Origin: Egibacter rhizosphaerae
GTDB lineage: Bacteria > Actinomycetota > Nitriliruptoria > Euzebyales > Egibacteraceae
Direction of reading: 5' to 3'
Assembly: GCF_004322855.1 (NCBI RefSeq)
Contig: NZ_CP036402.1
Coordinates: 2,046,001 to 2,110,000, forward strand
Length of the DNA stretch: 64,000 bases
The translations under genes were made by a program, and so were the position numbers. The notes beneath the pieces were generated by a model. It ran no database searches. It worked only from the letters and a program-made list of their open reading frames with translations, and was not told where the DNA came from. How positions within the stretch are numbered: position 1 is the first letter of the stretch; every line of letters begins with the position of its first letter. This document shows, in pieces, positions 1 through 64,000 of this stretch.

Positions 1-19
1 GTGAGGCCAGGGGGAGACG

Positions 20-1048
20 TTGTCCGAGTCCACGACTTCGACGCCGACGCCCGCGCCGTTCGGCAGCGTGATGGCGGGCACGATGGCCACGAGCCGGACC
101 AACGATGGCTCGTTCGCGCCCTTCGAACTCGAGCCCGTGGGACCACTGTCGCTGCACCCGGCTGCACACGGGCTGCACTACGGCAGCGCGTGCTTCGAGG
201 GCCTGAAGGCGCACCGGGGCGAGGACGGCACCGTCCGCCTGTTCCGTGCCCGAGATCACGCCCAGCGGCTCGCCGGGAGCGCCGCCGGACTGTGCCTGCC
301 CGTCCCCGACCCCGAGTGGATCACCGAGATGCTTCACGCGGTGGTCGCGGCCAACCTCGACGAGGTCCCAGACCCTCCCGGCGCCCTTTACCTGCGTCCC
401 ACCCTGCTGGGCACCGACCCCAACATCGGGGCGGCGACCCACCCCTCACGGGAGGCGCTGCTCTACGTGCTCGCCAGCCCCGTGGGGGACTACGTGGCGG
501 CCGACCGGCCGCTGACCGTGGCGGTCGAGACCGACCTCCCGCGCACGACCCCGCAGTTCGGTGGGGTGAAGGCCGGCGGGAACTACGCGATGGCGCTCGG
601 ACCGACCGAGCGGGCACGCCGCGAGCTGTCGGCCCACCAACTCCTCTTCGCCCCGAAGGGGTTCGTGCAGGAGGCTGGTCCGGCGAACTTCCTGCTCATC
701 AGCGACGGCGCCCTCATCACCCCGCCACTGGACGGGACGTTCCTGGCCGGGATCACCCGCGACTCCGTGCTGACCCTCGCCCGCGATCTCGGTGACCAGG
801 TCGAGGAGCGCCCGCTGCTCGTCGACGAGCTCCTGGATCGCTCCGCCACCGCCGAGGCCGCCCTCGTCGGCACCGCGGCGGTACTCGCGGGCGTGGGCAC
901 GTTGGTGTACGGCGACCAGCGGGTGCGGGTGGGCGACGGCGGCGTCGGGCCGCGGACCCAGCGGTTGCGCGAGGCCCTCGTCGCCGTGCAGCGTGGTGTC
1001 GCCCCCGACCACTGGGGCTGGACCGAGCCGGTCGCTCCCGGCGGGTGA
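20..1048 (+). CDS. ilvE: branched-chain amino acid aminotransferase
   Basis: PLP-dependent fold-type IV transaminase that moves the amino group between glutamate and the branched-chain 2-oxoacids, the last step of Val/Ile/Leu synthesis and the first of their breakdown. The 342-residue product has the usual length. It shows the N-terminal LHYGSACFEGLKA motif, the conserved Arg region near residues 126-130 (LRPTLLG), and the PLP lysine in GGVKAGGNYA (K184), followed by the QEAGPANFLL phosphate/cofactor region. The start is a TTG preceded by a GGGGGAGA ribosome site a few bases upstream. An ATG further in would delete conserved N-terminal residues. It is convergent with the LysR gene on its right and looks monocistronic. 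A D-amino-acid or aminodeoxychorismate enzyme of the same fold is less likely given the FEGLKA and GGNYA motifs. Confidence 0.93.
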   Translation: MSESTTSTPTPAPFGSVMAGTMATSRTNDGSFAPFELEPVGPLSLHPAAHGLHYGSACFEGLKAHRGEDGTVRLFRARDHAQRLAGSAAGLCLPVPDPEWITEMLHAVVAANLDEVPDPPGALYLRPTLLGTDPNIGAATHPSREALLYVLASPVGDYVAADRPLTVAVETDLPRTTPQFGGVKAGGNYAMALGPTERARRELSAHQLLFAPKGFVQEAGPANFLLISDGALITPPLDGTFLAGITRDSVLTLARDLGDQVEERPLLVDELLDRSATAEAALVGTAAVLAGVGTLVYGDQRVRVGDGGVGPRTQRLREALVAVQRGVAPDHWGWTEPVAPGG

Positions 1049-1107
1049 CCGCGGCCTCACCGGCCCAGTACCGCGAGCGCTTCCGGCAGACACCCGCTGC
1101 CTGAGGC

Positions 1108-2037
1108 CTACCCGGGGGTCTCACGCGTGCCGCGCAGGGGATCCAGCAGTGCGTCGATCGACGGCGCCAGATCGCGGGCGAGGTCCCGGAACACGGTGGC
1201 GAGCTGGTCCGCCCGACCGACCGGCACCGCGATGGCGAGCCGGCTCGTCGCCTGCGGATCCCGCAGCGGCAGGTAGCGGACGTGCGCGCTGCCCACCACC
1301 CGCACGGCTGCCGGCACCACGGCCACGCCGTAGCCCGCGGTCACCAGCCCGAGCATCGTCGCGTACTGCAGCGCCTGCGCGCCCTCCCGCGGCCGGAAGC
1401 CGGCGAGCCGGCACACGGCGACGAGGTGGTCGTAGACCATCGGCACGTGCTCGCGGGGGAACAGCACGAACGGCTCCGCGGCCAACTCCGCGAGATCGAC
1501 GGCCTCACGCTCGGCCAACGGGTGCCCGTCATCGACCGCGGCGAGCAGTGGCTCGTCCACGAGCGGCGTGAGCTCCACACCGTTTAGGGGGTCGGTGTCC
1601 CGGGTGATCGACACGTCCACGTCGTCGCCCACGCCCTCCAACTGCGCTTCGGTGGAGAGTTCCTGCAACTCCAGGCGGACCTCCGGTCGGCGTTGGTGGA
1701 AGGCCGCCAGCAGTCGCGGGAGCAGGTCGTAGGCGGCCGAGTCCACGAACCCGATGCGCAACCACCCGGTCTCCCCGGCTGCCGCGCGCCGCGCCGCCCG
1801 GCGCGCCGAGCCCGCCGCATCCAGGGTGCGGCGGGCCTCGACCAGGAACGCCTCGCCCGCCCGGCTCAGCTCGACGCGTCGGCTGGTGCGCGCCAGCAAC
1901 GCCACACCGACGTCCCGTTCCAGTTGCGCCACCTGCTGGCTGACCGCCGACTGGGCGAGGTGCAGCCGGGCGGCCGCGCGACCGAAGTGCAGCTCTTCGG
2001 CCACGGCGACGAACGTGCGCAATGTTCGAAGTTCCAT
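1108..2037 (-). CDS. LysR-family transcriptional regulator
   Basis: DNA-binding regulator with an N-terminal winged helix-turn-helix (MELRTLRTFVAVAEELHFGR, then LAQSAVSQQVAQLE within residues 1-60) and a C-terminal periplasmic-binding-like effector domain (from about residue 90). The ATG at 2037 is chosen because it begins the canonical MELRTLRTF of the family. An upstream in-frame start would add only eight unconserved residues. It is divergently transcribed from an EamA-type exporter, the usual arrangement for a LysR protein that controls its neighbour. An imperfect inverted repeat rich in ATCGA lies over its own start region, consistent with autoregulation. The effector cannot be told from sequence. 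The gene ends in TAG. Confidence 0.92.
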   Translation of the reverse strand: MELRTLRTFVAVAEELHFGRAAARLHLAQSAVSQQVAQLERDVGVALLARTSRRVELSRAGEAFLVEARRTLDAAGSARRAARRAAAGETGWLRIGFVDSAAYDLLPRLLAAFHQRRPEVRLELQELSTEAQLEGVGDDVDVSITRDTDPLNGVELTPLVDEPLLAAVDDGHPLAEREAVDLAELAAEPFVLFPREHVPMVYDHLVAVCRLAGFRPREGAQALQYATMLGLVTAGYGVAVVPAAVRVVGSAHVRYLPLRDPQATSRLAIAVPVGRADQLATVFRDLARDLAPSIDALLDPLRGTRETPG

Positions 2038-2066
2038 CGACCGATCATCGTAGCTGATCAATCGAT
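2036..2066. promoter_or_regulatory. imperfect inverted repeat between divergent lysR and exporter
   Basis: The arms ATCGACCGATC (2036-2046) and GATCAATCGAT (2056-2066) are complementary at 9 of 11 positions with a 9-base centre, and a further ATCGATCGTGA follows. The site overlaps the lysR start codon and lies about 80 bases before the exporter start, a plausible autoregulatory LysR operator. The function is inferred from position only. Confidence 0.4.
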
Positions 2067-2147
2067 CGTGACTCAGCGCTGATGGTGAACGTTCGTGGAT
2101 GGATCCTGAGCGGACACACCAACCCTCGATCGCTCGGAGGCCAGACC

Positions 2148-3125
2148 GTGAACCGGTGGTCGCATCGGACAGGGAATGCGGTGGTGCTCGCCGCGGCGGT
2201 GCTGTGGGGTACCGCCGGGACGACCGCCTCGCTGGAGGACATCGCCCCGCCAGCCGCGCAGGCTGCGGCGTGGAGAGGCGTGCTCGGTGCGGCCGCGCTG
2301 CTCCTGGCCACGGTGGCGGCGGGCCAGCTCCGGGCGCTCACGGCGATGATGCGCGGGCCACGACGTTCGTGGCTGGTGTGCGCGGCCGTCGCCGTCGCGC
2401 TCTTCCAGGTCGCGTTCTTCACGGCCGTCCACCTGACCGGTGTCGCCCTGGGCACGGTCGTCGCCCTGGGCTCTGCCCCGATCGTCGGCGGGATCGTCCG
2501 CGCGCTCACCACGGGGCGACCGCCCAGTCCGCGTTGGGCCTTCGCCACGACGCTCGCCGTCGCCGGCGTGGCGTTGCTCCTGCTCCCGACCGGCGAACGC
2601 GCAGCCGATCCGCTCGGCATCGCCCTCGCCGCGGTCGCCGGCGCCGCGTTCGCGGGTTACACGCTCGTGCTGCAACGCCACCGAGCGCTCGGCGATCGCT
2701 TGCTGCCCACCACCGCTGCGGCGTTCGGAGGATCCGCGGTCCTGCTCAGCCCCCTGATCGCGTTCGGCGATCACGGCTGGCTCGAGTCGCCAGCCGGGGT
2801 GGGCGTCGCGCTGTGGCTCGGGCTGGTCACGGCGGGCCTCGCCTACGCGCTCTACGCCGCCGGGCTGCGCACCGTGCCCGCACCGCGGGCTCTCACGATG
2901 ACCCTGGCCGAGCCCGTCACCGCCGTGCTGCTGGGGCTGCTGCTGCTCGGTGAGCCGCTCACGCCCACCGGCCTGGCGGGGCTGCTGCTCGTCAGTGGCG
3001 GCCTCGCCGCGGCGGTCCGTCCCCCGTCGCGGTGGCGCACCAGCGATCCCCCGCCCCCACAGGGGTCGGAGCCGGTCTCCCCCGCGAGTCGGAGCCCGGA
3101 ACCTCGAGGTGGGGAGCGCGGCTGA
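2148..3125 (+). CDS. EamA/DMT-family transporter
   Basis: Integral membrane protein of the drug/metabolite transporter superfamily with two EamA repeats and about ten hydrophobic segments, for example VVLAAAVLWGTAG near the N-terminus and LTMTLAEPVTAVLLGLLLLG near the C-terminus, where the conserved glutamate precedes the last helices. Relatives export amino acids, purines or other metabolites, and no substrate can be assigned here. The GTG at 2148 is preferred over an upstream ATG because CGGAGG sits seven bases before it and the protein then begins directly with the first membrane helix. It is divergent from the LysR gene, which probably controls it. The C-terminal tail after the last helix is short, proline-rich and unconserved. 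Confidence 0.88.
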   Translation: MNRWSHRTGNAVVLAAAVLWGTAGTTASLEDIAPPAAQAAAWRGVLGAAALLLATVAAGQLRALTAMMRGPRRSWLVCAAVAVALFQVAFFTAVHLTGVALGTVVALGSAPIVGGIVRALTTGRPPSPRWAFATTLAVAGVALLLLPTGERAADPLGIALAAVAGAAFAGYTLVLQRHRALGDRLLPTTAAAFGGSAVLLSPLIAFGDHGWLESPAGVGVALWLGLVTAGLAYALYAAGLRTVPAPRALTMTLAEPVTAVLLGLLLLGEPLTPTGLAGLLLVSGGLAAAVRPPSRWRTSDPPPPQGSEPVSPASRSPEPRGGERG

Positions 3126-3227
3126 GTCGAAGACCCCCCTGCCAGCAGAGGTCACCCACACCAGCGACAACCACCGTGTGGTGCCAGCACGCACCGCACC
3201 CGAATCAACGAACACGAGGTGGTTGTC

Positions 3228-5264
3228 ATGGTTGTCGCGCCCCCCACACCCACGTCCCCGATCGCCCGGCCCGCGTGGGCCGCCGCCCGTTTCGGTGCCG
3301 CGCTTGCGGTCAGCGTGGTCGCGTTCGCCGGCCTGCTGGCCGGCGCGGCCGGGGCAGCCGGGGCGTCCGGCGCCGCCGCGGCGCAGGCGGCCGGCGACGG
3401 CGCCAGCGCCGCTGGCGAGGTCGATCCCGCGACGCTGGCCGAGCGCGTGGCGCAGCGCATCGAACCCGACCTGGGCGAGCACGTCGCCGGCGCGAGCGTC
3501 GCCGTCGTCGCCCAGGACGAGCTCGTGCTCGCCGAGGGGTACGGCGACGCCGACACCGATGCCGGGGTCCCCGTGACCGCGGACGAGCCCGCCTTCCAGG
3601 TGGGCTCGACCTCCAAGCCCGTCACGTGGACCGCGGTCATGCAGGGAGTCGAGGACGGCGCGCTCGACCTCGACGTCGACGTCGCGACGTACCTCGAGGA
3701 CTCCGCGGTCGAGATCGACGAGACCTTCGACGAGCCGATCACCCTGCGCCACCTGGCCACTCACACCGCGGGTTTCGACGATCCCGCGAACCCGGGCGCG
3801 GTCGACGACGCCGACGAGCTGGTCGAACTGGAGCAGGCACTCGCCGAGGCAGCGCCCGAACGGGTTCGTCCTCCCGGCGAGACGGTGGCGTACTCGAACT
3901 ACGGCACGGCGCTGGCCGGGCACGTCGTCGCGGAGGCGTACGACACGACGTTCGAGGCGTACGTGCAGGACGAGGTCCTGGGGCCGCTCGACATGGACCG
4001 CACCACGTTCGAGCAGCCGGTGCCGGACGAGGACCCGTCGCGGCTCGCAGCCCCGCACGAAGGGTTCGGCGACGACCTCGCCCCGATCGAGCGCAGCTAG
4101 GTCAACTGGCACCCGGCGGGCTCGATGAGCGCGCCGGCGACGGACATGGCACGGTTCATGCGGGCCCACCTGGGTGACGGCTCGGTCGACGGCGAGCGCA
4201 TCCTCGAACCGGGGACGCTGGACCGGATGCACGCGGTCCACGAGGAGCGCCACCCCGCGGTGACGGGCTGGCGGTTCGGCTTCATGGAGGACCCTCGCGT
4301 CGACGTCGAGGCTTTCGGCCACGGGGGCGCCACGCTCCACGAGACCACCGAGTTCCTGCTGGTTCCGGACCACGAGCTCGGCATCTTCGTCACGTACAAC
4401 GTCCGCAGCGGCGAGGCGAACCCGGGGGACGTCGTCGAGGAGTTCCTCGACCTCTACGGGCTCCACGCGCCCGATGGCACCGAGGACGTGCCGACCGAGG
4501 CCGAGGCCGGCGAGCGCGCCGAGACCGTCTCGGGCGAGTACGCCGGTCACGCGATGCCCGATCACGGCCCCGCGCAACTACTCGGCCTGCTGGGCCGGCT
4601 CACCCTCACCACCGAGGGCGACGGCCGGCTGGTGAGCAACTCGCCGATGGGTCCCGACCGTGAATGGGTCGAGGTGGGGCCGTACGTGTACGAGGAGGTC
4701 GGCGGACCGGACGTGCTCGCCGCTGAGGCGAACGACGGGCAGGTCGCCGCGGTGCACCTCTCGAGCGCGACCCCGGACACCTTCGCGCCCGTCACCGGGC
4801 CCGACCGGTTCCCGGTCGTTGCCGTCGCGCTGGGCCTACCGCTCGCCGCCTTCGCGCTCTCGCTCATAGCCTGGGCGGGTGTCGGGGTCGGGCGGGCGTG
4901 GCGCCGCCGGCGCACCGTCCAGGAGCGTGGCGAGCAGTCCGGCCAACCGACCGGCGTCCGTGCCGCACGGCTGGCCGCCGCCGGGCTCTCGATCGCCGGG
5001 GTCGCCTTCGCCGGGTTGTTCGCCACCGGCTTCGTCGCCGGCGGAGGCGACCTCGCGTTCATCACCGAGCCCCTGCCGCTGCGGCTGGCATACCTCGCAC
5101 CGTACGTCGTCGCGATCCTCGCCCTGGCGACGGTCGCCGGTGCCGGGTACGCGTGGCGGCACCGAGCCTGGTCGCGACCCGTCAGGGTGCACCAGACCGC
5201 GTTGGCGGTCCTGGGACTCGCGTTCACCTGGCAGCTCGGAACGCACGGCTTCCTCGGCCTCTGA
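3228..5264 (+). pseudogene. serine hydrolase (class C beta-lactamase-like) interrupted by in-frame TAG
   Basis: A penicillin-binding-protein-like serine hydrolase with an N-terminal signal/anchor segment (about residues 20-45), a beta-lactamase-fold domain and three or four C-terminal membrane helices. The SxxK motif is STSK (127-130) and the YxN motif is YSN (222-224). Start: ATG 3228 with GAGG eight bases upstream. Codon 291 is TAG (4098-4100), yet the same frame continues without a break for 388 codons. The sequence just after the stop, VNWHPAGSMSAPATDMARFM, is the conserved continuation of the domain. The gene is therefore either a nonsense mutant or a one-base sequence error. Translated pieces would be 3228-4100 and possibly 4125-5264 from an internal ATG with no good ribosome site. 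The substrate is unknown. The membrane tail resembles exported Bacillus/actinobacterial relatives. Confidence 0.85.
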
Positions 5265-5325
5265 CCCGCCGCGACGCCTTCCCCCGGCGCCGCGACCTCG
5301 ACGGTCAGCGGTCCGGGGCCCGCCG

Positions 5326-8300
5326 CTACGGCTGTGCGTCGGCGATGGCGCGCAGGATGCGCTGCTCGGAGACACGCTGACGAGTGCCGAGCTGTTGCGC
5401 GAAGAGGCTCACGCGCAGCTCCTCGATCATCCAGCGGATCTCGGTCACCTCGTGCCCGGCGTCGGGGCCGAGGCGGCGCAGCAGGTCCACGTAGGCCTGC
5501 TGCACCTCGGCGATCCTGCTTTGGCGCTCACGATCGCGGGCCGGATCCTGTCGTGCCTTCTCGAGGCGCAACGCGACAGCGTGCGCATACCGGGCGAGAT
5601 CGGACAGTCGGCGTGCGCCGGTCGCGGTGACGAATCCGGGATGGACGAGCCGGTCGAGCTGCGCCCGCGCATCCTCCTGGGTGTGCTGCGGCGCCCGTCC
5701 GGCCGAAAGTTGCTGCTCGGCCTCCCCCACGCGGGTGACCACCTCGCGCACGCCGCCGAGCACGTCGCGCACCTCGTCGACGAGGCCGGCCCGCACCGCG
5801 TCACGGAGCTTCCCGAACCCTTCCGCGTCCCACGCCGGACCACCGTGCGCGGCCATGAGCGCGTCGATCGCGGCGCAGGCGGCGTCGTCGAGAAGCGCGG
5901 CGACGTCGTCGTGCGGCGCACGGGTCAGGGCGAGCTTGGTCTCGCGGTCGAGGTGGCGGTCGACCGTCTTGGCGGGCAAGGGGATGGACCGACGCAACAA
6001 CCGGCGAGTGCCCTCCCAGTGGTGGCGCGCTTGCTCGCCCTCGGACAACCACACCCGCACGCCGGCCGTCTCGCCCTCGTCCACCAGCGCGGGATAACCG
6101 GTGACGACCGCGCCGCGCCCCGCCACCTCGACGGTTCCGGGGAGCGCCCCGATCTCCCAGTCGGTGAGCCCGGAGCGCTCCAGCTCGCCGGAGGACCGCG
6201 CGACGACCTCACGCAGGTCGGGCGCCAGCTCCCGCTGCAACGCGGCGAGGTCACGGCCCTCGGCGACGGTTCGTTCGCCGTCGACGACGCGAAAGTTCAC
6301 GCGCAGGTGGTCGGGCAGCCGGTCGAGGTCGAAGGCGTCGCGCGGCACGTCCACACCCGTGAGGTGCTCGACCTCCCGGGCGAGGACCGCGGTGATCGGC
6401 TCCGCGGCGGGCTGCAGCCGGGCCAGCACCGCACCCACGAGGTCCGCGATCGGCGGGAGCTCGCGGCGCACGCCTTTGGGCAGCCCCCGCAGCAGCGTGT
6501 CGACCAGTTCGGCGCGCAAGCCCGGCACCTGCCAGGTGAACGGTGCGGGGTGCAACTCGCTGAGCGCGGCCAGCGGGACGTGGACGGTCACGCCGTCGTC
6601 GGGCGCGCCGGGCTCGAACCGGTAGGAGATCGTGAACCGGTGGTCGCGGTAGGGCCAGTGATCGGGGTACTGGCCGGCAGCGACCTCCGCGGCCGCACCC
6701 TCGTAGAGGAGCTCGCGGGTGAACGTCAAGAGGTCGGGTTGCTCGGCGCGGGCGTCCTTCCACCACGCGTCGAAGTCGGCAACCGTCGCGACGTCATCGG
6801 GCACGCGGGCGTCGTAGAAGGCGTGGAGCGTGTCCTGCCCCGCGATCAGGTCGCGGCGGCGGGCGCGGTCCTCGAGCTCGCTGGCCTCCTCGAGCAGCCG
6901 CCGGTTCTCGGCGAAGAACGCGTGGTGGGTCTCCCACTCGCCCTCGACCAGCGCGTGCTGGATGAACAGCTCGCGCGCCTTGCGCCGGTCGATGCGCGCG
7001 TAGGTGGCGAGACGCTGCTCGACGAGCGGGACCCCGTAGAGCGTGACCCGCTCGTACGCGACCGCGGCACCCCGTTCGCGGTCCCACCACGGCTCGGAGT
7101 GACTCCGCGCGACGAGATGGCCGCCGAGCTCCTCGGCCCACTCCGGCTCGATCCGCGCGACCACCCGCGCCCACAGCCGCGAGGTCTCGACGAGTTCCCC
7201 GGCCATCACGTAGGTCGGCGGGGACTTCGCGACCGCCGAGCCGGGCCAGATCGCGAAGCGCGTGTTGCGGGGCCCCTGGTACTCGCGCGCCTCGCGCTGG
7301 CGCACCCCGATCTGGCCGAGCAGCCCCGAGAGGAGCGCTCGGTGCACCTGCCCGGGGTCGGCGGGCGAGTCGTTCCACGCGAGGTCCTGCTCGCGCACGA
7401 GCTCGCGCAGCTGCGCGTGCAGGTCGAACCACTCGCGCACCCGCAGGTGGTGCAGGAACTCCTCGCGGCACCGGCGACGGAACCGGTTGCCGGACAGCGC
7501 GCGTCGTTGCTCGCGCAGGTACTCCCACAGGTTCACAAAGCCCGCGAAGTCCGACGTCTCGTCGGCGAACCGGCCGTGGTAGCCGTCGGCCTCCTGGCGC
7601 CGCTTCTCGGGGCGTTGACGCGGATCCTGGAGCGACAGGGCCGCAACGAGGACCAGGACCTCCCGCACGCAGCCGCGACGGTCGGCCTCGACGAGCATCC
7701 GGCCGAGCCGGGGATCGACCGGCAGCCGCGCGAGCGTCCGACCGATCGGGGTGAGGCGCCGCGGCCCGGTCTCGCCCTCGGCCTCCGCGTCGGCGGTCCG
7801 CTCGACGGCGCCGAGCTCGGCGAGCAGTTGCTCCGCCGCCCGTACGCGTCGCTGGTCGGGCGGGTCGAGGAACGGGAAGTCCTCGACCTCGCCCAGCCCG
7901 AGCGCGGTCATCTGCAGGATCACCGAGGCGAGGTTGGTGCGCTGGACCTCGGGGTCGGTGAACTCGGGGCGCGCCTCGAAGTCCTCCTCGGCGTAGAGCC
8001 GGATGCAGATCCCCGGACCGAGGCGGCCACAGCGGCCGGCGCGCTGGCGGGCGCTGGCCTGGCTGACCTTCTCGATCGGCAGGCGCTGCACCTTCGTGCG
8101 CGGGTTGTAGCGGCTGACCCGCGCGGTCCCGGGGTCGATGACCGCGCGGATGCCCGGCACGGTGAGGCTCGTCTCCGCGACGTTGGTGGCCAGCACGATG
8201 CGACGCTGGCCCCCGGGGTGGAACACCCGCTGCTGCTCTCCCGGCGTCTGTCGCGCGTACAACGGCAGGATCTCGGTGCCCGGCAGCTGCTTGCCCTCGA

Positions 8301-9213
8301 GCATCTCGGCGGTCTCGCGGATGTCGCGCTCACCGGGCAGGAACACGAGGATGTCGCCGCGCGTCTCCGCCACGAGCTCGTCGACCGCGGCGCCGATCCC
8401 GGTCAGCTGATCCTGGTCCTCGTCGTCGTCCTCCTCGGCCTCCAAGGGTCGGTAGCGCACCTCGACCGGGTAGGTGCGCCCGGAGACCTCGACGGTCGGT
8501 GCACCGTCGAAGTGCTCGCTGAACCGCTCGACGTCGATCGTCGCGGAGGTGATGATCACCTTGAGGTCGGGACGGCGCGGTAGCAGCTGCTTCACGTAGC
8601 CGAGCAGGAAGTCGACGTTGAGGCTGCGCTCGTGCGCCTCGTCGATGATCAGCGTGTCGTAGGCGCGCAACGCGGGATCGCCCTGCGTCTCGGCGAGCAG
8701 GATCCCATCGGTCATCACCTTGAGCAGCGTGTCGTCCCGCGAGCGGTCGGTGAACCGCACCTGGTAGCCGACCTCGTCACCCACCTCGACCGCGAGTTCC
8801 TCGGCGACGCGGGCCGCGACGGTGCGGGCCGCGAGCCGCCGTGGCTGGGTGTGCCCCACCTTGCCGCGGACGCCGCGGCCGAGGTCGAGGCACAGCTTCG
8901 GCAGCTGCGTGGTCTTGCCCGAGCCGGTCTCGCCCGCGACGACCACGACCTGGTGCTCCCGGAGTGCCTCGGCGATCTCGTCGCGAGCCTGGCTGACCGG
9001 GAGCTCCTCGGGGTAGGAGATCTCGGGAACCGACGCGCGGCGCCGGGCGACGCGATCCTCGGCCTCGGCGATCTCGGTGGCGACCTCGTCGAGGGCGCGG
9101 TCCCGGCCCTCGGACCTGCGCCGCGCCCGTTCGAGTCGACGCCCCAGGCGCCGCTCGTCGCGCAGCATCAGGCCGGACAGCCGCCGGCGGAGCTCCTTCG
9201 GGGATGAGGGCAT
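5326..9213 (-). CDS. hrpA: ATP-dependent RNA helicase HrpA
   Basis: Large DEAH-box RNA helicase (1,295 residues, close to the roughly 1,300 of E. coli HrpA). It shows Walker A GETGSGKTT (94-102), DEAH (191-194) inside TLIIDEAHERS, motif III SAT (ITSATID), and motif VI QRAGRCGR. These are followed by the helicase-associated and OB-type regions and the long HrpA-specific C-terminal domain. HrpA unwinds RNA and in E. coli rescues stalled, colliding ribosomes; that role is family knowledge. The ATG at 9213 begins MPSSPKELRRRL, the conserved start of the family; longer in-frame extensions are low-complexity. The gene stands alone and is divergent from the glutamine-synthetase remnant. It ends in TAG. 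A candidate extended -10 (TACCCT) lies nine bases before the ATG, suggesting a very short leader. Confidence 0.95.
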   Translation of the reverse strand: MPSSPKELRRRLSGLMLRDERRLGRRLERARRRSEGRDRALDEVATEIAEAEDRVARRRASVPEISYPEELPVSQARDEIAEALREHQVVVVAGETGSGKTTQLPKLCLDLGRGVRGKVGHTQPRRLAARTVAARVAEELAVEVGDEVGYQVRFTDRSRDDTLLKVMTDGILLAETQGDPALRAYDTLIIDEAHERSLNVDFLLGYVKQLLPRRPDLKVIITSATIDVERFSEHFDGAPTVEVSGRTYPVEVRYRPLEAEEDDDEDQDQLTGIGAAVDELVAETRGDILVFLPGERDIRETAEMLEGKQLPGTEILPLYARQTPGEQQRVFHPGGQRRIVLATNVAETSLTVPGIRAVIDPGTARVSRYNPRTKVQRLPIEKVSQASARQRAGRCGRLGPGICIRLYAEEDFEARPEFTDPEVQRTNLASVILQMTALGLGEVEDFPFLDPPDQRRVRAAEQLLAELGAVERTADAEAEGETGPRRLTPIGRTLARLPVDPRLGRMLVEADRRGCVREVLVLVAALSLQDPRQRPEKRRQEADGYHGRFADETSDFAGFVNLWEYLREQRRALSGNRFRRRCREEFLHHLRVREWFDLHAQLRELVREQDLAWNDSPADPGQVHRALLSGLLGQIGVRQREAREYQGPRNTRFAIWPGSAVAKSPPTYVMAGELVETSRLWARVVARIEPEWAEELGGHLVARSHSEPWWDRERGAAVAYERVTLYGVPLVEQRLATYARIDRRKARELFIQHALVEGEWETHHAFFAENRRLLEEASELEDRARRRDLIAGQDTLHAFYDARVPDDVATVADFDAWWKDARAEQPDLLTFTRELLYEGAAAEVAAGQYPDHWPYRDHRFTISYRFEPGAPDDGVTVHVPLAALSELHPAPFTWQVPGLRAELVDTLLRGLPKGVRRELPPIADLVGAVLARLQPAAEPITAVLAREVEHLTGVDVPRDAFDLDRLPDHLRVNFRVVDGERTVAEGRDLAALQRELAPDLREVVARSSGELERSGLTDWEIGALPGTVEVAGRGAVVTGYPALVDEGETAGVRVWLSEGEQARHHWEGTRRLLRRSIPLPAKTVDRHLDRETKLALTRAPHDDVAALLDDAACAAIDALMAAHGGPAWDAEGFGKLRDAVRAGLVDEVRDVLGGVREVVTRVGEAEQQLSAGRAPQHTQEDARAQLDRLVHPGFVTATGARRLSDLARYAHAVALRLEKARQDPARDRERQSRIAEVQQAYVDLLRRLGPDAGHEVTEIRWMIEELRVSLFAQQLGTRQRVSEQRILRAIADAQP

Positions 9214-9311
9214 GACGGTCTCAGGGTAGGGCGACGCACGATGCTGGACGTACGGCCTATCGTTGCCGGCGACCCCACAACGTCCTTGCCAGGCCGCAGG
9301 AGGTGCGCGAC

Positions 9312-10066
9312 GTGCCAACCCCCACGCACGGCTCGACCGACGACGTCGTCGGCAACCCCGACCCCGACCACGTCGCCGCGATCGCCGAGGAGCTCGAGGC
9401 CGACGGCATCGCCGGCGTCACGATCGCCTGGGCCGACAACAACGGGATCCCCCGCTCCCGCACGGTGCCAGTGCACCGGCTACCCGACGCCGCTCGGCGG
9501 GGCATCGGGATCACCACGCTGTTCGCGGTGTTCGACACCCACGACGTCATCACCTTCGACCACGAGGGGCTCCCCAACGCGAGCGGTGACGTGCGGCTGA
9601 TCCCGCTCGTCGACCGGCTGAGCCGCCTGGCGGGGCAGCCGCGCTTCGCCTGGGCTCCCGGGCGCCAGGTCACCGCTGACGGAACACCCTGGGCGACGAC
9701 CAACGCGGCGCGCTCGAATGTCAGGTGGGCAAAGCCGCGCAGCGGGGCCTGCACCTGCACGTCCGCTACGAGCTCGAGTTCTACCTCGGGCGCCACCCCG
9801 GGATCGAGGACGAACTCACCCCGCCCGAGCCCGTCCAGGACGATCCCGGCCGCTGGAGCGACGAGGACCGCGAGCGCCACGGCATCCAGCACCTGCCCTC
9901 GTCCCTCGGGGAGCAGGCGGCCGCGCTGGATGCCTCCCCGCGAGTGCGGGAGGCGCTCGGCGACGCGTTGCTCGGCTCGTTCCTCGCCACCCGCCGGTCC
10001 GACGCGGCCTGGGCGGCCGATCGCCCACTCGACGAGACGATCGCGGCGCACCGCTGGAGGTACTGA
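9312..10066 (+). pseudogene. glutamine synthetase family remnant (frameshift plus internal deletion)
   Basis: The first part (9312 to about 9690) encodes the N-terminal beta-grasp region of a glutamine-synthetase-like ligase (GVTIAWADNNGIPRSRTVPV and FDHEGLPNASGDVRLIPL). The reading frame then shifts. In another frame from about 9689 come GDDQRGALECQV and the metal-binding-type HVRYELEFYLG. Immediately after this, near 9787-9797, the sequence jumps to the family's extreme C-terminus: ELTPPEPVQDDPG, HLPSSLGEQAAALD, and LDETIAAHRWRY. Roughly 200 residues of catalytic core, including the ATP-binding part, are missing. The protein would be about 250 residues instead of about 450. Start GTG 9312 has AGGAGG eight bases upstream. 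The remnant lies directly before a conserved hypothetical gene and was probably co-transcribed with it. It cannot be active as a ligase. Confidence 0.85.
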
Positions 10067-10080
10067 CCGGAGGTGACGCG

Positions 10081-10905
10081 GTGACGATGCTCCTGCCGGG
10101 GAGCCAACCCCTGCTCGCTCTCCACCACGCTGCGCTGCCGCAGCGCGACGAGTTGTGCGGCGCGTTCTGGGGGTCGCTGGCGCTCGCCGCCGCGGGCGTG
10201 GCCGAGGTCGACCAGCAGGCCGTTGCGGCCGCCGCGGGCACACGGCGCTCCGCCGACCCTCGTGCCTCCCTCCCACCCGGGGAGATCGGGCGGGCGATCA
10301 CCGATCCCGCGATCGCCCGCGCGGCCTCCCCCGACGAGGCCGGCACGTCGGCCAGCGGGCTCGCCCGCGCGATCGAGTTCCACGGCGCCGGTGCGGTGGC
10401 GACGGTGCCCGCGTCCGGCACGTGGACGGCCGAGGCGGTCACCGAGCTGTTGGAGGACCTCTCCGCCTGGCGGTCGCCGGTCACGGCGATCGCCAACATC
10501 CGCACCGGGCTTCTCTGGGGCTCCCGCCCCCCGATCAGGCACCTGCTCGGCTACCTCGACACGGGCACCGCCGAGCCGGTGGGACCCGAGTGGGACGTGG
10601 GCCACTTCGTCGCGCTGGTCGGCCTCATCCCCGGCGACGGCGGGCGTCTGGTCCTCGTCGCCGACACGTATCGCTCGCTCGGAGCGGACGCCGTGCACGC
10701 CCAGCCGGTGGAACGCGTCGCCGAGGCACTCGCACGGGAGGGCTGGGCACCCGGCGGGCTGCTCCTGGTGGTCGCCGCCGACGCCCGCGACGACGCCGAG
10801 GAGACCGTCCGGCGAGCGGGCCTCAGCCCGGATCTGTGGGACAACGGCACGCCCGATCCCCACGCCCGCAACCCGGTGACAGGTGAGCGAGGCGTGGCCA
10901 CCTAG
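10081..10905 (+). CDS. conserved actinobacterial protein, possible papain-fold (C39-like) domain
   Basis: A 274-residue soluble protein I know only as a conserved actinobacterial hypothetical (from memory similar to the family named DUF6885). GTG 10081 is chosen because GGAGG lies seven bases upstream; the open frame further left overlaps the glutamine-synthetase remnant. Three spaced motifs recall the Gln/Cys...His...Asp pattern of papain-fold cysteine peptidases: [17 protein letters not shown] near the N-terminus, GHFVALVG near residue 175, and LVLVADTY about 20 residues later. No signal peptide is visible. The gene follows the remnant by 14 bases. It ends in a TAG that shares the palindrome CTAG with the stop codon of the convergent pgi gene. 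Enzymatic activity is an inference from the motif layout only. Confidence 0.8.
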
Positions 10906-12542
10906 GCGTGCCGTGACCGCAGTCGGCGATAGCGGCGGATCAGGGCGTTCGTCGAGCTGTCGTGAGCGAGCTCGGGCTCCGCGGCCCGCTGCAACTCCGG
11001 CGAGATCCGGTTGGCGAGGGCCTTGCCGAGCTCGACACCCCACTGGTCGAAGGAGTTGATGTCCCACACCACGCCCTGGGTGAACACCTTGTGCTCGTAG
11101 GCCGCGATCAGCTGGCCGAGGACGTGCGGGGTGAGCTGCGGCACGAGCAGCGTGCTCGACGGCACGTTCCCCGGGAACGCGCGGTGGGGCACGAGCTCGT
11201 CGGGCACTCCCTCGGCTGACACGGCCGGCGCCGGCTTGCCGAACGCGAGCGCCTCGCCCTGGGCGAAGAGGTTCGCGGTCAGCAGGTCGTGGTGCACGTC
11301 GAGCTCGTGGGTGGGACGGCACGTCCCGATGAAGTCGCACGGGACGATCCGCGTGCCCTGGTGCAGGAGCTGGAAGAACGCGTGCTGGCCGTTCGTACCC
11401 GGCTCACCCCACACGACGGGCCCGGTGTGGTAGTCGACGGCCTCCCCCTCCCGCGTGACGCGCTTGCCGTTCGACTCCATGTCGAGCTGCTGCAGGAAGG
11501 CGGGGAAGCGCACCAACTCCTCGTTGTACGGCAGGATCGCGTGGGTCGGAGCGTCGAAGAGGTTCACGTACCACACGCCGATCAGCCCCATGAGCGCCGG
11601 AAGGTTCTCCGTGAGCGGCGCGCTCGCGAAGTGCTCGTCGATCACGCGGTAGCCGGCCAGGAACTCGTCGAACCGCTCCGGGCCGATCGCGATCATGAGC
11701 GGCAGGCCGATCGCCGACGGCAACGAGTACCGACCCCCGACCCACTCCCAGAACTCGAACATGTTCGCCGGATCGATCCCGAACGCCTCGACCTTCTCCG
11801 TGGCGGTCGACACCGCCGCGAAGTGGTACGCGACCGCGGCCTCGTCCCCGAGGGCCGCCACGAGCCAGTCGCGCGCGCTCGCCGCATTGGTGAGCGTCTC
11901 CAGCGTCGTGAACGTCTTCGACGCGACGATGAACAGGGTCTCTGCAGGGTCGAGATCCGCGAGGGCATGGGCGAGGTCCGCCCCGTCGATGTTCGACACG
12001 AAGCGGACGTCGAGGGCGGGATGGCAGTAGCTGCGCAACGCGCGCGTCGCCATGGCGGGACCGAGGTCGCTGCCGCCGATCCCGATGTTCACGACCGTGC
12101 GCACCGGCCTGCCGGTGTACCCGGTCCACTTCCCTGACCGCACCGCCTCGGCGAACGCGCGCATCCGGTCGAGGACCTCGTGCACCGCCGGAACGACGTT
12201 CTCGCCGTCGAGGGTGACCACCGCGTCACGCGGCGCGCGCAGCGCGGTGTGCAGGACGGCGCGGTCCTCGGTCGTGTTGATCCGGTCGCCGCCCATCATC
12301 GCCGCCGCCCGCCCGAGCAGGTCGACCCGTGCGCCGAGGTCGGTGAGCCGCTCGATCGTCTCGGACGTGAGGCGATGCTTCGAGTAGTCGAGGTAGAGGT
12401 CGCCGGCCTCGACGACCAGTCGTTCCCCCCGGTCCGGATCGCTGGCGAACAGGTCGCGCAGGTGCGTGTCCGCAAGCTCATGGTGGTGCGCCGCGAGGGC
12501 CTCCCACTCCGCGGTCTGGGTCAGGTGGACCGACGACTCCAC
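10902..12542 (-). CDS. pgi: glucose-6-phosphate isomerase
   Basis: Glycolytic/gluconeogenic enzyme interconverting glucose-6-phosphate and fructose-6-phosphate in the cytoplasm. The 546-residue length matches the bacterial/eukaryotic long form. Both family signatures are present: [12 protein letters not shown] with [13 protein letters not shown] for sugar-phosphate binding, and the C-terminal [19 protein letters not shown] containing the catalytic His and Lys region. The catalytic glutamate region [16 protein letters not shown] is also intact. Start is GTG at 12542 with AAGGAGC four to five bases upstream. It overlaps the stop codon of the gene on its left by four bases, convergently. The aconitase gene lies 85 bases upstream on the same strand. 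Confidence 0.97.
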
Positions 12543-12627
12543 AGCTGCTCCTTGACGTCACGGGGATCCCGGCACTCCAGCATCGCGCGAGGTGCGCACT
12601 GACGCGAGCCACCCCGCAGTCCGCCCC

Positions 12628-14589
12628 CTACCGGCGGTCGGCGAGCTCGTTGATGTAGCCGCCGCGCGCCAGCATCCCGACCTGGCGCTCCGACAGGCGG
12701 TGGGTCAGGGTGATCGGCTCGTCGTCGACCGTGGCGGTTACGTCCTTGCCGGCGCGGAGCTGTGCGATCACGTCCTCGATGCGCAACACCGAGCCTTGCA
12801 CGATCCGGTCGTAGTCGGCGGCATCGTCGAACTCCAGCCCGAGGACGCCGAAGTTCGGCAGGTTCTGCCAGTGGATGCGCGCGATGGACTTCGCGACGAC
12901 GAGCCGTAGGCCCAGGTAGCGGGGCGCGATCACCGCGTGCTCGCGGCTGGATCCCTGACCGTAGGTCTCGCCGCCGACGATGGCGTGGTCACCGGTCTCA
13001 CGCGCCCGCTGGTGATACGTCTCGTCGAGCACCTCGAAGCAGAACTCGCTGATCTTGGGGATGTTCGACCGGTACGGCAGCACGCGCTGGCCCGCCGGCA
13101 GGATCTCGTCGGTCGAGACGTTGTCACCCACCTTCAGCAGCACCGGCACCTCGAGCGTGTCGGGCAGCGCGTCGAACTCCGGCAGCGGCACGATGTTGTC
13201 GCTGCGGACCAGCTCGACCCGTCGCGCCTCCTCCAGGGGCAGGGGCGGCTCCAGCATCTGGGAGTTGACGATGTAGTCCCCGGGATCGGGGTCGCGGTAG
13301 CGCGGATAGGTGATCCCGAACCGGTCGGGCAAGTCACGAGGGTCGGTGATCTCGCCGGTCAGGGCCGACGCGACCGCGGTCTCGGGCGAGACCAGGTACA
13401 CGGCGTCCTCCCGCGTGCCCGAACGCCCCGGGAAGTTGCGCGGGGTCGTGCGCAGGCTCGGCATCCCGGTCGCCGGCGCCTGGCCCATCCCGATGCACCC
13501 GTTGCAGCCGGCCTGATGCAACCGGGCGCCGGCGTGCAACAGCGGCATCAGCAGGTCCATCGCACCCAGATTCTCGAGCATCTGCCGCGACGTCGGGTTG
13601 ACGTCGAACGACACGCTCGGGTCGGTGCGCAGCCCCTTGACGACCATCGCCGGCACCGCGAAGTCGCGCAGTCCAGGGTTGGCCGACGACCCGATGTACG
13701 CCTGATAGATGGGGGCACCCGCGGCCTCACGCACCCCCACCACGTTGCCCGGCGAGGACGGCAGGGCCACGAGCGGCTCGAGCCGGCCGAGATCGATCTC
13801 CTCGTGGACGTCGTACGTGGCGCCGTCGTCGGCCTCGAGCGGCCGGAAGTCCTGGGGACGCTGCTCCAGGGTCAGGTACCGGCGCACCTCGTCGTCGGCC
13901 GGGAAGACGGTCGTGGTCGCCCCGAGCTCGGCGCCCATGTTCGCGATGACGTGGCGATCCATCGCCGACAACCCGGCCAGCCCCGGGCCGTAGTACTCGA
14001 TCACTCGGCCCTGACCGCCCTTCACGTCGTGGCGACGCAGCAGCTCGAGGATCACGTCCTTCGCCGACACCCACTCGGGCAGCTCACCGCTGAGGCGCAC
14101 CCCCCAGACCTCGGGCATTTGGACGTGGAACGGCTCGCCGGCCATCGCGGCCGCGACCGCCAGCCCGCCGGCGCCGATGGCGAGCATCCCGATCGCCCCG
14201 GCGGCGCACGTGTGGCTGTCCGAACCGAGCATCGTCGCACCGGGACGCCCGAACCGCTCCTGGTGCACCGGATGGCTGACCCCGTTGCCGGGCGGCGAGA
14301 ACCACAGGCCGAAGCGCCGGGACGCCGACTCCAGGAAACGGTGGTCGTCGGGGTTGCGCTGGTCGGTCTGCAGGAGGTTGTGGTCAACGTACTGCGCGGA
14401 CAGCTCGGTCTGGACGCGGTCGAGGCCCATCGCCTCGAGCTCCAGCATGACCATCGTCCCGGTCGCGTCCTGCGTGAGGGTCTGGTCGATCGAGACGCCG
14501 ATCTCGGCTCCGGGAGTGAGCTCACCCTCGACGAGGTGCTCGGCGATGAGCTTCTGGGTCACGTTGCGGGGTGTGCCGGTATCCGACAT
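12628..14589 (-). CDS. aconitate hydratase (short bacterial type)
   Basis: [4Fe-4S] dehydratase of the citrate cycle converting citrate to isocitrate through cis-aconitate. The 653-residue product matches the compact aconitase type rather than the roughly 900-residue AcnA/AcnB. Cluster ligands appear in GSDSHTCAAGAIGML (first Cys) and in GCNGCIGMGQ (CxxC). The swivel domain is on the C-terminal side and contains the GSSREHAVIAPRYLGL signature. ATG 14589 is chosen because GGAGG sits five bases upstream within a purine-rich stretch; a GTG four codons earlier lies inside that ribosome site. Homoaconitase or isopropylmalate isomerase are alternatives of the same fold, but both are usually split into two subunits. 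The gene is divergent from the large surface protein. No symbol is given because acnA and acnB are defined for the longer types. Confidence 0.9.
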   Translation of the reverse strand: MSDTGTPRNVTQKLIAEHLVEGELTPGAEIGVSIDQTLTQDATGTMVMLELEAMGLDRVQTELSAQYVDHNLLQTDQRNPDDHRFLESASRRFGLWFSPPGNGVSHPVHQERFGRPGATMLGSDSHTCAAGAIGMLAIGAGGLAVAAAMAGEPFHVQMPEVWGVRLSGELPEWVSAKDVILELLRRHDVKGGQGRVIEYYGPGLAGLSAMDRHVIANMGAELGATTTVFPADDEVRRYLTLEQRPQDFRPLEADDGATYDVHEEIDLGRLEPLVALPSSPGNVVGVREAAGAPIYQAYIGSSANPGLRDFAVPAMVVKGLRTDPSVSFDVNPTSRQMLENLGAMDLLMPLLHAGARLHQAGCNGCIGMGQAPATGMPSLRTTPRNFPGRSGTREDAVYLVSPETAVASALTGEITDPRDLPDRFGITYPRYRDPDPGDYIVNSQMLEPPLPLEEARRVELVRSDNIVPLPEFDALPDTLEVPVLLKVGDNVSTDEILPAGQRVLPYRSNIPKISEFCFEVLDETYHQRARETGDHAIVGGETYGQGSSREHAVIAPRYLGLRLVVAKSIARIHWQNLPNFGVLGLEFDDAADYDRIVQGSVLRIEDVIAQLRAGKDVTATVDDEPITLTHRLSERQVGMLARGGYINELADRR

Positions 14590-14650
14590 GCCGCCCTCCA
14601 CGGTCGCGAAACGGGGTTGGGTGCGAGCGCGCGATCCCCCTGGGGGATTT

Positions 14651-14723
14651 CCGTCCTCGCCCTGCCGTAATCGCCCCGCCCTCGTCCTGCCGCAATGCCC
14701 CGTCCTCGCCGTGCCGCAACGCC
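14651..14723. repeat. three degenerate tandem repeats of about 24 bp
   Basis: Copies at 14651-14674, 14677-14699 and 14700-14723 share the pattern CGYCCTCGYCSTGCCGYAAYG, with a few substitutions each. They lie in the non-coding region between the divergent aconitase and surface-protein genes. The role is unknown; tandem regulator sites or slippage products are both possible. Confidence 0.6.
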
Positions 14724-14853
14724 GCGGTATCCCGGCGCTGTCCCGGTATCGAGGTTTCGCCGCCCTTCGCCCATGCCGGGCCGCTGGTTAACGTCACTGG
14801 ACGTGCGCGCGGGCCTACGGCTCGCGATCCGGGACCGCGTCAAGGGAGAGACC

Positions 14854-17712
14854 ATGCAGGCACCTGGCCACACGACCACCAGCCAACGTCACGGACCCAC
14901 GCTGCTGGCCTTCGGCGTGATCGCAGGGGCGCTCGCGCTGATGATCGCGGGCCTCGTCGCCACCGCACCCGAGGCGCGAGCGGACGAGACGTTCGAGGTC
15001 GATACCACCGACGACACGAGCACCTGCGACGACGACGAGTGCAGCCTGCGCGGTGCCATCCTCGAGGCCAACGACTCGCCGGACGACGCCGCGACGATCG
15101 TCCTCGAGGACGAGACGTATCCGCTGACGCTGGCCGCCGGCGTCGACTCGGGCGAGTACGGAGACCTCGAGATCGCGAGCGACATCACCGTCCAAGGCGC
15201 TGGCCAGGACGAGACTGTCATCGACGCGAACCCCCTCGGCCAGCAGTACCGGGTGTTCACCGTCCACCACGGTGCCGATCTGAGCCTGGACGGCGTTCAG
15301 GTCACGAACGGGGGCACTGCAAACGATGGCGGGGGGACCCTGGTCCACGGCGACGCGTCCCTCACCCTCGAAGACTCTCGGGTGACCGGCAACATGGCCG
15401 GCGGCAACGGTGGAGGTATCGCAGTGGCCGCCCCCAGCCCCGCTCCCGAGATGACCATCAGCGAGGACAGCCTGGTCGACGAGAACGAGGCCGAGGGTCT
15501 CGGAGGTGGGATCGCACTCCAGGCTCTGGAGGGCGGGATCTCCGCCTCGATCTCCAACAGCACGATCAGCGACAACTCCGCGGAGGCCGGCGGCGGGATC
15601 GCGCTGCTCGGACTCGGGGACCTCTCCCCGGAGTTGAGCCTCGACGGAACCGTCCTGGAGGACAACGAGGCCAGCGGCCCCGGCGGCGCCGTCACCAACG
15701 GTGTCCGGCACGACGGAGGACTCGAACCCGGCGGGCACATCGACGTCAGCAACTCGGCCTTCCGCGGCAACAGCGCGACGGGCGGCTTCGCCAGCGGGGG
15801 CGCGATCGCCAGCTTCACGCCGGAGGACCAGGAGTCCCGGACCGTGGAGATCGCGCACTCCGTCTTCGCCGACAACAGCAGCAGCGGGGCTGGCGGCGCG
15901 TTGGCGCAGAACGGCGGGCAGTTGAGTCTCCTGAACACCACGGTGAGCGGCAACAGCACCGACCAGCACGCGGCCGCGATCGCCAATCAAGGATCCGATG
16001 ACGCGGCCGGGTCGACTCTCGACCTCACACACGTGACGATCGCCGACAACGTCCTGGAACACGGCGAGCCAGTGGCCGGGGTCATCGCCAATGCCGAGGG
16101 AGAGCAGGTATCGCTCCTGGCGACGATCATCGCGGACAACGAGGCGACAGGCGGTGTCAACGCCCCCAACTGTGTCGGGGACATCACCTCCCTGGGCGAC
16201 AACCTCGAGGACGCGGACACCTGCGACCTCGGCGAGACGGGCGACCTCACCGACACCGACCCGGACCTCGACGACCTCGCGTTGAACGCGCCCGGTGACA
16301 CCGAGACCCACGCGCTGCCCTCCGACAGCCCCGCCGTCGAGCACATGGATGGCTGCGGTGCCACCGACGACCAGCGGGGGGTGAGCCGTCCGCAGGGGGC
16401 CGCGTGCGACATCGGCGCGTACGAGCGGGAGGTCGCCGACCCCGAGGTCGGCCTCGGCGTCGACAAATCCGCACCCAACCAGGTGCTGGTCGGCGACGAG
16501 TTCGACTACGAGATCGAGGTCACCAACGAGGGCGACGTGACCGCGGAGGGCGCCACGCTCACCGACACCCTGCCCGCCCAGGTGGCGTTCGAGTCGGTGG
16601 ACCCGTCGGGCGACTGCAGCGAGGCCGGCGGCGAGGTCACCTGCGACCTCGGCGACCTGTCACCGGGCGAGAGCACGACGGTGACGATCACCGTGACCGC
16701 GGAGACCCAGACCTCGTCGGCCACGAACGAAGCCATCGCCGACAGTGACACCACCGACCCGGCGCAGGACAGCGAGGACGTGTGGATCGGCTTCACGACC
16801 CCGTGCCCCGCGGACGATTTCCCGACCGGCACGGACCGGATCGCGGGTGATGACCGGTTCGACACCGCGATCGAGACGAGCGAGGAGTGCTACGACGACG
16901 GAGAGGCCAGCGCGGTCGTGCTGACGCGGGCGGACATCTTCCCCGACGCCCTGTCGGGCACCCCGCTCGCGGTGCAGGAGGACGCCCCGCTGCTGTTCAG
17001 CATGCCCGAGCGGTTGCACGCGGGCACCGCGGCCGAGCTCGAGCGCGTGCTCCCCGCGGGTAACAACGTCTATCTCCTCGGGCAGACCGCCGCCCTCAGC
17101 GAGGAGGTCGAGGAGCGCGTCGAGGAGCTGGGCTACAACGCGATCCGGATCGGCGGCGCCGACCGCTACGAGACCGCTACAGAGATCGTCGAGCACGGCC
17201 TCAACGACCCAGGGGCGCTGCTGCTCGCCACCGGCGTGGACTTTCCCGACCCGCTGGCCGGGGCGACGGGTGAGGCCATCGACGGCGGGGTGCTGCTGAC
17301 CCGTGGCGAGCGGATGGCCGACGACACCCAGGATTACCTGGACAGCCGCACGGACGACCCGGACGTCTACGCGATGGGTGGGCCGGCAGCCGAGGCCGCG
17401 CCCGACGCGACTCCGATCGTCGGGGCCGACCGATACGAGACGGCGATCGACGTGGCCGAGGAGTTCTTCAGCTCGCCCGAGTCCGTGGGAATCGCCACCG
17501 GCGGGGACTTCGCGGACGCCCTGTCGGGCGGCGTGCAGCTGGGCAAGCTCGGTGGCCCGATGCTGCTCGTCCGGCAGGACGCGCTGCCGCCGGTCGTCGA
17601 GACCTACCTCGAGGATCGCGCCGACGACATCGAGCGAGCGTTGATCTTCGGCGGGCCCGCCGCGGTGAGCAGCGACGTCGAGCAGGCGGTGGAGGACGCG
17701 ATCGATCCCTGA
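14854..17712 (+). CDS. secreted beta-helix/DUF11 protein with CWB2 repeats
   Basis: A 952-residue exported surface protein. Residues 1-43 form a signal peptide (hydrophobic LLAFGVIAGALALMIAGL, probable cleavage after ARA). A CSLREA-type motif (CSLRGAI, 63-69) opens a right-handed beta-helix region of pectate-lyase/Pmp type, with recurring GGGI and SxISxN turns to about residue 480. A DUF11 repeat follows (about 538-640; GDEFDYEIEVTNEGDVTAEG). Three cell-wall-binding type 2 repeats (about 660-952) are recognised by DRIAGDDRFDTA, RIGGADRYETA and PIVGADRYETA. CWB2 modules hold proteins non-covalently to the cell wall in Gram-positive bacteria. Start ATG 14854 has AAGGGAGAG just upstream. Adhesion or polysaccharide interaction is plausible, but no catalytic residues could be assigned. 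Confidence 0.9.
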   Translation: MQAPGHTTTSQRHGPTLLAFGVIAGALALMIAGLVATAPEARADETFEVDTTDDTSTCDDDECSLRGAILEANDSPDDAATIVLEDETYPLTLAAGVDSGEYGDLEIASDITVQGAGQDETVIDANPLGQQYRVFTVHHGADLSLDGVQVTNGGTANDGGGTLVHGDASLTLEDSRVTGNMAGGNGGGIAVAAPSPAPEMTISEDSLVDENEAEGLGGGIALQALEGGISASISNSTISDNSAEAGGGIALLGLGDLSPELSLDGTVLEDNEASGPGGAVTNGVRHDGGLEPGGHIDVSNSAFRGNSATGGFASGGAIASFTPEDQESRTVEIAHSVFADNSSSGAGGALAQNGGQLSLLNTTVSGNSTDQHAAAIANQGSDDAAGSTLDLTHVTIADNVLEHGEPVAGVIANAEGEQVSLLATIIADNEATGGVNAPNCVGDITSLGDNLEDADTCDLGETGDLTDTDPDLDDLALNAPGDTETHALPSDSPAVEHMDGCGATDDQRGVSRPQGAACDIGAYEREVADPEVGLGVDKSAPNQVLVGDEFDYEIEVTNEGDVTAEGATLTDTLPAQVAFESVDPSGDCSEAGGEVTCDLGDLSPGESTTVTITVTAETQTSSATNEAIADSDTTDPAQDSEDVWIGFTTPCPADDFPTGTDRIAGDDRFDTAIETSEECYDDGEASAVVLTRADIFPDALSGTPLAVQEDAPLLFSMPERLHAGTAAELERVLPAGNNVYLLGQTAALSEEVEERVEELGYNAIRIGGADRYETATEIVEHGLNDPGALLLATGVDFPDPLAGATGEAIDGGVLLTRGERMADDTQDYLDSRTDDPDVYAMGGPAAEAAPDATPIVGADRYETAIDVAEEFFSSPESVGIATGGDFADALSGGVQLGKLGGPMLLVRQDALPPVVETYLEDRADDIERALIFGGPAAVSSDVEQAVEDAIDP

Positions 17713-17733
17713 GGGCCAAGGGGCACCGTGACT

Positions 17734-17760
17734 CGGGCGGGCTGTGCACGAGCCCGCCCG
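17734..17760 (+). terminator. GC-rich hairpin after the CWB2 surface protein
   Basis: A perfect ten-base stem CGGGCGGGCT / AGCCCGCCCG with a seven-base loop begins 21 bases after the stop codon. No clear T-run follows, as is common for actinobacterial hairpin terminators. Confidence 0.7.
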
Positions 17761-17779
17761 GGTGACGGCGGGTGGGCCG

Positions 17780-17785
17780 TACGAT
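17780..17785 (+). promoter_or_regulatory. candidate -10 element (TACGAT), leaderless start
   Basis: TACGAT ends seven bases before the ATG at 17793, and no ribosome-binding sequence is present between them. That spacing places transcription initiation at or next to the start codon, the pattern of leaderless actinobacterial messages. Confidence 0.45.
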
Positions 17786-17792
17786 CCCCGTC

Positions 17793-18560
17793 ATGGGGTG
17801 GCGCGACTATGACCATGAACGGGCCGCGGCGTTCGACCTCGAGCGAGCCGCACCCGACGAGCACCTCGTCGAGGTTCGCGATCGGGTGACTGCAGAGCTC
17901 GCCCGTGGGCCCCGCGGCCCAATCCTCGACCTCGGAGCGGGGACCGGGCTCTGGTGCGAGCGGATCGTTCGCTGGACTGGGGCGCACGTGGTCGCCGTCG
18001 AACCGTCCACGGCAATGCTCGATGTGCTCGCACGCAAGGAGCTCGCGGCGGTCGACGCGGTCCAGGCCGTGGCGGAAGCGCTCCCCCTCAGTGATGCGAG
18101 CTGCGCGGCGGCGTGGCTGTCGACGGTCGTGCACCAGTTCCGTGATCTCGTGGCCGGCGCACGCGAGACCGCTCGCGTCCTGGCTCCCGAGGGGGTCGCG
18201 CTGGTGCGCACGAGCTTCTCATCGCGGATGGGTTACACGGACCAGTACCCGGCGCGGTTCTTCCCTTCCTCGGCACGGAGGGCGGCCGCGTTCCCCGAGC
18301 TCAAGGAGGTACGCGACGCTTTCGAGCTCGCCGGACTGGAGCTCGCCTGGTACTGCCGACCCCGCGAGACCACCGCGTCGAACCGGCTCGCGTTCGTCGA
18401 GCGCGCCCGCCAACGAGCGGACTCGCTCCTGCACTCCATCCCCGACGACGAGTTCGCCGCAGGCATCGAAGCGATGCGCGAGTGGGCCGCGGCGGCACCG
18501 GACGAGCCGGTCTTCTTCGAACCCGACCTGCTCGCGTTCACCGCACGCGATCGCAGCTGA
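17793..18560 (+). CDS. class I SAM-dependent methyltransferase
   Basis: A 255-residue Rossmann-fold methyltransferase of the UbiE/MenG-like type. Motif I is ILDLGAGTGLW near residue 45, the acidic residue ending strand 2 is in VVAVEPS, and motif post-I/II covers AEALPLSDASC. The C-terminal half (from about residue 140) is the variable substrate-recognition region. The substrate cannot be named. ATG 17793 fits the conserved length; a GTG seven codons upstream lacks support. There is no Shine-Dalgarno sequence, and a TACGAT box seven bases upstream suggests a leaderless transcript. It is isolated between the CWB2 protein and the convergent HNH gene. Confidence 0.85.
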   Translation: MGWRDYDHERAAAFDLERAAPDEHLVEVRDRVTAELARGPRGPILDLGAGTGLWCERIVRWTGAHVVAVEPSTAMLDVLARKELAAVDAVQAVAEALPLSDASCAAAWLSTVVHQFRDLVAGARETARVLAPEGVALVRTSFSSRMGYTDQYPARFFPSSARRAAAFPELKEVRDAFELAGLELAWYCRPRETTASNRLAFVERARQRADSLLHSIPDDEFAAGIEAMREWAAAAPDEPVFFEPDLLAFTARDRS

Positions 18561-18586
18561 CGCGGCAGCGGGGACCCGAGAGCCCG

Positions 18587-20263
18587 TCAGATCGGCGGCG
18601 GAACCACGATGCGGCGACCGTCCGGACCCGTCCACGCGACCTCACCCGTGGTCGGGTCGGGTCTCGCGTCCCACCCGTCTCGCGTGATCAGCTGGTGGTG
18701 CGCACGACACAGGGGCAGCGTGGCGTTCAGGTCCGTCTCGCCGCCCTCGTCCCAGGGGTCCACGTGATGGGCGTCGGTCCACGCCATCGGGCGGTCGCAG
18801 TCGGGCCCGCGGCAGTGCCGGTGGATGCCGGTGAGCACGGTGCGCAGCCACCCGGGTAACGTCCTCTGGCTACGGCCCACGCTGACGGCCTTCCACGGCC
18901 CCATGGTCAGCACCGCGCGCACAGTGGCCTCGCGAACGAGCAGCCGCGCCGTTGCCGCGTCGAGCGAAGCGCCGGATCCGAACCGCGCAGCCGGCGGCGG
19001 CAGCAAAGGGGTGCCGTCCGGTCGGCAGGGTCGGGCAGCGTGGGCGGGCGCAACGGCCGTGGGTTCAGCGTGGCCGTGTTCGCCGGTCCCGACGGAGTGC
19101 GCCTCGTCGGCCCCGTCGTCTGCTGCCGTGGTGGCTTCGGTCGTGGCCACCCCGCCCTCGTCCCCGGCCGTGGCCAGGGCACCTCCCACGAGATCCTCGG
19201 GATCGACGCCGATCAACCGCGCAATGTCGGCCAGGGAGTGCCCCGCGATCGGATGCTGGGGATCGAGACCGAGCAGGGTCGCGAGGTCGATCGTGACGAG
19301 AACGTGTGGGCGGGCACGCTGCACCTGCGGGAGGTCGGGCACTCCGAGCGCGTGAGCGATGAGTGCCGCGAACGCGTCGTGCCGCCGCTGGGCGGGGGTG
19401 CGCCGCTGTTCGGCGGAGGTCTCGACGGGGTCGGGCTCGTCGAACGCACCGAGGAGTGCCTGCAGCCCCTCTCTCGTGACGGGGTCCAGCGTTCCCTGGA
19501 GGTCGCCGAGCCCGTCGACGATGCTGGCGAGGAACAGCTCCCGGCGCGGATCGTCGCGTCGGTCCTGCTCGTCCGGGTCCTCGCCGCCCTTGTCCGCACC
19601 GTCACGGTCGGCGAGCTCGATGATGCGCTTGACGGCCTGACGCACGTCCGTGGGCGGGTTGGTGGCCGCCAGCTCCGACAGCGCCTCCTCGCAGGCCGCA
19701 ACGGCCTCGAAGCGCCGCGGCGTGGCGGCGTCGGTCACGACCATCAGGTGGGCGAGGGTGATCTCGCCGCGCTCGAGCTGGGCCCGCATCCGCGGTAGCT
19801 CCGGCGCGCGCGAGGCCGCACGGAGCATTCGTCGGGACCGGGCGTCGTCGACCCGCGTGCGGCTGCGCCACCAGGAGGCGGCCGTCACCGCCCCGTCGTC
19901 GCGGTGGATCTCGCGACGGTCGAACGCCTCCAGGAGTCCCAGCCGAGCCCCATCCAGTCGGTTCGACAGACGCTGGGTCTCGACCGTCGCGTGGGCGAGA
20001 TCGTCCGCGGGCTCAACCTCGGGGTCGACCGCCGCCAGGGCGTCGAGCGCCGCATCGAGGTGCTCGAGGGCGGGCTCCAACGCGCCGGGACCGGACGACG
20101 GCGACGGCGTCTCCGCAGCTTCCAGCCCGGGGTCGTACCCCGAGGGGCGCTCCCACGCGACGCCCGCGTGCGGCAGCGGGCTCTGCCCCCGCACTCTCGC
20201 CCGGTTCCCCGCCGGACCACCACCCATCTCGAACATCTGATCGATAGGATACCACGCATCCAT
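18587..20263 (-). CDS. DUF222 and HNH-endonuclease domain protein (13E12-like)
   Basis: An actinobacterial protein of the mycobacterial 13E12 family. It has an N-terminal helical DUF222 domain (about residues 60-320), a low-complexity middle, and a C-terminal HNH nuclease module with CRGPDCDRPMAWTDAHHVDPW and LPLCRAHHQLIT (zinc-type cysteines plus the catalytic histidine pair). Such genes occur in many copies in actinobacterial genomes, and their biological role is unsettled. They may be selfish or involved in DNA processing. The start is uncertain: ATG 20263 has GGAAAGG immediately upstream and a TAACTT box nearby. ATGs at 20236 and 20227 and a GTG at 20290 are alternatives. No intein or transposase is associated. 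Confidence 0.87.
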   Translation of the reverse strand: MDAWYPIDQMFEMGGGPAGNRARVRGQSPLPHAGVAWERPSGYDPGLEAAETPSPSSGPGALEPALEHLDAALDALAAVDPEVEPADDLAHATVETQRLSNRLDGARLGLLEAFDRREIHRDDGAVTAASWWRSRTRVDDARSRRMLRAASRAPELPRMRAQLERGEITLAHLMVVTDAATPRRFEAVAACEEALSELAATNPPTDVRQAVKRIIELADRDGADKGGEDPDEQDRRDDPRRELFLASIVDGLGDLQGTLDPVTREGLQALLGAFDEPDPVETSAEQRRTPAQRRHDAFAALIAHALGVPDLPQVQRARPHVLVTIDLATLLGLDPQHPIAGHSLADIARLIGVDPEDLVGGALATAGDEGGVATTEATTAADDGADEAHSVGTGEHGHAEPTAVAPAHAARPCRPDGTPLLPPPAARFGSGASLDAATARLLVREATVRAVLTMGPWKAVSVGRSQRTLPGWLRTVLTGIHRHCRGPDCDRPMAWTDAHHVDPWDEGGETDLNATLPLCRAHHQLITRDGWDARPDPTTGEVAWTGPDGRRIVVPPPI

Positions 20264-20451
20264 GCCTTTCCAAGTTATTTCCACATACACGAACCCGTGG
20301 CATGGCTACTGTTATGACTGCATACACGGGGTCGTCTACCGACTGGACTCCAGGCAGCACCGCGAGGACGGTTCGCTCGACGCTCCCCCGAGCTCGGGAG
20401 TCCCTGGGCACCCCGTCGCATCCGACGAAAGTCACGCGCCCTCGCCCCTGC

Positions 20452-20484
20452 ACTGATGACTGACATTCCAGTTGACTGTTCAGT
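20452..20484. promoter_or_regulatory. imperfect palindrome overlapping the gntR promoter
   Basis: The outer arms ACTGA (20452) and TCAGT (20480) and the inner TGACTGAC / GTTGACTG segments form an interrupted palindrome that covers the -35 box of the GntR gene. It is a candidate operator for the regulator encoded just downstream, supported only by symmetry and position. Confidence 0.35.
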
Positions 20485-20501
20485 GGGGTGGCTGCTACAC
20501 G
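20472..20501 (+). promoter_or_regulatory. candidate promoter of the gntR-liv operon
   Basis: TTGACT (20472-20477) and TACACG (20496-20501) are separated by 18 bases. The ATG of the regulator lies seven bases after the second box, so the message would be nearly leaderless. Confidence 0.5.
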
Positions 20502-20508
20502 TACCATC

Positions 20509-21252
20509 ATGGGCACAGCAGCACTCGACACGCTGCGGCGGGAGCTCGCCGGCGAGCACCCGCCCGAGGGCGGGCGTGCCATGCTCCACAGCGACGAGGC
20601 GTTCAGGCGTCTGCTCAGCTGCATCGTCACGCTGGAATACGAGCCCGGTGAACTCCTGACCGAGCGGCAGATCGCCGCCGATCTCCAACTCACCAGGGAG
20701 CCACTCCGGCGCGCCGTCACGCTGCTTTCCGCCCTGGGCCTCGTCGAGCCGCTCGCCCGCAAGGGCATCCGAGTGGCGGGCATCAACGCGCTCGACGTCT
20801 CAACCGTCTACGACGCACGCTTGGCGATCGAGACCCAGGCCGCGCGCTTCGCGGCGATCCGTTCGGCCCGTCACGAGGCGAAGGTGTTGTGGGAGCACTC
20901 CGCGCCGGACGCGGAGGGCGACGGTGGCGGGGAGGAGCCGCAGAACGCGATGGCCCGTCGGTTCCTCGAGCACGACCAGGCGCTGCATCTGGCCATTGCC
21001 GCCCTGGGCCGGAACCCGTTCCTGGAGGACGCGCTCACCCGGCTGCTGCCGGCCAGCGCACGCCTCTGGCACTGGGTCTACCGAGAGCTGGGACCCGACA
21101 CCCAGATGATGTTCTCGCACGACGATCTCGTGGAGGCGGTCACCGCGGGGGACCCCGACCGCGCGCAGGAAGCCGTCGAGGCTCACCTCGCGCAGTCGCA
21201 GCGGGTCCTCACCGAGGTGCTCACGAGCCGGATCCAAGGTGGACGACGCTGA
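20509..21252 (+). CDS. GntR-family (FCD-type) transcriptional regulator
   Basis: A 247-residue regulator with an N-terminal winged helix (residues about 25-90; YEPGELLTERQIAADLQLTREPLRRAV) and a C-terminal all-helical FCD effector domain. The FCD domain's metal/ligand residues are represented by YDARLAIETQAAR, EHDQALHLAIA and the closing EAHLAQS. FCD regulators usually sense organic acids or amino-acid-like ligands and repress the adjacent catabolic operon. The gene is first in line before a liv-type ABC transporter, a CE4 hydrolase and an asparaginase, so it is probably their regulator. ATG 20509 fits a leaderless promoter; an in-frame GTG at 20488 lies within that promoter. Confidence 0.88.
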   Translation: MGTAALDTLRRELAGEHPPEGGRAMLHSDEAFRRLLSCIVTLEYEPGELLTERQIAADLQLTREPLRRAVTLLSALGLVEPLARKGIRVAGINALDVSTVYDARLAIETQAARFAAIRSARHEAKVLWEHSAPDAEGDGGGEEPQNAMARRFLEHDQALHLAIAALGRNPFLEDALTRLLPASARLWHWVYRELGPDTQMMFSHDDLVEAVTAGDPDRAQEAVEAHLAQSQRVLTEVLTSRIQGGRR

Positions 21253-21286
21253 CCCGCACGAGCCTGCCGCGACTGAAGGGAAACAA

Positions 21287-22675
21287 ATGAGTATCGCACA
21301 CAGATCCGCCCTGCTCGCATTGCTGCTGTCCTCGTTGCTCCTCGCTCTCGCCGCATGCGAGGCGGAGGAGGCCGCCGACGACCCCGACGACGAGACCGAC
21401 GAGGAAGCCCCCGACGAGGAGGCCGACGAGGCCGAGGCCGAGGAAGCCCCCGACGAGGAGGCCGACGTCCGGCTCGGGGCCATGTTCCCCCAGTCGGGCG
21501 ACCTCGCGTTCGAGGCGACCGAGGCGCTGCAGGGCGTCGAAGTCGCCGTGGAGCTGTTCAACGAGGACGGCGGGCTCGACGGGACCCCCGTGGAGCTCGT
21601 CGATGCGGACGCCCCGGATCCAGAGGCCGGCACCTCGGCGGTGCGGCAGCTGGTCGAGGAGGACGACGTCGACGTCATCGTCGGGACCTACTCGAGCGCC
21701 ATCGCGAGCGCCGCCGTGCCGGCGGCCCAGCGGCTCGACACGCCCTACCTCGAGACCACGGCCTTCGCCGCGAGCCTCACGGAGGGCCCGGAGAACATCC
21801 TGCGCACCACGATCTCGTCCCGTGACCTCGGGGGCTACGCCGCCGAGTTCATCGGCTCGGGCCTCGCCGACGAGCTCGGCGTGAGCCCGGACGACATGAA
21901 CGTCGCGATGGTCTACACCGACGACGAGTTCGGCACGTCCATCGCCGATGCCGCGCTCGACGTCCTCGAGGGGGAGGCCCCGGAGGTCGTCGTCGAGGAG
22001 AGCTACGACGCCGGCACGATCTCGGACTTCTCCTCCACGCTGCTGCAGATCGACGAGAACGACGTCGACGCGGTCGTCCACGTGTCGCAGATCTCGGACG
22101 GCATCCTGTTCTGGCGCCAGGCCCAGGAGCTGGACGTGGAGATCCCCGCCGCGATCGGCGCCGGCGGTGGCTATGGCCAGACGGACTTCGCCGAGCCCCT
22201 CGGGGAGGCGTCCGACGGAATCTTCAACATCGTGCCGCCGACCTCGGGGTCGATCGACACCGAGGCGCTCAACGACGAGACGGTCGAGCTGCTCGAGCGG
22301 ATGCAGGAGAAGCTCGAGGAGGAGGGCTACGACCAGGGCGTGTACACGGACTGGGGGTTCATGGGCACCTGGGTGTTCCTGAACGAGATCCTGCCGAACG
22401 CGGCTTCCACGAGCTCGGAGGATCTGCGTGAGGCGGCCGAGCAGGTCGATGTCGCGCCCGAGGACTCCATCACCGGGTTCGGGTTCGAGTTCGCCGGCGA
22501 CGACCACGAGACGCCGGGGCAGAACCTGCGCGCCGAGCCGGTGGTCCAGCAGTGGCAGGACCAGGAGCTCGCCGTGGTGTTCCCCGAGGAGTTCGCGGTG
22601 GCCGACTTCATCAACGTGCCGCTGCCGCCCCCTGCCGAGCGCGACGAGATCGAGGAGCCCGAGGACGAGGAGTGA
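21287..22675 (+). CDS. livJ: branched-chain-type ABC transporter substrate-binding lipoprotein
   Basis: A 462-residue lipoprotein with signal peptide and lipobox LAAC (Cys about 24). It then has an unusually acidic linker of about 35 Asp/Glu-rich residues and a type I periplasmic-binding fold beginning VRLGAMFPQSGDLAF. The LivJ-type signatures FNEDGGLDGTPVELV and the ISDFSSTLLQIDENDVDAV second-lobe region are present. It captures an amide, amino acid or related compound outside the cell for the LivHMGF translocator encoded downstream. The real ligand is unknown and may be an amide or imide given the hydrolases in the operon. ATG 21287 has GAAGGGA upstream. A strong hairpin separates it from livH. 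Confidence 0.9.
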   Translation: MSIAHRSALLALLLSSLLLALAACEAEEAADDPDDETDEEAPDEEADEAEAEEAPDEEADVRLGAMFPQSGDLAFEATEALQGVEVAVELFNEDGGLDGTPVELVDADAPDPEAGTSAVRQLVEEDDVDVIVGTYSSAIASAAVPAAQRLDTPYLETTAFAASLTEGPENILRTTISSRDLGGYAAEFIGSGLADELGVSPDDMNVAMVYTDDEFGTSIADAALDVLEGEAPEVVVEESYDAGTISDFSSTLLQIDENDVDAVVHVSQISDGILFWRQAQELDVEIPAAIGAGGGYGQTDFAEPLGEASDGIFNIVPPTSGSIDTEALNDETVELLERMQEKLEEEGYDQGVYTDWGFMGTWVFLNEILPNAASTSSEDLREAAEQVDVAPEDSITGFGFEFAGDDHETPGQNLRAEPVVQQWQDQELAVVFPEEFAVADFINVPLPPPAERDEIEEPEDEE

Positions 22676-22743
22676 CCGAGCGCCGCGGCGCGGCTCCGGC
22701 CGCCCCGCGGCGACGGCACGACCCCTCCCTCTGGCCTCCGACC

Positions 22744-22779
22744 GGGGTGACCCCGGACTCCCCCCTCCGGGGTCGCCCC
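22744..22779 (+). terminator. intra-operon hairpin between livJ and livH
   Basis: Fourteen-base arms (GGGGTGACCCCGGA at 22744 and TCCGGGGTCGCCCC at 22766) pair with one wobble around an eight-base C-rich loop. Hairpins at this position commonly stabilise the binding-protein message and reduce read-through into the permease genes. Confidence 0.6.
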
Positions 22780-22807
22780 GCCACCACCCCACCGAGAAGG
22801 ATCCCAG

Positions 22808-23692
22808 GTGGACCTTGTCCTGCAGATCGTGACCTCAGGCCTGCTCACGGGCGGCATCTACGCGTTGTTGGCCGTCGGGCTGACCCTGATCTTCGGTGTC
22901 CTGCGCGTCGTGAATTTCGCTCACGGCGAGTTCATGATGCTCGGCATGTACGGGGCGTTCTGGATGTGGGCCCTGTGGGACCTCGACCCGTACGTGTCGG
23001 TCTTCGCCGTCGTGCCTGCGGTGTTCGCACTCGGGTTGCTCACCGACCGGCTCATCATCCGCCACACGATCGGCGCACCCGAGGTCACCGTGGTCTTCGC
23101 CACCCTCGGGCTGTCGATCTTCCTGCAGAACTTCGCCCTCACGGTCTGGTCGGCGGACACGCGCTCGGTGACCACCGGCTACACCGGCACCGCCTTCTCG
23201 CTCGGCGAGGTGCGGGCCAGCGTCCCTCTCGTCGTGTCCTTCGTCGTCGCCCTCGGCCTCGCCCTGGCGCTCTGGGCGCTCCTCACCTACACCCGCTTCG
23301 GCAAGTCCATCCAGGCCGTGGCGCAGAACCGCGACGCGGCCGCGCTCATGGGCATCAACGTGGGACGCGTCTACATGCTCACCTACGCGATCGCCGTCGC
23401 GGGCGCCGGCGCGATGGGCGCCCTCGCCATGCCGGTGTTCTCCGCCTTCCCGCGGGTCGGGCTGTCCTTCGTGATCACCGCGTTCGTGATCGTCGTCCTC
23501 GGGGGCCTCGGCAGTGTAGTAGGCGCGGTGGTCGCCGCACTTCTGATCGGCGTGGTGCAGTCGGTCGTCGGGTTCCTCATCGGCGCCGCCTGGGCGGAGA
23601 TCGCCTACTTCCTCGTGTTCATCGCCGTCCTCGTGCTGCGTCCGCAGGGCCTGCTCGGCCGGCGGGGCGCCGAGGTCTACCAAGGGGCCTAG
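22808..23692 (+). CDS. livH: branched-chain-type ABC transporter permease LivH
   Basis: A 294-residue inner-membrane permease with about eight hydrophobic segments. It begins with the typical LLTGGIYALLAVGLTLIFGV and the VNFAHGEFMMLGMYGA motif of LivH. The cytoplasmic coupling loop (SIQAVAQNRDAAALMGINVG, near residue 175) is the EAA-like contact with the ATPases. It pairs with LivM to form the channel. Start GTG 22808 is preceded by AGAAGGA. Its TAG stop abuts the ATG of livM with no gap, indicating translational coupling. Confidence 0.94.
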   Translation: MDLVLQIVTSGLLTGGIYALLAVGLTLIFGVLRVVNFAHGEFMMLGMYGAFWMWALWDLDPYVSVFAVVPAVFALGLLTDRLIIRHTIGAPEVTVVFATLGLSIFLQNFALTVWSADTRSVTTGYTGTAFSLGEVRASVPLVVSFVVALGLALALWALLTYTRFGKSIQAVAQNRDAAALMGINVGRVYMLTYAIAVAGAGAMGALAMPVFSAFPRVGLSFVITAFVIVVLGGLGSVVGAVVAALLIGVVQSVVGFLIGAAWAEIAYFLVFIAVLVLRPQGLLGRRGAEVYQGA

Positions 23693-24733
23693 ATGTCATC
23701 GGAGACGACCTCCACCTCCCCGCCCAGCGACCACCCGGACCCCGCCGCGGGAACCGGTCCGGGCAGGGTGCGCCAGGGGGGCATGCTCATCGGCGGGCTC
23801 GTCGTCATCGCCGTGCTGCTGGTCTTCCCGCATCTGCTCCCGAGCGGCTACTGGGTGGACCTCGCGATCCAGGTGCTCATCTGGGGAGCCCTCGCGAGCG
23901 CCTGGAACATCGCGGCGGGGTACGCCGGAGGACTGTCGCTCGGCCACGCGGCCTTCCTCGGCGTCGGCGCGTACACCTCCACCCTGCTGTTCCTCGAGTT
24001 CGACATCTCACCCTGGCTCGGCCTGTTCGCCGGCGCAGGCCTCGCGGCCCTGCTCGGCCTCGTGCTCGGGGCGATCACGTTCCGGCTTCGCGGGCCGTTC
24101 TTCGTGCTGGCGACACTCGCGTTCGGGTTCGTGGTCCACATCTTGGCGGTGAACCTGCGGGAGATCACTCGCGGCGCCGCCGGCCTCGTCGTCCCGTTCG
24201 ACGGGGGCTGGGAGAACATGCTGTTCGCCTCCCTCGAGGCGTATTGGTACCTCGGGCTCGGACTCGTGGGGCTCGTGGTCGGCGTCACCCTCTGGCTGGA
24301 GCGCGTCCGCTTCGGTTACTACCTCGTCGCCATCCGTGAGGACGAGGACGCGGCCCGCTCCGTCGGCGTCCGCGTGGTGCGGTGGAAGCTGGTGGCCGCC
24401 GCGCTCTCCGCCGCGCTCACCGCGGTGGCCGGGACGGTGTACGCCCAGTTCGTGCAGTACATCGACCCGGACAGCACCACCCAGTTCGAGCTCTCGGTGC
24501 AGATCGCGCTGGTCGCGATCGTCGGAGGGATGGGCACCGCGTGGGGGCCGATGCTCGGAGCGGTGATCGTCATCCCTCTCGGCGAGATCCTCCGGGCCCA
24601 GCTCGGCGGCGGGCCGTCCCTCATGGTCTACGGCCTGCTGCTCGTCGTGATCGTGGTGCTCGCGCCGCGGGGAGCGCTGCCCTGGCTCCAGGCGACGGGA
24701 CGACGGCTCGCCCGGCGACGGGGGGCCCGGTGA
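23693..24733 (+). CDS. livM: branched-chain-type ABC transporter permease LivM
   Basis: A 346-residue permease with a 35-residue hydrophilic, proline-rich N-terminus and about nine hydrophobic segments. Family hallmarks are WGALASAWNIAAGYAGGLSLGHAAFLGVGAY in the first third and the coupling loop FGYYLVAIREDEDAARSVGV, near residue 205. It partners LivH. The ATG directly follows the livH stop, and the TGA overlaps the livG ATG by one base. The tail PRGALPWLQATGRR is the usual C-terminus. Confidence 0.93.
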   Translation: MSSETTSTSPPSDHPDPAAGTGPGRVRQGGMLIGGLVVIAVLLVFPHLLPSGYWVDLAIQVLIWGALASAWNIAAGYAGGLSLGHAAFLGVGAYTSTLLFLEFDISPWLGLFAGAGLAALLGLVLGAITFRLRGPFFVLATLAFGFVVHILAVNLREITRGAAGLVVPFDGGWENMLFASLEAYWYLGLGLVGLVVGVTLWLERVRFGYYLVAIREDEDAARSVGVRVVRWKLVAAALSAALTAVAGTVYAQFVQYIDPDSTTQFELSVQIALVAIVGGMGTAWGPMLGAVIVIPLGEILRAQLGGGPSLMVYGLLLVVIVVLAPRGALPWLQATGRRLARRRGAR

Positions 24734-25481
24734 TGCTCAGCGTCTCGGAGGTGACGGTCGACTTCACGGGGTTGCGTGCCGTCGATCACGTGAGCTTCGA
24801 GGTCGCGGAGGGCGAGATCCTCGGCCTCATCGGACCCAACGGGGCCGGGAAAACCACGACGTTCAACGTCGTCTCGGGCCTCGTCCGCCCCACGAGCGGC
24901 GTGATCACGTTCCGCGGTGAGGACATCGCGCGACTCGGTCCCGCCGACCGCAGCCGCCGGGGGATCGGGCGGACCTTCCAGATCGTGAAGCCCTTCGGCA
25001 ACCTGTCCGTGTTGGACAACGTGGTCGTCGCGGCGCTGACGCGCGGGCAGCGAGTCCCGACTGCCCGCGACGTGGCGGGCGATGCCCTTCGCACCCTGGG
25101 GCTCGAGGAGTTCGCGCACAGCTACGCCCGTGGTCTCCCGCTCGCGCTCCGCAAGCGCCTCGAGCTCGCCCGCGCACTCGCCACGGACGCGCGCCTGCTT
25201 CTCCTCGACGAGATCATGGGTGGGCTCACCCCCACCGAGGTGAACGGCACGCTTGACATCCTTCGGCGTCTCAACGGGGAGGGGCTCACGTTCCTCATCA
25301 TCGAGCACAACATGAAGGCGATCATGCAGCTCGCCGACCGGATCGTCGTGTTGAACCACGGCGCGAAGCTGGCCGAGGGAACCCCCAGGAGATCGCCCAC
25401 CACCCGGACGTCGTCGCCGCCTACCTGGGCGAGCCGGCGGAGGACGCGACCGACGGCGGAGACACCGATGGCACTGCTTGA
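24733..25481 (+). CDS. livG: ABC transporter ATPase LivG, apparent 1-base frameshift near the 3' end
   Basis: Cytoplasmic ATPase of the liv transporter. It shows Walker A GPNGAGKTT, Q-loop FQIVKPF, the LivG-type signature LPLALRKRLELARALA, Walker B LLLLDE and the switch His in IIEHNM. ATG 24733 overlaps the livM stop. The core domain is intact, but the C-terminus is shifted. After GAKLAEGTP the observed frame leaves the family sequence, while the next frame reads QEIAHHPDVVAAYLGEPAED, the standard LivG tail, and stops at 25481. One C is missing from a run of five (25382-25386). As written, translation runs on in frame into livF, giving a LivG-LivF fusion of 481 residues (24733-26178). A sequencing error is the simplest explanation. 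Confidence 0.85.
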
Positions 25482-26178
25482 GGTCCAGGACATCGCGGTC
25501 CACTACGGTGACATGTGCGCGCTGTCGTCGGTCTCCCTGGCCGTCGAGGAGGGCGAGGCCGTCGCGGTGCTCGGCGCGAACGCGGCCGGGAAGACCACGC
25601 TGTTGCGGGCGATCTCGGGGCTGGTCCCGGTGACGGCCGGCGCGATCCGTTTCGACGGCGACGACATCACCGCTGACCCCCCACACGAGCGGGTGGAGCG
25701 CGGACTCGTCCAGGTGCCCGAGGGGCGCATGGTGTTCCCCTTCCTGAGCGTCCTGGACAACCTCCGGCTGGGTGCGCACGCGGCCCGCGCCCGCGACGGC
25801 GAAGCCGAGACCCTCGAACTGGCCTTGGAGCTGTTCCCGCGCCTGCGAGAGCGCCGGGAACAAATGGCCGGCTCGCTCTCCGGCGGCGAGCAGCAGATGC
25901 TCGCGCTCGCCCGAGCCCTCATGACGCGCCCCCGTCTCCTCATGCTCGACGAACCGTCGCTCGGCCTCGCCCCCCTTCTGGTCCGCGAGGTGATGGAGCG
26001 GGTGCAGGACATCCACCGCGAGGGCGTCACCGTCCTCATGGTCGAGCAGAACGTCGCGCAGACCCTGAAGCTCGTCGACCGCGGGTCGGTGCTCGAGAAC
26101 GGGGTGGTCGCGATGAGCGGCTCCGCCGAGGAGCTCTCGGCGTCCGACGAGGTGCGGAGGGCGTACCTCGGCATATAA
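25468..26178 (+). CDS. livF: ABC transporter ATPase LivF
   Basis: Second ATPase of the liv transporter (236 residues). It has Walker A GANAAGKTT, signature SLSGGEQQMLALARAL, Walker B LLMLDEPSLGLAP and the LivF-specific ending in VRRAYLGI. The LivF-specific VPEGRMVFPFLSVLDNL follows the Q-loop. ATG 25468 lies inside the intended 3' end of livG, so the two genes would overlap by 14 bases in the unmutated arrangement. In the sequence as given livF is in the same frame as shifted livG. It is 24 bases before the CE4 hydrolase gene. Confidence 0.93.
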   Translation: MALLEVQDIAVHYGDMCALSSVSLAVEEGEAVAVLGANAAGKTTLLRAISGLVPVTAGAIRFDGDDITADPPHERVERGLVQVPEGRMVFPFLSVLDNLRLGAHAARARDGEAETLELALELFPRLRERREQMAGSLSGGEQQMLALARALMTRPRLLMLDEPSLGLAPLLVREVMERVQDIHREGVTVLMVEQNVAQTLKLVDRGSVLENGVVAMSGSAEELSASDEVRRAYLGI

Positions 26179-26202
26179 CGATCCCGAGCAAGGAGGAACG
26201 AG

Positions 26203-27099
26203 ATGGACACCGCTGCTGGTGGCAAGGAGATCTTCTGCGCGCTCGGCGTGCACGTCGACGCCATAGCTGGGTGGCTCGGCTCGTACGGTGGCGAGGACTC
26301 GCCGATGGACATCAGCCGCGGAGCCTTCGCCGGCGAGGTCGGGATCCCGCGCCTGCTCGAGTTCTTCCGGCGCTACGAGCTGCCGAGCACGTGGTTCTGG
26401 CCCGGCCACTCCATCGAGTCCTTCCCCCATCAGGCCGAGGCCGTGGTCGAGGCGGGGCACGAGCTGGGCCTGCACGGCTACACCCACGAGAACCCGCTGA
26501 GCCTCAGCCGGGACCAGGAGCAGGCGATCCTGCACAACTGCATCCAGCTGGTTGAGCGGGTGTCGGGCCGGCGGCCGGCGGGCTATGTTGCGCCGTGGTG
26601 GGAACTGTCGGAGAACTCGGTGGAGCTGCTGCTCGAGGCCGGCATCAAGTACGACAACAGCCTCATGCACGACGACCACACCCCGTACTACGCACCGGTG
26701 GGCGAGAGCTGGACGAAGATCGACTTCAGCCAGCCCGCGGAGGCCTGGATGAAGCCGTACCAGCGGGGCACGCCGAGCGACCTCATCGAGCTGCCGGCCA
26801 GCTGGTACCTGGACGACCTGCCGCCGATGATGTTCATCAAGGCGAACCCGAACAGCCACGGCTTCGTGAGCCCACGGGACATCGAGGACCTCTGGCGCGA
26901 CCAGTTCGACTGGATGTACCGGGAGATGGACTACGGGGTGTACCTGCTCACCGTCCACCCCGACGTCTCGGGGCGGCCCCAGGTGCTGCTCATGCTCGAG
27001 CGGCTGCTCGCGCACATCAACGCGCACCCCGGCGTGCGGTGGGCGACGTTCGAGGAGATCGCCGACGACTTCGCGCAGCGCAGTCCCCGGCGGTCCTGA
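26203..27099 (+). CDS. CE4 polysaccharide deacetylase / cyclic-imidase-like hydrolase
   Basis: A 298-residue NodB-fold metallohydrolase of the HpPgdA/PuuE-like branch. Metal ligands look intact: Asp in [10 protein letters not shown] near residue 19, and the two His in GLHGYTHEN. The family motif [13 protein letters not shown] and a late catalytic His in LLTVHPD are also present. There is no signal peptide, so it acts in the cytoplasm, which argues against a wall-polysaccharide deacetylase. Known cytoplasmic relatives include a Pseudomonas cyclic imide hydrolase and allantoinase-type PuuE (from memory). In an operon with an uptake system and an asparaginase, a role in opening an imide or similar C-N bond is plausible. 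AAGGAGGAA lies about eight bases before the ATG. Confidence 0.85.
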
Positions 27100-27126
27100 G
27101 TGGAACGAGGTGATCCGGAGGTTCAG

Positions 27127-28113
27127 GTGACCCGACCGCGCGTGTGCGTTCTCGCGACCGGCGGAACGATCGCGACCGTCACTCGCGGTGACCGGGTGTC
27201 GCTCCGCACGGGCGAGGAGCTCCTCGCAGAGGTTCCCGAGGCGGACGAGCTCGCGGCGCTCGAATGCCGGGACCTGCTGCGGCTCCCGAGCCATCTCATG
27301 GGCCTCGACGCCGTCGAACTCGTGGCCAGAACGGCGGTGATGGAGGCCGCGCGCGAGGACATCGGCGGCGTGGTGGTGCTCCACGGCACCGACATCCTCG
27401 AGGAGGTCGCGTTCCTCGCCGACCTCTGGCACGGCGGCGACGACCCGATCGTCTTCACCGGGGCGCAACGCCCTGCCGGGCACCCGGTGGGCGACGGGCC
27501 CGCGAACATTCGGGACGCGATTCTCGTCGCCGCCAGCGAGGTGGCCCGCGACGTCGGCGTCCTCGTGTGCCTCGGGGGGACCGTCATCCCGGCAGCCGCG
27601 GCCGGCAAGCGTCACACCGCGTCCTTGGAGCCGTTCGGTCCCGCCCGCGCCACCGTCGGTCAAGTCGCCGGGGACGCCTTCCTCCGGCACCAGGCGGTCG
27701 CTCGCCGCGACGCGTGGCCAGTGGCACCCCTCGGGCACCGGGTCGATCTGGTCCGGCTGGCAGCGGGCACCGACGGCGCCCTCGTGCGCGCCGCTGCCGA
27801 CGCGGGCGCAGCAGGGATCGTGCTGGAGGCGTTCGGCGCCGGGACCGCGCCCATGGACGTCGTCACGGCCGTCGACGACGTGACACGACGCGGCACGATC
27901 GTGCTGCTCGCGTCGCGGTGCGAGTCGGGCGGCGTGTGGTCGCAACCCGGTGACGGGTCCGCGAACCACTTCGCGGCTGTGGGCGCAGTCGCGGTCGGCG
28001 ATCTCGACGGGGCCAAGGCACGCATGCTGCTGCTCGCGGCCCTGGCCACGAGCGGCGGTGACCCGGAGGCGACGCGCAAGGCGATCGAGGCTTTGACCCC
28101 GACACCCGCCTGA
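27127..28113 (+). CDS. L-asparaginase family amidohydrolase
   Basis: A 328-residue bacterial asparaginase/glutaminase-type enzyme. The two catalytic threonine motifs are present: ATGGTIA near residue 10 and VLHGTDIL near residue 90, the latter with the Thr-Asp pair. VFTGAQRP and GDGPANIRDAI are further family blocks. It releases ammonia from asparagine or a similar amide. No signal peptide is seen, so it is cytoplasmic. GTG 27127 is preferred because GGAGG lies five bases upstream and the protein then starts just before the first motif; another GTG at 27100 would add nine residues. It is the last gene of the gntR-liv operon, next to the CE4 hydrolase, and its natural substrate may be the product of that enzyme rather than free asparagine. 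Confidence 0.9.
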   Translation: MTRPRVCVLATGGTIATVTRGDRVSLRTGEELLAEVPEADELAALECRDLLRLPSHLMGLDAVELVARTAVMEAAREDIGGVVVLHGTDILEEVAFLADLWHGGDDPIVFTGAQRPAGHPVGDGPANIRDAILVAASEVARDVGVLVCLGGTVIPAAAAGKRHTASLEPFGPARATVGQVAGDAFLRHQAVARRDAWPVAPLGHRVDLVRLAAGTDGALVRAAADAGAAGIVLEAFGAGTAPMDVVTAVDDVTRRGTIVLLASRCESGGVWSQPGDGSANHFAAVGAVAVGDLDGAKARMLLLAALATSGGDPEATRKAIEALTPTPA

Positions 28114-28125
28114 CCGCCACCGCGA

Positions 28126-28179
28126 CCGACCCGGCCGGACGCACCGAGGGTCGGATGGACCGCCCCTCAGGTCGAGGGG
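28126..28179. terminator. weak hairpins between convergent asparaginase and sigma genes
   Basis: CCGACCC/GGGTCGG (28126-28132 with 28148-28154) and CCCCTC/GAGGGG (28163-28168 with 28174-28179) are the only stem-loops in the convergent gap. The second includes the stop codon of the sigma gene. No T-run is present. Confidence 0.35.
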
Positions 28180-28838
28180 TCCTCGCGTCCCTCCCCCGTG
28201 CTCGAGGACGCCCCGGAGCGGATCTCCGGAGTACCGGCGCGCTTGCGCCACCCGATCGGGGACCCGCGGCCGTCGAGCGCGAACTCGCAGCACCGGTCCA
28301 ACTCGCTGGCGACCTGTCGGCGTGCCCGCTGGACCCGCGACTTCATCCCCGAGACCGAGATCCCGACGCGCTCGGCGGCCTCGGTGTGGGTCAGGCCCCG
28401 CTCCTCCACCAGCTCGAGCGCCTCGCGGTAGGGGGTGTCGAGGCGGTCGAGCAGGGGCGCCAGGCAGCCCACCACCTCGGCGCGCAGGGCGGCGGTCTCG
28501 GCATCGTCCTCCTCGCCGGGCTCGAGCGGCTCGGGCACGGTGTCGGTGGGTTGCTCGCGCTGGCGGCCGACCGCGCGATGGTGATCCACGATCGCGTTGC
28601 GTGTGATCTGGAAGACCCAGGGCAGGAGCCGGTCGCGGTCATCGAGGGTCTCGATGCGCTCGTGGATGCGCAGGAGCACGTCGGCGACGATGTCGTCGGC
28701 GTCGTCACGGTCGGCGACCCGCTTGCGGACGAACCCACCCAGCCGCCGGAGCAACTCCCGCCACGTCCCCTCGTCCAGCGAGGCGGCGCGGGCACTCGCC
28801 GCCTGGTGTGATGCCGACGGGTCAGCCATGCCGGTCAT
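28167..28838 (-). CDS. SigZ-like ECF RNA polymerase sigma factor
   Basis: A 223-residue sigma-70 family protein. Region 2 (DDADDIVADVLLRIHERI and LLPWVFQITRNAIVDHHR, residues about 45-90) binds the -10 element and core polymerase. Region 4 (LDTPYREALELVE, then LTHTEAAERVGISVSGMKSR) is a helix-turn-helix. A short extension follows with a Cys-Cys pair (ELDRCCEFALDGRG), typical of the SigZ group. No anti-sigma gene is adjacent. Start ATG 28838 has GGTGG nearby; ATG 28829 is an alternative. It is divergent from the ArsO-like flavoprotein gene, which together with an MFS gene is often linked to thiol or metalloid stress, so it may control that pair. Confidence 0.85.
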   Translation of the reverse strand: MTGMADPSASHQAASARAASLDEGTWRELLRRLGGFVRKRVADRDDADDIVADVLLRIHERIETLDDRDRLLPWVFQITRNAIVDHHRAVGRQREQPTDTVPEPLEPGEEDDAETAALRAEVVGCLAPLLDRLDTPYREALELVEERGLTHTEAAERVGISVSGMKSRVQRARRQVASELDRCCEFALDGRGSPIGWRKRAGTPEIRSGASSSTGEGREDPST

Positions 28839-28956
28839 CGTGCCACCGCGCGACGCCCGGACGTCATCAGCGAGCGCTCGAGGGCATGAACACGCATCGG
28901 TCGGCTCCTCGGTTCCTACGTGACTCCTTCCCCATTAGGACGTGCAACCGCGAGGA

Positions 28957-28984
28957 TGGACGCAGGGAAATTCGCCTGCGTCCA
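28957..28984. promoter_or_regulatory. perfect 10-bp inverted repeat upstream of the ArsO-like gene
   Basis: TGGACGCAGG (28957-28966) and CCTGCGTCCA (28975-28984) are perfect complements around GAAATTCG. The element lies in the 217-bp divergent gap between the sigma gene and the flavoprotein, 71 bases before the latter's start. It could be a dimer operator or an RNA hairpin in the leader. Confidence 0.5.
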
Positions 28985-29055
28985 CCGGGCAGCCTCCTCG
29001 TCTCCCCGGACGCAACGACGCGAGTGCACCATCCCGACCAGAACGAGGAGCCTCC

Positions 29056-30363
29056 ATGTCCACAGCACACACCTTCGACACCGATACCGAGACGCCGGTG
29101 GCGGTGCTCGGCGCCGGCCCGGTCGGGCTCGCCGCCACCGCCCACCTGCACGCGCGCGGCCTTCCGGTCGTCCTGCTCGAGGCCGGCGACCGGGTCGCGA
29201 CCGCCGTGCGCGAATGGGCGCACGTGCGGTTGTTCAGCCCGTGGGCGATGCTCGTCGATCCGGCCGCTCGGGAGCTCCTGGCACCCACCGGCTGGCGCGA
29301 GCCCGACCCCGAGGGCCTGCCCACCGGCGGCGAGTGGGTGACCGAGTACCTCCAGCCGCTGGCCGAGACGCCCGCGATCGCGCACGCGCTGCGCCTCTCC
29401 ACGCGGGTCGTCGCGGTCAGCCGGGAGCGCGCGGACCGGCTCGCCGACACCGACCGCGACCGACGTCCGTTCGTGCTCCACCTCCGCGGCCCGGGCGGCG
29501 AGCGGCGGCTGCGCGCCCGCGCGGTGATCGACGCGACCGGAACCTGGTTCAGCCCGAACCCGCTCGGCGCGGACGGGCTGCCCGCACTCGGGGAGGAGGC
29601 CGAGGGGGACCGGATCCCCAGCGGCATGCCCGACGTCCTGGGCGCCGACCGGACCGCGCACGCCGGCAGGCGCACCGCGATCGTGGGCAGCGGCCATTCC
29701 GCCCAACAGGTGATCGGTGATCTCGCCCGCCTCGTCGACGAGGAGCCCGGCACCGAGGTCGTGTGGGTCACCCGCGGCGACGGGCCCGCCTTCGGCGGCG
29801 GGAGCGCCGACCAGCTGCCCGCCCGCGCGGCGGTCGGCGAGACCGCGCAGGCCGCGGTGGATCGCCCCGGCATCGACCTGGTGACCCGCTTCCCGACCGA
29901 CGCCGTCACCCGGGACGAGCAGGGCGTCGTCCTGCACGCCGGCGACCGGTCCATCGGCCCCCTCGACGTCGTGGTGCGAGCCACCGGCTTCCGCCCCGAG
30001 CTGCGGCTGCTGGCCGAGTTGCGCCTCGACCTGCATCCCTCGGTGGAGAGCACGCGGGCGCTCGCCCCGCTCATCGATCCGAACGTGCACAGCTGCGGGA
30101 CCGTACCCCCGCACGGCGCCGCCGAGCTCGCGCATCCCGACGAGCCCGACCTCTACGTGGTCGGGATGAAGAGCTACGGGCGTGCCCCCACGTTCCTCGC
30201 GCGGACCGGGTACGAACAGGTGCGGTCGGTGGCCGCCGCGCTGGCCGGGGACGCGGAGTCGGCGCAGCGGATCGATCTCGAGCTCCCCGAGACGGGCGTG
30301 TGCGGCGCCCCCACCCCGACAGCCGAGCTCGCGACCATCGGGACGGGGTGCTGCGAGACGTGA
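29056..30363 (+). CDS. FAD-dependent oxidoreductase, ArsO-like flavoprotein
   Basis: A 435-residue flavin monooxygenase-like protein. It has an FAD-binding GxGxxG at VAVLGAGPVGLAATA (about residues 16-30), a second nucleotide-binding motif RTAIVGSGHSAQQVIGD near residue 210, and the ATG/D-type motif VRATGFRPEL near 315. The extreme C-terminus carries an adjacent cysteine pair (GTGCCET), a feature of many ArsO-type proteins encoded with arsenic-resistance genes. ArsO itself is weakly characterised. ATG 29056 has GAGGAG six bases upstream. The stop overlaps the GTG of the MFS gene (GTGA), so the two are translationally coupled. Metalloid detoxification is inferred from family context; no arsR, arsC or arsB is seen nearby. 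Confidence 0.82.
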   Translation: MSTAHTFDTDTETPVAVLGAGPVGLAATAHLHARGLPVVLLEAGDRVATAVREWAHVRLFSPWAMLVDPAARELLAPTGWREPDPEGLPTGGEWVTEYLQPLAETPAIAHALRLSTRVVAVSRERADRLADTDRDRRPFVLHLRGPGGERRLRARAVIDATGTWFSPNPLGADGLPALGEEAEGDRIPSGMPDVLGADRTAHAGRRTAIVGSGHSAQQVIGDLARLVDEEPGTEVVWVTRGDGPAFGGGSADQLPARAAVGETAQAAVDRPGIDLVTRFPTDAVTRDEQGVVLHAGDRSIGPLDVVVRATGFRPELRLLAELRLDLHPSVESTRALAPLIDPNVHSCGTVPPHGAAELAHPDEPDLYVVGMKSYGRAPTFLARTGYEQVRSVAAALAGDAESAQRIDLELPETGVCGAPTPTAELATIGTGCCET

Positions 30364-31742
30364 GCAGCCGCAGGACCCCGCCCGCCGAGGGGGAGGCCCC
30401 CGCCCGCACCCACGCGCTGGCGGGGGCGCTCGCGGTCACGGCGACCGTCGGGTACGGGGTCCTGCTCTACGCGTTCGGCGTCGTCCTCGAGCCGATGCGC
30501 GCCGAGCTGGGTTGGTCGAGCGCACAGGCCTCGGCCGGGCTGACCGTCGGCCTGGTGACCGCCGGCCTGTGCGCGCCGACGATCGGGCGCGCGATCGACC
30601 GGTTCGGCGCACGGGGCGTGATGGTCGCCGGCTCCCTGGTCGGCGGCACGGGCGTCGTCGCGTGGGCGAGCACGACGGGCTTCGTGACCTACGTGCTCGC
30701 GTGGGTCGTGATCGGCCTCGGCATGGCCATGTCCCTCTACGAGCCCGCGTTCGCCGCCATCACCCGGCACGCGCCCGGGCGGCGCCGCCGATCCGTGCTG
30801 GTGGTGACCGTCGCGGCCGGGTTCGCGAGCACGATCTTCATCCCGCTGACCGAGGCGCTGGCCAGCGCGCTCGGCTGGCGTGACGCCCTCTTGATCCTGG
30901 GTCTCGCCCTGGCCGCGATCGCCACGCCGCTGCACCTGCTCGGCCTCCCCCCGCGCGGGCGGGTCGTCGCCCCGGATCCCGCCGATCCTGCGGGCGCGGG
31001 CGCGACCGCGCCGGACGACGCCGCGGCCGGCCCGGAACCCGCCGCTGAACCGCCAGCCGCGCCCGGACCCGCGGCTCCCGCGCATCCGGCACCGGCTCCC
31101 CCGCCGGCGGCCGGCGCACCCGCGCACCAACCGCCGACGCTGGCCACCAGCCCCACGCTGCGCCGGCTCGTCCTCGCGCTCGTGCTCGGTGCCACCCCGA
31201 TGGTCGCGGTCGGCGCGCACCTCGTGGCCTTCCTGCTCGAAGCGGGCCGGTCCGCCGCGCTCGCGGCCGCGCTGGCGGGAGGCGTCGGCGTGGCCAAGGT
31301 CCTCGGGCGCCTCGTGGTGGGGCCGGCGCTCGGATGGCTGACCGCGCGCGCCGCCATGGCCGTGTCGTTCGGCTCTCAAGCGGTCGGCCTGCTCCTACCG
31401 CTGGTCGTCCCCACCCTCACCGCGGACGTCGCGATGGTCGTGCTGTTCGGCCTCGGCTCCGGGGCCATGACCGTCGTCAAGCCGCTCTACATCGTCGATC
31501 TGTTCGGGCTCCGGGGGTTCGGGGTCACCCAGGGCAGGGCCGTCCGGGTCGTGCAGCTCGCGCAGGCCGGCGCCCCGCTGCTGATCGGCGCGTTCGCGAC
31601 CCTCGCCGGCGGCTACTGGCCGGGCTGGCTCCTGCTCGCCGTCGGCAGCGCGGTGGCGGCCGTCCTCCTGCCACGCCCGGGGCACCCACCCCGACCGTTC
31701 ACCCCGCGGTCGCCAAGGCGCCGCTCGCGTGCGGCAAGCTAG
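30360..31742 (+). CDS. MFS transporter coupled to the ArsO-like flavoprotein
   Basis: A 460-residue major facilitator with about twelve hydrophobic segments in two halves. The loop after helix 2 carries a variant of the MFS motif (GRAIDRFGARGVMV). The central cytoplasmic loop is long and dominated by Ala and Pro (about residues 205-265). The start GTG overlaps the upstream stop codon by four bases. The pairing with an ArsO-like flavoprotein recalls known arsenical or organoarsenical exporters of the MFS class, but the substrate is not deducible. The C-terminus is basic. The next gene begins four bases after the stop. Confidence 0.85.
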   Translation: MSSRRTPPAEGEAPARTHALAGALAVTATVGYGVLLYAFGVVLEPMRAELGWSSAQASAGLTVGLVTAGLCAPTIGRAIDRFGARGVMVAGSLVGGTGVVAWASTTGFVTYVLAWVVIGLGMAMSLYEPAFAAITRHAPGRRRRSVLVVTVAAGFASTIFIPLTEALASALGWRDALLILGLALAAIATPLHLLGLPPRGRVVAPDPADPAGAGATAPDDAAAGPEPAAEPPAAPGPAAPAHPAPAPPPAAGAPAHQPPTLATSPTLRRLVLALVLGATPMVAVGAHLVAFLLEAGRSAALAAALAGGVGVAKVLGRLVVGPALGWLTARAAMAVSFGSQAVGLLLPLVVPTLTADVAMVVLFGLGSGAMTVVKPLYIVDLFGLRGFGVTQGRAVRVVQLAQAGAPLLIGAFATLAGGYWPGWLLLAVGSAVAAVLLPRPGHPPRPFTPRSPRRRSRAAS

Positions 31743-31746
31743 GGGC

Positions 31747-32493
31747 ATGACGACCCTCGACGTGGCCCTGCCGTCCCTGCCCAACCTGCGCGACCTCGGA
31801 GGACTGCCCACCCGCGACGGTGGCCGCATACGTCCCGGGGTGCTGCTGCGGAGCGAGTCGCCCTCGCTCGCCGAGCCGCACGACGCCGTCGCCCTCGCCG
31901 ACCGGTTCGGGGTGACCGACGTGATCGATCTCCGCCGCGACGACGAGGCGGAGCGCAAGCCGCTGCCACCGGCGCTGGCGGACCGTGTCCAGCGCCACGC
32001 GATCCCGTTCGCGGTGGAGGCCCCGCCGCACGTCAGCGACGCGATGTTCGCCTCCGACGAGATCCGCCCAGCCGATGTGGGCCGCTACTACGCGTGGATG
32101 GCCTCCGAGAACGTTGCCCAACTGCGCGCGGTCGCCGCGCGGGTCGCGGACGCCGACGGTGCGGTGCTCGTGCACTGCGCGATCGGCAAGGACCGCACCG
32201 GCGTCACGACCGCGCTGACGCTCCTGGGAGTCGGGGTCGAGGAGCGCCTCGTCATCGACGACTACGTCCGCAGCCACGCCGCGATGCGCATGACCCTGCC
32301 CCGCCACGATCCCGAGCTCACCGCCGACGACATCGACCGCGACGTACGTCTCGGCGCACCGGCGGAGGTGCTGGCGGCGTTCCTCGCGGCGCTGGGCGAG
32401 GAGCACGGCTCCGCCGACGGGTTCTGGCACGTGCTCGATCCCGAGGGCGGTCTGCGGGCCGCGCTCGACCGCCGCCTGGTCACGCGCGGCTGA
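31747..32493 (+). CDS. protein/lipid tyrosine phosphatase (MptpB-like)
   Basis: A 248-residue phosphatase of the Y_phosphatase3/MptpB group. It begins with NLRDLGGLPTRDGGRIRPGVLLRS, the N-terminal signature, and contains the P-loop VHCAIGKDRTGV (HCx5R, catalytic Cys near residue 143). The preceding DVIDLRRDDEAE block is also conserved. Relatives dephosphorylate phosphotyrosine, phosphoserine and phosphoinositides; here a cytoplasmic role is likely because no signal sequence is seen. ATG 31747 follows AGGGG. The gene is four bases behind the MFS stop, so it may share its transcript. Confidence 0.88.
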   Translation: MTTLDVALPSLPNLRDLGGLPTRDGGRIRPGVLLRSESPSLAEPHDAVALADRFGVTDVIDLRRDDEAERKPLPPALADRVQRHAIPFAVEAPPHVSDAMFASDEIRPADVGRYYAWMASENVAQLRAVAARVADADGAVLVHCAIGKDRTGVTTALTLLGVGVEERLVIDDYVRSHAAMRMTLPRHDPELTADDIDRDVRLGAPAEVLAAFLAALGEEHGSADGFWHVLDPEGGLRAALDRRLVTRG

Positions 32494-32513
32494 ACCCGCG
32501 CGAGCGACCGCTC

Positions 32514-33374
32514 ATGAGCGACGGACGTGCCGACGAGGCCGGGCTCGCCCGCGCGTTCGGGCCGCGCCTCGACGTGCGCGATCGGTTCGGTCCGCAACGC
32601 TCCGGACTGCTCGCGACGCTGCGCGGCCTGGACGGCTCGGAGTGGACCCGACCGACGGCCTGTCCGGGGTGGACGGTCGCCGACGTGGCCGCGCACCTGC
32701 TCGGCACCGACCTCTCCCGCTTGGCCCGGACGCGCGACGAGCACCCCGGTCCGGGGCCCGCGTCGGGCGAGCCGCTGACGCGCTTCATCGACCGGCACAA
32801 CGCCCAGTGGGTGGAGGCCGCGCAGCGGCTCAGTCCCCGCCTCCTGGTGGAGCTGCTGGCCTGGACGGGCCCGCAGATCGCCGATCTGTGGGCCGCCGCG
32901 GAGCTCGACGCGTTGGGCGAGGAGGTCTCGTGGGCGGGTCCCGGCGCCGCGCCGGTGTGGCTGGACGCGGCCCGGGACCTCACCGAGGTCTGGGTCCACC
33001 ACCAACAGATCTGGGAGGCCGTCGGCCTGCCGGTCGAAGATGACCCGGCGACGCTGCAGCCGATACTGGACACGTTCCTCCGGGCACTCCCGCACACGCT
33101 CGCGGACACCCCCGCGCCGGCCGGGAGCCGCCTGGCGTTCGTCGTGCCCGAACCAGCGGGCGGACGATGGACGGTCACGCGCGACACGGACGGCTGGGGG
33201 TTCGAGGAGCGACCCGAGGCCGGAACGAGCGTGACGCTCGATGCCGATACCACATGGCGGCTGGCGGTGCGGATGACCGATCCGCACACGGCCCGGTCCC
33301 ACGCTCGGATCGATGGCGACCAGCGGCTCGGGGAGGCCGCGCTCGAACTGCTCGCCATCATCCGCGAAGGTTGA
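32514..33374 (+). CDS. maleylpyruvate isomerase-type DinB-fold protein
   Basis: A 286-residue protein of the mycothiol-dependent maleylpyruvate isomerase N-terminal family. The four-helix DinB fold carries a metal/thiol-binding histidine in CPGWTVADVAAHLLGTDLS and later histidines in LTEVWVHHQQIWEAVG. The C-terminal half (from about residue 190) is an SCP2-like/alpha-beta domain typical of actinobacterial members. These proteins use mycothiol as cofactor for isomerase or transferase chemistry; the substrate here is unknown. ATG 32514 fits the conserved N-terminal helix, and an upstream extension overlaps the phosphatase gene. It lies 20 bases behind the phosphatase. Confidence 0.82.
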   Translation: MSDGRADEAGLARAFGPRLDVRDRFGPQRSGLLATLRGLDGSEWTRPTACPGWTVADVAAHLLGTDLSRLARTRDEHPGPGPASGEPLTRFIDRHNAQWVEAAQRLSPRLLVELLAWTGPQIADLWAAAELDALGEEVSWAGPGAAPVWLDAARDLTEVWVHHQQIWEAVGLPVEDDPATLQPILDTFLRALPHTLADTPAPAGSRLAFVVPEPAGGRWTVTRDTDGWGFEERPEAGTSVTLDADTTWRLAVRMTDPHTARSHARIDGDQRLGEAALELLAIIREG

Positions 33375-33445
33375 GGGAGACGGGGCGGCGTGAGTGTCAC
33401 CCGGCTCGGCCCGTCCCTGCCCACGAGATGCATCGCGACCGATGC

Positions 33446-33458
33446 GCGCGGTCCGCGC
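33446..33458. promoter_or_regulatory. GCGCGG-T-CCGCGC palindrome upstream of MerR-TipAS gene
   Basis: A perfect odd palindrome of six plus one plus six bases lies 85 bases before the MerR-type start, followed directly by the AT-rich CACAATTTG. MerR proteins bind dyads between -35 and -10, so this is a candidate operator. Confidence 0.45.
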
Positions 33459-33543
33459 ACAATTTGCGACCCGAAACGCGCGGCGCGGTTGACCCTCCCG
33501 CGACGTCAGGCCGCAGCCTTCGTCGAGCAAGGAGGTGGAACCC

Positions 33544-34302
33544 ATGCGATACACGGTCGGGGAGGTCGCCGAACTGGCGGGCGTCACGGTGCGCACGCTG
33601 CACCACTACGACGCGATCGGGCTGCTCGTCCCGAGCGAGCGCACCGCGGCGGGCTACCGCTGCTACACGTCCGAGGAGCTGGAGCGGCTGCAGCAGATCC
33701 TCGCCTACCGCGCGCTCGGGTTCGGCCTCGAGGAGATCGCGGTCCTGCTCGACGACCCGGCGGCTCGCCCGCGCGACCACCTCGCGCGGCAGCGGAAGAT
33801 CCTCGGCGAGCGGATCGCGCGGCTCGAGCACATGCTCGCGGCCGTCGACGAGGCATTGGAGGCCGACGACATGAACGTGAACCTGACACCCGAGGAGCGA
33901 CTCGAGCTCTTCGGCGACTGGCTGCCGGAGGACTACGAGGACGAAGCGTACGAACGCTGGGGCGACACCGACGCGTGGGCGCAGTCGAAGCAGCGCACCG
34001 CGCGGTACACCGCCGACGACTGGCGGGCCATCCAGGCGGAGGGCGCGGAGATCGAGCAAGGGCTCGCCGCCGCGCTCGCCGACGGGGAGGCGCCGGACAG
34101 CGAGCGGGCCATGGACCTCGCCGAGGCGCATCGGCAGCACCTCGTGCGCTGGTTCTACGACTGTGGCCACGAGATGCATCGGGGCCTCGGGCGCATGTAC
34201 GTCGACGACGAGCGGTTCACCGCCTACTACGAGCGCGTCGCGCCAGGTCTCGCCCGGTTCCTGCACGAGGCGATCGAGGCGAACGCCTCGCGCACCGCGT
34301 AA
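33544..34302 (+). CDS. MerR-family regulator with TipAS ligand domain
   Basis: A 252-residue regulator. The N-terminal MerR winged helix is clear (MRYTVGEVAELAGVTVRTLH, then YDAIGLLVPS, AAGYRCYT). It is followed by the dimerisation coiled coil (about residues 75-115) and a C-terminal TipAS domain (about 120-250), the globin-like fold that in Streptomyces TipAL binds thiopeptide antibiotics. Typical TipAS features are seen: WGDTDAWAQSKQRTARYTADDW and HRQHLVRWFYDCGHEMHRGL. Start ATG 33544 has a strong AAGGAGGT eight bases upstream. It likely activates its own promoter and perhaps drug-efflux genes elsewhere; the ligand is unknown. Confidence 0.92.
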   Translation: MRYTVGEVAELAGVTVRTLHHYDAIGLLVPSERTAAGYRCYTSEELERLQQILAYRALGFGLEEIAVLLDDPAARPRDHLARQRKILGERIARLEHMLAAVDEALEADDMNVNLTPEERLELFGDWLPEDYEDEAYERWGDTDAWAQSKQRTARYTADDWRAIQAEGAEIEQGLAAALADGEAPDSERAMDLAEAHRQHLVRWFYDCGHEMHRGLGRMYVDDERFTAYYERVAPGLARFLHEAIEANASRTA

Positions 34303-34317
34303 CACGAGGCGTTCGAC

Positions 34318-34629
34318 GTGCGCCGGTCCGTACCGCAGTCGAGTTTCGGCGACCGCGTGGTCGCCGTGGTCCGTGCACTCGGGCCCGGCGAGGTCGTGAG
34401 CTACGGCGACGTCGCGGCGGAGGCCGGCTCCCCCGGCGCCGCCCGGGCGGTCGGCCACGTGCTGCGCGAGGCCGACGGGCTGCCCTGGTGGCGGGTGGTC
34501 ACCGCCACCGGGCGCCTGGCTCCCGGCCTCGAGGTCGAGCAGGCCGCGCACCTACGGGCCGAGGGCGTCGCGGTCGCCGATGGCCACGTCAGCCGCGGAC
34601 CGCGTGACCGGCGACACTCGAACGAATGA
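34318..34629 (+). CDS. alkyltransferase-like protein (ATL, catalytically dead MGMT)
   Basis: A 103-residue protein of the O6-alkylguanine-DNA alkyltransferase fold. The DNA-binding helix region SYGDVAAEAGSPGAARAVGHV is conserved. The active-site motif PCHR of true methyltransferases is replaced by PWWR near residue 57, the hallmark of ATL proteins. ATLs bind O6-alkylguanine and hand lesions to nucleotide excision repair instead of repairing them. The GTG 34318 start gives the normal length. It is 15 bases after the MerR gene and likely co-transcribed. Confidence 0.88.
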   Translation: MRRSVPQSSFGDRVVAVVRALGPGEVVSYGDVAAEAGSPGAARAVGHVLREADGLPWWRVVTATGRLAPGLEVEQAAHLRAEGVAVADGHVSRGPRDRRHSNE

Positions 34630-34747
34630 TCGCCGGCTTGCTGCGCGAGGCCGACAGCCGCTGACGCCACAGCATCTCGGCATTGACGGTGCGGGCCCGC
34701 CGGTCGATCCTCGTCGCGAGCCCGGCACGCGGCCAGAGGGGGTGGAC

Positions 34748-35800
34748 ATGGTCACGCTGGCCGTCGGCACCGAGAAGGGCGGCTATCTCGTCGACGGCGC
34801 GCCCGACCGGGGGTGGGAGCTCGCCGGCCCCTTGTTCCCCGGTTGGAAGGTCACCGCATGGACCTCGCACGACGGCCAGACGATCGCGGCGCTGGCCAGC
34901 AACTGGTTCGGGGCCTCGATCCACCGCGCGCCCCGGTCGCGTCACGCCGACCCCGAGGCATGGCAACAAGCACCGGGGGTCCCGACGTACGAGCAGGACG
35001 CCGAGGGGGCTCCGCGCCTGCAGGAGATCTGGACACTCACCCACTGGGGCGATTCCATCGTCGCCGGAGTCGAGGACGCCGGCCTGTTCACCAGCGAGGA
35101 CGGGGGCGTGACCTGGCAGGGCGTCGAGAGCTTCAACATGCTCCCCGATCGTGCGAACTGGTTCCCCGGGCTCGGCGGCCTGGCGGCCCACCGGGTTCTC
35201 GTTGCTGACGGCCGTGCCTGGGTCGGCGTCTCGGCGGTGGGTGTCTTCCGCTCGGACGACGACGGCGCGACGTTCCGGCGCGTCGACGAGGGTGTCGCAC
35301 CCGTCATACCGGAGAGCGAGGAGGAGGGGACGCCCGCCGGGTGGTGCGTGCACGGTCTCGCCCACGATCCCCGGGATCCGGCGCGGATCTGGCGCCAGGA
35401 CCACTCCGGCGTCTACCGCACCGCCGACGGGGGCGACACGTGGGAGCGCATCGAGCGGGGTCTGCCGGCCGCGTTCGGCTTCCCGATGTGGCGCGACGAC
35501 GCGAGCGGCCGATTGTTCGTCGTGCCGCTGGAGGCCGACGAGAACCGGGTGCCGGTGGACGGCCGCTTCGGCGCCTGGTGCAGCGACGACGACGGCGACA
35601 GCTGGCGCCCGGCCGGGACCGGCTGGCCCGGCCATCCCACGTACACGGCCGTGCTGCGGGGCGCGCTGACCGGGGACGGCGACGGCGGCGTGTTCTGCGG
35701 CACGACCTCGGGCGCGGTCTGGGCCAGCGACGACGCCGGCGAGCGCTGGTCGCCGGTGCCCGTGACCCTGCCGCGGGTCCTCTCGGTGGCGGTCGTCTAG
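34748..35800 (+). CDS. BNR/sialidase-like beta-propeller protein
   Basis: A 350-residue protein made of repeated beta-propeller blades with Asp-box motifs: SEDGGVTW, SDDDGATFRR, TADGGDTWERIE, SDDDGDSWRPAG and SDDAGERWSP. These occur in exo-sialidases, Ycf48 and Vps10-like proteins, but the catalytic arginine triad of true sialidases is not evident. No signal peptide is present, so it is cytoplasmic. ATG 34748 follows AGAGGGGG; a GTG two codons earlier is possible. The TAG stop is four bases before a MoaD/ThiS-like gene, a coupling I recall from other actinobacteria. The function is unknown. Confidence 0.85.
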   Translation: MVTLAVGTEKGGYLVDGAPDRGWELAGPLFPGWKVTAWTSHDGQTIAALASNWFGASIHRAPRSRHADPEAWQQAPGVPTYEQDAEGAPRLQEIWTLTHWGDSIVAGVEDAGLFTSEDGGVTWQGVESFNMLPDRANWFPGLGGLAAHRVLVADGRAWVGVSAVGVFRSDDDGATFRRVDEGVAPVIPESEEEGTPAGWCVHGLAHDPRDPARIWRQDHSGVYRTADGGDTWERIERGLPAAFGFPMWRDDASGRLFVVPLEADENRVPVDGRFGAWCSDDDGDSWRPAGTGWPGHPTYTAVLRGALTGDGDGGVFCGTTSGAVWASDDAGERWSPVPVTLPRVLSVAVV

Positions 35801-35804
35801 CGCG

Positions 35805-36077
35805 ATGCCGGTGACCGTCCGCCTTCCGGGAGTCCTGCAGCCAGCCGTCGGCCGAGTGCGCGAGGTCGAGGTGGAGGCGTCGACCGTCGGCGACGCGATC
35901 GCGTCGCTCCTCGCCCGTCACCCCGAGCTCCGTCCTCACCTGTTCGACGAGGGCGGCGCGCTGCGGACCCACGTGCTCTGCGTCGTCGACGGCGAACCGA
36001 CCCGTCTGCGCCAGCCGGACCAACCGCTGCGTGCCGGCAGCGAGATCGCATTCGTCCCCGCGGTGTCGGGAGGCTGA
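35805..36077 (+). CDS. MoaD/ThiS-family ubiquitin-like protein
   Basis: A 90-residue beta-grasp protein ending in Gly-Gly (AVSGG), the activatable tail of sulfur carriers and prokaryotic ubiquitin-like modifiers. The body has the fold's pattern: MPVTVRLPGVLQPAVG, a helix VGDAIASLLARHPEL, and GSEIAFVPAVSGG. No E1-like (MoeB/ThiF), MoaE or JAMM gene is nearby, so neither molybdopterin nor thiazole synthesis is indicated. It is coupled to the BNR propeller gene. It may be a sulfur carrier or modifier for that neighbour; this is an inference from gene pairing. Confidence 0.85.
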   Translation: MPVTVRLPGVLQPAVGRVREVEVEASTVGDAIASLLARHPELRPHLFDEGGALRTHVLCVVDGEPTRLRQPDQPLRAGSEIAFVPAVSGG

Positions 36078-36149
36078 CGGCGGCCCGATGTGACGAGCCG
36101 GCCGCTGCCTGAGAGGCGAAGGCCCGTTCGCGCCCGGCGTGCGACGCGT

Positions 36150-37682
36150 TCAGCAACCCGAGGACGGCGGGTTCCACACCGACGGGTCAAGGACCTCGAT
36201 GTGGACGTGCGGCCAGTCGTGGTGGCTGGACTCGTCGTCGACCTGCGATCGGAACGGGAACGGTCGAGGCCCGTCCGCGAGCAGCGTCTCACCCTGCACG
36301 ACCCGGTCGCCTTCGTTCACCCGTAGGCCGCGCATGTGCAGCACTTTGACCTCCCATTCGGGGCGGGAGTCGGGCGCGATCACCGCGAACCCGTCGTTGT
36401 GGCGGCAGTACAGCTGGTAGGTGCCGGTGCGGACGACCTCCCCGCTGACCGGCGAGCGCACCGGTCGGTCCGGGTCCATGACGACGTCGGCCGAGGACCG
36501 CGACGGCGCGTCACGGCCCCGGCTGTCGAGGGTGAGATGCGGTGACGCGGACGAGGCGGGCTGAAGTTGTTGCGCGCCGCGGTCGTTGGACTCGTGCCAG
36601 CCGATCAGCTCCACGAGCGTCGACGGCTGGTGCAGCGTGATGCCACCCGCGGAGGCGAACGGGGGCAACTCGAGCGCTCGACCGGCGTGCTCGCACACGT
36701 TCGCGGTCACGCTCGATCCGCAACGCAACTGCGGCCCGTTGGCGTTCGCGAGGAACGTCGTCGTCTCGTTCGGGAGACGGCCGCCCCGGGTGAGCACGAG
36801 CGCGGCCCCGGTCTCCGCGGCCCACGGGCCGGCCGCGAACCCCGCTGCCCAGGAGCCCTCGTCGTCGCCGTCGAGCAGCAACACCGAGGACGCGTCGCTG
36901 GCGTGGGCCACGCCCCGCCGCACGTTCTGCGCGACCGCAGTGCCACTGCGTCCCTGACCGGCGGCGCGCTCGGCGGTCACCCCGAGCGCGGCCAGTTCCT
37001 CTTCGACCGCTTCCGAGACGGCCGCCGAGCCACCGGCGATCACGACCTCGCGGGCATCCGCCTCCTGCAGGTAGGCGGCGACGTCCTCGTCGAGATTGTC
37101 GCTGGGGGTCAAGAGCACGGGGCCTGCCATGGCATGGGTGAGCGCCGAGCCACCGAGCGCGTCGACGAAGGCCTGCGTGCCCTCGCCATGGGCGCGGGCG
37201 AGCACCACGGTGGTGTCGCTCGCATCCGCGTGCCGTTCTCGGGCGACGGCCAACGCGGTCCCGACGCGATCCTCGCCCCAGTGCCGCTCGACCTCGTATC
37301 CCCGGGCGCGCAAGTCCTCCTCCACCTCGGGTGCGACGGCGGCGGGCCCACCGAGGATCGTCACCCGCTGCGCCCCGAGCCGATCGAGCTCCTCGGCGGT
37401 GAGCGCTGCGAGCTCGTCCGTGGGGGTGAGCAGGACCGGCTGGCCGGTGACCGAGCCCGCGGCGAGCGTGTCGCTGAACACGTCGGCTCGACCGAGCACC
37501 ACCTCCTCCACCGCGCCGTCGGGGTGGGCGAGCCGCGCGAACTCGACCGCGCTCGACACCGGATCGTCGCCGGTGAGCTCGTGGGCGTCCGTCTGATCGG
37601 CCGTCCCATCCGGAGCCCGGATGAAGAACGCGACGGCCAGCACCGCCAGCACCACTGCGACCCGCCCGACTGCTCGCGCCAT
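36150..37682 (-). CDS. exported CWB2-repeat protein with M23/LytM-like C-terminal domain
   Basis: A 510-residue secreted protein. Residues 1-30 are a signal/anchor (VAVVLAVLAVAFFI). Residues about 35-330 hold three cell-wall-binding type 2 repeats, recognised by ILGGPAAVAPEVEEDL and VIAGGSAAVSEAVEEEL blocks. Residues about 400-510 resemble an M23/LytM domain (VRSPVSGEVVRTGTYQLYC; closing HVHIEV with its HxH). The first zinc-binding His and its HxxxD motif, normally just before the SPVSG-like strand, are absent. The fold may therefore bind rather than cut peptidoglycan. It is convergent with the MoaD gene. It is the second CWB2 protein in the window. Confidence 0.85.
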   Translation of the reverse strand: MARAVGRVAVVLAVLAVAFFIRAPDGTADQTDAHELTGDDPVSSAVEFARLAHPDGAVEEVVLGRADVFSDTLAAGSVTGQPVLLTPTDELAALTAEELDRLGAQRVTILGGPAAVAPEVEEDLRARGYEVERHWGEDRVGTALAVARERHADASDTTVVLARAHGEGTQAFVDALGGSALTHAMAGPVLLTPSDNLDEDVAAYLQEADAREVVIAGGSAAVSEAVEEELAALGVTAERAAGQGRSGTAVAQNVRRGVAHASDASSVLLLDGDDEGSWAAGFAAGPWAAETGAALVLTRGGRLPNETTTFLANANGPQLRCGSSVTANVCEHAGRALELPPFASAGGITLHQPSTLVELIGWHESNDRGAQQLQPASSASPHLTLDSRGRDAPSRSSADVVMDPDRPVRSPVSGEVVRTGTYQLYCRHNDGFAVIAPDSRPEWEVKVLHMRGLRVNEGDRVVQGETLLADGPRPFPFRSQVDDESSHHDWPHVHIEVLDPSVWNPPSSGC

Positions 37683-37796
37683 TTCCGTCGATCTCCTGTG
37701 TGCGCTGCGAACGGGACGCCCGCATGACGAAAGGAAAGGTCCCGCTCGGGATCACAGGCTTCGACGCACGGCGCAGCGGTTTCCATGCGCCGGGGG

Positions 37797-38168
37797 TCAG
37801 CGGCCGCGACGACCCCACCACTGGTCGAGCTGGCGGCGTTCCCGTTTCGTGGGCCGGCCGGCGCCGCGCGGCCGTCGAGCTCCCGGGGGCGGTGCCTCGC
37901 GCGGTGGGGGAGGCGGACTGTGATCCACCACGCACTCCCTCGCGACCGGCGCACCGACGCGTTCGTCGATGATCCGAGCGACCTCGACGACGCGTTCGCG
38001 ACCGTGTAGCCACGCCCGCACGGTGTCACCGACCCGCACCGTCGAGGCGGGCTTGGCCTTGCGGTCGTTGACCTCCACGTGCCCAGCCCGACAGGCCTCG
38101 GTGGCCTGCGAACGGGTCTTGCACAGGCGCACCGCCCACAGCCACCGGTCGACGCGCGCGGACTCCAC
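37797..38168 (-). CDS. S4-domain RNA-binding protein (Hsp15-like)
   Basis: A 123-residue protein with an N-terminal S4 domain (RVDRWLWAVRLCKTRSQATE, GHVEVNDRKAKPASTVRVGD). A basic, proline-rich tail follows, ending RRQLDQWWGRRGR. Hsp15 binds free 50S subunits carrying nascent chains and helps recycle them (family knowledge). GTG 38168 is chosen because it starts just before the conserved RVDRWLWA; longer frames extend into the divergent patatin gene. The ribosome site is weak (GGGGAC). Confidence 0.85.
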   Translation of the reverse strand: MESARVDRWLWAVRLCKTRSQATEACRAGHVEVNDRKAKPASTVRVGDTVRAWLHGRERVVEVARIIDERVGAPVARECVVDHSPPPPPREAPPPGARRPRGAGRPTKRERRQLDQWWGRRGR

Positions 38169-38262
38169 GTCCCCAGGCTGGCACACGTCGTGCCCGGAGA
38201 TCCGCTTCGGCCCACTGCACCTGGCCCTTGCGATGGGGGAGGAACCGGCGCAGGCTGCCCGC

Positions 38263-39264
38263 ATGAGCGACGAGCAGTGGTACGCCGACCTCGTCCTCGA
38301 GGGCGGCGGAGTCAAGGGTACGGCGCTCGTGGGGGCCATCGAGGCGCTGACCGCCGAAGGCTACGCCTTCCCGCGCGTCGCTGGCACCTCGGCGGGCGCG
38401 ATCGTCGGCGCGCTCACCGCCGCCGACATGCCGACGTCCGAGATGCGGACGGTCCTCGGCGAGCTCGACTACCGCCGATTCACCGACACCGGGCTGCTGG
38501 GACGCGTCCCCCTGCTCGGCCCCCTCGTCGGGATCCTCCGGCACGGCGGCATCTACCGGGGCGAGGAACTGGTGACGTGGCTGGAGGCCCTGCTCGCCGA
38601 GCACGGGGTCACCACGTTCGGCGACCTGCGCGTCGACGATCCCGGCTCCGACCTGCCGACCTACTTGCGGTATCGCCTCGTGGTCGTCGCCGCCGACGTG
38701 TCGCGGGGCCGGTTGGTGCGCCTGCCCTGGGACTATCAGGAACACTTCGGCCTGGATCCGGACCGCCAGCGCGTCGTCGACGCCGTCCGCGCCTCGATGG
38801 CGATCCCGTTCTTCTTCCGTGCCGCGAAAGTGCGCCACCACGGCACGGCGGGGGCCTCCACCCTGGTCGACGGTGGGTTGCTGTCGAACTTCCCCGTCGG
38901 ACTCTTCGACCGGACGGACGGGCTGCGCCCGCGCTGGCCGACGTTCGGCGTGAAGCTCTCGGAACGCGAGCCGCCGGGTCTTGCCGTGACCCCGGTTCGG
39001 GGGCCGCTGAGCCTCGCCGCCTCCCTCGTCGCGACGATGCGTGGCGCCCACGATGCGCGCCACCTCGACGACCCGGGGGTGCAGGACCGCACGATGTTCG
39101 TGGACACCTCCGGGGTCTCCACGCTCAACTTCGACCTGTCCCGGGAGGAGGCCGAGGAACTCCGCACGCGCGGGCACGGAGCGGCCACGGGGTTCCTCGC
39201 CGGTTGGGACCACGAGCGGTACATCGCCGCCCATCGCCCGGACGTCGCGGAGGCGTCCGGATAA
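38263..39264 (+). CDS. patatin-like phospholipase
   Basis: A 333-residue alpha/beta lipid acyl hydrolase. The oxyanion glycine loop LEGGGVKGTALVGA is at about residues 12-25. The nucleophile elbow is GTSAGAI (Ser near residue 47), and the catalytic Asp is in LVDGGLLSNFP near 206; together these are the Ser-Asp dyad. No signal peptide, so cytoplasmic, as for RssA-like proteins. ATG 38263 is preferred; an in-frame ATG ten codons upstream has no ribosome site. It is divergent from the S4-domain gene. The substrate lipid is unknown. Confidence 0.9.
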   Translation: MSDEQWYADLVLEGGGVKGTALVGAIEALTAEGYAFPRVAGTSAGAIVGALTAADMPTSEMRTVLGELDYRRFTDTGLLGRVPLLGPLVGILRHGGIYRGEELVTWLEALLAEHGVTTFGDLRVDDPGSDLPTYLRYRLVVVAADVSRGRLVRLPWDYQEHFGLDPDRQRVVDAVRASMAIPFFFRAAKVRHHGTAGASTLVDGGLLSNFPVGLFDRTDGLRPRWPTFGVKLSEREPPGLAVTPVRGPLSLAASLVATMRGAHDARHLDDPGVQDRTMFVDTSGVSTLNFDLSREEAEELRTRGHGAATGFLAGWDHERYIAAHRPDVAEASG

Positions 39265-39266
39265 CG

Positions 39267-39317
39267 TTCACACGCCACCGTCGGATCAGGCAAGAGCGCC
39301 CCGCCCCGCCGTGTGAA
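39267..39317. repeat. 8-bp inverted repeat after the patatin gene
   Basis: TTCACACG (39267-39274) and CGTGTGAA (39310-39317) flank 35 bases between the patatin stop and the next gene. A loose terminator or operator is possible. Confidence 0.35.
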
Positions 39318-39326
39318 GCCGACATG

Positions 39327-39332
39327 TACCGT
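39327..39332 (+). promoter_or_regulatory. candidate -10 element (TACCGT), leaderless start
   Basis: TACCGT ends six bases before ATG 39339 with no ribosome-binding sequence between, matching the leaderless pattern seen before the methyltransferase gene. Confidence 0.4.
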
Positions 39333-39338
39333 TAGCCC

Positions 39339-39710
39339 ATGCGAGCATTCCTCCTCCGAGCGATCGTCAACGGCGTCGCGATCTGGATCGCGACGCTGCT
39401 CGTGCCCGGCGTGGAGATCGGCGGCACCGAGGCCACCGACCAGGCGATCACGATCGCCCTGGTGGCCGTCCTGTTCGGCGTCGTCAACGCCGTGCTCGGC
39501 CCCATCCTGCGGACGCTGACGTTCCCCCTCGTCCTGCTCACGTTCGGGCTCTTCACGTTCGTCGTGAACGCACTGCTGCTCTGGTTCTCCGCCTGGCTCG
39601 GGGGAGTCCTCGGCCTCGACTTCACCGTCGACGGCTTCCTCGCCGCACTGCTCGGGTCGCTGGTCGTGACGATCGTGAGCGTCGCGCTGAGCGCCGCCAC
39701 TCGCGGGTAG
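39339..39710 (+). CDS. phage holin family / YvlD-like membrane protein
   Basis: A 123-residue protein with four hydrophobic segments (IVNGVAIWIATLLVPGV, IALVAVLFGVVNAVLG, FPLVLLTFGLFTFVVNALLL, LAALLGSLVVTIVSVAL), matching the YvlD family that databases name phage holin family IV. The polar signature NAVLGPILRTLTFPLVLLTFG is conserved in the family. It is almost certainly a cellular membrane protein rather than a phage holin, since no phage genes are near. The function is unknown; Bacillus relatives belong to envelope-stress operons. It is three bases before a DMT gene. Confidence 0.88.
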   Translation: MRAFLLRAIVNGVAIWIATLLVPGVEIGGTEATDQAITIALVAVLFGVVNAVLGPILRTLTFPLVLLTFGLFTFVVNALLLWFSAWLGGVLGLDFTVDGFLAALLGSLVVTIVSVALSAATRG

Positions 39711-39713
39711 CGG

Positions 39714-40556
39714 GTGGCCGTCGCGCTCGCGCTGGTGACCGCGGTGGGCTACGGCGCCGGGGACTTCCTCGCCGGGCTGACCTCGCGACGCATCAGCGCG
39801 GTACCGGTCGCGGTCGGCGTGCAGGTCGTGACGTTCCTCCTGCTGCTGGCAGCGACACCGCTCACGGGCGCGCCCACGAGCCAGGCCGTGGGGTGGGGCG
39901 CCGTCGGGGGAGTCGGCCTGGGCGTCGGCACGATCGCGTACTTCAACGCGCTTGCCGCGGGGCGTATGGGTCTCGTCGCGACGGTCACGGCGGTCATCGC
40001 GGCTCTCGTGCCGGTGGGGTTCGGGTTCGTCGCCGGGGAGCGACCGTCCCTGCTGGCCGGGATCGGGATGCTCGCCGCGCTCGCCGCGATCCCGATGCTC
40101 ACCCACGCGCCGCACGACCCCCAGCCCGACGCGCCGCCGTCCGCCGGATTGCTGGGCGGCACGATCGGTGGAGTGGGATTCGGCGCCTTCGTGATCGGCA
40201 TCGGCCAGGGCACCGCCGGAGGGGACCCCCTGTGGCCCGTGGTGTCGGCGGCCGCCGTGGGCCTCGCGCTCCTGAGCACGCTGCTGCTACGGCGCCGGCC
40301 CCGGCCGCGCGCCACTCGCCGCGACCTCCTGACGATCCTGGGGGCCGGGGCTCTGGGCGCCCTGGCGAGCCTCGCGTTGGCTCTAGCGACGATGCAGGGC
40401 CTGCTCAGCCTCGTCGCGGTCGTCGCGGCCCTGTCGCCCGCGCCCACGATGCTCCTGGCGCGCACGGTACTCGGTGAACGGCTCGCCGGCGTCCAGCTGG
40501 TCGGCGTTGTCCTCGCGCTCGTGGGCGTCGCGGCCATCACCGTCGGAGCCGGGTGA
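39714..40556 (+). CDS. EamA/DMT-family transporter
   Basis: A 280-residue membrane protein with about ten hydrophobic segments and two EamA halves (VTAVGYGAGDFLAGLTSRR at the start; LSPAPTMLLARTVLGERL in the last conserved block). It is compact and lacks a hydrophilic tail. It starts at GTG 39714, three bases after the previous stop, indicating a two-gene unit with the YvlD-like gene. The substrate is unknown. It is distinct from the LysR-linked exporter at the left end of the window. Confidence 0.87.
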   Translation: MAVALALVTAVGYGAGDFLAGLTSRRISAVPVAVGVQVVTFLLLLAATPLTGAPTSQAVGWGAVGGVGLGVGTIAYFNALAAGRMGLVATVTAVIAALVPVGFGFVAGERPSLLAGIGMLAALAAIPMLTHAPHDPQPDAPPSAGLLGGTIGGVGFGAFVIGIGQGTAGGDPLWPVVSAAAVGLALLSTLLLRRRPRPRATRRDLLTILGAGALGALASLALALATMQGLLSLVAVVAALSPAPTMLLARTVLGERLAGVQLVGVVLALVGVAAITVGAG

Positions 40557-40894
40557 GCGCCCGGGACGCAGAAGGCGGGTGCGAAACGGTGAACGCGGCG
40601 ACGATGGATAGTAGGCGTCGGGACTGCGGCCTCGTACACACAACTGAACCCGTCGGGTTCCGTGCCGACAGGACCCGAGCGATCCGGATGACACACACCA
40701 CACGGCGCGAAGAGCTCGGGGGGCGGACTTCCGGCCATGGCACACCCCCCACCACCGACCGAGGATCTGGCGTTCCACACGCGCGAACGGGAAGACTGAC
40801 GGCCCCGCAGGCGTTGAGGCAGAGTGGGAGGACGAACCAACGCCAGCCCACTCAAGCGAACCGGACGTCACCGACGATGGAACGGATCAAGACG
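40557..40894. other. intergenic stretch with a possible broken mini-ORF
   Basis: No convincing intact gene. A 20-codon frame from ATG 40737 (MAHPPPPTEDLAFHTRERED) stops at 40797. The next frame then continues with acidic, coding-like composition (VEAEWEDEPTPAHSSEPD) to about 40945, overlapping the following gene. It may be a frameshifted short gene or chance. A TTGAGG box near 40814 is a possible promoter element. Confidence 0.3.
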
Positions 40895-41287
40895 ATGAGC
40901 GACCGCACGTCGGACCGCCAGCTGACCGAGCAGGCCGCAGGGGAGCTGCGTGAACGCCTGCGCAACGAGGGCTGGAGCTCCGATCTCGGCTGGACCTCGG
41001 TCGGCTCCGGGAGCGCGGGTGCCTACGACGAGGCGCACCGAACGATCGCCTACTTGACCTCGGTGCGAGCCGTCGATGGTGGCGCGTCCCGCATGTGGAA
41101 GGACGGCGACGTCCCGGCACCCCCCGAGGCCGACGCTCGCGAGGTCTTCACCGCGCGCGAGGACGACACCGAATGGCACTCGGAACTCCTGGAGGCGCCG
41201 GTCGAGACGACCGCAACGGAGCCGGGCAGCCCGTCGGAGGCCGACGACAACGAGAACGGCAAGACCAAGGCCGGCCACGCGGCCTGA
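40895..41287 (+). CDS. hypothetical acidic protein
   Basis: A 130-residue protein without recognised domain. Residues 1-90 look structured (LTEQAAGELRERLRNEGWSS, then GAYDEAHRTIAYLTSVRAVD). The last 40 residues are acidic, disordered and rich in Glu/Ser/Pro. There is no signal peptide or membrane segment. ATG 40895 is used; ATG 40877 in the same frame is equally possible, and neither has a strong ribosome site. Support for it being real comes from codon-like composition and from a strong hairpin terminator 16 bases after the stop codon. Confidence 0.6.
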   Translation: MSDRTSDRQLTEQAAGELRERLRNEGWSSDLGWTSVGSGSAGAYDEAHRTIAYLTSVRAVDGGASRMWKDGDVPAPPEADAREVFTAREDDTEWHSELLEAPVETTATEPGSPSEADDNENGKTKAGHAA

Positions 41288-41302
41288 GCGAGATAGTGCC
41301 TG

Positions 41303-41330
41303 AACGGGGCGGCGTTCGCGTCGCCCCGTT
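41303..41330. terminator. bidirectional hairpin terminator
   Basis: Twelve-base arms AACGGGGCGGCG and CGTCGCCCCGTT pair with one G-U wobble around a TTCG tetraloop, followed on the plus strand by TTTCGC. It sits between the convergent acidic-protein and cupin genes and can serve both. Confidence 0.8.
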
Positions 41331-41336
41331 TCGCTG

Positions 41337-41699
41337 TCACTCGTCGCGGTGCACGGTCTCTGGCGCGAACGCGGGGCGGCAGACGGCGACGTACTCGGCG
41401 CCGTCGGGATAAGGGGAGCTGTAGCGCACCCACTCACCGGCTTCGGCACGGACGGCTTGACCTTCGCGCACCTCGAGGCGGCCACCCTCGTGCTCGACGA
41501 CGAGCACGCCGTGCACAACGAGCGTCCACTCCTGGAACTCGGGGCGTTGCCCCGGCTCCTCCCAGCCACCCGGACTGCGCATGCGAGCGATGCTGATCGT
41601 GTCGTCGCCCGTGTTGACGCGTCCGACGTACTCGTCGATGACCTTGGGCTTCGTCCCGACGGCTTCGACGGTGGTGGGTTGTTCGACAAGCGTGGGCAT
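41337..41699 (-). CDS. cupin-domain protein
   Basis: A 120-residue single-cupin protein. The barrel core runs from PGGWEEPGQRPEFQEWTLVV through VHGVLVVEHEGGRLEVREGQ to VRAEAGEWVRYSSPYPDGAEY. The usual HxH metal ligands of motif 1 are not present (EFQEW in place), so it may bind a ligand rather than a metal. ATG 41699 has GGAGGAGG upstream. It lies 30 bases downstream of the SSI-like lipoprotein gene start-to-stop direction and may share its transcript. The function is unknown. Confidence 0.8.
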   Translation of the reverse strand: MPTLVEQPTTVEAVGTKPKVIDEYVGRVNTGDDTISIARMRSPGGWEEPGQRPEFQEWTLVVHGVLVVEHEGGRLEVREGQAVRAEAGEWVRYSSPYPDGAEYVAVCRPAFAPETVHRDE

Positions 41700-41729
41700 G
41701 TGGCCTCCTCCTGTGGCGAGGCCGTGACC

Positions 41730-42200
41730 CTACTCGACCATCTCCCCGTTCTCCGCCGGGCCCAGAAGTGGTTGGAGCGCCTCCCAGGCGCCGATTCCGC
41801 ATCCGTCGGTCCGGTGGACGTCGAGATGGACGTCCTCGCCGTCCATCACACCCGTCACACTCGCGGTCTGTGGCCCGCCATACTCCTGGGTGCAGGTCTC
41901 GGCCGCGAGCGCCTCCCGGGCCGCCTCGATCCGGTCGGGAAGGTCGTCGCACACCTCGTCCGCAGGTAGCTCGGCGCGGTCGGTGGGCGCGTCGCCCGAC
42001 CACCCGGGATCGTCACCGCACCGCAGGGCGTACTCGGTGGTCGTGGCGTCCTCGTCGGGCTGCACGGCGATCTCGATCTCAGCCGCGGGCGCCTGCTCCT
42101 CCGGTGGTTCGTCCACGACGGGGATCGCGTCCTCGGCACAGGCCGCCGCGAGCAGGACCACGATCAGCAACAGACCGATGCGCATCCCTCGCCGGGCCAT
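41730..42200 (-). CDS. lipoprotein with subtilisin-inhibitor-like (SSI) domain
   Basis: A 156-residue exported lipoprotein. It has a signal peptide with lipobox LAAAC (Cys21), an acidic linker, and a domain with four cysteines (about C61, C84, C103, C134). These are spaced like the two disulfides of Streptomyces subtilisin inhibitor. The signature CTQEYGGPQTASVTG...DGCGIGAWEAL is SSI-like. Proteins of this fold inhibit extracellular serine proteases; the reactive-site residues after C103 (Thr-Gln-Glu) differ from the classical inhibitor, so activity is uncertain. ATG 42200 has a long GGAGGAGGAG ribosome site; a longer upstream frame is unnecessary. Confidence 0.8.
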   Translation of the reverse strand: MARRGMRIGLLLIVVLLAAACAEDAIPVVDEPPEEQAPAAEIEIAVQPDEDATTTEYALRCGDDPGWSGDAPTDRAELPADEVCDDLPDRIEAAREALAAETCTQEYGGPQTASVTGVMDGEDVHLDVHRTDGCGIGAWEALQPLLGPAENGEMVE

Positions 42201-42439
42201 CTCCTCCTCCTCGCCACGGGCCACCGCGACTCTGGGGCCGTGCCCCTCGGTAGTGCGGTCACCATTGCGACGCACCGCAACCGGTGAAGGTTCCACGTCA
42301 TCGCCTGCCGCATCTCGTCCTCGACCGCCGACCCTACGTTCCCGCCGATCCCGATGCCCTTGGCCATCGGTGATGGAGAATCAGACCCTTATGACGCGAC
42401 GACGGACCTTCACGGACAACTCGGCGATGTCCGGCGCCG
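42201..42439. other. intergenic region, nothing recognised
   Basis: No convincing gene, RNA or repeat. A minus-strand frame from 42367 lacks a ribosome site and homology-like motifs. The region presumably holds the promoter of the SSI-like lipoprotein. Confidence 0.5.
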
Positions 42440-42817
42440 CTACGGGTGGACTCCCAGGAAGCCCGTACCGAGGACGACTCCGAAGACGAGCAGCATGAAC
42501 ACGATGCCGACAACGGTGAGGGCGAGCCCGACCCATCCGAGGATGCGCCCCACCCGACCGAGGTCGTCGCTCAGGTTGGGGTTGTCCTCGGCCTCGTTGC
42601 GCGACATGTAGCCGGTGATGAGCGCGACGATCGCCCCGATTACGGGCAGCACGAAGAACTGGATGATCCCGAACACGAGCGAGACGATCCCGGTCGTCGT
42701 GTGCTGCTTCTGCCCGCCCGGCTGCTGCTGGTACTGATAGGGCTGTTGGTACTGATGGGGCTGTTGGTACTGATGGGGCGGTTGCCCGGAAGGCTGCTGG
42801 GAACCTGGATCAGTCAT
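42440..42817 (-). CDS. DUF4190-type two-helix membrane protein with Q/Y-rich N-terminus
   Basis: A 125-residue protein. Residues 1-45 are a Gln/Pro/Tyr-rich, disordered segment with near-identical repeats of HQYQQP and YQYQQ. Residues 50-75 (TGIVSLVFGIIQFFVLPVIGA) and 95-122 (ILGWVGLALTVVGIVFMLL) are membrane helices joined by a loop with GYMSRNEAEDNPNLSDDLGR, the DUF4190 pattern. The function is unknown; the family is widespread in actinobacteria. ATG 42817 has AGAGGAG upstream; longer frames are unsupported. Confidence 0.82.
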   Translation of the reverse strand: MTDPGSQQPSGQPPHQYQQPHQYQQPYQYQQQPGGQKQHTTTGIVSLVFGIIQFFVLPVIGAIVALITGYMSRNEAEDNPNLSDDLGRVGRILGWVGLALTVVGIVFMLLVFGVVLGTGFLGVHP

Positions 42818-43107
42818 GGTCTCGTTGCTCCTCTCAGCTCGCGGAGCCTCCCGCCAAGCTCGGCGTCGCTGTTCGGAAGCGTGACAGGCTGGCCCGTGGA
42901 AGGAAACCGGGGACGTGCCCCAAGCAATGCGGGTTGGCCCTGACCAGCCTATGCGCGCGCTCCCCCCGGGTGCCGACACCCGTCCGACACGGTCCCCCGG
43001 GGGCAGCGCCCGGGGGTCTGGTTCCGTGTGAGGGCGGTTCTCGTCTACCGACAGCTGCTGCTCCAGCACCGGAGCGTGGCCGCGGCGCATGGTGCGGCGA
43101 GACGAAG

Positions 43108-43135
43108 AAAGGGGATCCCGACCGGGATCCCCCTT
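43108..43135 (-). terminator. intrinsic terminator of the acidic-repeat protein gene
   Basis: GGGGATCCC / GGGATCCCC form a perfect nine-base stem with a four-base loop, followed on the minus strand by TTTCTTC. It lies about 20 bases after the stop codon at 43156. Confidence 0.85.
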
Positions 43136-43155
43136 CAGGTGCTCGCTCGAGGAGC

Positions 43156-44256
43156 CTAGGCGTCGAGCAGGAACAGGTTTTCGACGTAGTCGACCATGAG
43201 GACAACCTCGGCCGAGACCCAGGTGTTGGCGACGACGTCGGCTTCGGCATCCGACGTCTCGTCCTCGTCCTCAGGGGCCTCGTCCTCCGGCGCCTCATCC
43301 TCCGGCGCCTCCTCCTCGGGCGCCTCATCCTCCGGCGCCTCATCCTCGGGCGCCTCGTCCTCCGGCGCCTCCTCCTCGGGCGCCTCGTCCTCCGGCGCCT
43401 CCTCCTCGGGCGCCTCGCCCTCGGGAGCCTCATCCTCCGGAGCCTCGTCCTCAGGGGCCTCCTCCTCCGGGGCCTCGTCCTCCGGCGCCTCGTCGATCAA
43501 CTCGACGCCGTCACCGACGATGAGGTTCTGGACGTGCTCGATGAACAGCACGAACTCCGCGAAGATGCCGGTTTCGATGCCAGCCTCCGGCGCCTCCGGC
43601 GCCTCGTCCTCGGGAGCCTCCTCCTCAGGGGCCTCCTCCTCAGGGGCCTCCTCCTCAGGGGCCTCCTCCTCGGGGGCCTCCTCCTCGGGAGCCTCCTCCT
43701 CGGGAGCCTCCTCCTCAGGCCCCTCCTCCTCGGGAGCCTCCTCCTCAGGGGCCTCCTCCTCGGGAGCCTCCTCCTCGGGAGCCTCCTCCTCAGGGGCCTC
43801 CTCCTCGGGAGCCTCCTCCTCAGGGGCCTCCTCCTCAGGAGCCTCCTCCTCAGGGGCCTCCTCCTCAGGGGCCTCCTCCTCGGGAGCCTCCTCCTCAGGG
43901 GCCTCCTCCTCGGGAGCCTCCTCCTCAGGGGCCTCCTCCTCGGGAGCCTCCTCCTCAGGGGCCTCCTCCTCGGGAGCCTCCTCCTCAGGAGCCTCCTCCT
44001 CAGGGGCCTCCTCCTCAGGCGCCTCGTCCTCCGGCGCCTCGTCCTCCGGCGCCTCGTCCTCCTCGGCGGGTTGCAAGCCCGGCGGGTTGAAGTTGCCGTC
44101 CTCGTCGCAGTGGGGGTTCATTTCTCCGGCGGCGCCCGGACCCACGCAGGGGGGATTCGGCGGGGGAACCTCTCCATCCTCCTGCGCAACCGCGAGCGGT
44201 GCCATAACGAGCATCAAAGCCGCGAGCGCGGCCACGAGCGTGAATGTCCTCCGCAT
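43156..44256 (-). CDS. secreted protein of acidic proline pentapeptide repeats with a duplicated hydrophobic motif
   Basis: A 366-residue exported protein not matching a family I know. Residues 1-24 are a signal peptide (LVAALAALMLVMAPLAVA). A short Cys/Asn/Pro-rich segment follows (PPPNPPCVGPGAAGEMNPHC). Then come about 30 tandem pentapeptides of the form APEEE/APEDE. A 20-residue hydrophobic motif (FAEFVLFIEHVQNLIV) interrupts them. A second block of about 14 pentapeptides comes next, and a second related motif (VSAEVVLMVDYVENLFLLDA) ends the protein. The two motifs align as AExVLxxxxVxNLxxxD and are probably amphipathic helices. The linkers would be highly charged, extended spacers. ATG 44256 has GGAGGTGT upstream. 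It is followed by a clear terminator, so it is a free-standing gene. Confidence 0.8.
   Translation of the reverse strand: MRRTFTLVAALAALMLVMAPLAVAQEDGEVPPPNPPCVGPGAAGEMNPHCDEDGNFNPPGLQPAEEDEAPEDEAPEDEAPEEEAPEEEAPEEEAPEEEAPEEEAPEEEAPEEEAPEEEAPEEEAPEEEAPEEEAPEEEAPEEEAPEEEAPEEEAPEEEAPEEEAPEEEAPEEEAPEEEGPEEEAPEEEAPEEEAPEEEAPEEEAPEEEAPEEEAPEDEAPEAPEAGIETGIFAEFVLFIEHVQNLIVGDGVELIDEAPEDEAPEEEAPEDEAPEDEAPEGEAPEEEAPEDEAPEEEAPEDEAPEDEAPEDEAPEEEAPEDEAPEDEAPEDEDETSDAEADVVANTWVSAEVVLMVDYVENLFLLDA
43273..43490. repeat. 15-bp coding tandem repeat, block 2
   Basis: About 14 imperfect units of the plus-strand form CCTCSTCCTCNGGNG encode Glu/Asp-Ala-Pro-Glu-rich pentapeptides between the two hydrophobic motifs of the acidic protein. 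Units vary more than in block 1, including EDE, EGE and EEE versions. Confidence 0.9.
43597..44062. repeat. 15-bp coding tandem repeat, block 1
   Basis: About 30 units encoding APEEE, alternating at the wobble base between two forms (GCCTCCTCCTCGGGA and GCCTCCTCCTCAGGG), which makes a 30-bp higher-order period in part. Such near-identity implies recent slippage or unequal exchange, and the copy number is likely variable. Confidence 0.95.
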
Positions 44257-44800
44257 GTGGACACCTCCTGGTCCATCGGTGTTGCGGACGCGGAACATTC
44301 AGCAAGTTCTGCGCGTAGCCAACAACAGCCCGGACGGACAACGCCTCTTGGGCCAGGTGCCAGGACCAGCGAACAGAAAGATCCCGCCTGTTGCCATAAC
44401 ACCATCGACGTCGTAGCCGTCGTCCGAACTCGCGTCGGATTCCAGAACGCACCCGTGCCGGGCAGCGTGCGGGACGGCCGTAGGGCGCCAGCGCTCAAGC
44501 GCCGTGTCCGTACCCGCCGACTCACCCGATGGGGAACGTGTGCGAACGGCCGACCGACAACTCGAAAGCCGGGAGTACGAACGTTCAGGTGGCCCCGACG
44601 AACACACGAAGCGAAATTGAGAGCCCGACACGATTACTTCCCGGCAACTCAACAATACATCCACATGGCCAACGTTTACGGTTTCCAACGTTGACTCTGG
44701 AACTTCCGATACGGAAACCTTGCGCGGGCGGACCCCATTCAAAACAAATTCTCTCCTCGAACGTCGCAGCAACGCGCTGAAACCGAGCCACCTCAGCCAG
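44257..44800. other. 544-bp intergenic region, AT-richer part near 44590-44790
   Basis: No gene is supported. The right part is clearly less GC-rich than the surroundings. It contains GGTTTCC (44680) / GGAAACC (44713) as an inverted pair, two AACGTT palindromes around 44671-44692, and TTGACT at 44691. It probably holds the promoter of the acidic-repeat gene and possibly a remnant of foreign DNA. Confidence 0.4.
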
Positions 44801-45634
44801 CTAGCACCGCAGTCGGGCCAACACGCCGTAGTGGTCGGAGGCCATGACCCCGTCCACGGGCTCGACGCCGACCAGTTCGGTGGAGCGCACTCGGCCACGC
44901 GCCTCGGCGCCCCCGGCGGCGGCGAGCACGTAGTCGATCCGCCCCGAGGGGACATCCCCGGACACGTGGGGGTTGGCGGGGTCGAGCGTCCGACCGAGCT
45001 CCGCGGGACGAGTCTGCGCCCAGGCGTCGACGAATCGCATACCCACGTGCGGCGTGGACGTGCCGCCGGTCAAAGCGCGCACCTCGTCGGCGTCCGGGGT
45101 CGCGTTGAGGTCCCCCGTCACGATGGACCTGCGCGAACCGGCGTCGAGCGTGCGTAAGGCCTCACCGAGCACGGCGACCTGCCGTTGCCGCAGCCAGGAC
45201 CCGTCCCGCAACGCGCTGAGGTGGGTGGTCAGCACGGGCAGGGGTCCGCCGGGTGTCTGCAGATCGACTCCGAGGGCGATACGAGCCAGGTCGACGCCGC
45301 CGCCGATGGGCAGGCGCCAGACGCGAGCGCTGATGATGGGCCACCGACTGAGCACCGCGAGCCCGAAGTCGACGCTGTCGTCCCCGATCTGCCGCTGCAG
45401 TTCCCACGGGGCAGGCGACGGAGCCCATGCGACCTCCAGTCCCAGGCGCTCCCCGAGCTAGACCGCGAGGTTCTCGCCCCCACTGGCCCAAACCTCCTGA
45501 AGGGTCACGACGTCAGCGTCGGCTCGGCGCAGGACCTCGAGGATCGCGGGCTGGCGCTCCCGCCAAGGCCCGAATCTCCACCACACGTTCCAGCTCAGCA
45601 GACTGAGCCCATCGGAGTGCGAGTGATCGATCAT
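44801..45634 (-). pseudogene. endonuclease/exonuclease/phosphatase family gene with in-frame TAG
   Basis: An EEP-fold metal-dependent phosphodiesterase of 277 codons broken at codon 59 by TAG (45458-45460). The first piece, from ATG 45634, contains SLLSWNVWWRF (metal-site Asn) and VVTLQEVWAS (metal-site Glu). The rest, in the same frame, contains VTGDLNATPD, GRIDYVLAAAGG and MASDHYGVLARL with the catalytic Asp, Asn and terminal Asp-His. All active-site motifs are otherwise intact, and no other lesion is visible, so one base change (for example CAG to TAG) explains the damage. The substrate is unknown; relatives cleave DNA, phosphoinositides or sphingomyelin. It is divergent from the glycine-riboswitch operon. 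Confidence 0.85.
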
Positions 45635-45770
45635 GCCGGAAGTCTCCCAGGCAGCTCGCATCCGTGGTGCTTCCCGGGAAGGGACGCCCTCCGGAGACCG
45701 TCCCGCCGGTGGCGGGCCTTGAGACCCACGGCACGACCGGCTACCGTCAAGAGGCAGCCAAGGACGCGTC

Positions 45771-45974
45771 GCAGGAGAGTCTCCGCGCGCCGATGCCGCC
45801 ACCAGCGGCACCCGGCGGCCGGAGCGCCGAAGGAGCAACCCGCCCCGGGAATCTCTCAGGCACCCGTACTGCGACGACGAGGCACCTCTGGAGACATCGG
45901 CCCGCGGGCCGGTACCGAAGGGGCGAGTCGGGTCCCCGTGACCCGGTGAAACTCTCAGGTCTCAACGACAGAGC
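45771..45974 (+). ncRNA. tandem glycine riboswitch
   Basis: Two consecutive aptamers in the gcvT leader. Aptamer 1 has GGAGAG (45773), GCGCCGAAGG (45824) with AGCAA, and TCTCTCAGGCA (45852). Aptamer 2 has CTCTGGAGA (45886), GTACCGAAGG (45912) and ACTCTCAGGT (45951), then GACAGAG. These are the conserved cores of the class. Glycine binding typically switches on the downstream glycine cleavage genes, which here are gcvT and gcvP. Confidence 0.95.
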
Positions 45975-45976
45975 CG

Positions 45977-46003
45977 GGGCAGCTTGCCGACCGCAGGCTG
46001 CCC
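45977..46003 (+). promoter_or_regulatory. putative riboswitch expression-platform hairpin
   Basis: GGGCAGC (45977) and GCTGCCC (45997) form a seven-base stem with a 13-base loop just after the second aptamer, 21 bases before the gcvT start. No T-run follows, suggesting translational rather than terminator control. Confidence 0.5.
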
Positions 46004-46024
46004 GCGCGACTGTCAGGATCGACC

Positions 46025-47158
46025 GTGAGCGACACAGCCCCGAGCGACCCACCCCTCGCCCGAACACCGCTGCACGCGCTGCACGTCGCGCACGGTGCGC
46101 GGATGGTGCCGTTCGCGGGCTTCGAGATGCCGGTCCAGTACCGCGGCATGATCGCCGAGCACGAGCACACGCGCGCGGCCGCCTCACTGTTCGACGTCGC
46201 GCACATGGGGATCGCCTCCGTCGAGGCCCCCGACCGCTCGCTCGAGGAGACCGCGGCGGCTCTCGAGACGGTCGTGCCCGGCGGGATCACGACGCTCGCG
46301 CCGGACCGCAGCCGGTACACGTTCCTGACGAACGACCGCGCCGGGATCGTCGACGACCTGTTCGTGAGCCACACGGGCTCGGGCTTCACGCTCGTGCTGA
46401 ACGCCGCACGAATCGACACCGACCTCGCGCATCTCCAGGAGCAGCTGCCCTCCGGCGTGCGGATCGAGCTCCGCCGGGACCGCGGCCTGCTCGCCTTGCA
46501 GGGGCCCCACGCGGTGAATGCACTCGGCAGACTCGCCCCCGAGGTCCGCGAGCTGTCGTTCATGGACGGCGCGACCGTGTCGGTGGACGGTGTCGACGTC
46601 CGGGTGAGTCGCTCGGGCTACACCGGCGAGGACGGGTTCGAGCTCGCGGCCGCGGCCGACGATCTCGCCCCGCTCGCGGAGCGAATGCTGGCGCAGGAGG
46701 AGGTCGCGTTCGCCGGTCTCGGTGCGCGGGACAGCCTGCGGCTCGAGGCCGGCCTGTGCCTGTACGGCCAGGATCTCGACGAGACCACGACGCCCGTCGA
46801 GGCGGGCCTCACCTGGGCGATCCCCAAACGCCGACGTGGGCCCGACGGCGGGTACCCGGGAGCGGAGACGGTCGCTCGACAACTCGAGCAGGGCCCCGAG
46901 CGCGTGCGCGTCGGTGTGCGACTGGTCGGGCGCCGACTCGCTCGACCCGGAGCCGAGCTCACCGACCCGGATACCGCGCCCCTGGGACCGCTGACCAGCG
47001 GGTCGCACGGGCCCACCGTCGGGGGGCCCATCGGGATGGGCTACGTCCCCCCGACCCACACCGAGCCCGGCACACCGCTCGTTGCCGTGGAGCGGGGCCG
47101 TCCGCTCGACGCACAGGTCGCCGCCCTGCCGTTCGTTCCCCATCGCGTTGTCCGCTGA
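46025..47158 (+). CDS. gcvT: glycine cleavage system aminomethyltransferase (T protein)
   Basis: A 377-residue folate-dependent enzyme that releases ammonia from the aminomethyl-lipoyl arm of H protein and forms methylene-tetrahydrofolate. Conserved blocks are GARMVPFAGFEMPVQYRGMIAEH, ASLFDVAHMG, SRSGYTGEDGFEL and ARDSLRLEAGLCLYGQDLD, the last containing the catalytic Asp/folate region. The C-terminal barrel ends VAALPFVPHRVVR. GTG 46025 has AGGA six bases upstream and directly follows the glycine riboswitch. gcvP begins 27 bases later; gcvH is not in the window. Confidence 0.96.
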   Translation: MSDTAPSDPPLARTPLHALHVAHGARMVPFAGFEMPVQYRGMIAEHEHTRAAASLFDVAHMGIASVEAPDRSLEETAAALETVVPGGITTLAPDRSRYTFLTNDRAGIVDDLFVSHTGSGFTLVLNAARIDTDLAHLQEQLPSGVRIELRRDRGLLALQGPHAVNALGRLAPEVRELSFMDGATVSVDGVDVRVSRSGYTGEDGFELAAAADDLAPLAERMLAQEEVAFAGLGARDSLRLEAGLCLYGQDLDETTTPVEAGLTWAIPKRRRGPDGGYPGAETVARQLEQGPERVRVGVRLVGRRLARPGAELTDPDTAPLGPLTSGSHGPTVGGPIGMGYVPPTHTEPGTPLVAVERGRPLDAQVAALPFVPHRVVR

Positions 47159-47185
47159 TCCACGTTCCCCGGCCGAGGAGACACC

Positions 47186-50044
47186 GTGAGCTCGCACGAG
47201 ACGACCTTCAGCGACCGGCACATCGGACCGTCGGCGGCTGACCAGGCCGAGATGCTCCGAGCACTCGGGTACGACTCCGTCGAGGAACTTCTCGACGAGA
47301 CCATCCCGAAAGCGATCCGCAGCGACCGGCCGCTGGCCCTGCCAGCGGCCCGCAGCGAGGAGGAGGCCCAGGCCCGCCTCGCCGAGCTCGCCGACCGCAA
47401 CGAGCCGATGACCAGCCTCATCGGCATGGGCTACCACGGCACCATCACGCCCGCGGTCATCCGACGGAACGTGCTCGAGAACCCCGCGTGGTACACCGCC
47501 TACACGCCCTACCAGCCCGAGATCAGCCAGGGCCGGCTCGAGGCGCTCCTCACCTTCCAGACGATGGTGACGGACCTGACCGGTCTGGACATCGCGAACG
47601 CGTCGCTGCTCGACGAGGGGACCGCCGCCGCCGAGGGGATGGCCATGGCGCGACGCGCGGCGGCGCGGGGCGCGCCGGGCGGCCCGGGCGAGCGCTTCGT
47701 CATCGACGCCGACACGCACCCGCAGACCATCGACGTGGTGGCGACCCGGGCGCGGGCGCTCGGCCTCGACGTCGTGGTCGGTGACCCGGTCGCCGACCTC
47801 ACCGACGACACGTTCGGCGTGCTCCTGTCGTACCCCACCTCCACCGGTGGAGTGAGGCACCTCGGACCGGCGATCACCGCCGCGCACGAGGTCGGCGCGA
47901 TCACGGTCGTCGCGGCCGACCTCCTCGCGCTCACGTTGCTCGCCTCCCCCGGCGCGCAGGGGGCGGACATCGCCGTCGGGTCCACGCAGCGGTTCGGGGT
48001 TCCGATGTGGTTCGGCGGCCCCCACGCGGGTTACATCGCGGCGCGGGAGAGCGTGACCCGCCAGCTGCCCGGGCGGCTGGTCGGCGTCTCGGTCGACGCG
48101 CACGGCAACCGTGCCCTGCGGCTCGCGTTGCAGACCCGGGAACAGCACATCCGCCGTGAGAAGGCGACCAGCAACGTCTGCACCGCGCAGTCCCTGCCCG
48201 CGATCGTCGCGGCGATGTACGCCTGCTACCACGGACCCGAGGGCTTGCGGGCCATCGCCGAGCGGGTGCACCGGCACGCGTCGCGGCTCGCCGACGGCCT
48301 CGAGACCGTCAACGCCGAGCTCGCCCACGAGGCGTTCTTCGACACCGTCACTGCTCGCGTCCCCGGTCGCGCGACGGCGATCTGCGACCTCGCGCGCACC
48401 CAGGGGCTGAACCTGCGCCACATCGACAGCGACACCGTCGGCGTGAGTGTCGACGAGACCACCGACGACGCGACGGTCGACGCCGTCCTGACGGCGTTCG
48501 GCGCGGATCCCGCGGGGGTGTCCGCCCCCGGGGCCCGCGTGCCACAGGAGCTTCGGCGCGAGGACGACTACCTCACCCACGAGGTGTTCCACAGCTTCCG
48601 CTCCGAAACCGCCATGATGCGCGAGCTGCGCCGGCTGTCCGATCAGGACCTCGCCCTGGACCGGACGTCGATCCCGCTCGGGTCGTGCACGATGAAGCTC
48701 AACGCGGCCGCCGAGATGGAGCCCATCAGCTGGCCCGAGTTCACCCAGCTGCACCCGTTCGCGCCGGTCGACCAGGCGGAGGGCTACCTGCAGCTCATCG
48801 GGGAGTTGGAGGACTGGCTCGTCGAGATCACCGGTTACGACACGGTGAGCCTGCAGCCCAACGCCGGCGCGCAGGGCGAGTTCGCGGGGCTGCTGGCGAT
48901 CAAGCGCTACCACGAGGAGCGCGGCGACGACCAGCGCGACGTCTGCCTGATCCCCGAGTCCGCACACGGCACGAACGCGGCGAGCGCGGCGATGGTCGGG
49001 ATGCGCGTGGTCGTCGTCGCGTGCGACACGCACGGGAACGTCGACCTGGGCGATCTCGAGGCGAAGCTCGACGAGCACGCCGATCGGGTCGCAGCGATCA
49101 TGGTGACCTACCCCTCGACCCACGGGGTGTTCGAGGAGAGCATCACCGACCTCTGCCGGATGGTCCACGAGCACGGTGGGCAGGTGTACCTGGACGGGGC
49201 GAACCTGAACGCGCTCTGCGGCCTCGGCCGGCCCGGCGAGTTTGGCGCGGACGTCAGCCATCTCAACCTGCACAAGACGTTCTGCATCCCCCACGGGGGT
49301 GGGGGGCCCGGCGTCGGACCGGTGGCCGCGCGGGCGCACCTCGCCCCGTATCTCCCGACGAGCCGCGCGCGCCCCGAGGCCGGCCCGCAGGAGACGGGGG
49401 TGGGCGCGATCAGCGCGGCGCCGTGGGGCTCGGCGGGCATCCTGCCGATCTCGTGGGCCTACATCGCGATGATGGGCGACGAGGGCCTCACCCGCGCGTC
49501 CGAGGTCGCGATCCTCGCCGCGAACTACGTCGCGCGCCGGCTGTCCGAACGCTTCCCGATCCTCTACACCGGCCCAGCCGGCACGGTCGCGCACGAGTGC
49601 ATCGTCGACATCCGGCCGGTCGCGAAGGAGAGCGGGATCACCGCGGAGGACATCGCGAAGCGGCTCATCGATCACGGGATCCACGCGCCGACGATGTCGT
49701 TCCCCGTCGCCGGCACGCTCATGGTCGAGCCGACCGAGTCCGAGCCGAAGGAGGAGCTCGACCGCTTCTGCGCGGCCATGCTGCAGATCGCCGACGAGGT
49801 CGATGCCGTGCGCTCCGGCGCGGTGCCGTTGGAGGACAGCCCGCTGCGGCGCGCGCCGCACACCGCGAGCGACCTGTTGCGCGACGACTGGGATCGCCCC
49901 TACTCCCGCGACGAGGCCGCCCACCCGGTCGGGGCGCGGCGTGACGCGAAGTACTGGCCGCCCGTAGCGCGCATCGACAACGCGTACGGCGACAAGCACC
50001 TCGTTTGCACCTGCCCGCCCGTCACCGAGCAAGCGGACGCGTAA
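47186..50044 (+). CDS. gcvP: glycine dehydrogenase (decarboxylating), P protein
   Basis: A 952-residue single-chain P protein, decarboxylating glycine with PLP and passing the aminomethyl group to lipoyl H protein. It starts with [22 protein letters not shown], the standard N-terminus. The inactive N-terminal half has [12 protein letters not shown]. The active C-terminal half contains the PLP lysine in [16 protein letters not shown] (K697), with [12 protein letters not shown] and [17 protein letters not shown] nearby. GTG 47186 has GAGGAGA upstream. It is 27 bases behind gcvT and presumably under the same riboswitch. Confidence 0.97.
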
Positions 50045-50099
50045 CGCAACGCGCGTTCGGACGCGGACGGACACACCGGGTTCACGGCGAACGCCGGCG

Positions 50100-50710
50100 T
50101 CATCGCCCGCGTTTGTAGCGCAGGCCGAGCGCGCCCGTGCAGAACGTGGTGACGTCCTCGAGACGCCAAGCCAATGCGGGCCGGCCGTCCGGTGGCAGCA
50201 GGCGCGTCCCATCGCCGCCGATGCCGGGGAGCAGGTCCACGTAGAGCTCGTCGAGCAGTTCGACGTCGAGGAGCGCACGGATGATGCTCGCGCTGTTGAG
50301 TACGAGGATGTCGCTGCCCCGCGTCCTCTTGAGTGCTCGCACCTCGGTGCAGAGATCGGCGGTCACCCGAGCGTGCTTCCAATCGACGGCGCACAGCGTC
50401 CGGGAGAAGACGACTTTTTCGGCCCCGTCGAGCCAGGCGGCGAACGCCCGATCGCGTGCCGGGGCCTGCGGGTCTCTGCCACCGGCGGCCAAACCTCCGA
50501 CGACTCCTCGTAGTTCGTGCGCCCCAGCAGGACCGTGTCCGCACCGCCCCACAAGCCCTCGAAGTAGGCCGTCATCGGCTCGTGCCGCACATTCTCGGCC
50601 AGTAGGGACACGCCCTCGTCCGGCCCCGCGGCGACTCCATCGCTGGAGACGTGCGCCCAACCGATGACCTTTCGACCGTCCTGCAGTGTTGATACTTCAT
50701 CGCTGACCAT
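50100..50710 (-). pseudogene. dihydrofolate-reductase-like (RibD C-terminal) gene, frameshifted
   Basis: A small NADPH-dependent reductase family gene of about 203 codons. The first half from ATG 50710 reads KVIGWAHVSSDGVAAG, EGLWGGADTVLLGRTNYEE and EVWPPVA, then leaves the family pattern. The second half, in another frame, reads DPQAPARDRAFAAWLDGAEK, VVFSRTLCAVDW, SDILVLNSASIIRALL and LLPGIGGDGTRLLPP. The shift is near 50478-50486 and needs one base to restore the frame. YwjB/YyaP-like proteins of this family have unclear substrates. It may be a real pseudogene or a sequence error. Both gcvP (convergent) and the diguanylate cyclase upstream are intact. Confidence 0.82.
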
Positions 50711-50839
50711 CGACCGATACCTTGTTGGCAGACATTGCGCTATCAGCCAAGTCAGACGTCGTCCGTCCCTCGCGCTCATCGGCGGGCGTTCGACCGGGCG
50801 CTGTCCAGCGGATCGGCAGCGCGGGCTGATATGCGCGCG

Positions 50840-51955
50840 TCAGGCAGCCTTGGCCACGCGGTTGCGCCCGGCGGCCTTCGCTTCGTAGACGGCCCGGTCT
50901 GCGCGCGAGAGGAGTTCGTGCGGCGACTCGGCGCCCCGTTGCGTCGCGACGCCGAAGCTCGCGGTGACGCGCCCGACCACCGGGTGGTGGAGCCGGGCCA
51001 GGGCTTCGCGGGCGCGGCCGGCGAGCCGCTGGGCCGCGTCCGCACCCCCGCTGGCGAGGACGAGGAACTCCTCCCCGCCCCATCGGCCCACCAGGTCGCC
51101 GCGCCGTGTCTCCTGCTCCAGGGCGGTGCCGACCGCGCGCAACACCGCATCGCCGACCTCGTGGCCGTGGGCATCGTTGACCAGCTTGAAGTGGTCGACG
51201 TCGATGACGATGACGGAGCAGTCGTCCTCGCCCGAGAGCCGCTCGGTCAGGGCCGCCTGCAGCGCCCGACGGTTGGGCAGCCCCGTGAGCGCATCGGTGT
51301 GCGCGAGCCCCTCGAGCCGCTGAGCGTCGTCCTCCGACGCCGCGAGCTGGTCCTTCAGGTGCGCGAGGCCCCGCAACAGCAACAGGATCGCCCCGAGCGC
51401 CACGAGGGCGCGCACGAACCCGAGAAGCCCCGTCACCGGCGCGCCCGCGAGCACCTCCGGCAGCACACGGCTGCCGATGATCACCGTGAGCGCGGCGTAG
51501 ATCGCCGTCGACAGGCGGACGCCGTCGCGGGTCTCCAACGCGAGGAACGAGAACAGGAACAGGATCACCACGTTCAGGAACGAGGACTCGCTCAACGCGA
51601 GCTGCGCGGACGCGAGGTCCGGGGCGGTGTGCACGAGCCACGCCACCTGGGCGAGCACGAAGGCCGAGACGGTGACCAGCGCGACCCGCTCGGCGCGGGC
51701 GACGCTGAGCCGGCGCGTGAGCATCCCGAGGCCGAGCAGGGTCAGCAGCGCACCGAACGGCAGGTAGAGGACCCCGATGAACGCATCGGTCTCCCCGCGC
51801 ACCGCCCAGGTGGCGAACACCGCCGGCACCCCGACGAGGAGCGCCAGCAGGTAGACGCGGCGACGCATCCTCTCGCCCGCGGTCGGCGTGCCCGACTCAC
51901 CGATCGCCGTCGCTGCGGTCGACGGCGCGTCGCCCGGCGTCCCCGCGTCGCCCAT
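50840..51955 (-). CDS. membrane-bound diguanylate cyclase
   Basis: A 371-residue protein with a disordered N-terminus, six hydrophobic segments (about residues 30-195) and a C-terminal GGDEF domain (about 215-371). The active-site motif is GRWGGEEFLVL (GGEEF, competent), with the metal-binding IVIDVDHFKLVNDAHGH. The inhibitory RxxD site is not evident just before it. It makes cyclic di-GMP in response to an unknown membrane or envelope signal. The ATG start at 51955 gives a hydrophilic N-terminus; an internal ATG just before the helices (MRRRVYLL) is an alternative. No EAL gene is nearby. Confidence 0.9.
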   Translation of the reverse strand: MGDAGTPGDAPSTAATAIGESGTPTAGERMRRRVYLLALLVGVPAVFATWAVRGETDAFIGVLYLPFGALLTLLGLGMLTRRLSVARAERVALVTVSAFVLAQVAWLVHTAPDLASAQLALSESSFLNVVILFLFSFLALETRDGVRLSTAIYAALTVIIGSRVLPEVLAGAPVTGLLGFVRALVALGAILLLLRGLAHLKDQLAASEDDAQRLEGLAHTDALTGLPNRRALQAALTERLSGEDDCSVIVIDVDHFKLVNDAHGHEVGDAVLRAVGTALEQETRRGDLVGRWGGEEFLVLASGGADAAQRLAGRAREALARLHHPVVGRVTASFGVATQRGAESPHELLSRADRAVYEAKAAGRNRVAKAA

Positions 51956-52120
51956 GCCTGTCGATCCCCTGTCGGGGCGGTGTCATCGACCCGCCGCCTA
52001 CATCGATCCCGCCAGACGTTCGCCTCGTGCCACCGATACGAACGAAAGTCAATGGGAGTATGGCACCCCCCGGCGCTCCCGTCGAACGCGCCCGCAGTCC
52101 GGGTGGACCCGAACGGCCGT

Positions 52121-53452
52121 TCAGGTGAGACCGAGCAGGCCGACGACGGCGAGGAGCGTACCGCTGCCGACGACCACGGTCGCGCCGAGGACCGGCACCG
52201 CGGTCGCGATCCGGTGCGCCAGTTGGCTGTCCGTACTGCGCCGGACGAGCGCATCGCGGCCCGCGAGCGCGAGGGTCGCGATCGCAGCGACGCTGGCGGC
52301 CAGCCCGACCCCGAACGCGGCCACGAGCAGCAGGCCGACCTCGACCCGCCCGGCCAGCCAGGTCGTACCGAGCAGGACCAGAGCGGTGGGCGAGGGCAAG
52401 AGCCCACCGGCGAGCCCGACCGCCGCGAGCTCGCGACGCCGGGGGACGTGTCCGTGCCCGCCGTGGTGATGGTGGTGGCCCGGACGCCGCAGCATCGTCA
52501 CACCGACCACGACGATCACGCATCCGGCCACGACGGCGAGCGCGGGGCCGATCGCGGCGCTGCGGGCCGGGTTCCAGGGCACCAGGTGCAGGATCGCGCC
52601 GAGCGCGAGCACGGTCCCGGTGTGCGCGACGGCGACGAGCGCGCCGACCGCCAACGCGTCGCGCCGTCGTCCCCTCCCCCCGCTCAGGTACGCCGCGGTC
52701 GCGGCCTTCGCGTGACCCGGCGCGAGTCCGTGGCCGGCACCGACGGCGAGCGCGAGCAGGATGCCCACGGCCAGTGCCGGCACGGTCGGTTCCACGTCGG
52801 CCAGCGCGTCGACGCGGGCCTGGGCGGACTCGGTCAGGCCGGGCCAGGCCGTCAACGCCCCCAGTGGGTCGCTGCCGCCGTCGAGGGTCATCACGTGGCG
52901 TGGCACGTCGGAGGTGAAGGCCGCGAAGTCGCCCTCCCCCGCCTCACCCGCGAACGCGACGGTCCGGTAGCCGGGATCGACGTCGTGCAGCAGCACGATC
53001 TCGAGCTCCACACGGTCGACCGGCTCGGGACAGGCGAAGCGCACCTCGATCCCACCGTCGAGCACGTCGCGGGCGGGTTCGACCGTGCGCTCGCAGCCGA
53101 CGCCGTCCTGATCCAGTGCGACGCGCTCGTGGACGTACTCCACGAGCACGGGATCCGCCGATGCCTCCAGGCGCTCGTCCTCGGGCAGCGGGTCCCCGAC
53201 CGCCCACCAGCGATACTGCTCGCTCGTGCCCTCGGGGACGAGGTCGAGATGCTCGAGCAGGTCGGCGACGTCGTCGTCCTGTGCCCTCCAGACGAGGGTC
53301 ACCGCGCGACCGTCGGCGGAGAGCTCGGCGGTCGGCGGTGGCCCCGAACCGGGCGGGTGAGCGGCCGCGGGCGCCACGAGCGCCAGCACCAGCAAGCTTG
53401 CGAGCACGGCGACGACGACCACGCGCCTGGTGCGGCGCATCGGTCGGCGCAT
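52121..53452 (-). CDS. NicO/RcnA-type nickel/cobalt transporter
   Basis: A 443-residue membrane protein. Residues 1-31 are a signal/anchor segment, and 35-200 form an extracytoplasmic domain typical of actinobacterial NicO proteins. Residues about 240-440 form the six-helix transporter with GAGHGLAPGHAKAATAAYL (histidine-rich helix II motif), a His-rich loop (GHHHHHGGHGH) and GLLPSPTALVLLG. It likely moves Ni or Co, and its place beside the cobalamin operon favours cobalt supply. Start is ATG 53452 or ATG 53440. A cobalamin riboswitch was looked for upstream but not supported. Confidence 0.88.
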   Translation of the reverse strand: MRRPMRRTRRVVVVAVLASLLVLALVAPAAAHPPGSGPPPTAELSADGRAVTLVWRAQDDDVADLLEHLDLVPEGTSEQYRWWAVGDPLPEDERLEASADPVLVEYVHERVALDQDGVGCERTVEPARDVLDGGIEVRFACPEPVDRVELEIVLLHDVDPGYRTVAFAGEAGEGDFAAFTSDVPRHVMTLDGGSDPLGALTAWPGLTESAQARVDALADVEPTVPALAVGILLALAVGAGHGLAPGHAKAATAAYLSGGRGRRRDALAVGALVAVAHTGTVLALGAILHLVPWNPARSAAIGPALAVVAGCVIVVVGVTMLRRPGHHHHHGGHGHVPRRRELAAVGLAGGLLPSPTALVLLGTTWLAGRVEVGLLLVAAFGVGLAASVAAIATLALAGRDALVRRSTDSQLAHRIATAVPVLGATVVVGSGTLLAVVGLLGLT

Positions 53453-53544
53453 CGCCCTCCCCCGCGAGCTGTCCGCTTCCCCGACCCCAAGGGTGGGCGG
53501 TCACCGCAGTGTGCCCCCGCGCGGGCGAGGCGGCAGCGGCTCGG

Positions 53545-54282
53545 TCAAACGGCTGTGGACGACCCGCCGGACGCGACACGGGACCGCCACCGGTCGACAC
53601 CGTCGCCGACGGCGTCGTGGACCGCCGAGGCGATCGCCGCGCCGACCGGCGTGGCCGGGCCCGCGAAGTCGGACGGCGTCGACGTCCTCGGGAGGTGCGG
53701 TGTCCACGGGGGCGCCGCCTCCGCGGCTGCTGCGGTGACGCAGAGGCTGTCGGTCGCGGTGCCGGTCGCCGGCGTGACGCCGTCGGGGCCCACGACGCCT
53801 CGTCCCGACAGTGCCTGGACCTTGGCCTCGACGGCAGTCTGCAGTGCGCCGAGCAGGCCCGTGGGGCTGAGCGGCACGGCGGTCGTCACCAGGAGGTTGA
53901 TGGTGCCCACCTCGACGTTCGCGGCCTCCAGGCCCGTGGAGACCGACGAGCGGGAGCCACCGGCCGCGGCCAGCGGCCGGCCGAGCCCCACGGTGGCCAC
54001 CGCACGGGCGCCGTCACCGAACCCCTCGCTGTGATCGCCGACGGCCGCGGCCGTGAGCATCCCGACGACGGGCCCGCTGAGACGCAGGCCTCGGGCCCGC
54101 TCGGCCAAGTGCGCGGCGGGATCGGTACGCGCGTAGTCGCGGGGCACCTCGAGGTTCAGCCACGAACGGATCCAGCCGACCCCTCCGCCGAGCACGGCGG
54201 TCGAGGCGCAGGGCCGGGTCTGCGGGAACCGCACGACGAGCGCCCCTTCGAGGAGTCGCGGCGCGCCGTCGGCGGGGATCAC
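53545..54282 (-). CDS. cbiZ: adenosylcobinamide amidohydrolase
   Basis: A 245-residue CbiZ enzyme, which cuts the aminopropanol side chain from (adenosyl)cobinamide to give cobyric acid for salvage. Family blocks seen: VLGGGVGWIRSWLNLEVP, VVGMLTAAAV, VGTINLLVTTAVPLSP and the late GTATDSLCVTAAA. The GTG start overlaps the stop of the cobU-cobD gene by four bases (GTGA). It is the last gene of the operon. CbiZ is common in archaea and patchy in bacteria; its presence together with a complete-looking de novo set suggests both synthesis and salvage of incomplete corrinoids. Confidence 0.92.
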   Translation of the reverse strand: MIPADGAPRLLEGALVVRFPQTRPCASTAVLGGGVGWIRSWLNLEVPRDYARTDPAAHLAERARGLRLSGPVVGMLTAAAVGDHSEGFGDGARAVATVGLGRPLAAAGGSRSSVSTGLEAANVEVGTINLLVTTAVPLSPTGLLGALQTAVEAKVQALSGRGVVGPDGVTPATGTATDSLCVTAAAAEAAPPWTPHLPRTSTPSDFAGPATPVGAAIASAVHDAVGDGVDRWRSRVASGGSSTAV

Positions 54283-55973
54283 GCGCCGGCCTCGACGACG
54301 GCCCTGGACAGTGCGTCCAGGAACCCGCGGTTGGTCCCGGGGGCGCGGACCGCGACCCGCAGGTGGTCGCGCGAGAGCCCGGGGAACGTCGACCGTCGCA
54401 CCGCGATCCCCCGCGCGGCCAGCGCGTCGGCCACGGCCTCGCCGTGGGGGACGCGCAGGAGTACGAAGTTCGCGGCGCTCGGCCAGCTGACCACGCCCGC
54501 GATCCCCGTGAGGCCGCGCTGCAGCTCGTCGCGGGCGGTGGCGACCTCGGCCGCCACCGTGCGGCGGTAGGCCTCGTCGCCGGCGCACCAGGCGAGCGCG
54601 ACGTGCGCGAGCGTCCCGGTGGGCCACGGCCGGTGCGCGGCAGCGAGCCGCGTCACGAGGTCCGACGGGCCGAGCAGGCACCCCGCACGGATCCCGGGGA
54701 TCGACCAGAGCTTGGTGACGGTCCGCAGGACCACCAGGCCGGGTAGGTCACGCACGTGGGCGAGCCCGGCCCCGGGCTCGTCGACGAAGTCCATGAACGC
54801 CTCGTCGACGACGGTGAGGCGCCCCGGTCGACAGAGCGACGCGATGACGTCCGGGGGATCGAGCGTGCCGGTGGGGTTGTTGGGGTTGCCGAGCACGACG
54901 AGGTCCGCGTCGTCGGGCACACCGGCCGGGTCGAGGCGCCACTCGGCGGCGGGGTCCCGTGAGAGCCGATGCACCGGCACGCCCGCGGTCCGCAACGCGG
55001 CCTCGGGTTCGGTGAACTGCGGATGCACGACGCAGGCGCGGCGGACGCCCCCGGCGAAGGCGAGCAACCACAGGGCGTCTACCGCCCCGGCGGTGATGAG
55101 GACCTCGGACGGGTCGCGACCGAACCGTGCGGCCATCGTCGCGGCGGCGGAGGCGGGATCGGGGTAGCGGTCCACGCCCTCGAGCGCCTGCACGAGGGCG
55201 GTGCGCAGCCCCTCGGGCGGCCCCGACCAGTGGACGTTCACGGCGAGGTCGAGCTCCGCCGCACCGGCCGCGGTATCGCCGTGCACGCGCAACGGGTCCG
55301 GTCGGGCGGCGCCGTGGGGGCCGCCCCACGGCTCAGCGGCCGCGCCGGACGTGGGCGGCCGGGCCTCCCCCGCCGAGCTCAAGGGCGCGGCCTCCCCCGC
55401 CGGGCTCAAGGGCGCGGCCTCCCCCGCCGGGCTCGACGACGCAGACTCCCCCGCGGGAAGCGGAACGACCCGCCCCGCCACGACGAGCTCGACCTCGTCC
55501 GCCTCGGCCGCCAAGCGCTGGCGGGCGTCGCCGAGCGCATCGAGCCACCGGCGCGACGCGCCGTCGCTCGGGAGGAGGCCGAGGCCGGCCTCCTCGGCGA
55601 CGACCAGGACGGGGCCGCCCCGGCGGTGCCCGGCGGCCCGCCAGAACGCGTCGAGCTCGTCGAGGGCCGCGTCGAGGTCGTCGAACCGGTCCGCCAGCCA
55701 GGCGCCGAGACCGTCGAACAGCACCGCGGCTTCGTCGCCGGCCGCGCGGAGCGCGTCGGGCAGCGGCGGGGCCTCGCCGACGACCTGCACGGTGCGCCAA
55801 TCGTCGGGGCGGCGAGCCCGGTGGCGCGCGATGCGGCCGGCGAGCTCCTCGTCGGCCTCGTCCGCCCGCAGTGTCGCCAGGTAGACGACGTCGCCGTCCC
55901 CGGCGAGCCAGGACTCGGCGCGGGCGGACTTCCCCGACCGCACGCCTCCGGTGACGAGCACGCGTCGCGCCAC
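54279..55973 (-). CDS. fusion: adenosylcobinamide kinase/guanylyltransferase (CobU) and threonine-phosphate-decarboxylase-like aminotransferase (CobD/CobC)
   Basis: A 564-residue fused protein. Residues 1-180 are CobU: Walker A VTGGVRSGKSARAE, DGLGAWLAD and VVAEEAGLGLLP. Residues about 185-225 are a tandem-repeat linker (SPAGEAAPL). Residues about 230-564 are a PLP fold-type I enzyme of the CobD/HisC type, with NPNNPTGTLDPPD, VVDEAFMDFVDE and TVTKLWSIPGIRAGCL (PLP lysine). CobU activates cobinamide; CobD makes aminopropanol phosphate for the nucleotide loop. GTG 55973 has GGGAG five bases upstream and lies two bases after the cbiX stop. An aminotransferase other than CobD cannot be excluded. 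Confidence 0.88.
   Translation of the reverse strand: MARRVLVTGGVRSGKSARAESWLAGDGDVVYLATLRADEADEELAGRIARHRARRPDDWRTVQVVGEAPPLPDALRAAGDEAAVLFDGLGAWLADRFDDLDAALDELDAFWRAAGHRRGGPVLVVAEEAGLGLLPSDGASRRWLDALGDARQRLAAEADEVELVVAGRVVPLPAGESASSSPAGEAAPLSPAGEAAPLSSAGEARPPTSGAAAEPWGGPHGAARPDPLRVHGDTAAGAAELDLAVNVHWSGPPEGLRTALVQALEGVDRYPDPASAAATMAARFGRDPSEVLITAGAVDALWLLAFAGGVRRACVVHPQFTEPEAALRTAGVPVHRLSRDPAAEWRLDPAGVPDDADLVVLGNPNNPTGTLDPPDVIASLCRPGRLTVVDEAFMDFVDEPGAGLAHVRDLPGLVVLRTVTKLWSIPGIRAGCLLGPSDLVTRLAAAHRPWPTGTLAHVALAWCAGDEAYRRTVAAEVATARDELQRGLTGIAGVVSWPSAANFVLLRVPHGEAVADALAARGIAVRRSTFPGLSRDHLRVAVRAPGTNRGFLDALSRAVVEAGA
55364..55458. repeat. 27-bp tandem repeat in the CobU-CobD linker
   Basis: Two near-identical copies (55364-55390 and 55391-55417), a third diverging copy (55418-55444) and a partial fourth. 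They encode nine-residue linker units of the SPAGEAAPL type at the junction of the two enzyme domains. Confidence 0.85.
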
Positions 55974-55975
55974 GG

Positions 55976-57127
55976 CTACTCCCGCGGTGCGCGCGGGTCG
56001 GGACGCGATCGCATGCGTTCGCCGGACGCGCCATCCGACAGGTGTGGACGGGAGGCCCCGTTCGGACCGCCGGTTCGGTCCACACCGGCTGCCTGCTCCA
56101 CGGGGTGTGGACCGGAGGGCGAGTGAGAACCGGCGGTTCCGTCCACACCCCGGGCCTCGGGGGTTGCGTGGGTGTGGAGATCTCGTGTGGCGTGGGGGCC
56201 ATGCCCGTGCGTCGACGGGTCGTCGGGATGGTGGTGCGGCACGAGCGGCGCGCCGGCCTTCGATTCGAACCCCGGCACCTCCACCCGGTAGACGCAGGTG
56301 TCGCAGTCGCGCCGGACCTGCCCATCCCGGGCCTCGCGATACCGCTGCAGCACTCGGTCGGCCACGGCGTCGCACGATCCCAGGTGACCCGCGACGCGGA
56401 CCTCGGTCGCTGGCCGGGAGGCCGCGAAGGCCCGTGCCTGCTCACCGATGCGGTCGACCAGGACGCCCGCGAAGAGGAAGTACGGCACGACCGCGACCCG
56501 GGTGTGGCCGAGGCGGTGGAGCCGGTCGAGGCCTTCGGGGACGCGCGGTGCGGTGAGGCTCACGTACGCGACCTCCACCTCCGACCAGCTGCGACCCTCC
56601 CACAGGAGCCGGCCGAGGCGCTGGGCCTCCGCGTTGCTCGCGGGGTCCGTCGCGCCCCGCCCGACCAGCAGGACGGCGGTCTCGCTCCGTTCGGGTTCCG
56701 GTACCACGTCGGCCAGCCGTTCGTGGGTCGCCGCGACGAGGTCGTGATCGATCCCGAGCCCCTGTCCGTACGTGAACGTCACCCCGCGATGGCGGGCACG
56801 GGCGGCGTTGACGACCGCGGGGACGTCGGTCTTGGAGTGCCCGGCGTCGAAGAGCACCAGCGGCACGACCACGATGGAGCGGCGGCCGGCCGCGACCAGC
56901 TCGTCGATGGAGGCGGCGATCGGCGGCGGGCTCAGCTCGATGAACCCGTGCGCGACCGCCAGTTCCGGCGCGCGGGCCCGCACCCGGTCGACCAGCGCCG
57001 CGCATTCGGCCACCCCGGCCGGCGAGCGCGTGCCGTGGGCAGCGATGAGCAGTGCCGGATCCTGGGCCCTCGGGCCGCTCGAGCCGCCGTCTGGGTGCAG
57101 GCCGTTCGGTCGGGCATCAGGGGACAT
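55976..57127 (-). CDS. cbiX: sirohydrochlorin cobaltochelatase (CbiX, long form)
   Basis: A 383-residue class II chelatase inserting Co into sirohydrochlorin in the early-cobalt pathway. Two CbiX halves are visible: LLIAAHGTRSPAGVAE with FIELSPPPIAASID and VVVPLVLFDAGHSKTDVPA, then VAVVPYFLFAGVLVDRI. A conserved CDTCVYRVEVPG segment near residue 285 could ligate a cluster or metal. The remaining 90 residues are a histidine/glycine-rich, unconserved tail interrupted by two palindromic repeats. ATG 57127 overlaps the 3' end of the fused gene upstream by 11 bases. The stop is two bases before the cobU-cobD start. Confidence 0.92.
   Translation of the reverse strand: MSPDARPNGLHPDGGSSGPRAQDPALLIAAHGTRSPAGVAECAALVDRVRARAPELAVAHGFIELSPPPIAASIDELVAAGRRSIVVVPLVLFDAGHSKTDVPAVVNAARARHRGVTFTYGQGLGIDHDLVAATHERLADVVPEPERSETAVLLVGRGATDPASNAEAQRLGRLLWEGRSWSEVEVAYVSLTAPRVPEGLDRLHRLGHTRVAVVPYFLFAGVLVDRIGEQARAFAASRPATEVRVAGHLGSCDAVADRVLQRYREARDGQVRRDCDTCVYRVEVPGFESKAGAPLVPHHHPDDPSTHGHGPHATRDLHTHATPEARGVDGTAGSHSPSGPHPVEQAAGVDRTGGPNGASRPHLSDGASGERMRSRPDPRAPRE
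56041..56149. repeat. two tandem 46-bp palindromic (REP-like) units inside cbiX
   Basis: Units at 56041-56086 and 56104-56149 each begin GGTGTGGAC and end GTCCACACC, so each can fold into a hairpin, and adjacent ends also pair perfectly (56076-56086 with 56104-56114; 56041-56051 with 56139-56149). They add two related GVDxTxG-type segments to the unconserved protein tail. Confidence 0.8.
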
Positions 57128-59516
57128 GGGGGACCTCCACGAGGTCGGCGAGCGCGTTGCAGGCGGCCGCCGCGACCGCGGAGCCGCCCTTGGGGCCGTG
57201 GTTCGAACAGCTCGGCAGCCCGCTGGCCCGCAACGCGGCCTTCGATTCGGCGGCGTCGACGAAGCCGACGGGCAACCCGATGACCAGTGACGGCGCGAGG
57301 CCGTCCTCGCGACACGCGTCGATGACGGCGAACAGCGCGGTCGGCGCGCACCCGACGACCACCACCGCTCCCGCCCCGGCGCTCGTCAGCGCGCGGCGCA
57401 TGCCGCCCGCGGTGCGGGTCGAGCCCTCGGGCGCGGTGGGCGGGGCCTCGTCGATCGCGACGATCGGATCGAGCCGCGCGCGCAGGCCGGCGGCCACCAT
57501 CCGCACGTCGACGACGAGCGACGCGCCGCTGGCCAGCGCGTCGCGCCCAGCACGCAGCGCGGCCTCGTCGGTGACGAGATCCTCGACGTACGAGGGGTCG
57601 GCACTGGCGTGCACGACGCGTTCGACGACGGCCCGCGTCGCCGGCGCCAGGTGGGTGAGGTCGAGCCACTCGCGCATCCGCCGGTAGGACTCGGTCTCTA
57701 TCGGGTGGACCGTCCGGCCCGCGGGGCTCCGGGCAGGACCGTCGTCGGCCCGGGCAGGACCGTCGCCGGCGGCGACGTCGTCACGATCCCCCTGCGGCTC
57801 GTAGCCGCGTGGGGTCACGAACCGTCCCCCGACGACGACGCTCCGGCTCGAGCCGATCACCACGACGGTGCGCATGTCGACCGTCGCGGGGTCGAGCTCG
57901 CCGAGGGTGGTGAGGCGGACCTCCTCGGGCTCGCGGAACACGTCGCGCACGATCCCCACGGGCGTGTCCGGGGACCGGTGCGCGAGCAGCAGCCGGCGGG
58001 CCTCGGGTAGCTGCCAGTCGCGATCGCGGCTGCGGGGGTTGTAGAGCGCGAGGGTGAGGTCGCCCCAGGCGGCGGCCTCCAGCCGACGCGCGATCGTCTC
58101 CCAGGGCGTCATCAGGTCCGAGAGGCTGATGGCGCAGTGATCGTGGCCGAGCGGCGCCCCGAGCCGGGCGGCCGCCGCGTTGGCGGAGGTGATGCCCGGC
58201 ACCACGTCGACCTCGAGGTCGGTCGCCGAGGCGAGCCGCTCCAGCGTCGGCGAGGCCATAGCGTACACTCCGACGTCGCCCCCGGACAGCAGAACCACCA
58301 CCCGACCCTCCAAGGCGGAGGCGATGGCCCGGTCGGCACGGCCGACCTCGTCGCCGATCGGCGTCGCGTCGATGACGCAGCCCGGGCGGAGCCACCCGCG
58401 GACGCGCTCGATGTACTGATCGAGCCCCACGACGACCTCCGCGCCCGCGAGCGCATCCCGGGCCATCTGAGGCACCAGGGCCGGATCGCCCGGCCCGGTG
58501 GAGACCAGCCGCAGATGCCCCCGCGCCGGTCGACGCGCGACCGCGACGGTGGCCATGGCCGCGCCGGCCTCCGGTGCGGAGCGGCGCTTCTCGACGACGA
58601 GCGTGCCCTGCGCGGAGGCCAGCGCCGCGGCCTCCGCGACGCTCGCGGTGCCGACCGCCCGAGCGGCCTCCTCCGAGGGGTTGGGCACCGGGACGCGGGC
58701 GAGTGCCCCCGCGGGGTGCAGCTCGAGCGGCCATCCGCGCGCCTCGGCGACAGCCCGCAGGGCGGGCTCGTCGGCCTTCGCCTCGACCGTGGCCAGCGAC
58801 GCGACGCTCGCCGAGGACAGCCCCGCGTCGGCGAGCGCGCCGTCGATGGCTGCGGCCACCTCGGCCGTGGTGGCCCCGCGACTCGCGCCGACGCCGACGA
58901 TCAGCGAGGGGGGGCGCACCACGACCGCCGGGCGTGGCACGGCGATCCGTCGGTCGGTGACGGCGATGAGCGGCGGGTCCCCTTCCTCGAGGCTGGGGAC
59001 GTCGGTGACCGGTCCGGGCAGCGGGCCGGTCGGCCACGGTTGCTCGCGCCACCGGGCCACCCGCGTGCCCGCGAGCAGTGCGGCGGTGACCTCCGCGACG
59101 TCGGCCACGTCCGGGTCGAGCCGTCCCCCGCACGCCGTGCCGAGCCCGTCGAGGCTCGCCCGCCCGAGCGTGTCGGTGGCCGTCGTCACCACCGGCTGCG
59201 CGCCGAGCGCGTCGGCGACCCGGTCGGCGAGCGCGTTGCCGCCGCGGTGGGCGCCGGCGAGCACGACCGCGTGGCGGGCCGCGTCGTCGACGACGACGAC
59301 CGCCGGATCGGTGTGCTTGTCGTCGAGCAGCGGCGCGATCACTCGCACGGCGGCGCCGACGGCGCCGCAGACGACGAGCCCGTCGCCGTGCCGCCACGCC
59401 TGCTCGATCCGGTCGCCGAGCCGTCCTGCGAACACGTGCGCGTCCGGCAGCGCCGCCGCGAGGTGGCCCGCGTGCCGTGCGCCGTGGTCCGTGGCCGCGA
59501 GGATCGCGACCCTCAT
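57117..59516 (-). CDS. fusion: CbiG, CobJ/CbiH and CobH/CbiC
   Basis: A 799-residue three-enzyme fusion. Residues 1-328 are CbiG (cobalt-precorrin-5A hydrolase; MRVAILAATDHGARHAG, DKHTDPAVVVVDDAARHAV, GVGASRGATTAEV). Residues about 333-575 are the C17-methyltransferase (LRLVSTGPGDPALVP, LLSGGDVGVYAMASP, LYNPRSRDRDWQ). Residues about 602-799 are the precorrin-8 methylmutase (catalytic His636 in VVHASADPSY; CSNHGPKGG). These steps perform deacylation/ring contraction and methyl migration. ATG 59516 overlaps the cobL stop by four bases (ATGA). Pairwise fusions of these enzymes are known; the triple is less usual. Confidence 0.93.
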   Translation of the reverse strand: MRVAILAATDHGARHAGHLAAALPDAHVFAGRLGDRIEQAWRHGDGLVVCGAVGAAVRVIAPLLDDKHTDPAVVVVDDAARHAVVLAGAHRGGNALADRVADALGAQPVVTTATDTLGRASLDGLGTACGGRLDPDVADVAEVTAALLAGTRVARWREQPWPTGPLPGPVTDVPSLEEGDPPLIAVTDRRIAVPRPAVVVRPPSLIVGVGASRGATTAEVAAAIDGALADAGLSSASVASLATVEAKADEPALRAVAEARGWPLELHPAGALARVPVPNPSEEAARAVGTASVAEAAALASAQGTLVVEKRRSAPEAGAAMATVAVARRPARGHLRLVSTGPGDPALVPQMARDALAGAEVVVGLDQYIERVRGWLRPGCVIDATPIGDEVGRADRAIASALEGRVVVLLSGGDVGVYAMASPTLERLASATDLEVDVVPGITSANAAAARLGAPLGHDHCAISLSDLMTPWETIARRLEAAAWGDLTLALYNPRSRDRDWQLPEARRLLLAHRSPDTPVGIVRDVFREPEEVRLTTLGELDPATVDMRTVVVIGSSRSVVVGGRFVTPRGYEPQGDRDDVAAGDGPARADDGPARSPAGRTVHPIETESYRRMREWLDLTHLAPATRAVVERVVHASADPSYVEDLVTDEAALRAGRDALASGASLVVDVRMVAAGLRARLDPIVAIDEAPPTAPEGSTRTAGGMRRALTSAGAGAVVVVGCAPTALFAVIDACREDGLAPSLVIGLPVGFVDAAESKAALRASGLPSCSNHGPKGGSAVAAAACNALADLVEVPHVP

Positions 59517-60859
59517 GGCCGGACCTCCGATGCGCCCGCTGGCCGGACCTCCTGGGCGCCCGCGGAGGGGACGACGCCCCGCACCAGCACCACCGGATTC
59601 TGCGCGGAGAGACGGCGGGCCTCTCCCAGCGGCGCCAGACGCGCGGACTGCAGCTGCGTGCCGTCGACGGTGTAGCCCGCCGCGGTGAGCGCCTCCCCCG
59701 CCGGTGCGACGCGCTCGAGCGCGGCCACCGCCGTCACGATCACCCGGGGCCCTCGCGCCGCGCAAGCGCCCACGACCTCGGCGATCTCACGGCCTCCCCC
59801 GCCGACGAAGACCGCATCCGGGTCGGGCAGGTCGGCGAGCGCTCCCGGGGCCGCGCCCTCCCGCGCGTCGACGGGCACCCCGTGGGCCGCCGCGTTCGCG
59901 CGCGCCCGGGCCACCTGTCCCGGGTCGCGGTCGAGCGCCACCGCTGCAGCGCCGAGGCGCGCGCACTCGACCGCCACGGCCCCCGAGCCCGCGCCGACGT
60001 CCCACACGAGGTCGCCCAGGCCGGGACCCAGCCATGCGAGCGCCAGGGCACGCACCTCCGCTTTGGTGATCATCCCGTCGCGGTGATCGAACGCCTCCTC
60101 GGGCAGCGCCCAGGCGGTGGGGGTTTCCCGCTCGGGGGTCGCCCACGACCGTGTGCGACCCGCGCCGGTCTCCGGCGACTCGTCGGTGAGCACGACGACG
60201 TTCGGCTCGTGCCACGCGCCGGCGTCGAGCCAGGCGGCGGGCCAGGCCGGTCCGGGGGAGGCCGGTCCGGGGGAGGCCGGGGTGCGCGCGGTGTGCACCC
60301 GGGCGTCGGTGCTGCCGAGCCGCTCGCCGACGACGGCGCGTCGGGGCCGCGCGTCGAGGCCGCCGAGCAGCTCGGCGGGACCGAACGCGGGTCCGGTGAG
60401 CACCACGGCCTTGGCCAGCCGCCGGCAGGCGTGCAGCACCGGTCGCGGGTCGCGGCCGTGCGCGGACAGGACGACCGCGTCGTCCCACGGCTCCCCCGCC
60501 GCCGCGCACACCGCCTGCACCGAGGAGAGCGCGGGCTCGACGGTGATCGCGTCCGGTTCGGGCCACCGCGTGCGCACCGCACGCAGCACGCCGAAGAAGC
60601 CCGGATCGCCCGAGGCCAGCACGACGGTCGGCCCGGGCCGGTCGCCCGCGACGTCGAGGCCAGCGAGGTCCCCGCCGATCGGGAGCTGCTCGGTCCCGGT
60701 GGGCACGAGCGGCGCGATCGCTGCGCGCTGGCGGTCGCTGCCGACCACGACGGCCGCCCGCTCCAGCGCGGCGCGAGCACCCGCGGACAGACCCGCGACA
60801 GGGTCGTCGTGGGCGCACGAGAGGCCGATCACCGTGCACGATTCGGTCGCAGTGCTCAC
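59513..60859 (-). CDS. cobL: precorrin-6Y C5,15-methyltransferase (decarboxylating)
   Basis: A 448-residue CbiE-CbiT fusion. The N-terminal tetrapyrrole methyltransferase domain begins CTVIGLSCAHDDP and has VVLASGDPGFFGVLRAV. The C-terminal CbiT-like Rossmann methyltransferase has MITKAEVRALALAWL and DLVWDVGAGSGAVAVECA. It methylates C5 and C15 and decarboxylates the acetate side chain. The Pro-rich linker contains a short duplicated SPGPA motif. The GTG start overlaps the cbiD stop (GTGA). The last residues repeat EVRPAGA. It is translationally coupled to both neighbours. Confidence 0.94.
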   Translation of the reverse strand: MSTATESCTVIGLSCAHDDPVAGLSAGARAALERAAVVVGSDRQRAAIAPLVPTGTEQLPIGGDLAGLDVAGDRPGPTVVLASGDPGFFGVLRAVRTRWPEPDAITVEPALSSVQAVCAAAGEPWDDAVVLSAHGRDPRPVLHACRRLAKAVVLTGPAFGPAELLGGLDARPRRAVVGERLGSTDARVHTARTPASPGPASPGPAWPAAWLDAGAWHEPNVVVLTDESPETGAGRTRSWATPERETPTAWALPEEAFDHRDGMITKAEVRALALAWLGPGLGDLVWDVGAGSGAVAVECARLGAAAVALDRDPGQVARARANAAAHGVPVDAREGAAPGALADLPDPDAVFVGGGGREIAEVVGACAARGPRVIVTAVAALERVAPAGEALTAAGYTVDGTQLQSARLAPLGEARRLSAQNPVVLVRGVVPSAGAQEVRPAGASEVRP

Positions 60860-62130
60860 GCTGCGCCTCCCCGCACGGGGGTGTCCCAGCCGGCGCTCGC
60901 GGCGACGAGCCCGAACGAGTCGAAGTCCACGAGCGCGACATGGGCCACCAGGGCACCGTCGACGAACCGGGCGAGGTTGTCGGCCACCCGGTCGCACAGC
61001 CGCGTCCCGACCGCACCGACGAGCCCCGCATCCGTCCACAGTTCGTAGGCGTGGCGGCCGGTGTTCGCCTCCTCGACCGCGGCGACGGTCTCCGCGGGTC
61101 CGCCCGCCTCGGCGGTGAGGCACGCGAGGATCGCCGGGTCGACCTTGGAGCGGGTCCAGTGGGTCATCATCACGCCGGCCGCGAGCTTGGCGAGCTTGCC
61201 GGCCATCCCGACGAACCGCACGGTCTCGAGGCCGTGCTCGACCGCCCGGCGGAGCGCCGCACCGGTGAAGTCGCCGACCTCTACGAACGCGGCTTCGGGC
61301 AGGTCCGGCAGCAGGCGCATCGCGGCGCGCTCGCTGCGCCCGCCGGTCGCGAGCACCACCTGCCGGCCGCCCTGGGTGGCGAGCACGTCGATCTGCTGCT
61401 CCACCGACGCGCGCCACGACGCGGTCGAGAACGGGCGCACCACCCCGGTCGTGCCGAGGATCGAGATCCCGCCGACGATACCGAGCCGCTTGTTCGTGGT
61501 CTTCTTGGCCATCTGCTCGCCGCCGGGCACCGAGATCACGCACCGCAGCGCCGCCGCGGGCAGGATCTCGCCGACGCTCCCGCCGATCATCCTGCGCGGC
61601 ACGGCGTTGATCGCCGGACCCCCGACCTCGAGGCCGAGCCCCGGCTTGGTGACCGTGCCGACGCCCTCGCCGGCCGCGAACGCGAGCGAGGGCTCGCGGA
61701 CCGCGTCGGTGCGGGCCGCGTCAGGGGCGACCGCGTCAGGGGCGACCGTGTCAGGGGAGCGTTCGAGCCGCACGGTGACGTGTGCTCCGTCGGTCACGTC
61801 CGGATCGTCGCCCGCGTCCTTCACGACCACGGCCTCCGCCCATCCGGGCGGGTCGCGGTCGTCGCGCGCGGTCGAGGACACGGGCAGCGCGACGCGCAGG
61901 CGGCCCTCGAACGGCTCGGGGAGCGCCACGTCGACTTCGCGGGGAACGGCCCGGCCCGCGAGCTGCAGTGCCGCGGCCTTCGCCGCGACCGCCGCGCACG
62001 TGCCGGTCGTCCAGCCGGTGCGGCGTGCCTCCGGCCGGTCCTTGGCCGTGCGCGGCAGGTCCGGTTCTCGCAGTGGCGGGGCCGCTGCGCGTCCGGCGTC
62101 GCGATCCGTCGGCTCGCTCACCGCGCTCAC
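60856..62130 (-). CDS. cbiD: cobalt-precorrin-5B C1-methyltransferase
   Basis: A 424-residue CbiD enzyme, methylating C1 in the early-cobalt (anaerobic-type) route. Family motifs: RTGWTTGTCAAVAAKAA near the N-terminus, VGTVTKPGLGLEVGGPAINAVPR, GISILGTTGVV and GMAGKLAKLAAG. The presence of CbiD, CbiG and CbiX together defines this route rather than the oxygen-dependent one. GTG 62130 overlaps the cobM stop (GTGA); an in-frame GTG three codons later is possible. A short repeated DAVAPD segment lies in a variable loop. Confidence 0.95.
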   Translation of the reverse strand: MSAVSEPTDRDAGRAAAPPLREPDLPRTAKDRPEARRTGWTTGTCAAVAAKAAALQLAGRAVPREVDVALPEPFEGRLRVALPVSSTARDDRDPPGWAEAVVVKDAGDDPDVTDGAHVTVRLERSPDTVAPDAVAPDAARTDAVREPSLAFAAGEGVGTVTKPGLGLEVGGPAINAVPRRMIGGSVGEILPAAALRCVISVPGGEQMAKKTTNKRLGIVGGISILGTTGVVRPFSTASWRASVEQQIDVLATQGGRQVVLATGGRSERAAMRLLPDLPEAAFVEVGDFTGAALRRAVEHGLETVRFVGMAGKLAKLAAGVMMTHWTRSKVDPAILACLTAEAGGPAETVAAVEEANTGRHAYELWTDAGLVGAVGTRLCDRVADNLARFVDGALVAHVALVDFDSFGLVAASAGWDTPVRGGAA

Positions 62131-62981
62131 CCGGTCCCCGAGCCGCCGGGATCCGTCGCCCGAACCGCGGGACCGAGACGGGAATGATGGCGGAAGCCGG
62201 GGTCGTAGAGGTGGCTGCGCGTCGCGCCGGGTGTCGCACCGATCGCGTCGCCGACGAGCACGAGCGTGTGGCGGACGTACCCGCCGGCCCGCAGCGTGGC
62301 CGCGAGCTCGTCGAGCCGACAGCGGTGCACGGCCTCGTCCGGCCACGTCACGCGGTACACCACGGCGCACGGCGTCTCCGGCGGGTAGCCGCCGGCGCGC
62401 AGCTCGGCCTCGAGCCGCTTGCTGCGCTTGGCCGAGAGGAAGAGCGCCATCGTGGTGCCGTGCGCCGCGAAGGCGCGGACGTCCTCGCCCTCGGGCATCG
62501 GTGTGGCCGTTGCCAGGCGGGTGAGGATCGTCGACTGCGCCACTTCCGGCACGGTCAGCTCGGCACCGAGGGCTGCCGCGGCGGCTCCCAGGGAGGAGAC
62601 ACCGGCGACCACCTCCCAGTCGAGGTCGCGGACGGCGACCTCGGCGAGCTGTTCCACGAGCGCTCCGTACAGGCTCGGATCGCCGGACGCCAGGCGTGCG
62701 ACGTGCAGCCCCTCGGCTCGGGCGCGGTCGTAGACGTCGGCAAGTCCCTCCAGGGTCTGCGCCCGCGAGTCGAGGACCTCGGCATCGGGAGGCGCGTGGG
62801 TGGTGACCTCGGCGGGCACGAGGCTGCCGGGGTAGATGACCACGTCGGCCGCGGCGATGCGATCGCGGCCCCGGAGGGTGAGCAGGTCGGGCGCCCCCGG
62901 CCCCGCGCCCACGAAGGTCACCCGACCGCGAGGAGCGGCCTCGGGCGTGACGCCGTTACTGGCATGGGCGGGCGTCCTCAC
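62127..62981 (-). CDS. cobM: precorrin-4 C11-methyltransferase
   Basis: A 284-residue tetrapyrrole methylase (CobM/CbiF). It begins GRVTFVGAGPGAPDLLTLRG and has IYPGSLVPAEV, RLASGDPSLYGALVEQ and the ALFLSAKR block. It adds a methyl group to C11 of (cobalt-)precorrin-4. The GTG start has GGAGGTG upstream and overlaps the cobI stop by four bases. The C-terminal extension (about 30 residues, ending TDPGGSGTG) is unconserved. Confidence 0.95.
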   Translation of the reverse strand: MRTPAHASNGVTPEAAPRGRVTFVGAGPGAPDLLTLRGRDRIAAADVVIYPGSLVPAEVTTHAPPDAEVLDSRAQTLEGLADVYDRARAEGLHVARLASGDPSLYGALVEQLAEVAVRDLDWEVVAGVSSLGAAAAALGAELTVPEVAQSTILTRLATATPMPEGEDVRAFAAHGTTMALFLSAKRSKRLEAELRAGGYPPETPCAVVYRVTWPDEAVHRCRLDELAATLRAGGYVRHTLVLVGDAIGATPGATRSHLYDPGFRHHSRLGPAVRATDPGGSGTG

Positions 62982-63718
62982 GAGGCACCTCCGGTTCGGG
63001 GGCAGGACGGGCCCGGCACGAGCACCGTCGAGAAGTAGGGCGCCGGCCCGTCGTCGGGGAGGTCGAGCCGTTGGTGCACGCCGCCGAGGTCTGAACCGAC
63101 CACCGCGTCCCCCTCGCGACCGGCACGCCGGAGCGCGCGGCGCAGCGCCGGGAGGTGCCGGCCCGCCTTGTAGACGACCACGGGCCCGCCGTCCGCGAGC
63201 GCCTCCTCGAGCCTGGTCCAGTTGTCGGGCTCGCCCTCGGGCGGGCGCGCGAGCGGGATCCAGGTGAGCGATTCGTCGCCGACCGCCAGCACGGCGCCCG
63301 TCCGGGAGGCGAGATCCTGCGCGGCGGTGATGCCCGGCACACTCGAGATCTGCGCCCGGGGGCGCCGCGCGTGCACCTCCGCGGCCAGCGGCGTGAAGGT
63401 CGCGTAGAGGTGGGGATCCCCGAGCGTCGCGAACGTCACCGTGCGGCCAGCGTCCAAGTGTGCGACGACGATCGAGGCGCTCTCGTCGACCGCGGGGCCT
63501 CGCTCGCTCGCGTCGCCACCGAGCGCGAACGGGAGCCGCTCGACGCGCGCGGGCACGACGTGGGCGGCGACGACCTGCTCCGCCCGGCCCGGCCCGCCGT
63601 CGCGGCTCGCGGGGACGGTCACGACGTCGGCGCGCGCGAGGGTGCGCACCGCGCGAACGGTGAGCAACTCCGGGTCCCCCGGGCCCACACCGACGCCGAC
63701 GAGCCATGAACCGCTCAC
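62978..63718 (-). CDS. cobI: precorrin-2 C20-methyltransferase
   Basis: A 246-residue CobI/CbiL tetrapyrrole methylase, acting on (cobalt-)precorrin-2 at C20. Conserved parts: WLVGVGVGPGDPELLTVRAV, FATLGDPHLYATF and the substrate-loop SVPGITAAQDLASRTG. The length is typical. The GTG at 63718 overlaps the stop of cbiA (GTGA), so translation is coupled to the gene upstream. It precedes cobM in pathway and operon order. Confidence 0.95.
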   Translation of the reverse strand: MSGSWLVGVGVGPGDPELLTVRAVRTLARADVVTVPASRDGGPGRAEQVVAAHVVPARVERLPFALGGDASERGPAVDESASIVVAHLDAGRTVTFATLGDPHLYATFTPLAAEVHARRPRAQISSVPGITAAQDLASRTGAVLAVGDESLTWIPLARPPEGEPDNWTRLEEALADGGPVVVYKAGRHLPALRRALRRAGREGDAVVGSDLGGVHQRLDLPDDGPAPYFSTVLVPGPSCPRTGGAS

Positions 63719-64000
63719 GGCGCCACCCTCCGCCGGCCGCCCCTCGCGCGGGCTCCTCGCATCACCCGCGCGGCCACGGCCGGGGTCGCGGACCAGTGGG
63801 TGTGCAAGTAGCTCGCGTGCACCGAGCCGGCGACGAAGCCCTCCGGGCGGTCGTCGAGGTGCCACGCGGGCTGCGCGCCCACGCCGGGGGCGATGCGGGT
63901 CCGGTGGAACTCGTGGCCGCGGCTGCGCTCCCCGGCGTGCCACGCGACCGAGTCGGTGGCGGCCGTCGCCTCACGGTAGCCGAGCACGAGCTTCTCGGTC
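63715..64000 (-). CDS. cbiA: cobyrinate a,c-diamide synthase (CbiA/CobB), C-terminal part
   Basis: The last 95 codons of a gene that continues past the right edge. The fragment shows the end of the glutamine amidotransferase domain: VLGYREATAATDS, GERSRGHEFHRTRI (the catalytic triad region) and GSVHASYLHTHW, the typical CbiA/CobB C-terminus. The enzyme amidates the a and c side chains using glutamine and ATP. CobQ (cobyric acid synthase) shares the domain but usually has a different ending. It is the first visible gene of the leftward operon. Confidence 0.82.
   Translation of the reverse strand, partial: TEKLVLGYREATAATDSVAWHAGERSRGHEFHRTRIAPGVGAQPAWHLDDRPEGFVAGSVHASYLHTHWSATPAVAARVMRGARARGGRRRVAP

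Follow-up and report, generated by a model that had tools for sequence, protein, structure and literature searches.

Molybdopterin synthase pairs a small Gly-Gly-tailed carrier, MoaD, with a dedicated larger partner, MoaE, and the two are found either as separate proteins or fused in MoaX, where the Gly-Gly lies inside the chain. The available text on MoaX reports that a protease cuts the fusion between Gly82 and Ser83 and that activity depends on both this cleavage and Gly82 (PMC4326299). The CysO-CysM-Mec system is built around an actinobacterial Gly-Gly carrier and an unlinked MoeZ-type E1, and a single MoeZR activates both the MoaD and CysO carriers according to the accessible part of PMC3227635. 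Dedicated ThiS paralogues are also encoded with the pathways for thioquinolobactin and pyridine-dithiocarboxylate siderophores, in biosynthetic gene clusters, and a pathway that lacks such a protein can borrow the carriers of others (PMC6225789, in the text available). A further precedent is the structure PDB 3B7F (Reut_B4987 of Ralstonia eutropha JMP134), for which the available portion of an Asp-box propeller survey gives the function as not known and mentions no carrier partner (PMC2716378).

The locus described here lies in the window, a 64,000-nucleotide stretch of the Egibacter rhizosphaerae genome, and consists of a propeller gene of the 3B7F family followed by a gene for a small Gly-Gly-ended protein. 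As in molybdopterin synthase, a Gly-Gly-tailed small carrier accompanies what would be a dedicated larger partner, the two are separate or fused depending on the genome, and the Gly-Gly lies inside the fusions. Unlike in molybdopterin synthase, the partner is an Asp-box propeller, MoaE is encoded elsewhere in the host genome, and it is genes that are observed here, whereas cleavage itself was seen in MoaX. The resemblance to CysO includes residues that follow the Gly-Gly in some carriers and an unlinked MoeZ-type E1, whereas no PLP-enzyme or JAMM gene adjoins the pair and the host has a separate CysO-like locus. The carrier would share with the siderophore ThiS paralogues its dedication to one pathway, but their biosynthetic clusters have no counterpart in a widespread third gene beside the pair.

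As far as the literature was searched, the pairing is undescribed; no description of it was recognised in a search that mostly covered papers outside subscription. One survey of beta-grasp proteins makes no mention of propeller, BNR, sialidase, glycosyl hydrolase or WD40 (PMC1779556). The available portion of another contains a single beta-propeller label in a domain-architecture figure, its organism absent from the legend, which may be an earlier sighting of such a fusion, and it foresees further beta-grasp proteins freed by proteolysis (PMC1949818).

The gene pair and its host genome

The propeller gene occupies positions 34748-35800 on the plus strand, with its ATG at 34748 and its TAG at 35798-35800, and is preceded on that strand by the purine-rich stretch AGAGGGGG (34735-34742), read as a plausible ribosome-binding site. 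A four-base spacer (35801-35804) separates it from the gene for a 90-residue MoaD/ThiS-type beta-grasp protein, also on the plus strand (35805-36077, ATG at 35805, TGA at 36075-36077). This small protein ends in PAVSGG, with the two glycine codons at 36069-36074. The first-pass annotation had proposed a cytoplasmic BNR propeller four bases from a Gly-Gly-ended MoaD/ThiS-like gene, and both the same-strand reading frames and the Pfam matches agree with it, as does the N-terminus of the propeller, where no hydrophobic leader is visible by eye.

The 350-residue propeller matches the Pfam BNR profile PF02012 at 30.5 bits (cut-off 27), and its AF2 model has a pLDDT of 88 and a pTM of 0.88. Comparison of this model with 3B7F gives Z 41.8 at 29% identity over 336 residues, the next entry reaching Z 25.9, and the profile match to 3B7F has an E-value of 1.4e-105; the best sequence matches thereafter are GH74 xyloglucanases. 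By full-length fold and sequence match, the protein is a member of the 3B7F-type seven-bladed Asp-box propellers.

The small protein matches the Pfam ThiS profile PF02597 at 49.3 bits, above the cut-off of 22.5. Its nearest NCBIfam families are SAMP1 and archaeal MoaD, both under cut-off; the SAMP1 equivalog NF041918 scores 54.7 bits against 60, and TIGR01682, the equivalog for MoaD of molybdopterin synthase, gives 24.6 against 66.15. A linked PLP cysteine synthase would be expected for CysO, but none of the eight window proteins scanned on either side of and within the pair matches PALP.

Other genes surround the pair. The next gene downstream, on the minus strand (36150-37682), encodes cell-wall-binding repeats (PF04122), and its product weakly matches M23 peptidase. 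Upstream, 34318-34626 encodes a 103-residue, alkyltransferase-like protein that is limited to the DNA-binding domain found in methylguanine methyltransferases (PF01035), and 33535-34299 encodes a MerR regulator that carries the antibiotic-recognition domain TipAS (PF07739).

The host genome is a single contig of 4.64 Mb, of which the window covers 2.046-2.110 Mb. Matches to the E1 profile PF00899 map to 4.10 and 3.55 Mb, with a sub-threshold one at 1.00 Mb, and the candidate at 4.10 Mb combines ThiF and rhodanese domains as MoeZ does. MoaE maps to 0.99 Mb and the JAMM profile PF14464 to 0.795 Mb, with a further match under its cut-off at 0.693 Mb. Since all of these lie outside the window, there is no E1, MoaE or JAMM gene near the pair, as the first reading had stated. 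Its treatment of the missing activating enzyme as a special trait is not borne out, because E1 is present elsewhere and the host's CysO-like and MoaD-like genes are also far from it, so that an unlinked E1 is ordinary in this organism.

Six genes of the host match PF02597, one of them the window gene. One stands beside PLP-enzyme and JAMM genes and is CysO-like, one is beside another PLP enzyme that is by inference of the threonine-synthase type, one lies in a thiamin-type setting, and one is MoaD-like and the sole gene typed in its stretch, these names being partly inferred; the sixth match is at 4.50 Mb with 33 bits. A further CysO-like carrier of the host genome (L143, 5751-6041), with six residues after its Gly-Gly, is found beside a PLP-enzyme gene. 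The genome also contains a second, more distant propeller at 0.220 Mb (L103, 4711-5007 and 5043-6140), with its partner gene after the propeller. This partner ends in IAGG, was detected with the profile built here and is not among the six genome-wide matches; scanned alone, it scores 22.6 bits against the cut-off of 22.5.

Availability of the shared enzymes was also assessed in other genomes. JAMM PF14464 is present in all 23 genomes tested, 22 with the pair and one (G119) without a propeller match; it is also present in 8 of 14 control genomes, so that the result shows only that the protease is available. No strong E1 was detected in some pair-bearing genomes, which are mostly incomplete, although G023 among them is 96% complete (of 38 candidates, 13 were scored). 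Judged by eye, MoaE has no clear association with the pair across genomes.

Distribution, gene order and the Gly-Gly tail

The phylum sample comprises 199 genomes including the host and contains 71 loci with a strong propeller homologue, defined by an E-value below 1e-30. A same-strand ThiS-type gene adjoins 65 of these 71 loci, two of them in the host genome, while a contig end truncates another (L117) and five, from one genus (L127, L132, L133) and another (L138, L139), have no carrier. Since a genome such as the host's holds only six PF02597 matches, this frequency is beyond chance. Among named genomes at least 564 relatives were found, and in the best 80 by score, which are not a fair sample, the carrier lies directly downstream at 22 loci. 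These 80 comprise 23 loci outside Streptomyces, one of them cut (L165), and 57 from Streptomyces, all 57 without a carrier in the sequence covered. The 22 paired loci include ones labelled Acidobacteria, Gemmatimonadetes, Eisenbacteria, Verrucomicrobia, Chloroflexi, Gammaproteobacteria, Binataceae and Actinomycetota, and metagenome bins make up many of them. The propeller of the gammaproteobacterial bin (L162) is nearly identical to that of a Gemmatimonadetes bin (L163), which suggests that one bin label is doubtful or that the gene moved recently; presence in Pseudomonadota therefore rests on records of the plasmid collection.

In that collection 45 records have a match, of which 14 were examined, and plasmid- or viral-collection loci contain a Gly-Gly carrier in 8 of 15 cases plus one carrier without Gly-Gly. 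The carrier is upstream of the propeller in Cupriavidus, Burkholderia (three loci), Paraburkholderia, Mitsuaria and Pseudomonas, and downstream in Arthrobacter, with Gly-Gly, and in Nonomuraea, without it. Three of the upstream carriers are annotated as MoaD/ThiS family protein beside an exo-alpha-sialidase or hypothetical protein. Three Rhodobacterales loci, one Streptomyces locus and one broken Paraburkholderia locus have no carrier, and the viral-collection scan returned one partial relative only (L228), without an adjoining carrier. A Pseudomonas aeruginosa plasmid record (L232) reads MoaD/ThiS family protein, then exo-alpha-sialidase, in carrier-first order. In Paraburkholderia phymatum (L241, 2992-4118) the propeller homologue extends over three reading frames and is probably a broken gene.

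A scan of one actinobacterial class found matches in 71 of 148 genomes. Its best 30 loci divide into 10 with a Gly-Gly carrier, one with a carrier lacking Gly-Gly and 19 with none within 1.5 kb; four of these loci, three from the 19 and one from the 10, belong to genomes counted before. A third conserved neighbour was sought in 93 loci, and only the propeller, ThiS and overlapping shadow frames proved widespread, other groups appearing in 4 to 11 loci. The recurrent pairing proposed from the window alone is thus seen across phyla, and conservation beyond close relatives, set beforehand as the test, holds both in the phylum sample and among the best named loci. Judged from these comparisons, the pairing is real, widespread, and either old or widely transferred. 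Strict linkage holds for most phylum-sample loci but fails in the 57 named Streptomyces, the three Rhodobacterales and other loci where the propeller stands alone.

The 87 scored pairs exclude L117 and comprise 71 propeller-first, 11 carrier-first and 5 fused arrangements, the window pair being unfused. All 87 partners were detected with profiles built outward from the window's small protein. In single Pfam scans 57 of them match PF02597 at an E-value of 0.001, no other family appears, and the remaining 30 are too divergent to reach this level. Within the phylum sample, 32 rows form a divergent clade that includes the second pair of the host genome, and seven of its members range from no match to 22.6 bits against PF02597 (cut-off 22.5). 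Rows of this clade are counted as partners because one Arg and the Gly-Gly, which are common to all 87 (alignment A7), are shared along with position and length, but these are weaker partners whose assignment rests mainly on the profile built here. In a poorly resolved carrier tree of 94 columns, the propeller-linked carriers do not form a clade apart from CysO-like carriers, and so no separate carrier family is claimed.

Gly-Gly is present in all 87 scored partners, at the very C-terminus in 65 and followed by further residues in 22 (the 5 fusions and 17 of the 82 unfused proteins). Some longer extensions may be artefacts of how the frames were read; residues after Gly-Gly are also found in the host's CysO-like and one other carrier. 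The five in-frame fusions (L096, L107, L120, L125, L131) all have the architecture ThiS-GG-linker-propeller, in which the linker can be as short as about four to five residues, and all keep the Gly-Gly, which thus lies in the same chain as the partner as in MoaX. A predicted fold of the pair joined into one chain, made with a short linker and with no more than three rows over ThiS, has a pTM of 0.81 and a tail of pLDDT below 50 that is not docked.

Invariance of the tail, which the first-pass annotation had made a condition of its proposal, stands for the scored partners and fails in two related loci outside that count, Nonomuraea gerenzanensis L234 (5075-5386) and its relative L243, whose partners end in PALA with exactly the Gly-Gly missing. 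Four loci of the same family group (L244-L247) have no ThiS-type gene within 1.5 kb, and the series has the look of a carrier decaying beside a propeller that persists. In the propeller tree, made by a quick method from 140 of the 187 rows described below with most Streptomyces rows omitted, a single clade (support 88) unites the fusions with the carrier-first loci. The solitary rows are interspersed with paired ones, a pattern suggesting that the carrier was lost repeatedly. Four genomes with a solitary propeller have four PF02597 matches each, and the 11 of these 16 that were scorable are similar to CysO, another CysO-like carrier, ThiS or MoaD; the borrowing of carriers documented in the available text of PMC6225789 would fit such solitary propellers.

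Conserved residues of the propeller

Conservation was read from 187 propeller rows of 330-420 residues, in which the window protein is counted twice. The set leaves out two cut loci (L117, L165), two partial or broken ones (L228, L241) and four from genomes already represented (L250, L256, L257, L259). The positions that never vary include T8, G11, W95, W138, H148, H202, Q217, H219 and R304 (187 of 187 rows), and F245 is kept in 184. In the model, W95, H148, H202, F245 and R304 are predicted to lie on the inner strands of successive blades with H219 on a following loop, a placement in which they should ring the mouth of the channel.

The invariant set is equally conserved in the 81 solitary rows, and for this reason it need not be the site at which a carrier tail docks; invariance in solitary lineages points to a pocket that would serve the propeller's own chemistry and not the carrier alone. 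In place of Cys200, each of the seven proteobacterial paired rows has Asp, which means that no cysteine persulfide is required at this position.

A proposed sulfur-transfer module and its alternatives

By analogy with the systems described above, the two genes may well form a sulfur-transfer module of a thiocarboxylated small carrier and a propeller that acts as its dedicated acceptor, a reading that is favoured but held tentatively. The Gly-Gly tail of the small protein would be adenylated and then thiocarboxylated by a MoeZ-type E1-rhodanese enzyme that the cell's carriers share and whose gene lies away from the pair. The tail would then enter a pocket on the central face of the propeller, lined by the invariant Trp95, His148, His202, Gln217, His219 and Arg304 and the nearly invariant Phe245, and hand its sulfur to a small-molecule substrate. 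The propeller would thereby do for its carrier what MoaE does for MoaD or CysM for CysO, without kinship to either. Fused polypeptides would be cut after the Gly-Gly as in MoaX, perhaps by a Mec-type JAMM protease, and lineages without the small gene would borrow CysO or MoaD or put the propeller to another use. It is also possible, and put forward with more reserve, that the sialidase-labelled propellers constitute an undescribed, widespread thiocarboxylate-dependent family, each a synthase for its own ubiquitin-like carrier and some made as precursors cut at the Gly-Gly.

The small protein could instead be a non-catalytic beta-grasp subunit that binds or regulates the propeller, with a tail that serves for docking and carries no thiocarboxylate. 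This is unlikely, although several observations fit it: the Gly-Gly is internal in the fusions, L234 and L243 keep the domain without it, the divergent partners score near or under the ThiS cut-off, no third gene is widespread beside the pair, and the propeller itself has the invariant Arg304 and His residues. Asp-box propellers are able to bind a C-terminal peptide, as sortilin does, and structure entries of YCF48 with the D1 peptide are on record. Against a purely structural role, the Gly-Gly found in every scored partner, fusions and divergent clade included, is the mark of E1-activated proteins, and host carriers with the same type of tail adjoin known sulfur-pathway genes.

A protein-tagging module, in which the small protein is conjugated to lysines in the manner of SAMP or Urm1 while the propeller serves to recognise either the tag or its target, is improbable. 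Propellers frequently serve as adaptors, and the Gly-Gly tail, the near-threshold SAMP1 score and the JAMM gene in all 23 genomes tested would suit such a module. The SAMP1 match nevertheless stays below its cut-off, the host's JAMM gene adjoins the CysO-like and PLP-enzyme genes and is thereby explained without tagging, and no third neighbour is widespread in the 93 loci, which were searched by recurrence rather than for E2 or E3 families by name.

Sialidases of family GH33 are marked by an [FY]RIP motif and by an Arg triad with a Tyr/Glu nucleophile. That the propeller is an ordinary sialidase or glycosidase with an incidental neighbour is very improbable and was rejected, despite the labels exo-alpha-sialidase or sialidase family protein that its homologues carry in public records and the GH74 xyloglucanases among its best matches, for the [FY]RIP motif occurs in 0 of 187 rows, the acidic positions conserved above 95% all lie, on the present reading, within Asp-boxes (two others reach 92-93%), which disfavours the database label, and the pairing is repeated across phyla, in both gene orders and as fusions.

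If the sulfur-transfer mechanism is true, the pair would be a dedicated sulfur carrier and acceptor in which the acceptor is an Asp-box propeller, a new kind in the short list of protein-thiocarboxylate pathways. A propeller family whose structure is solved yet unexplained would also gain a function, and the sialidase label in databases would be corrected. The fusions and the lineage that lost its Gly-Gly open the role of the tail to direct testing, and culturable soil bacteria carry the pair, for example Cupriavidus metallidurans CH34 (L229).
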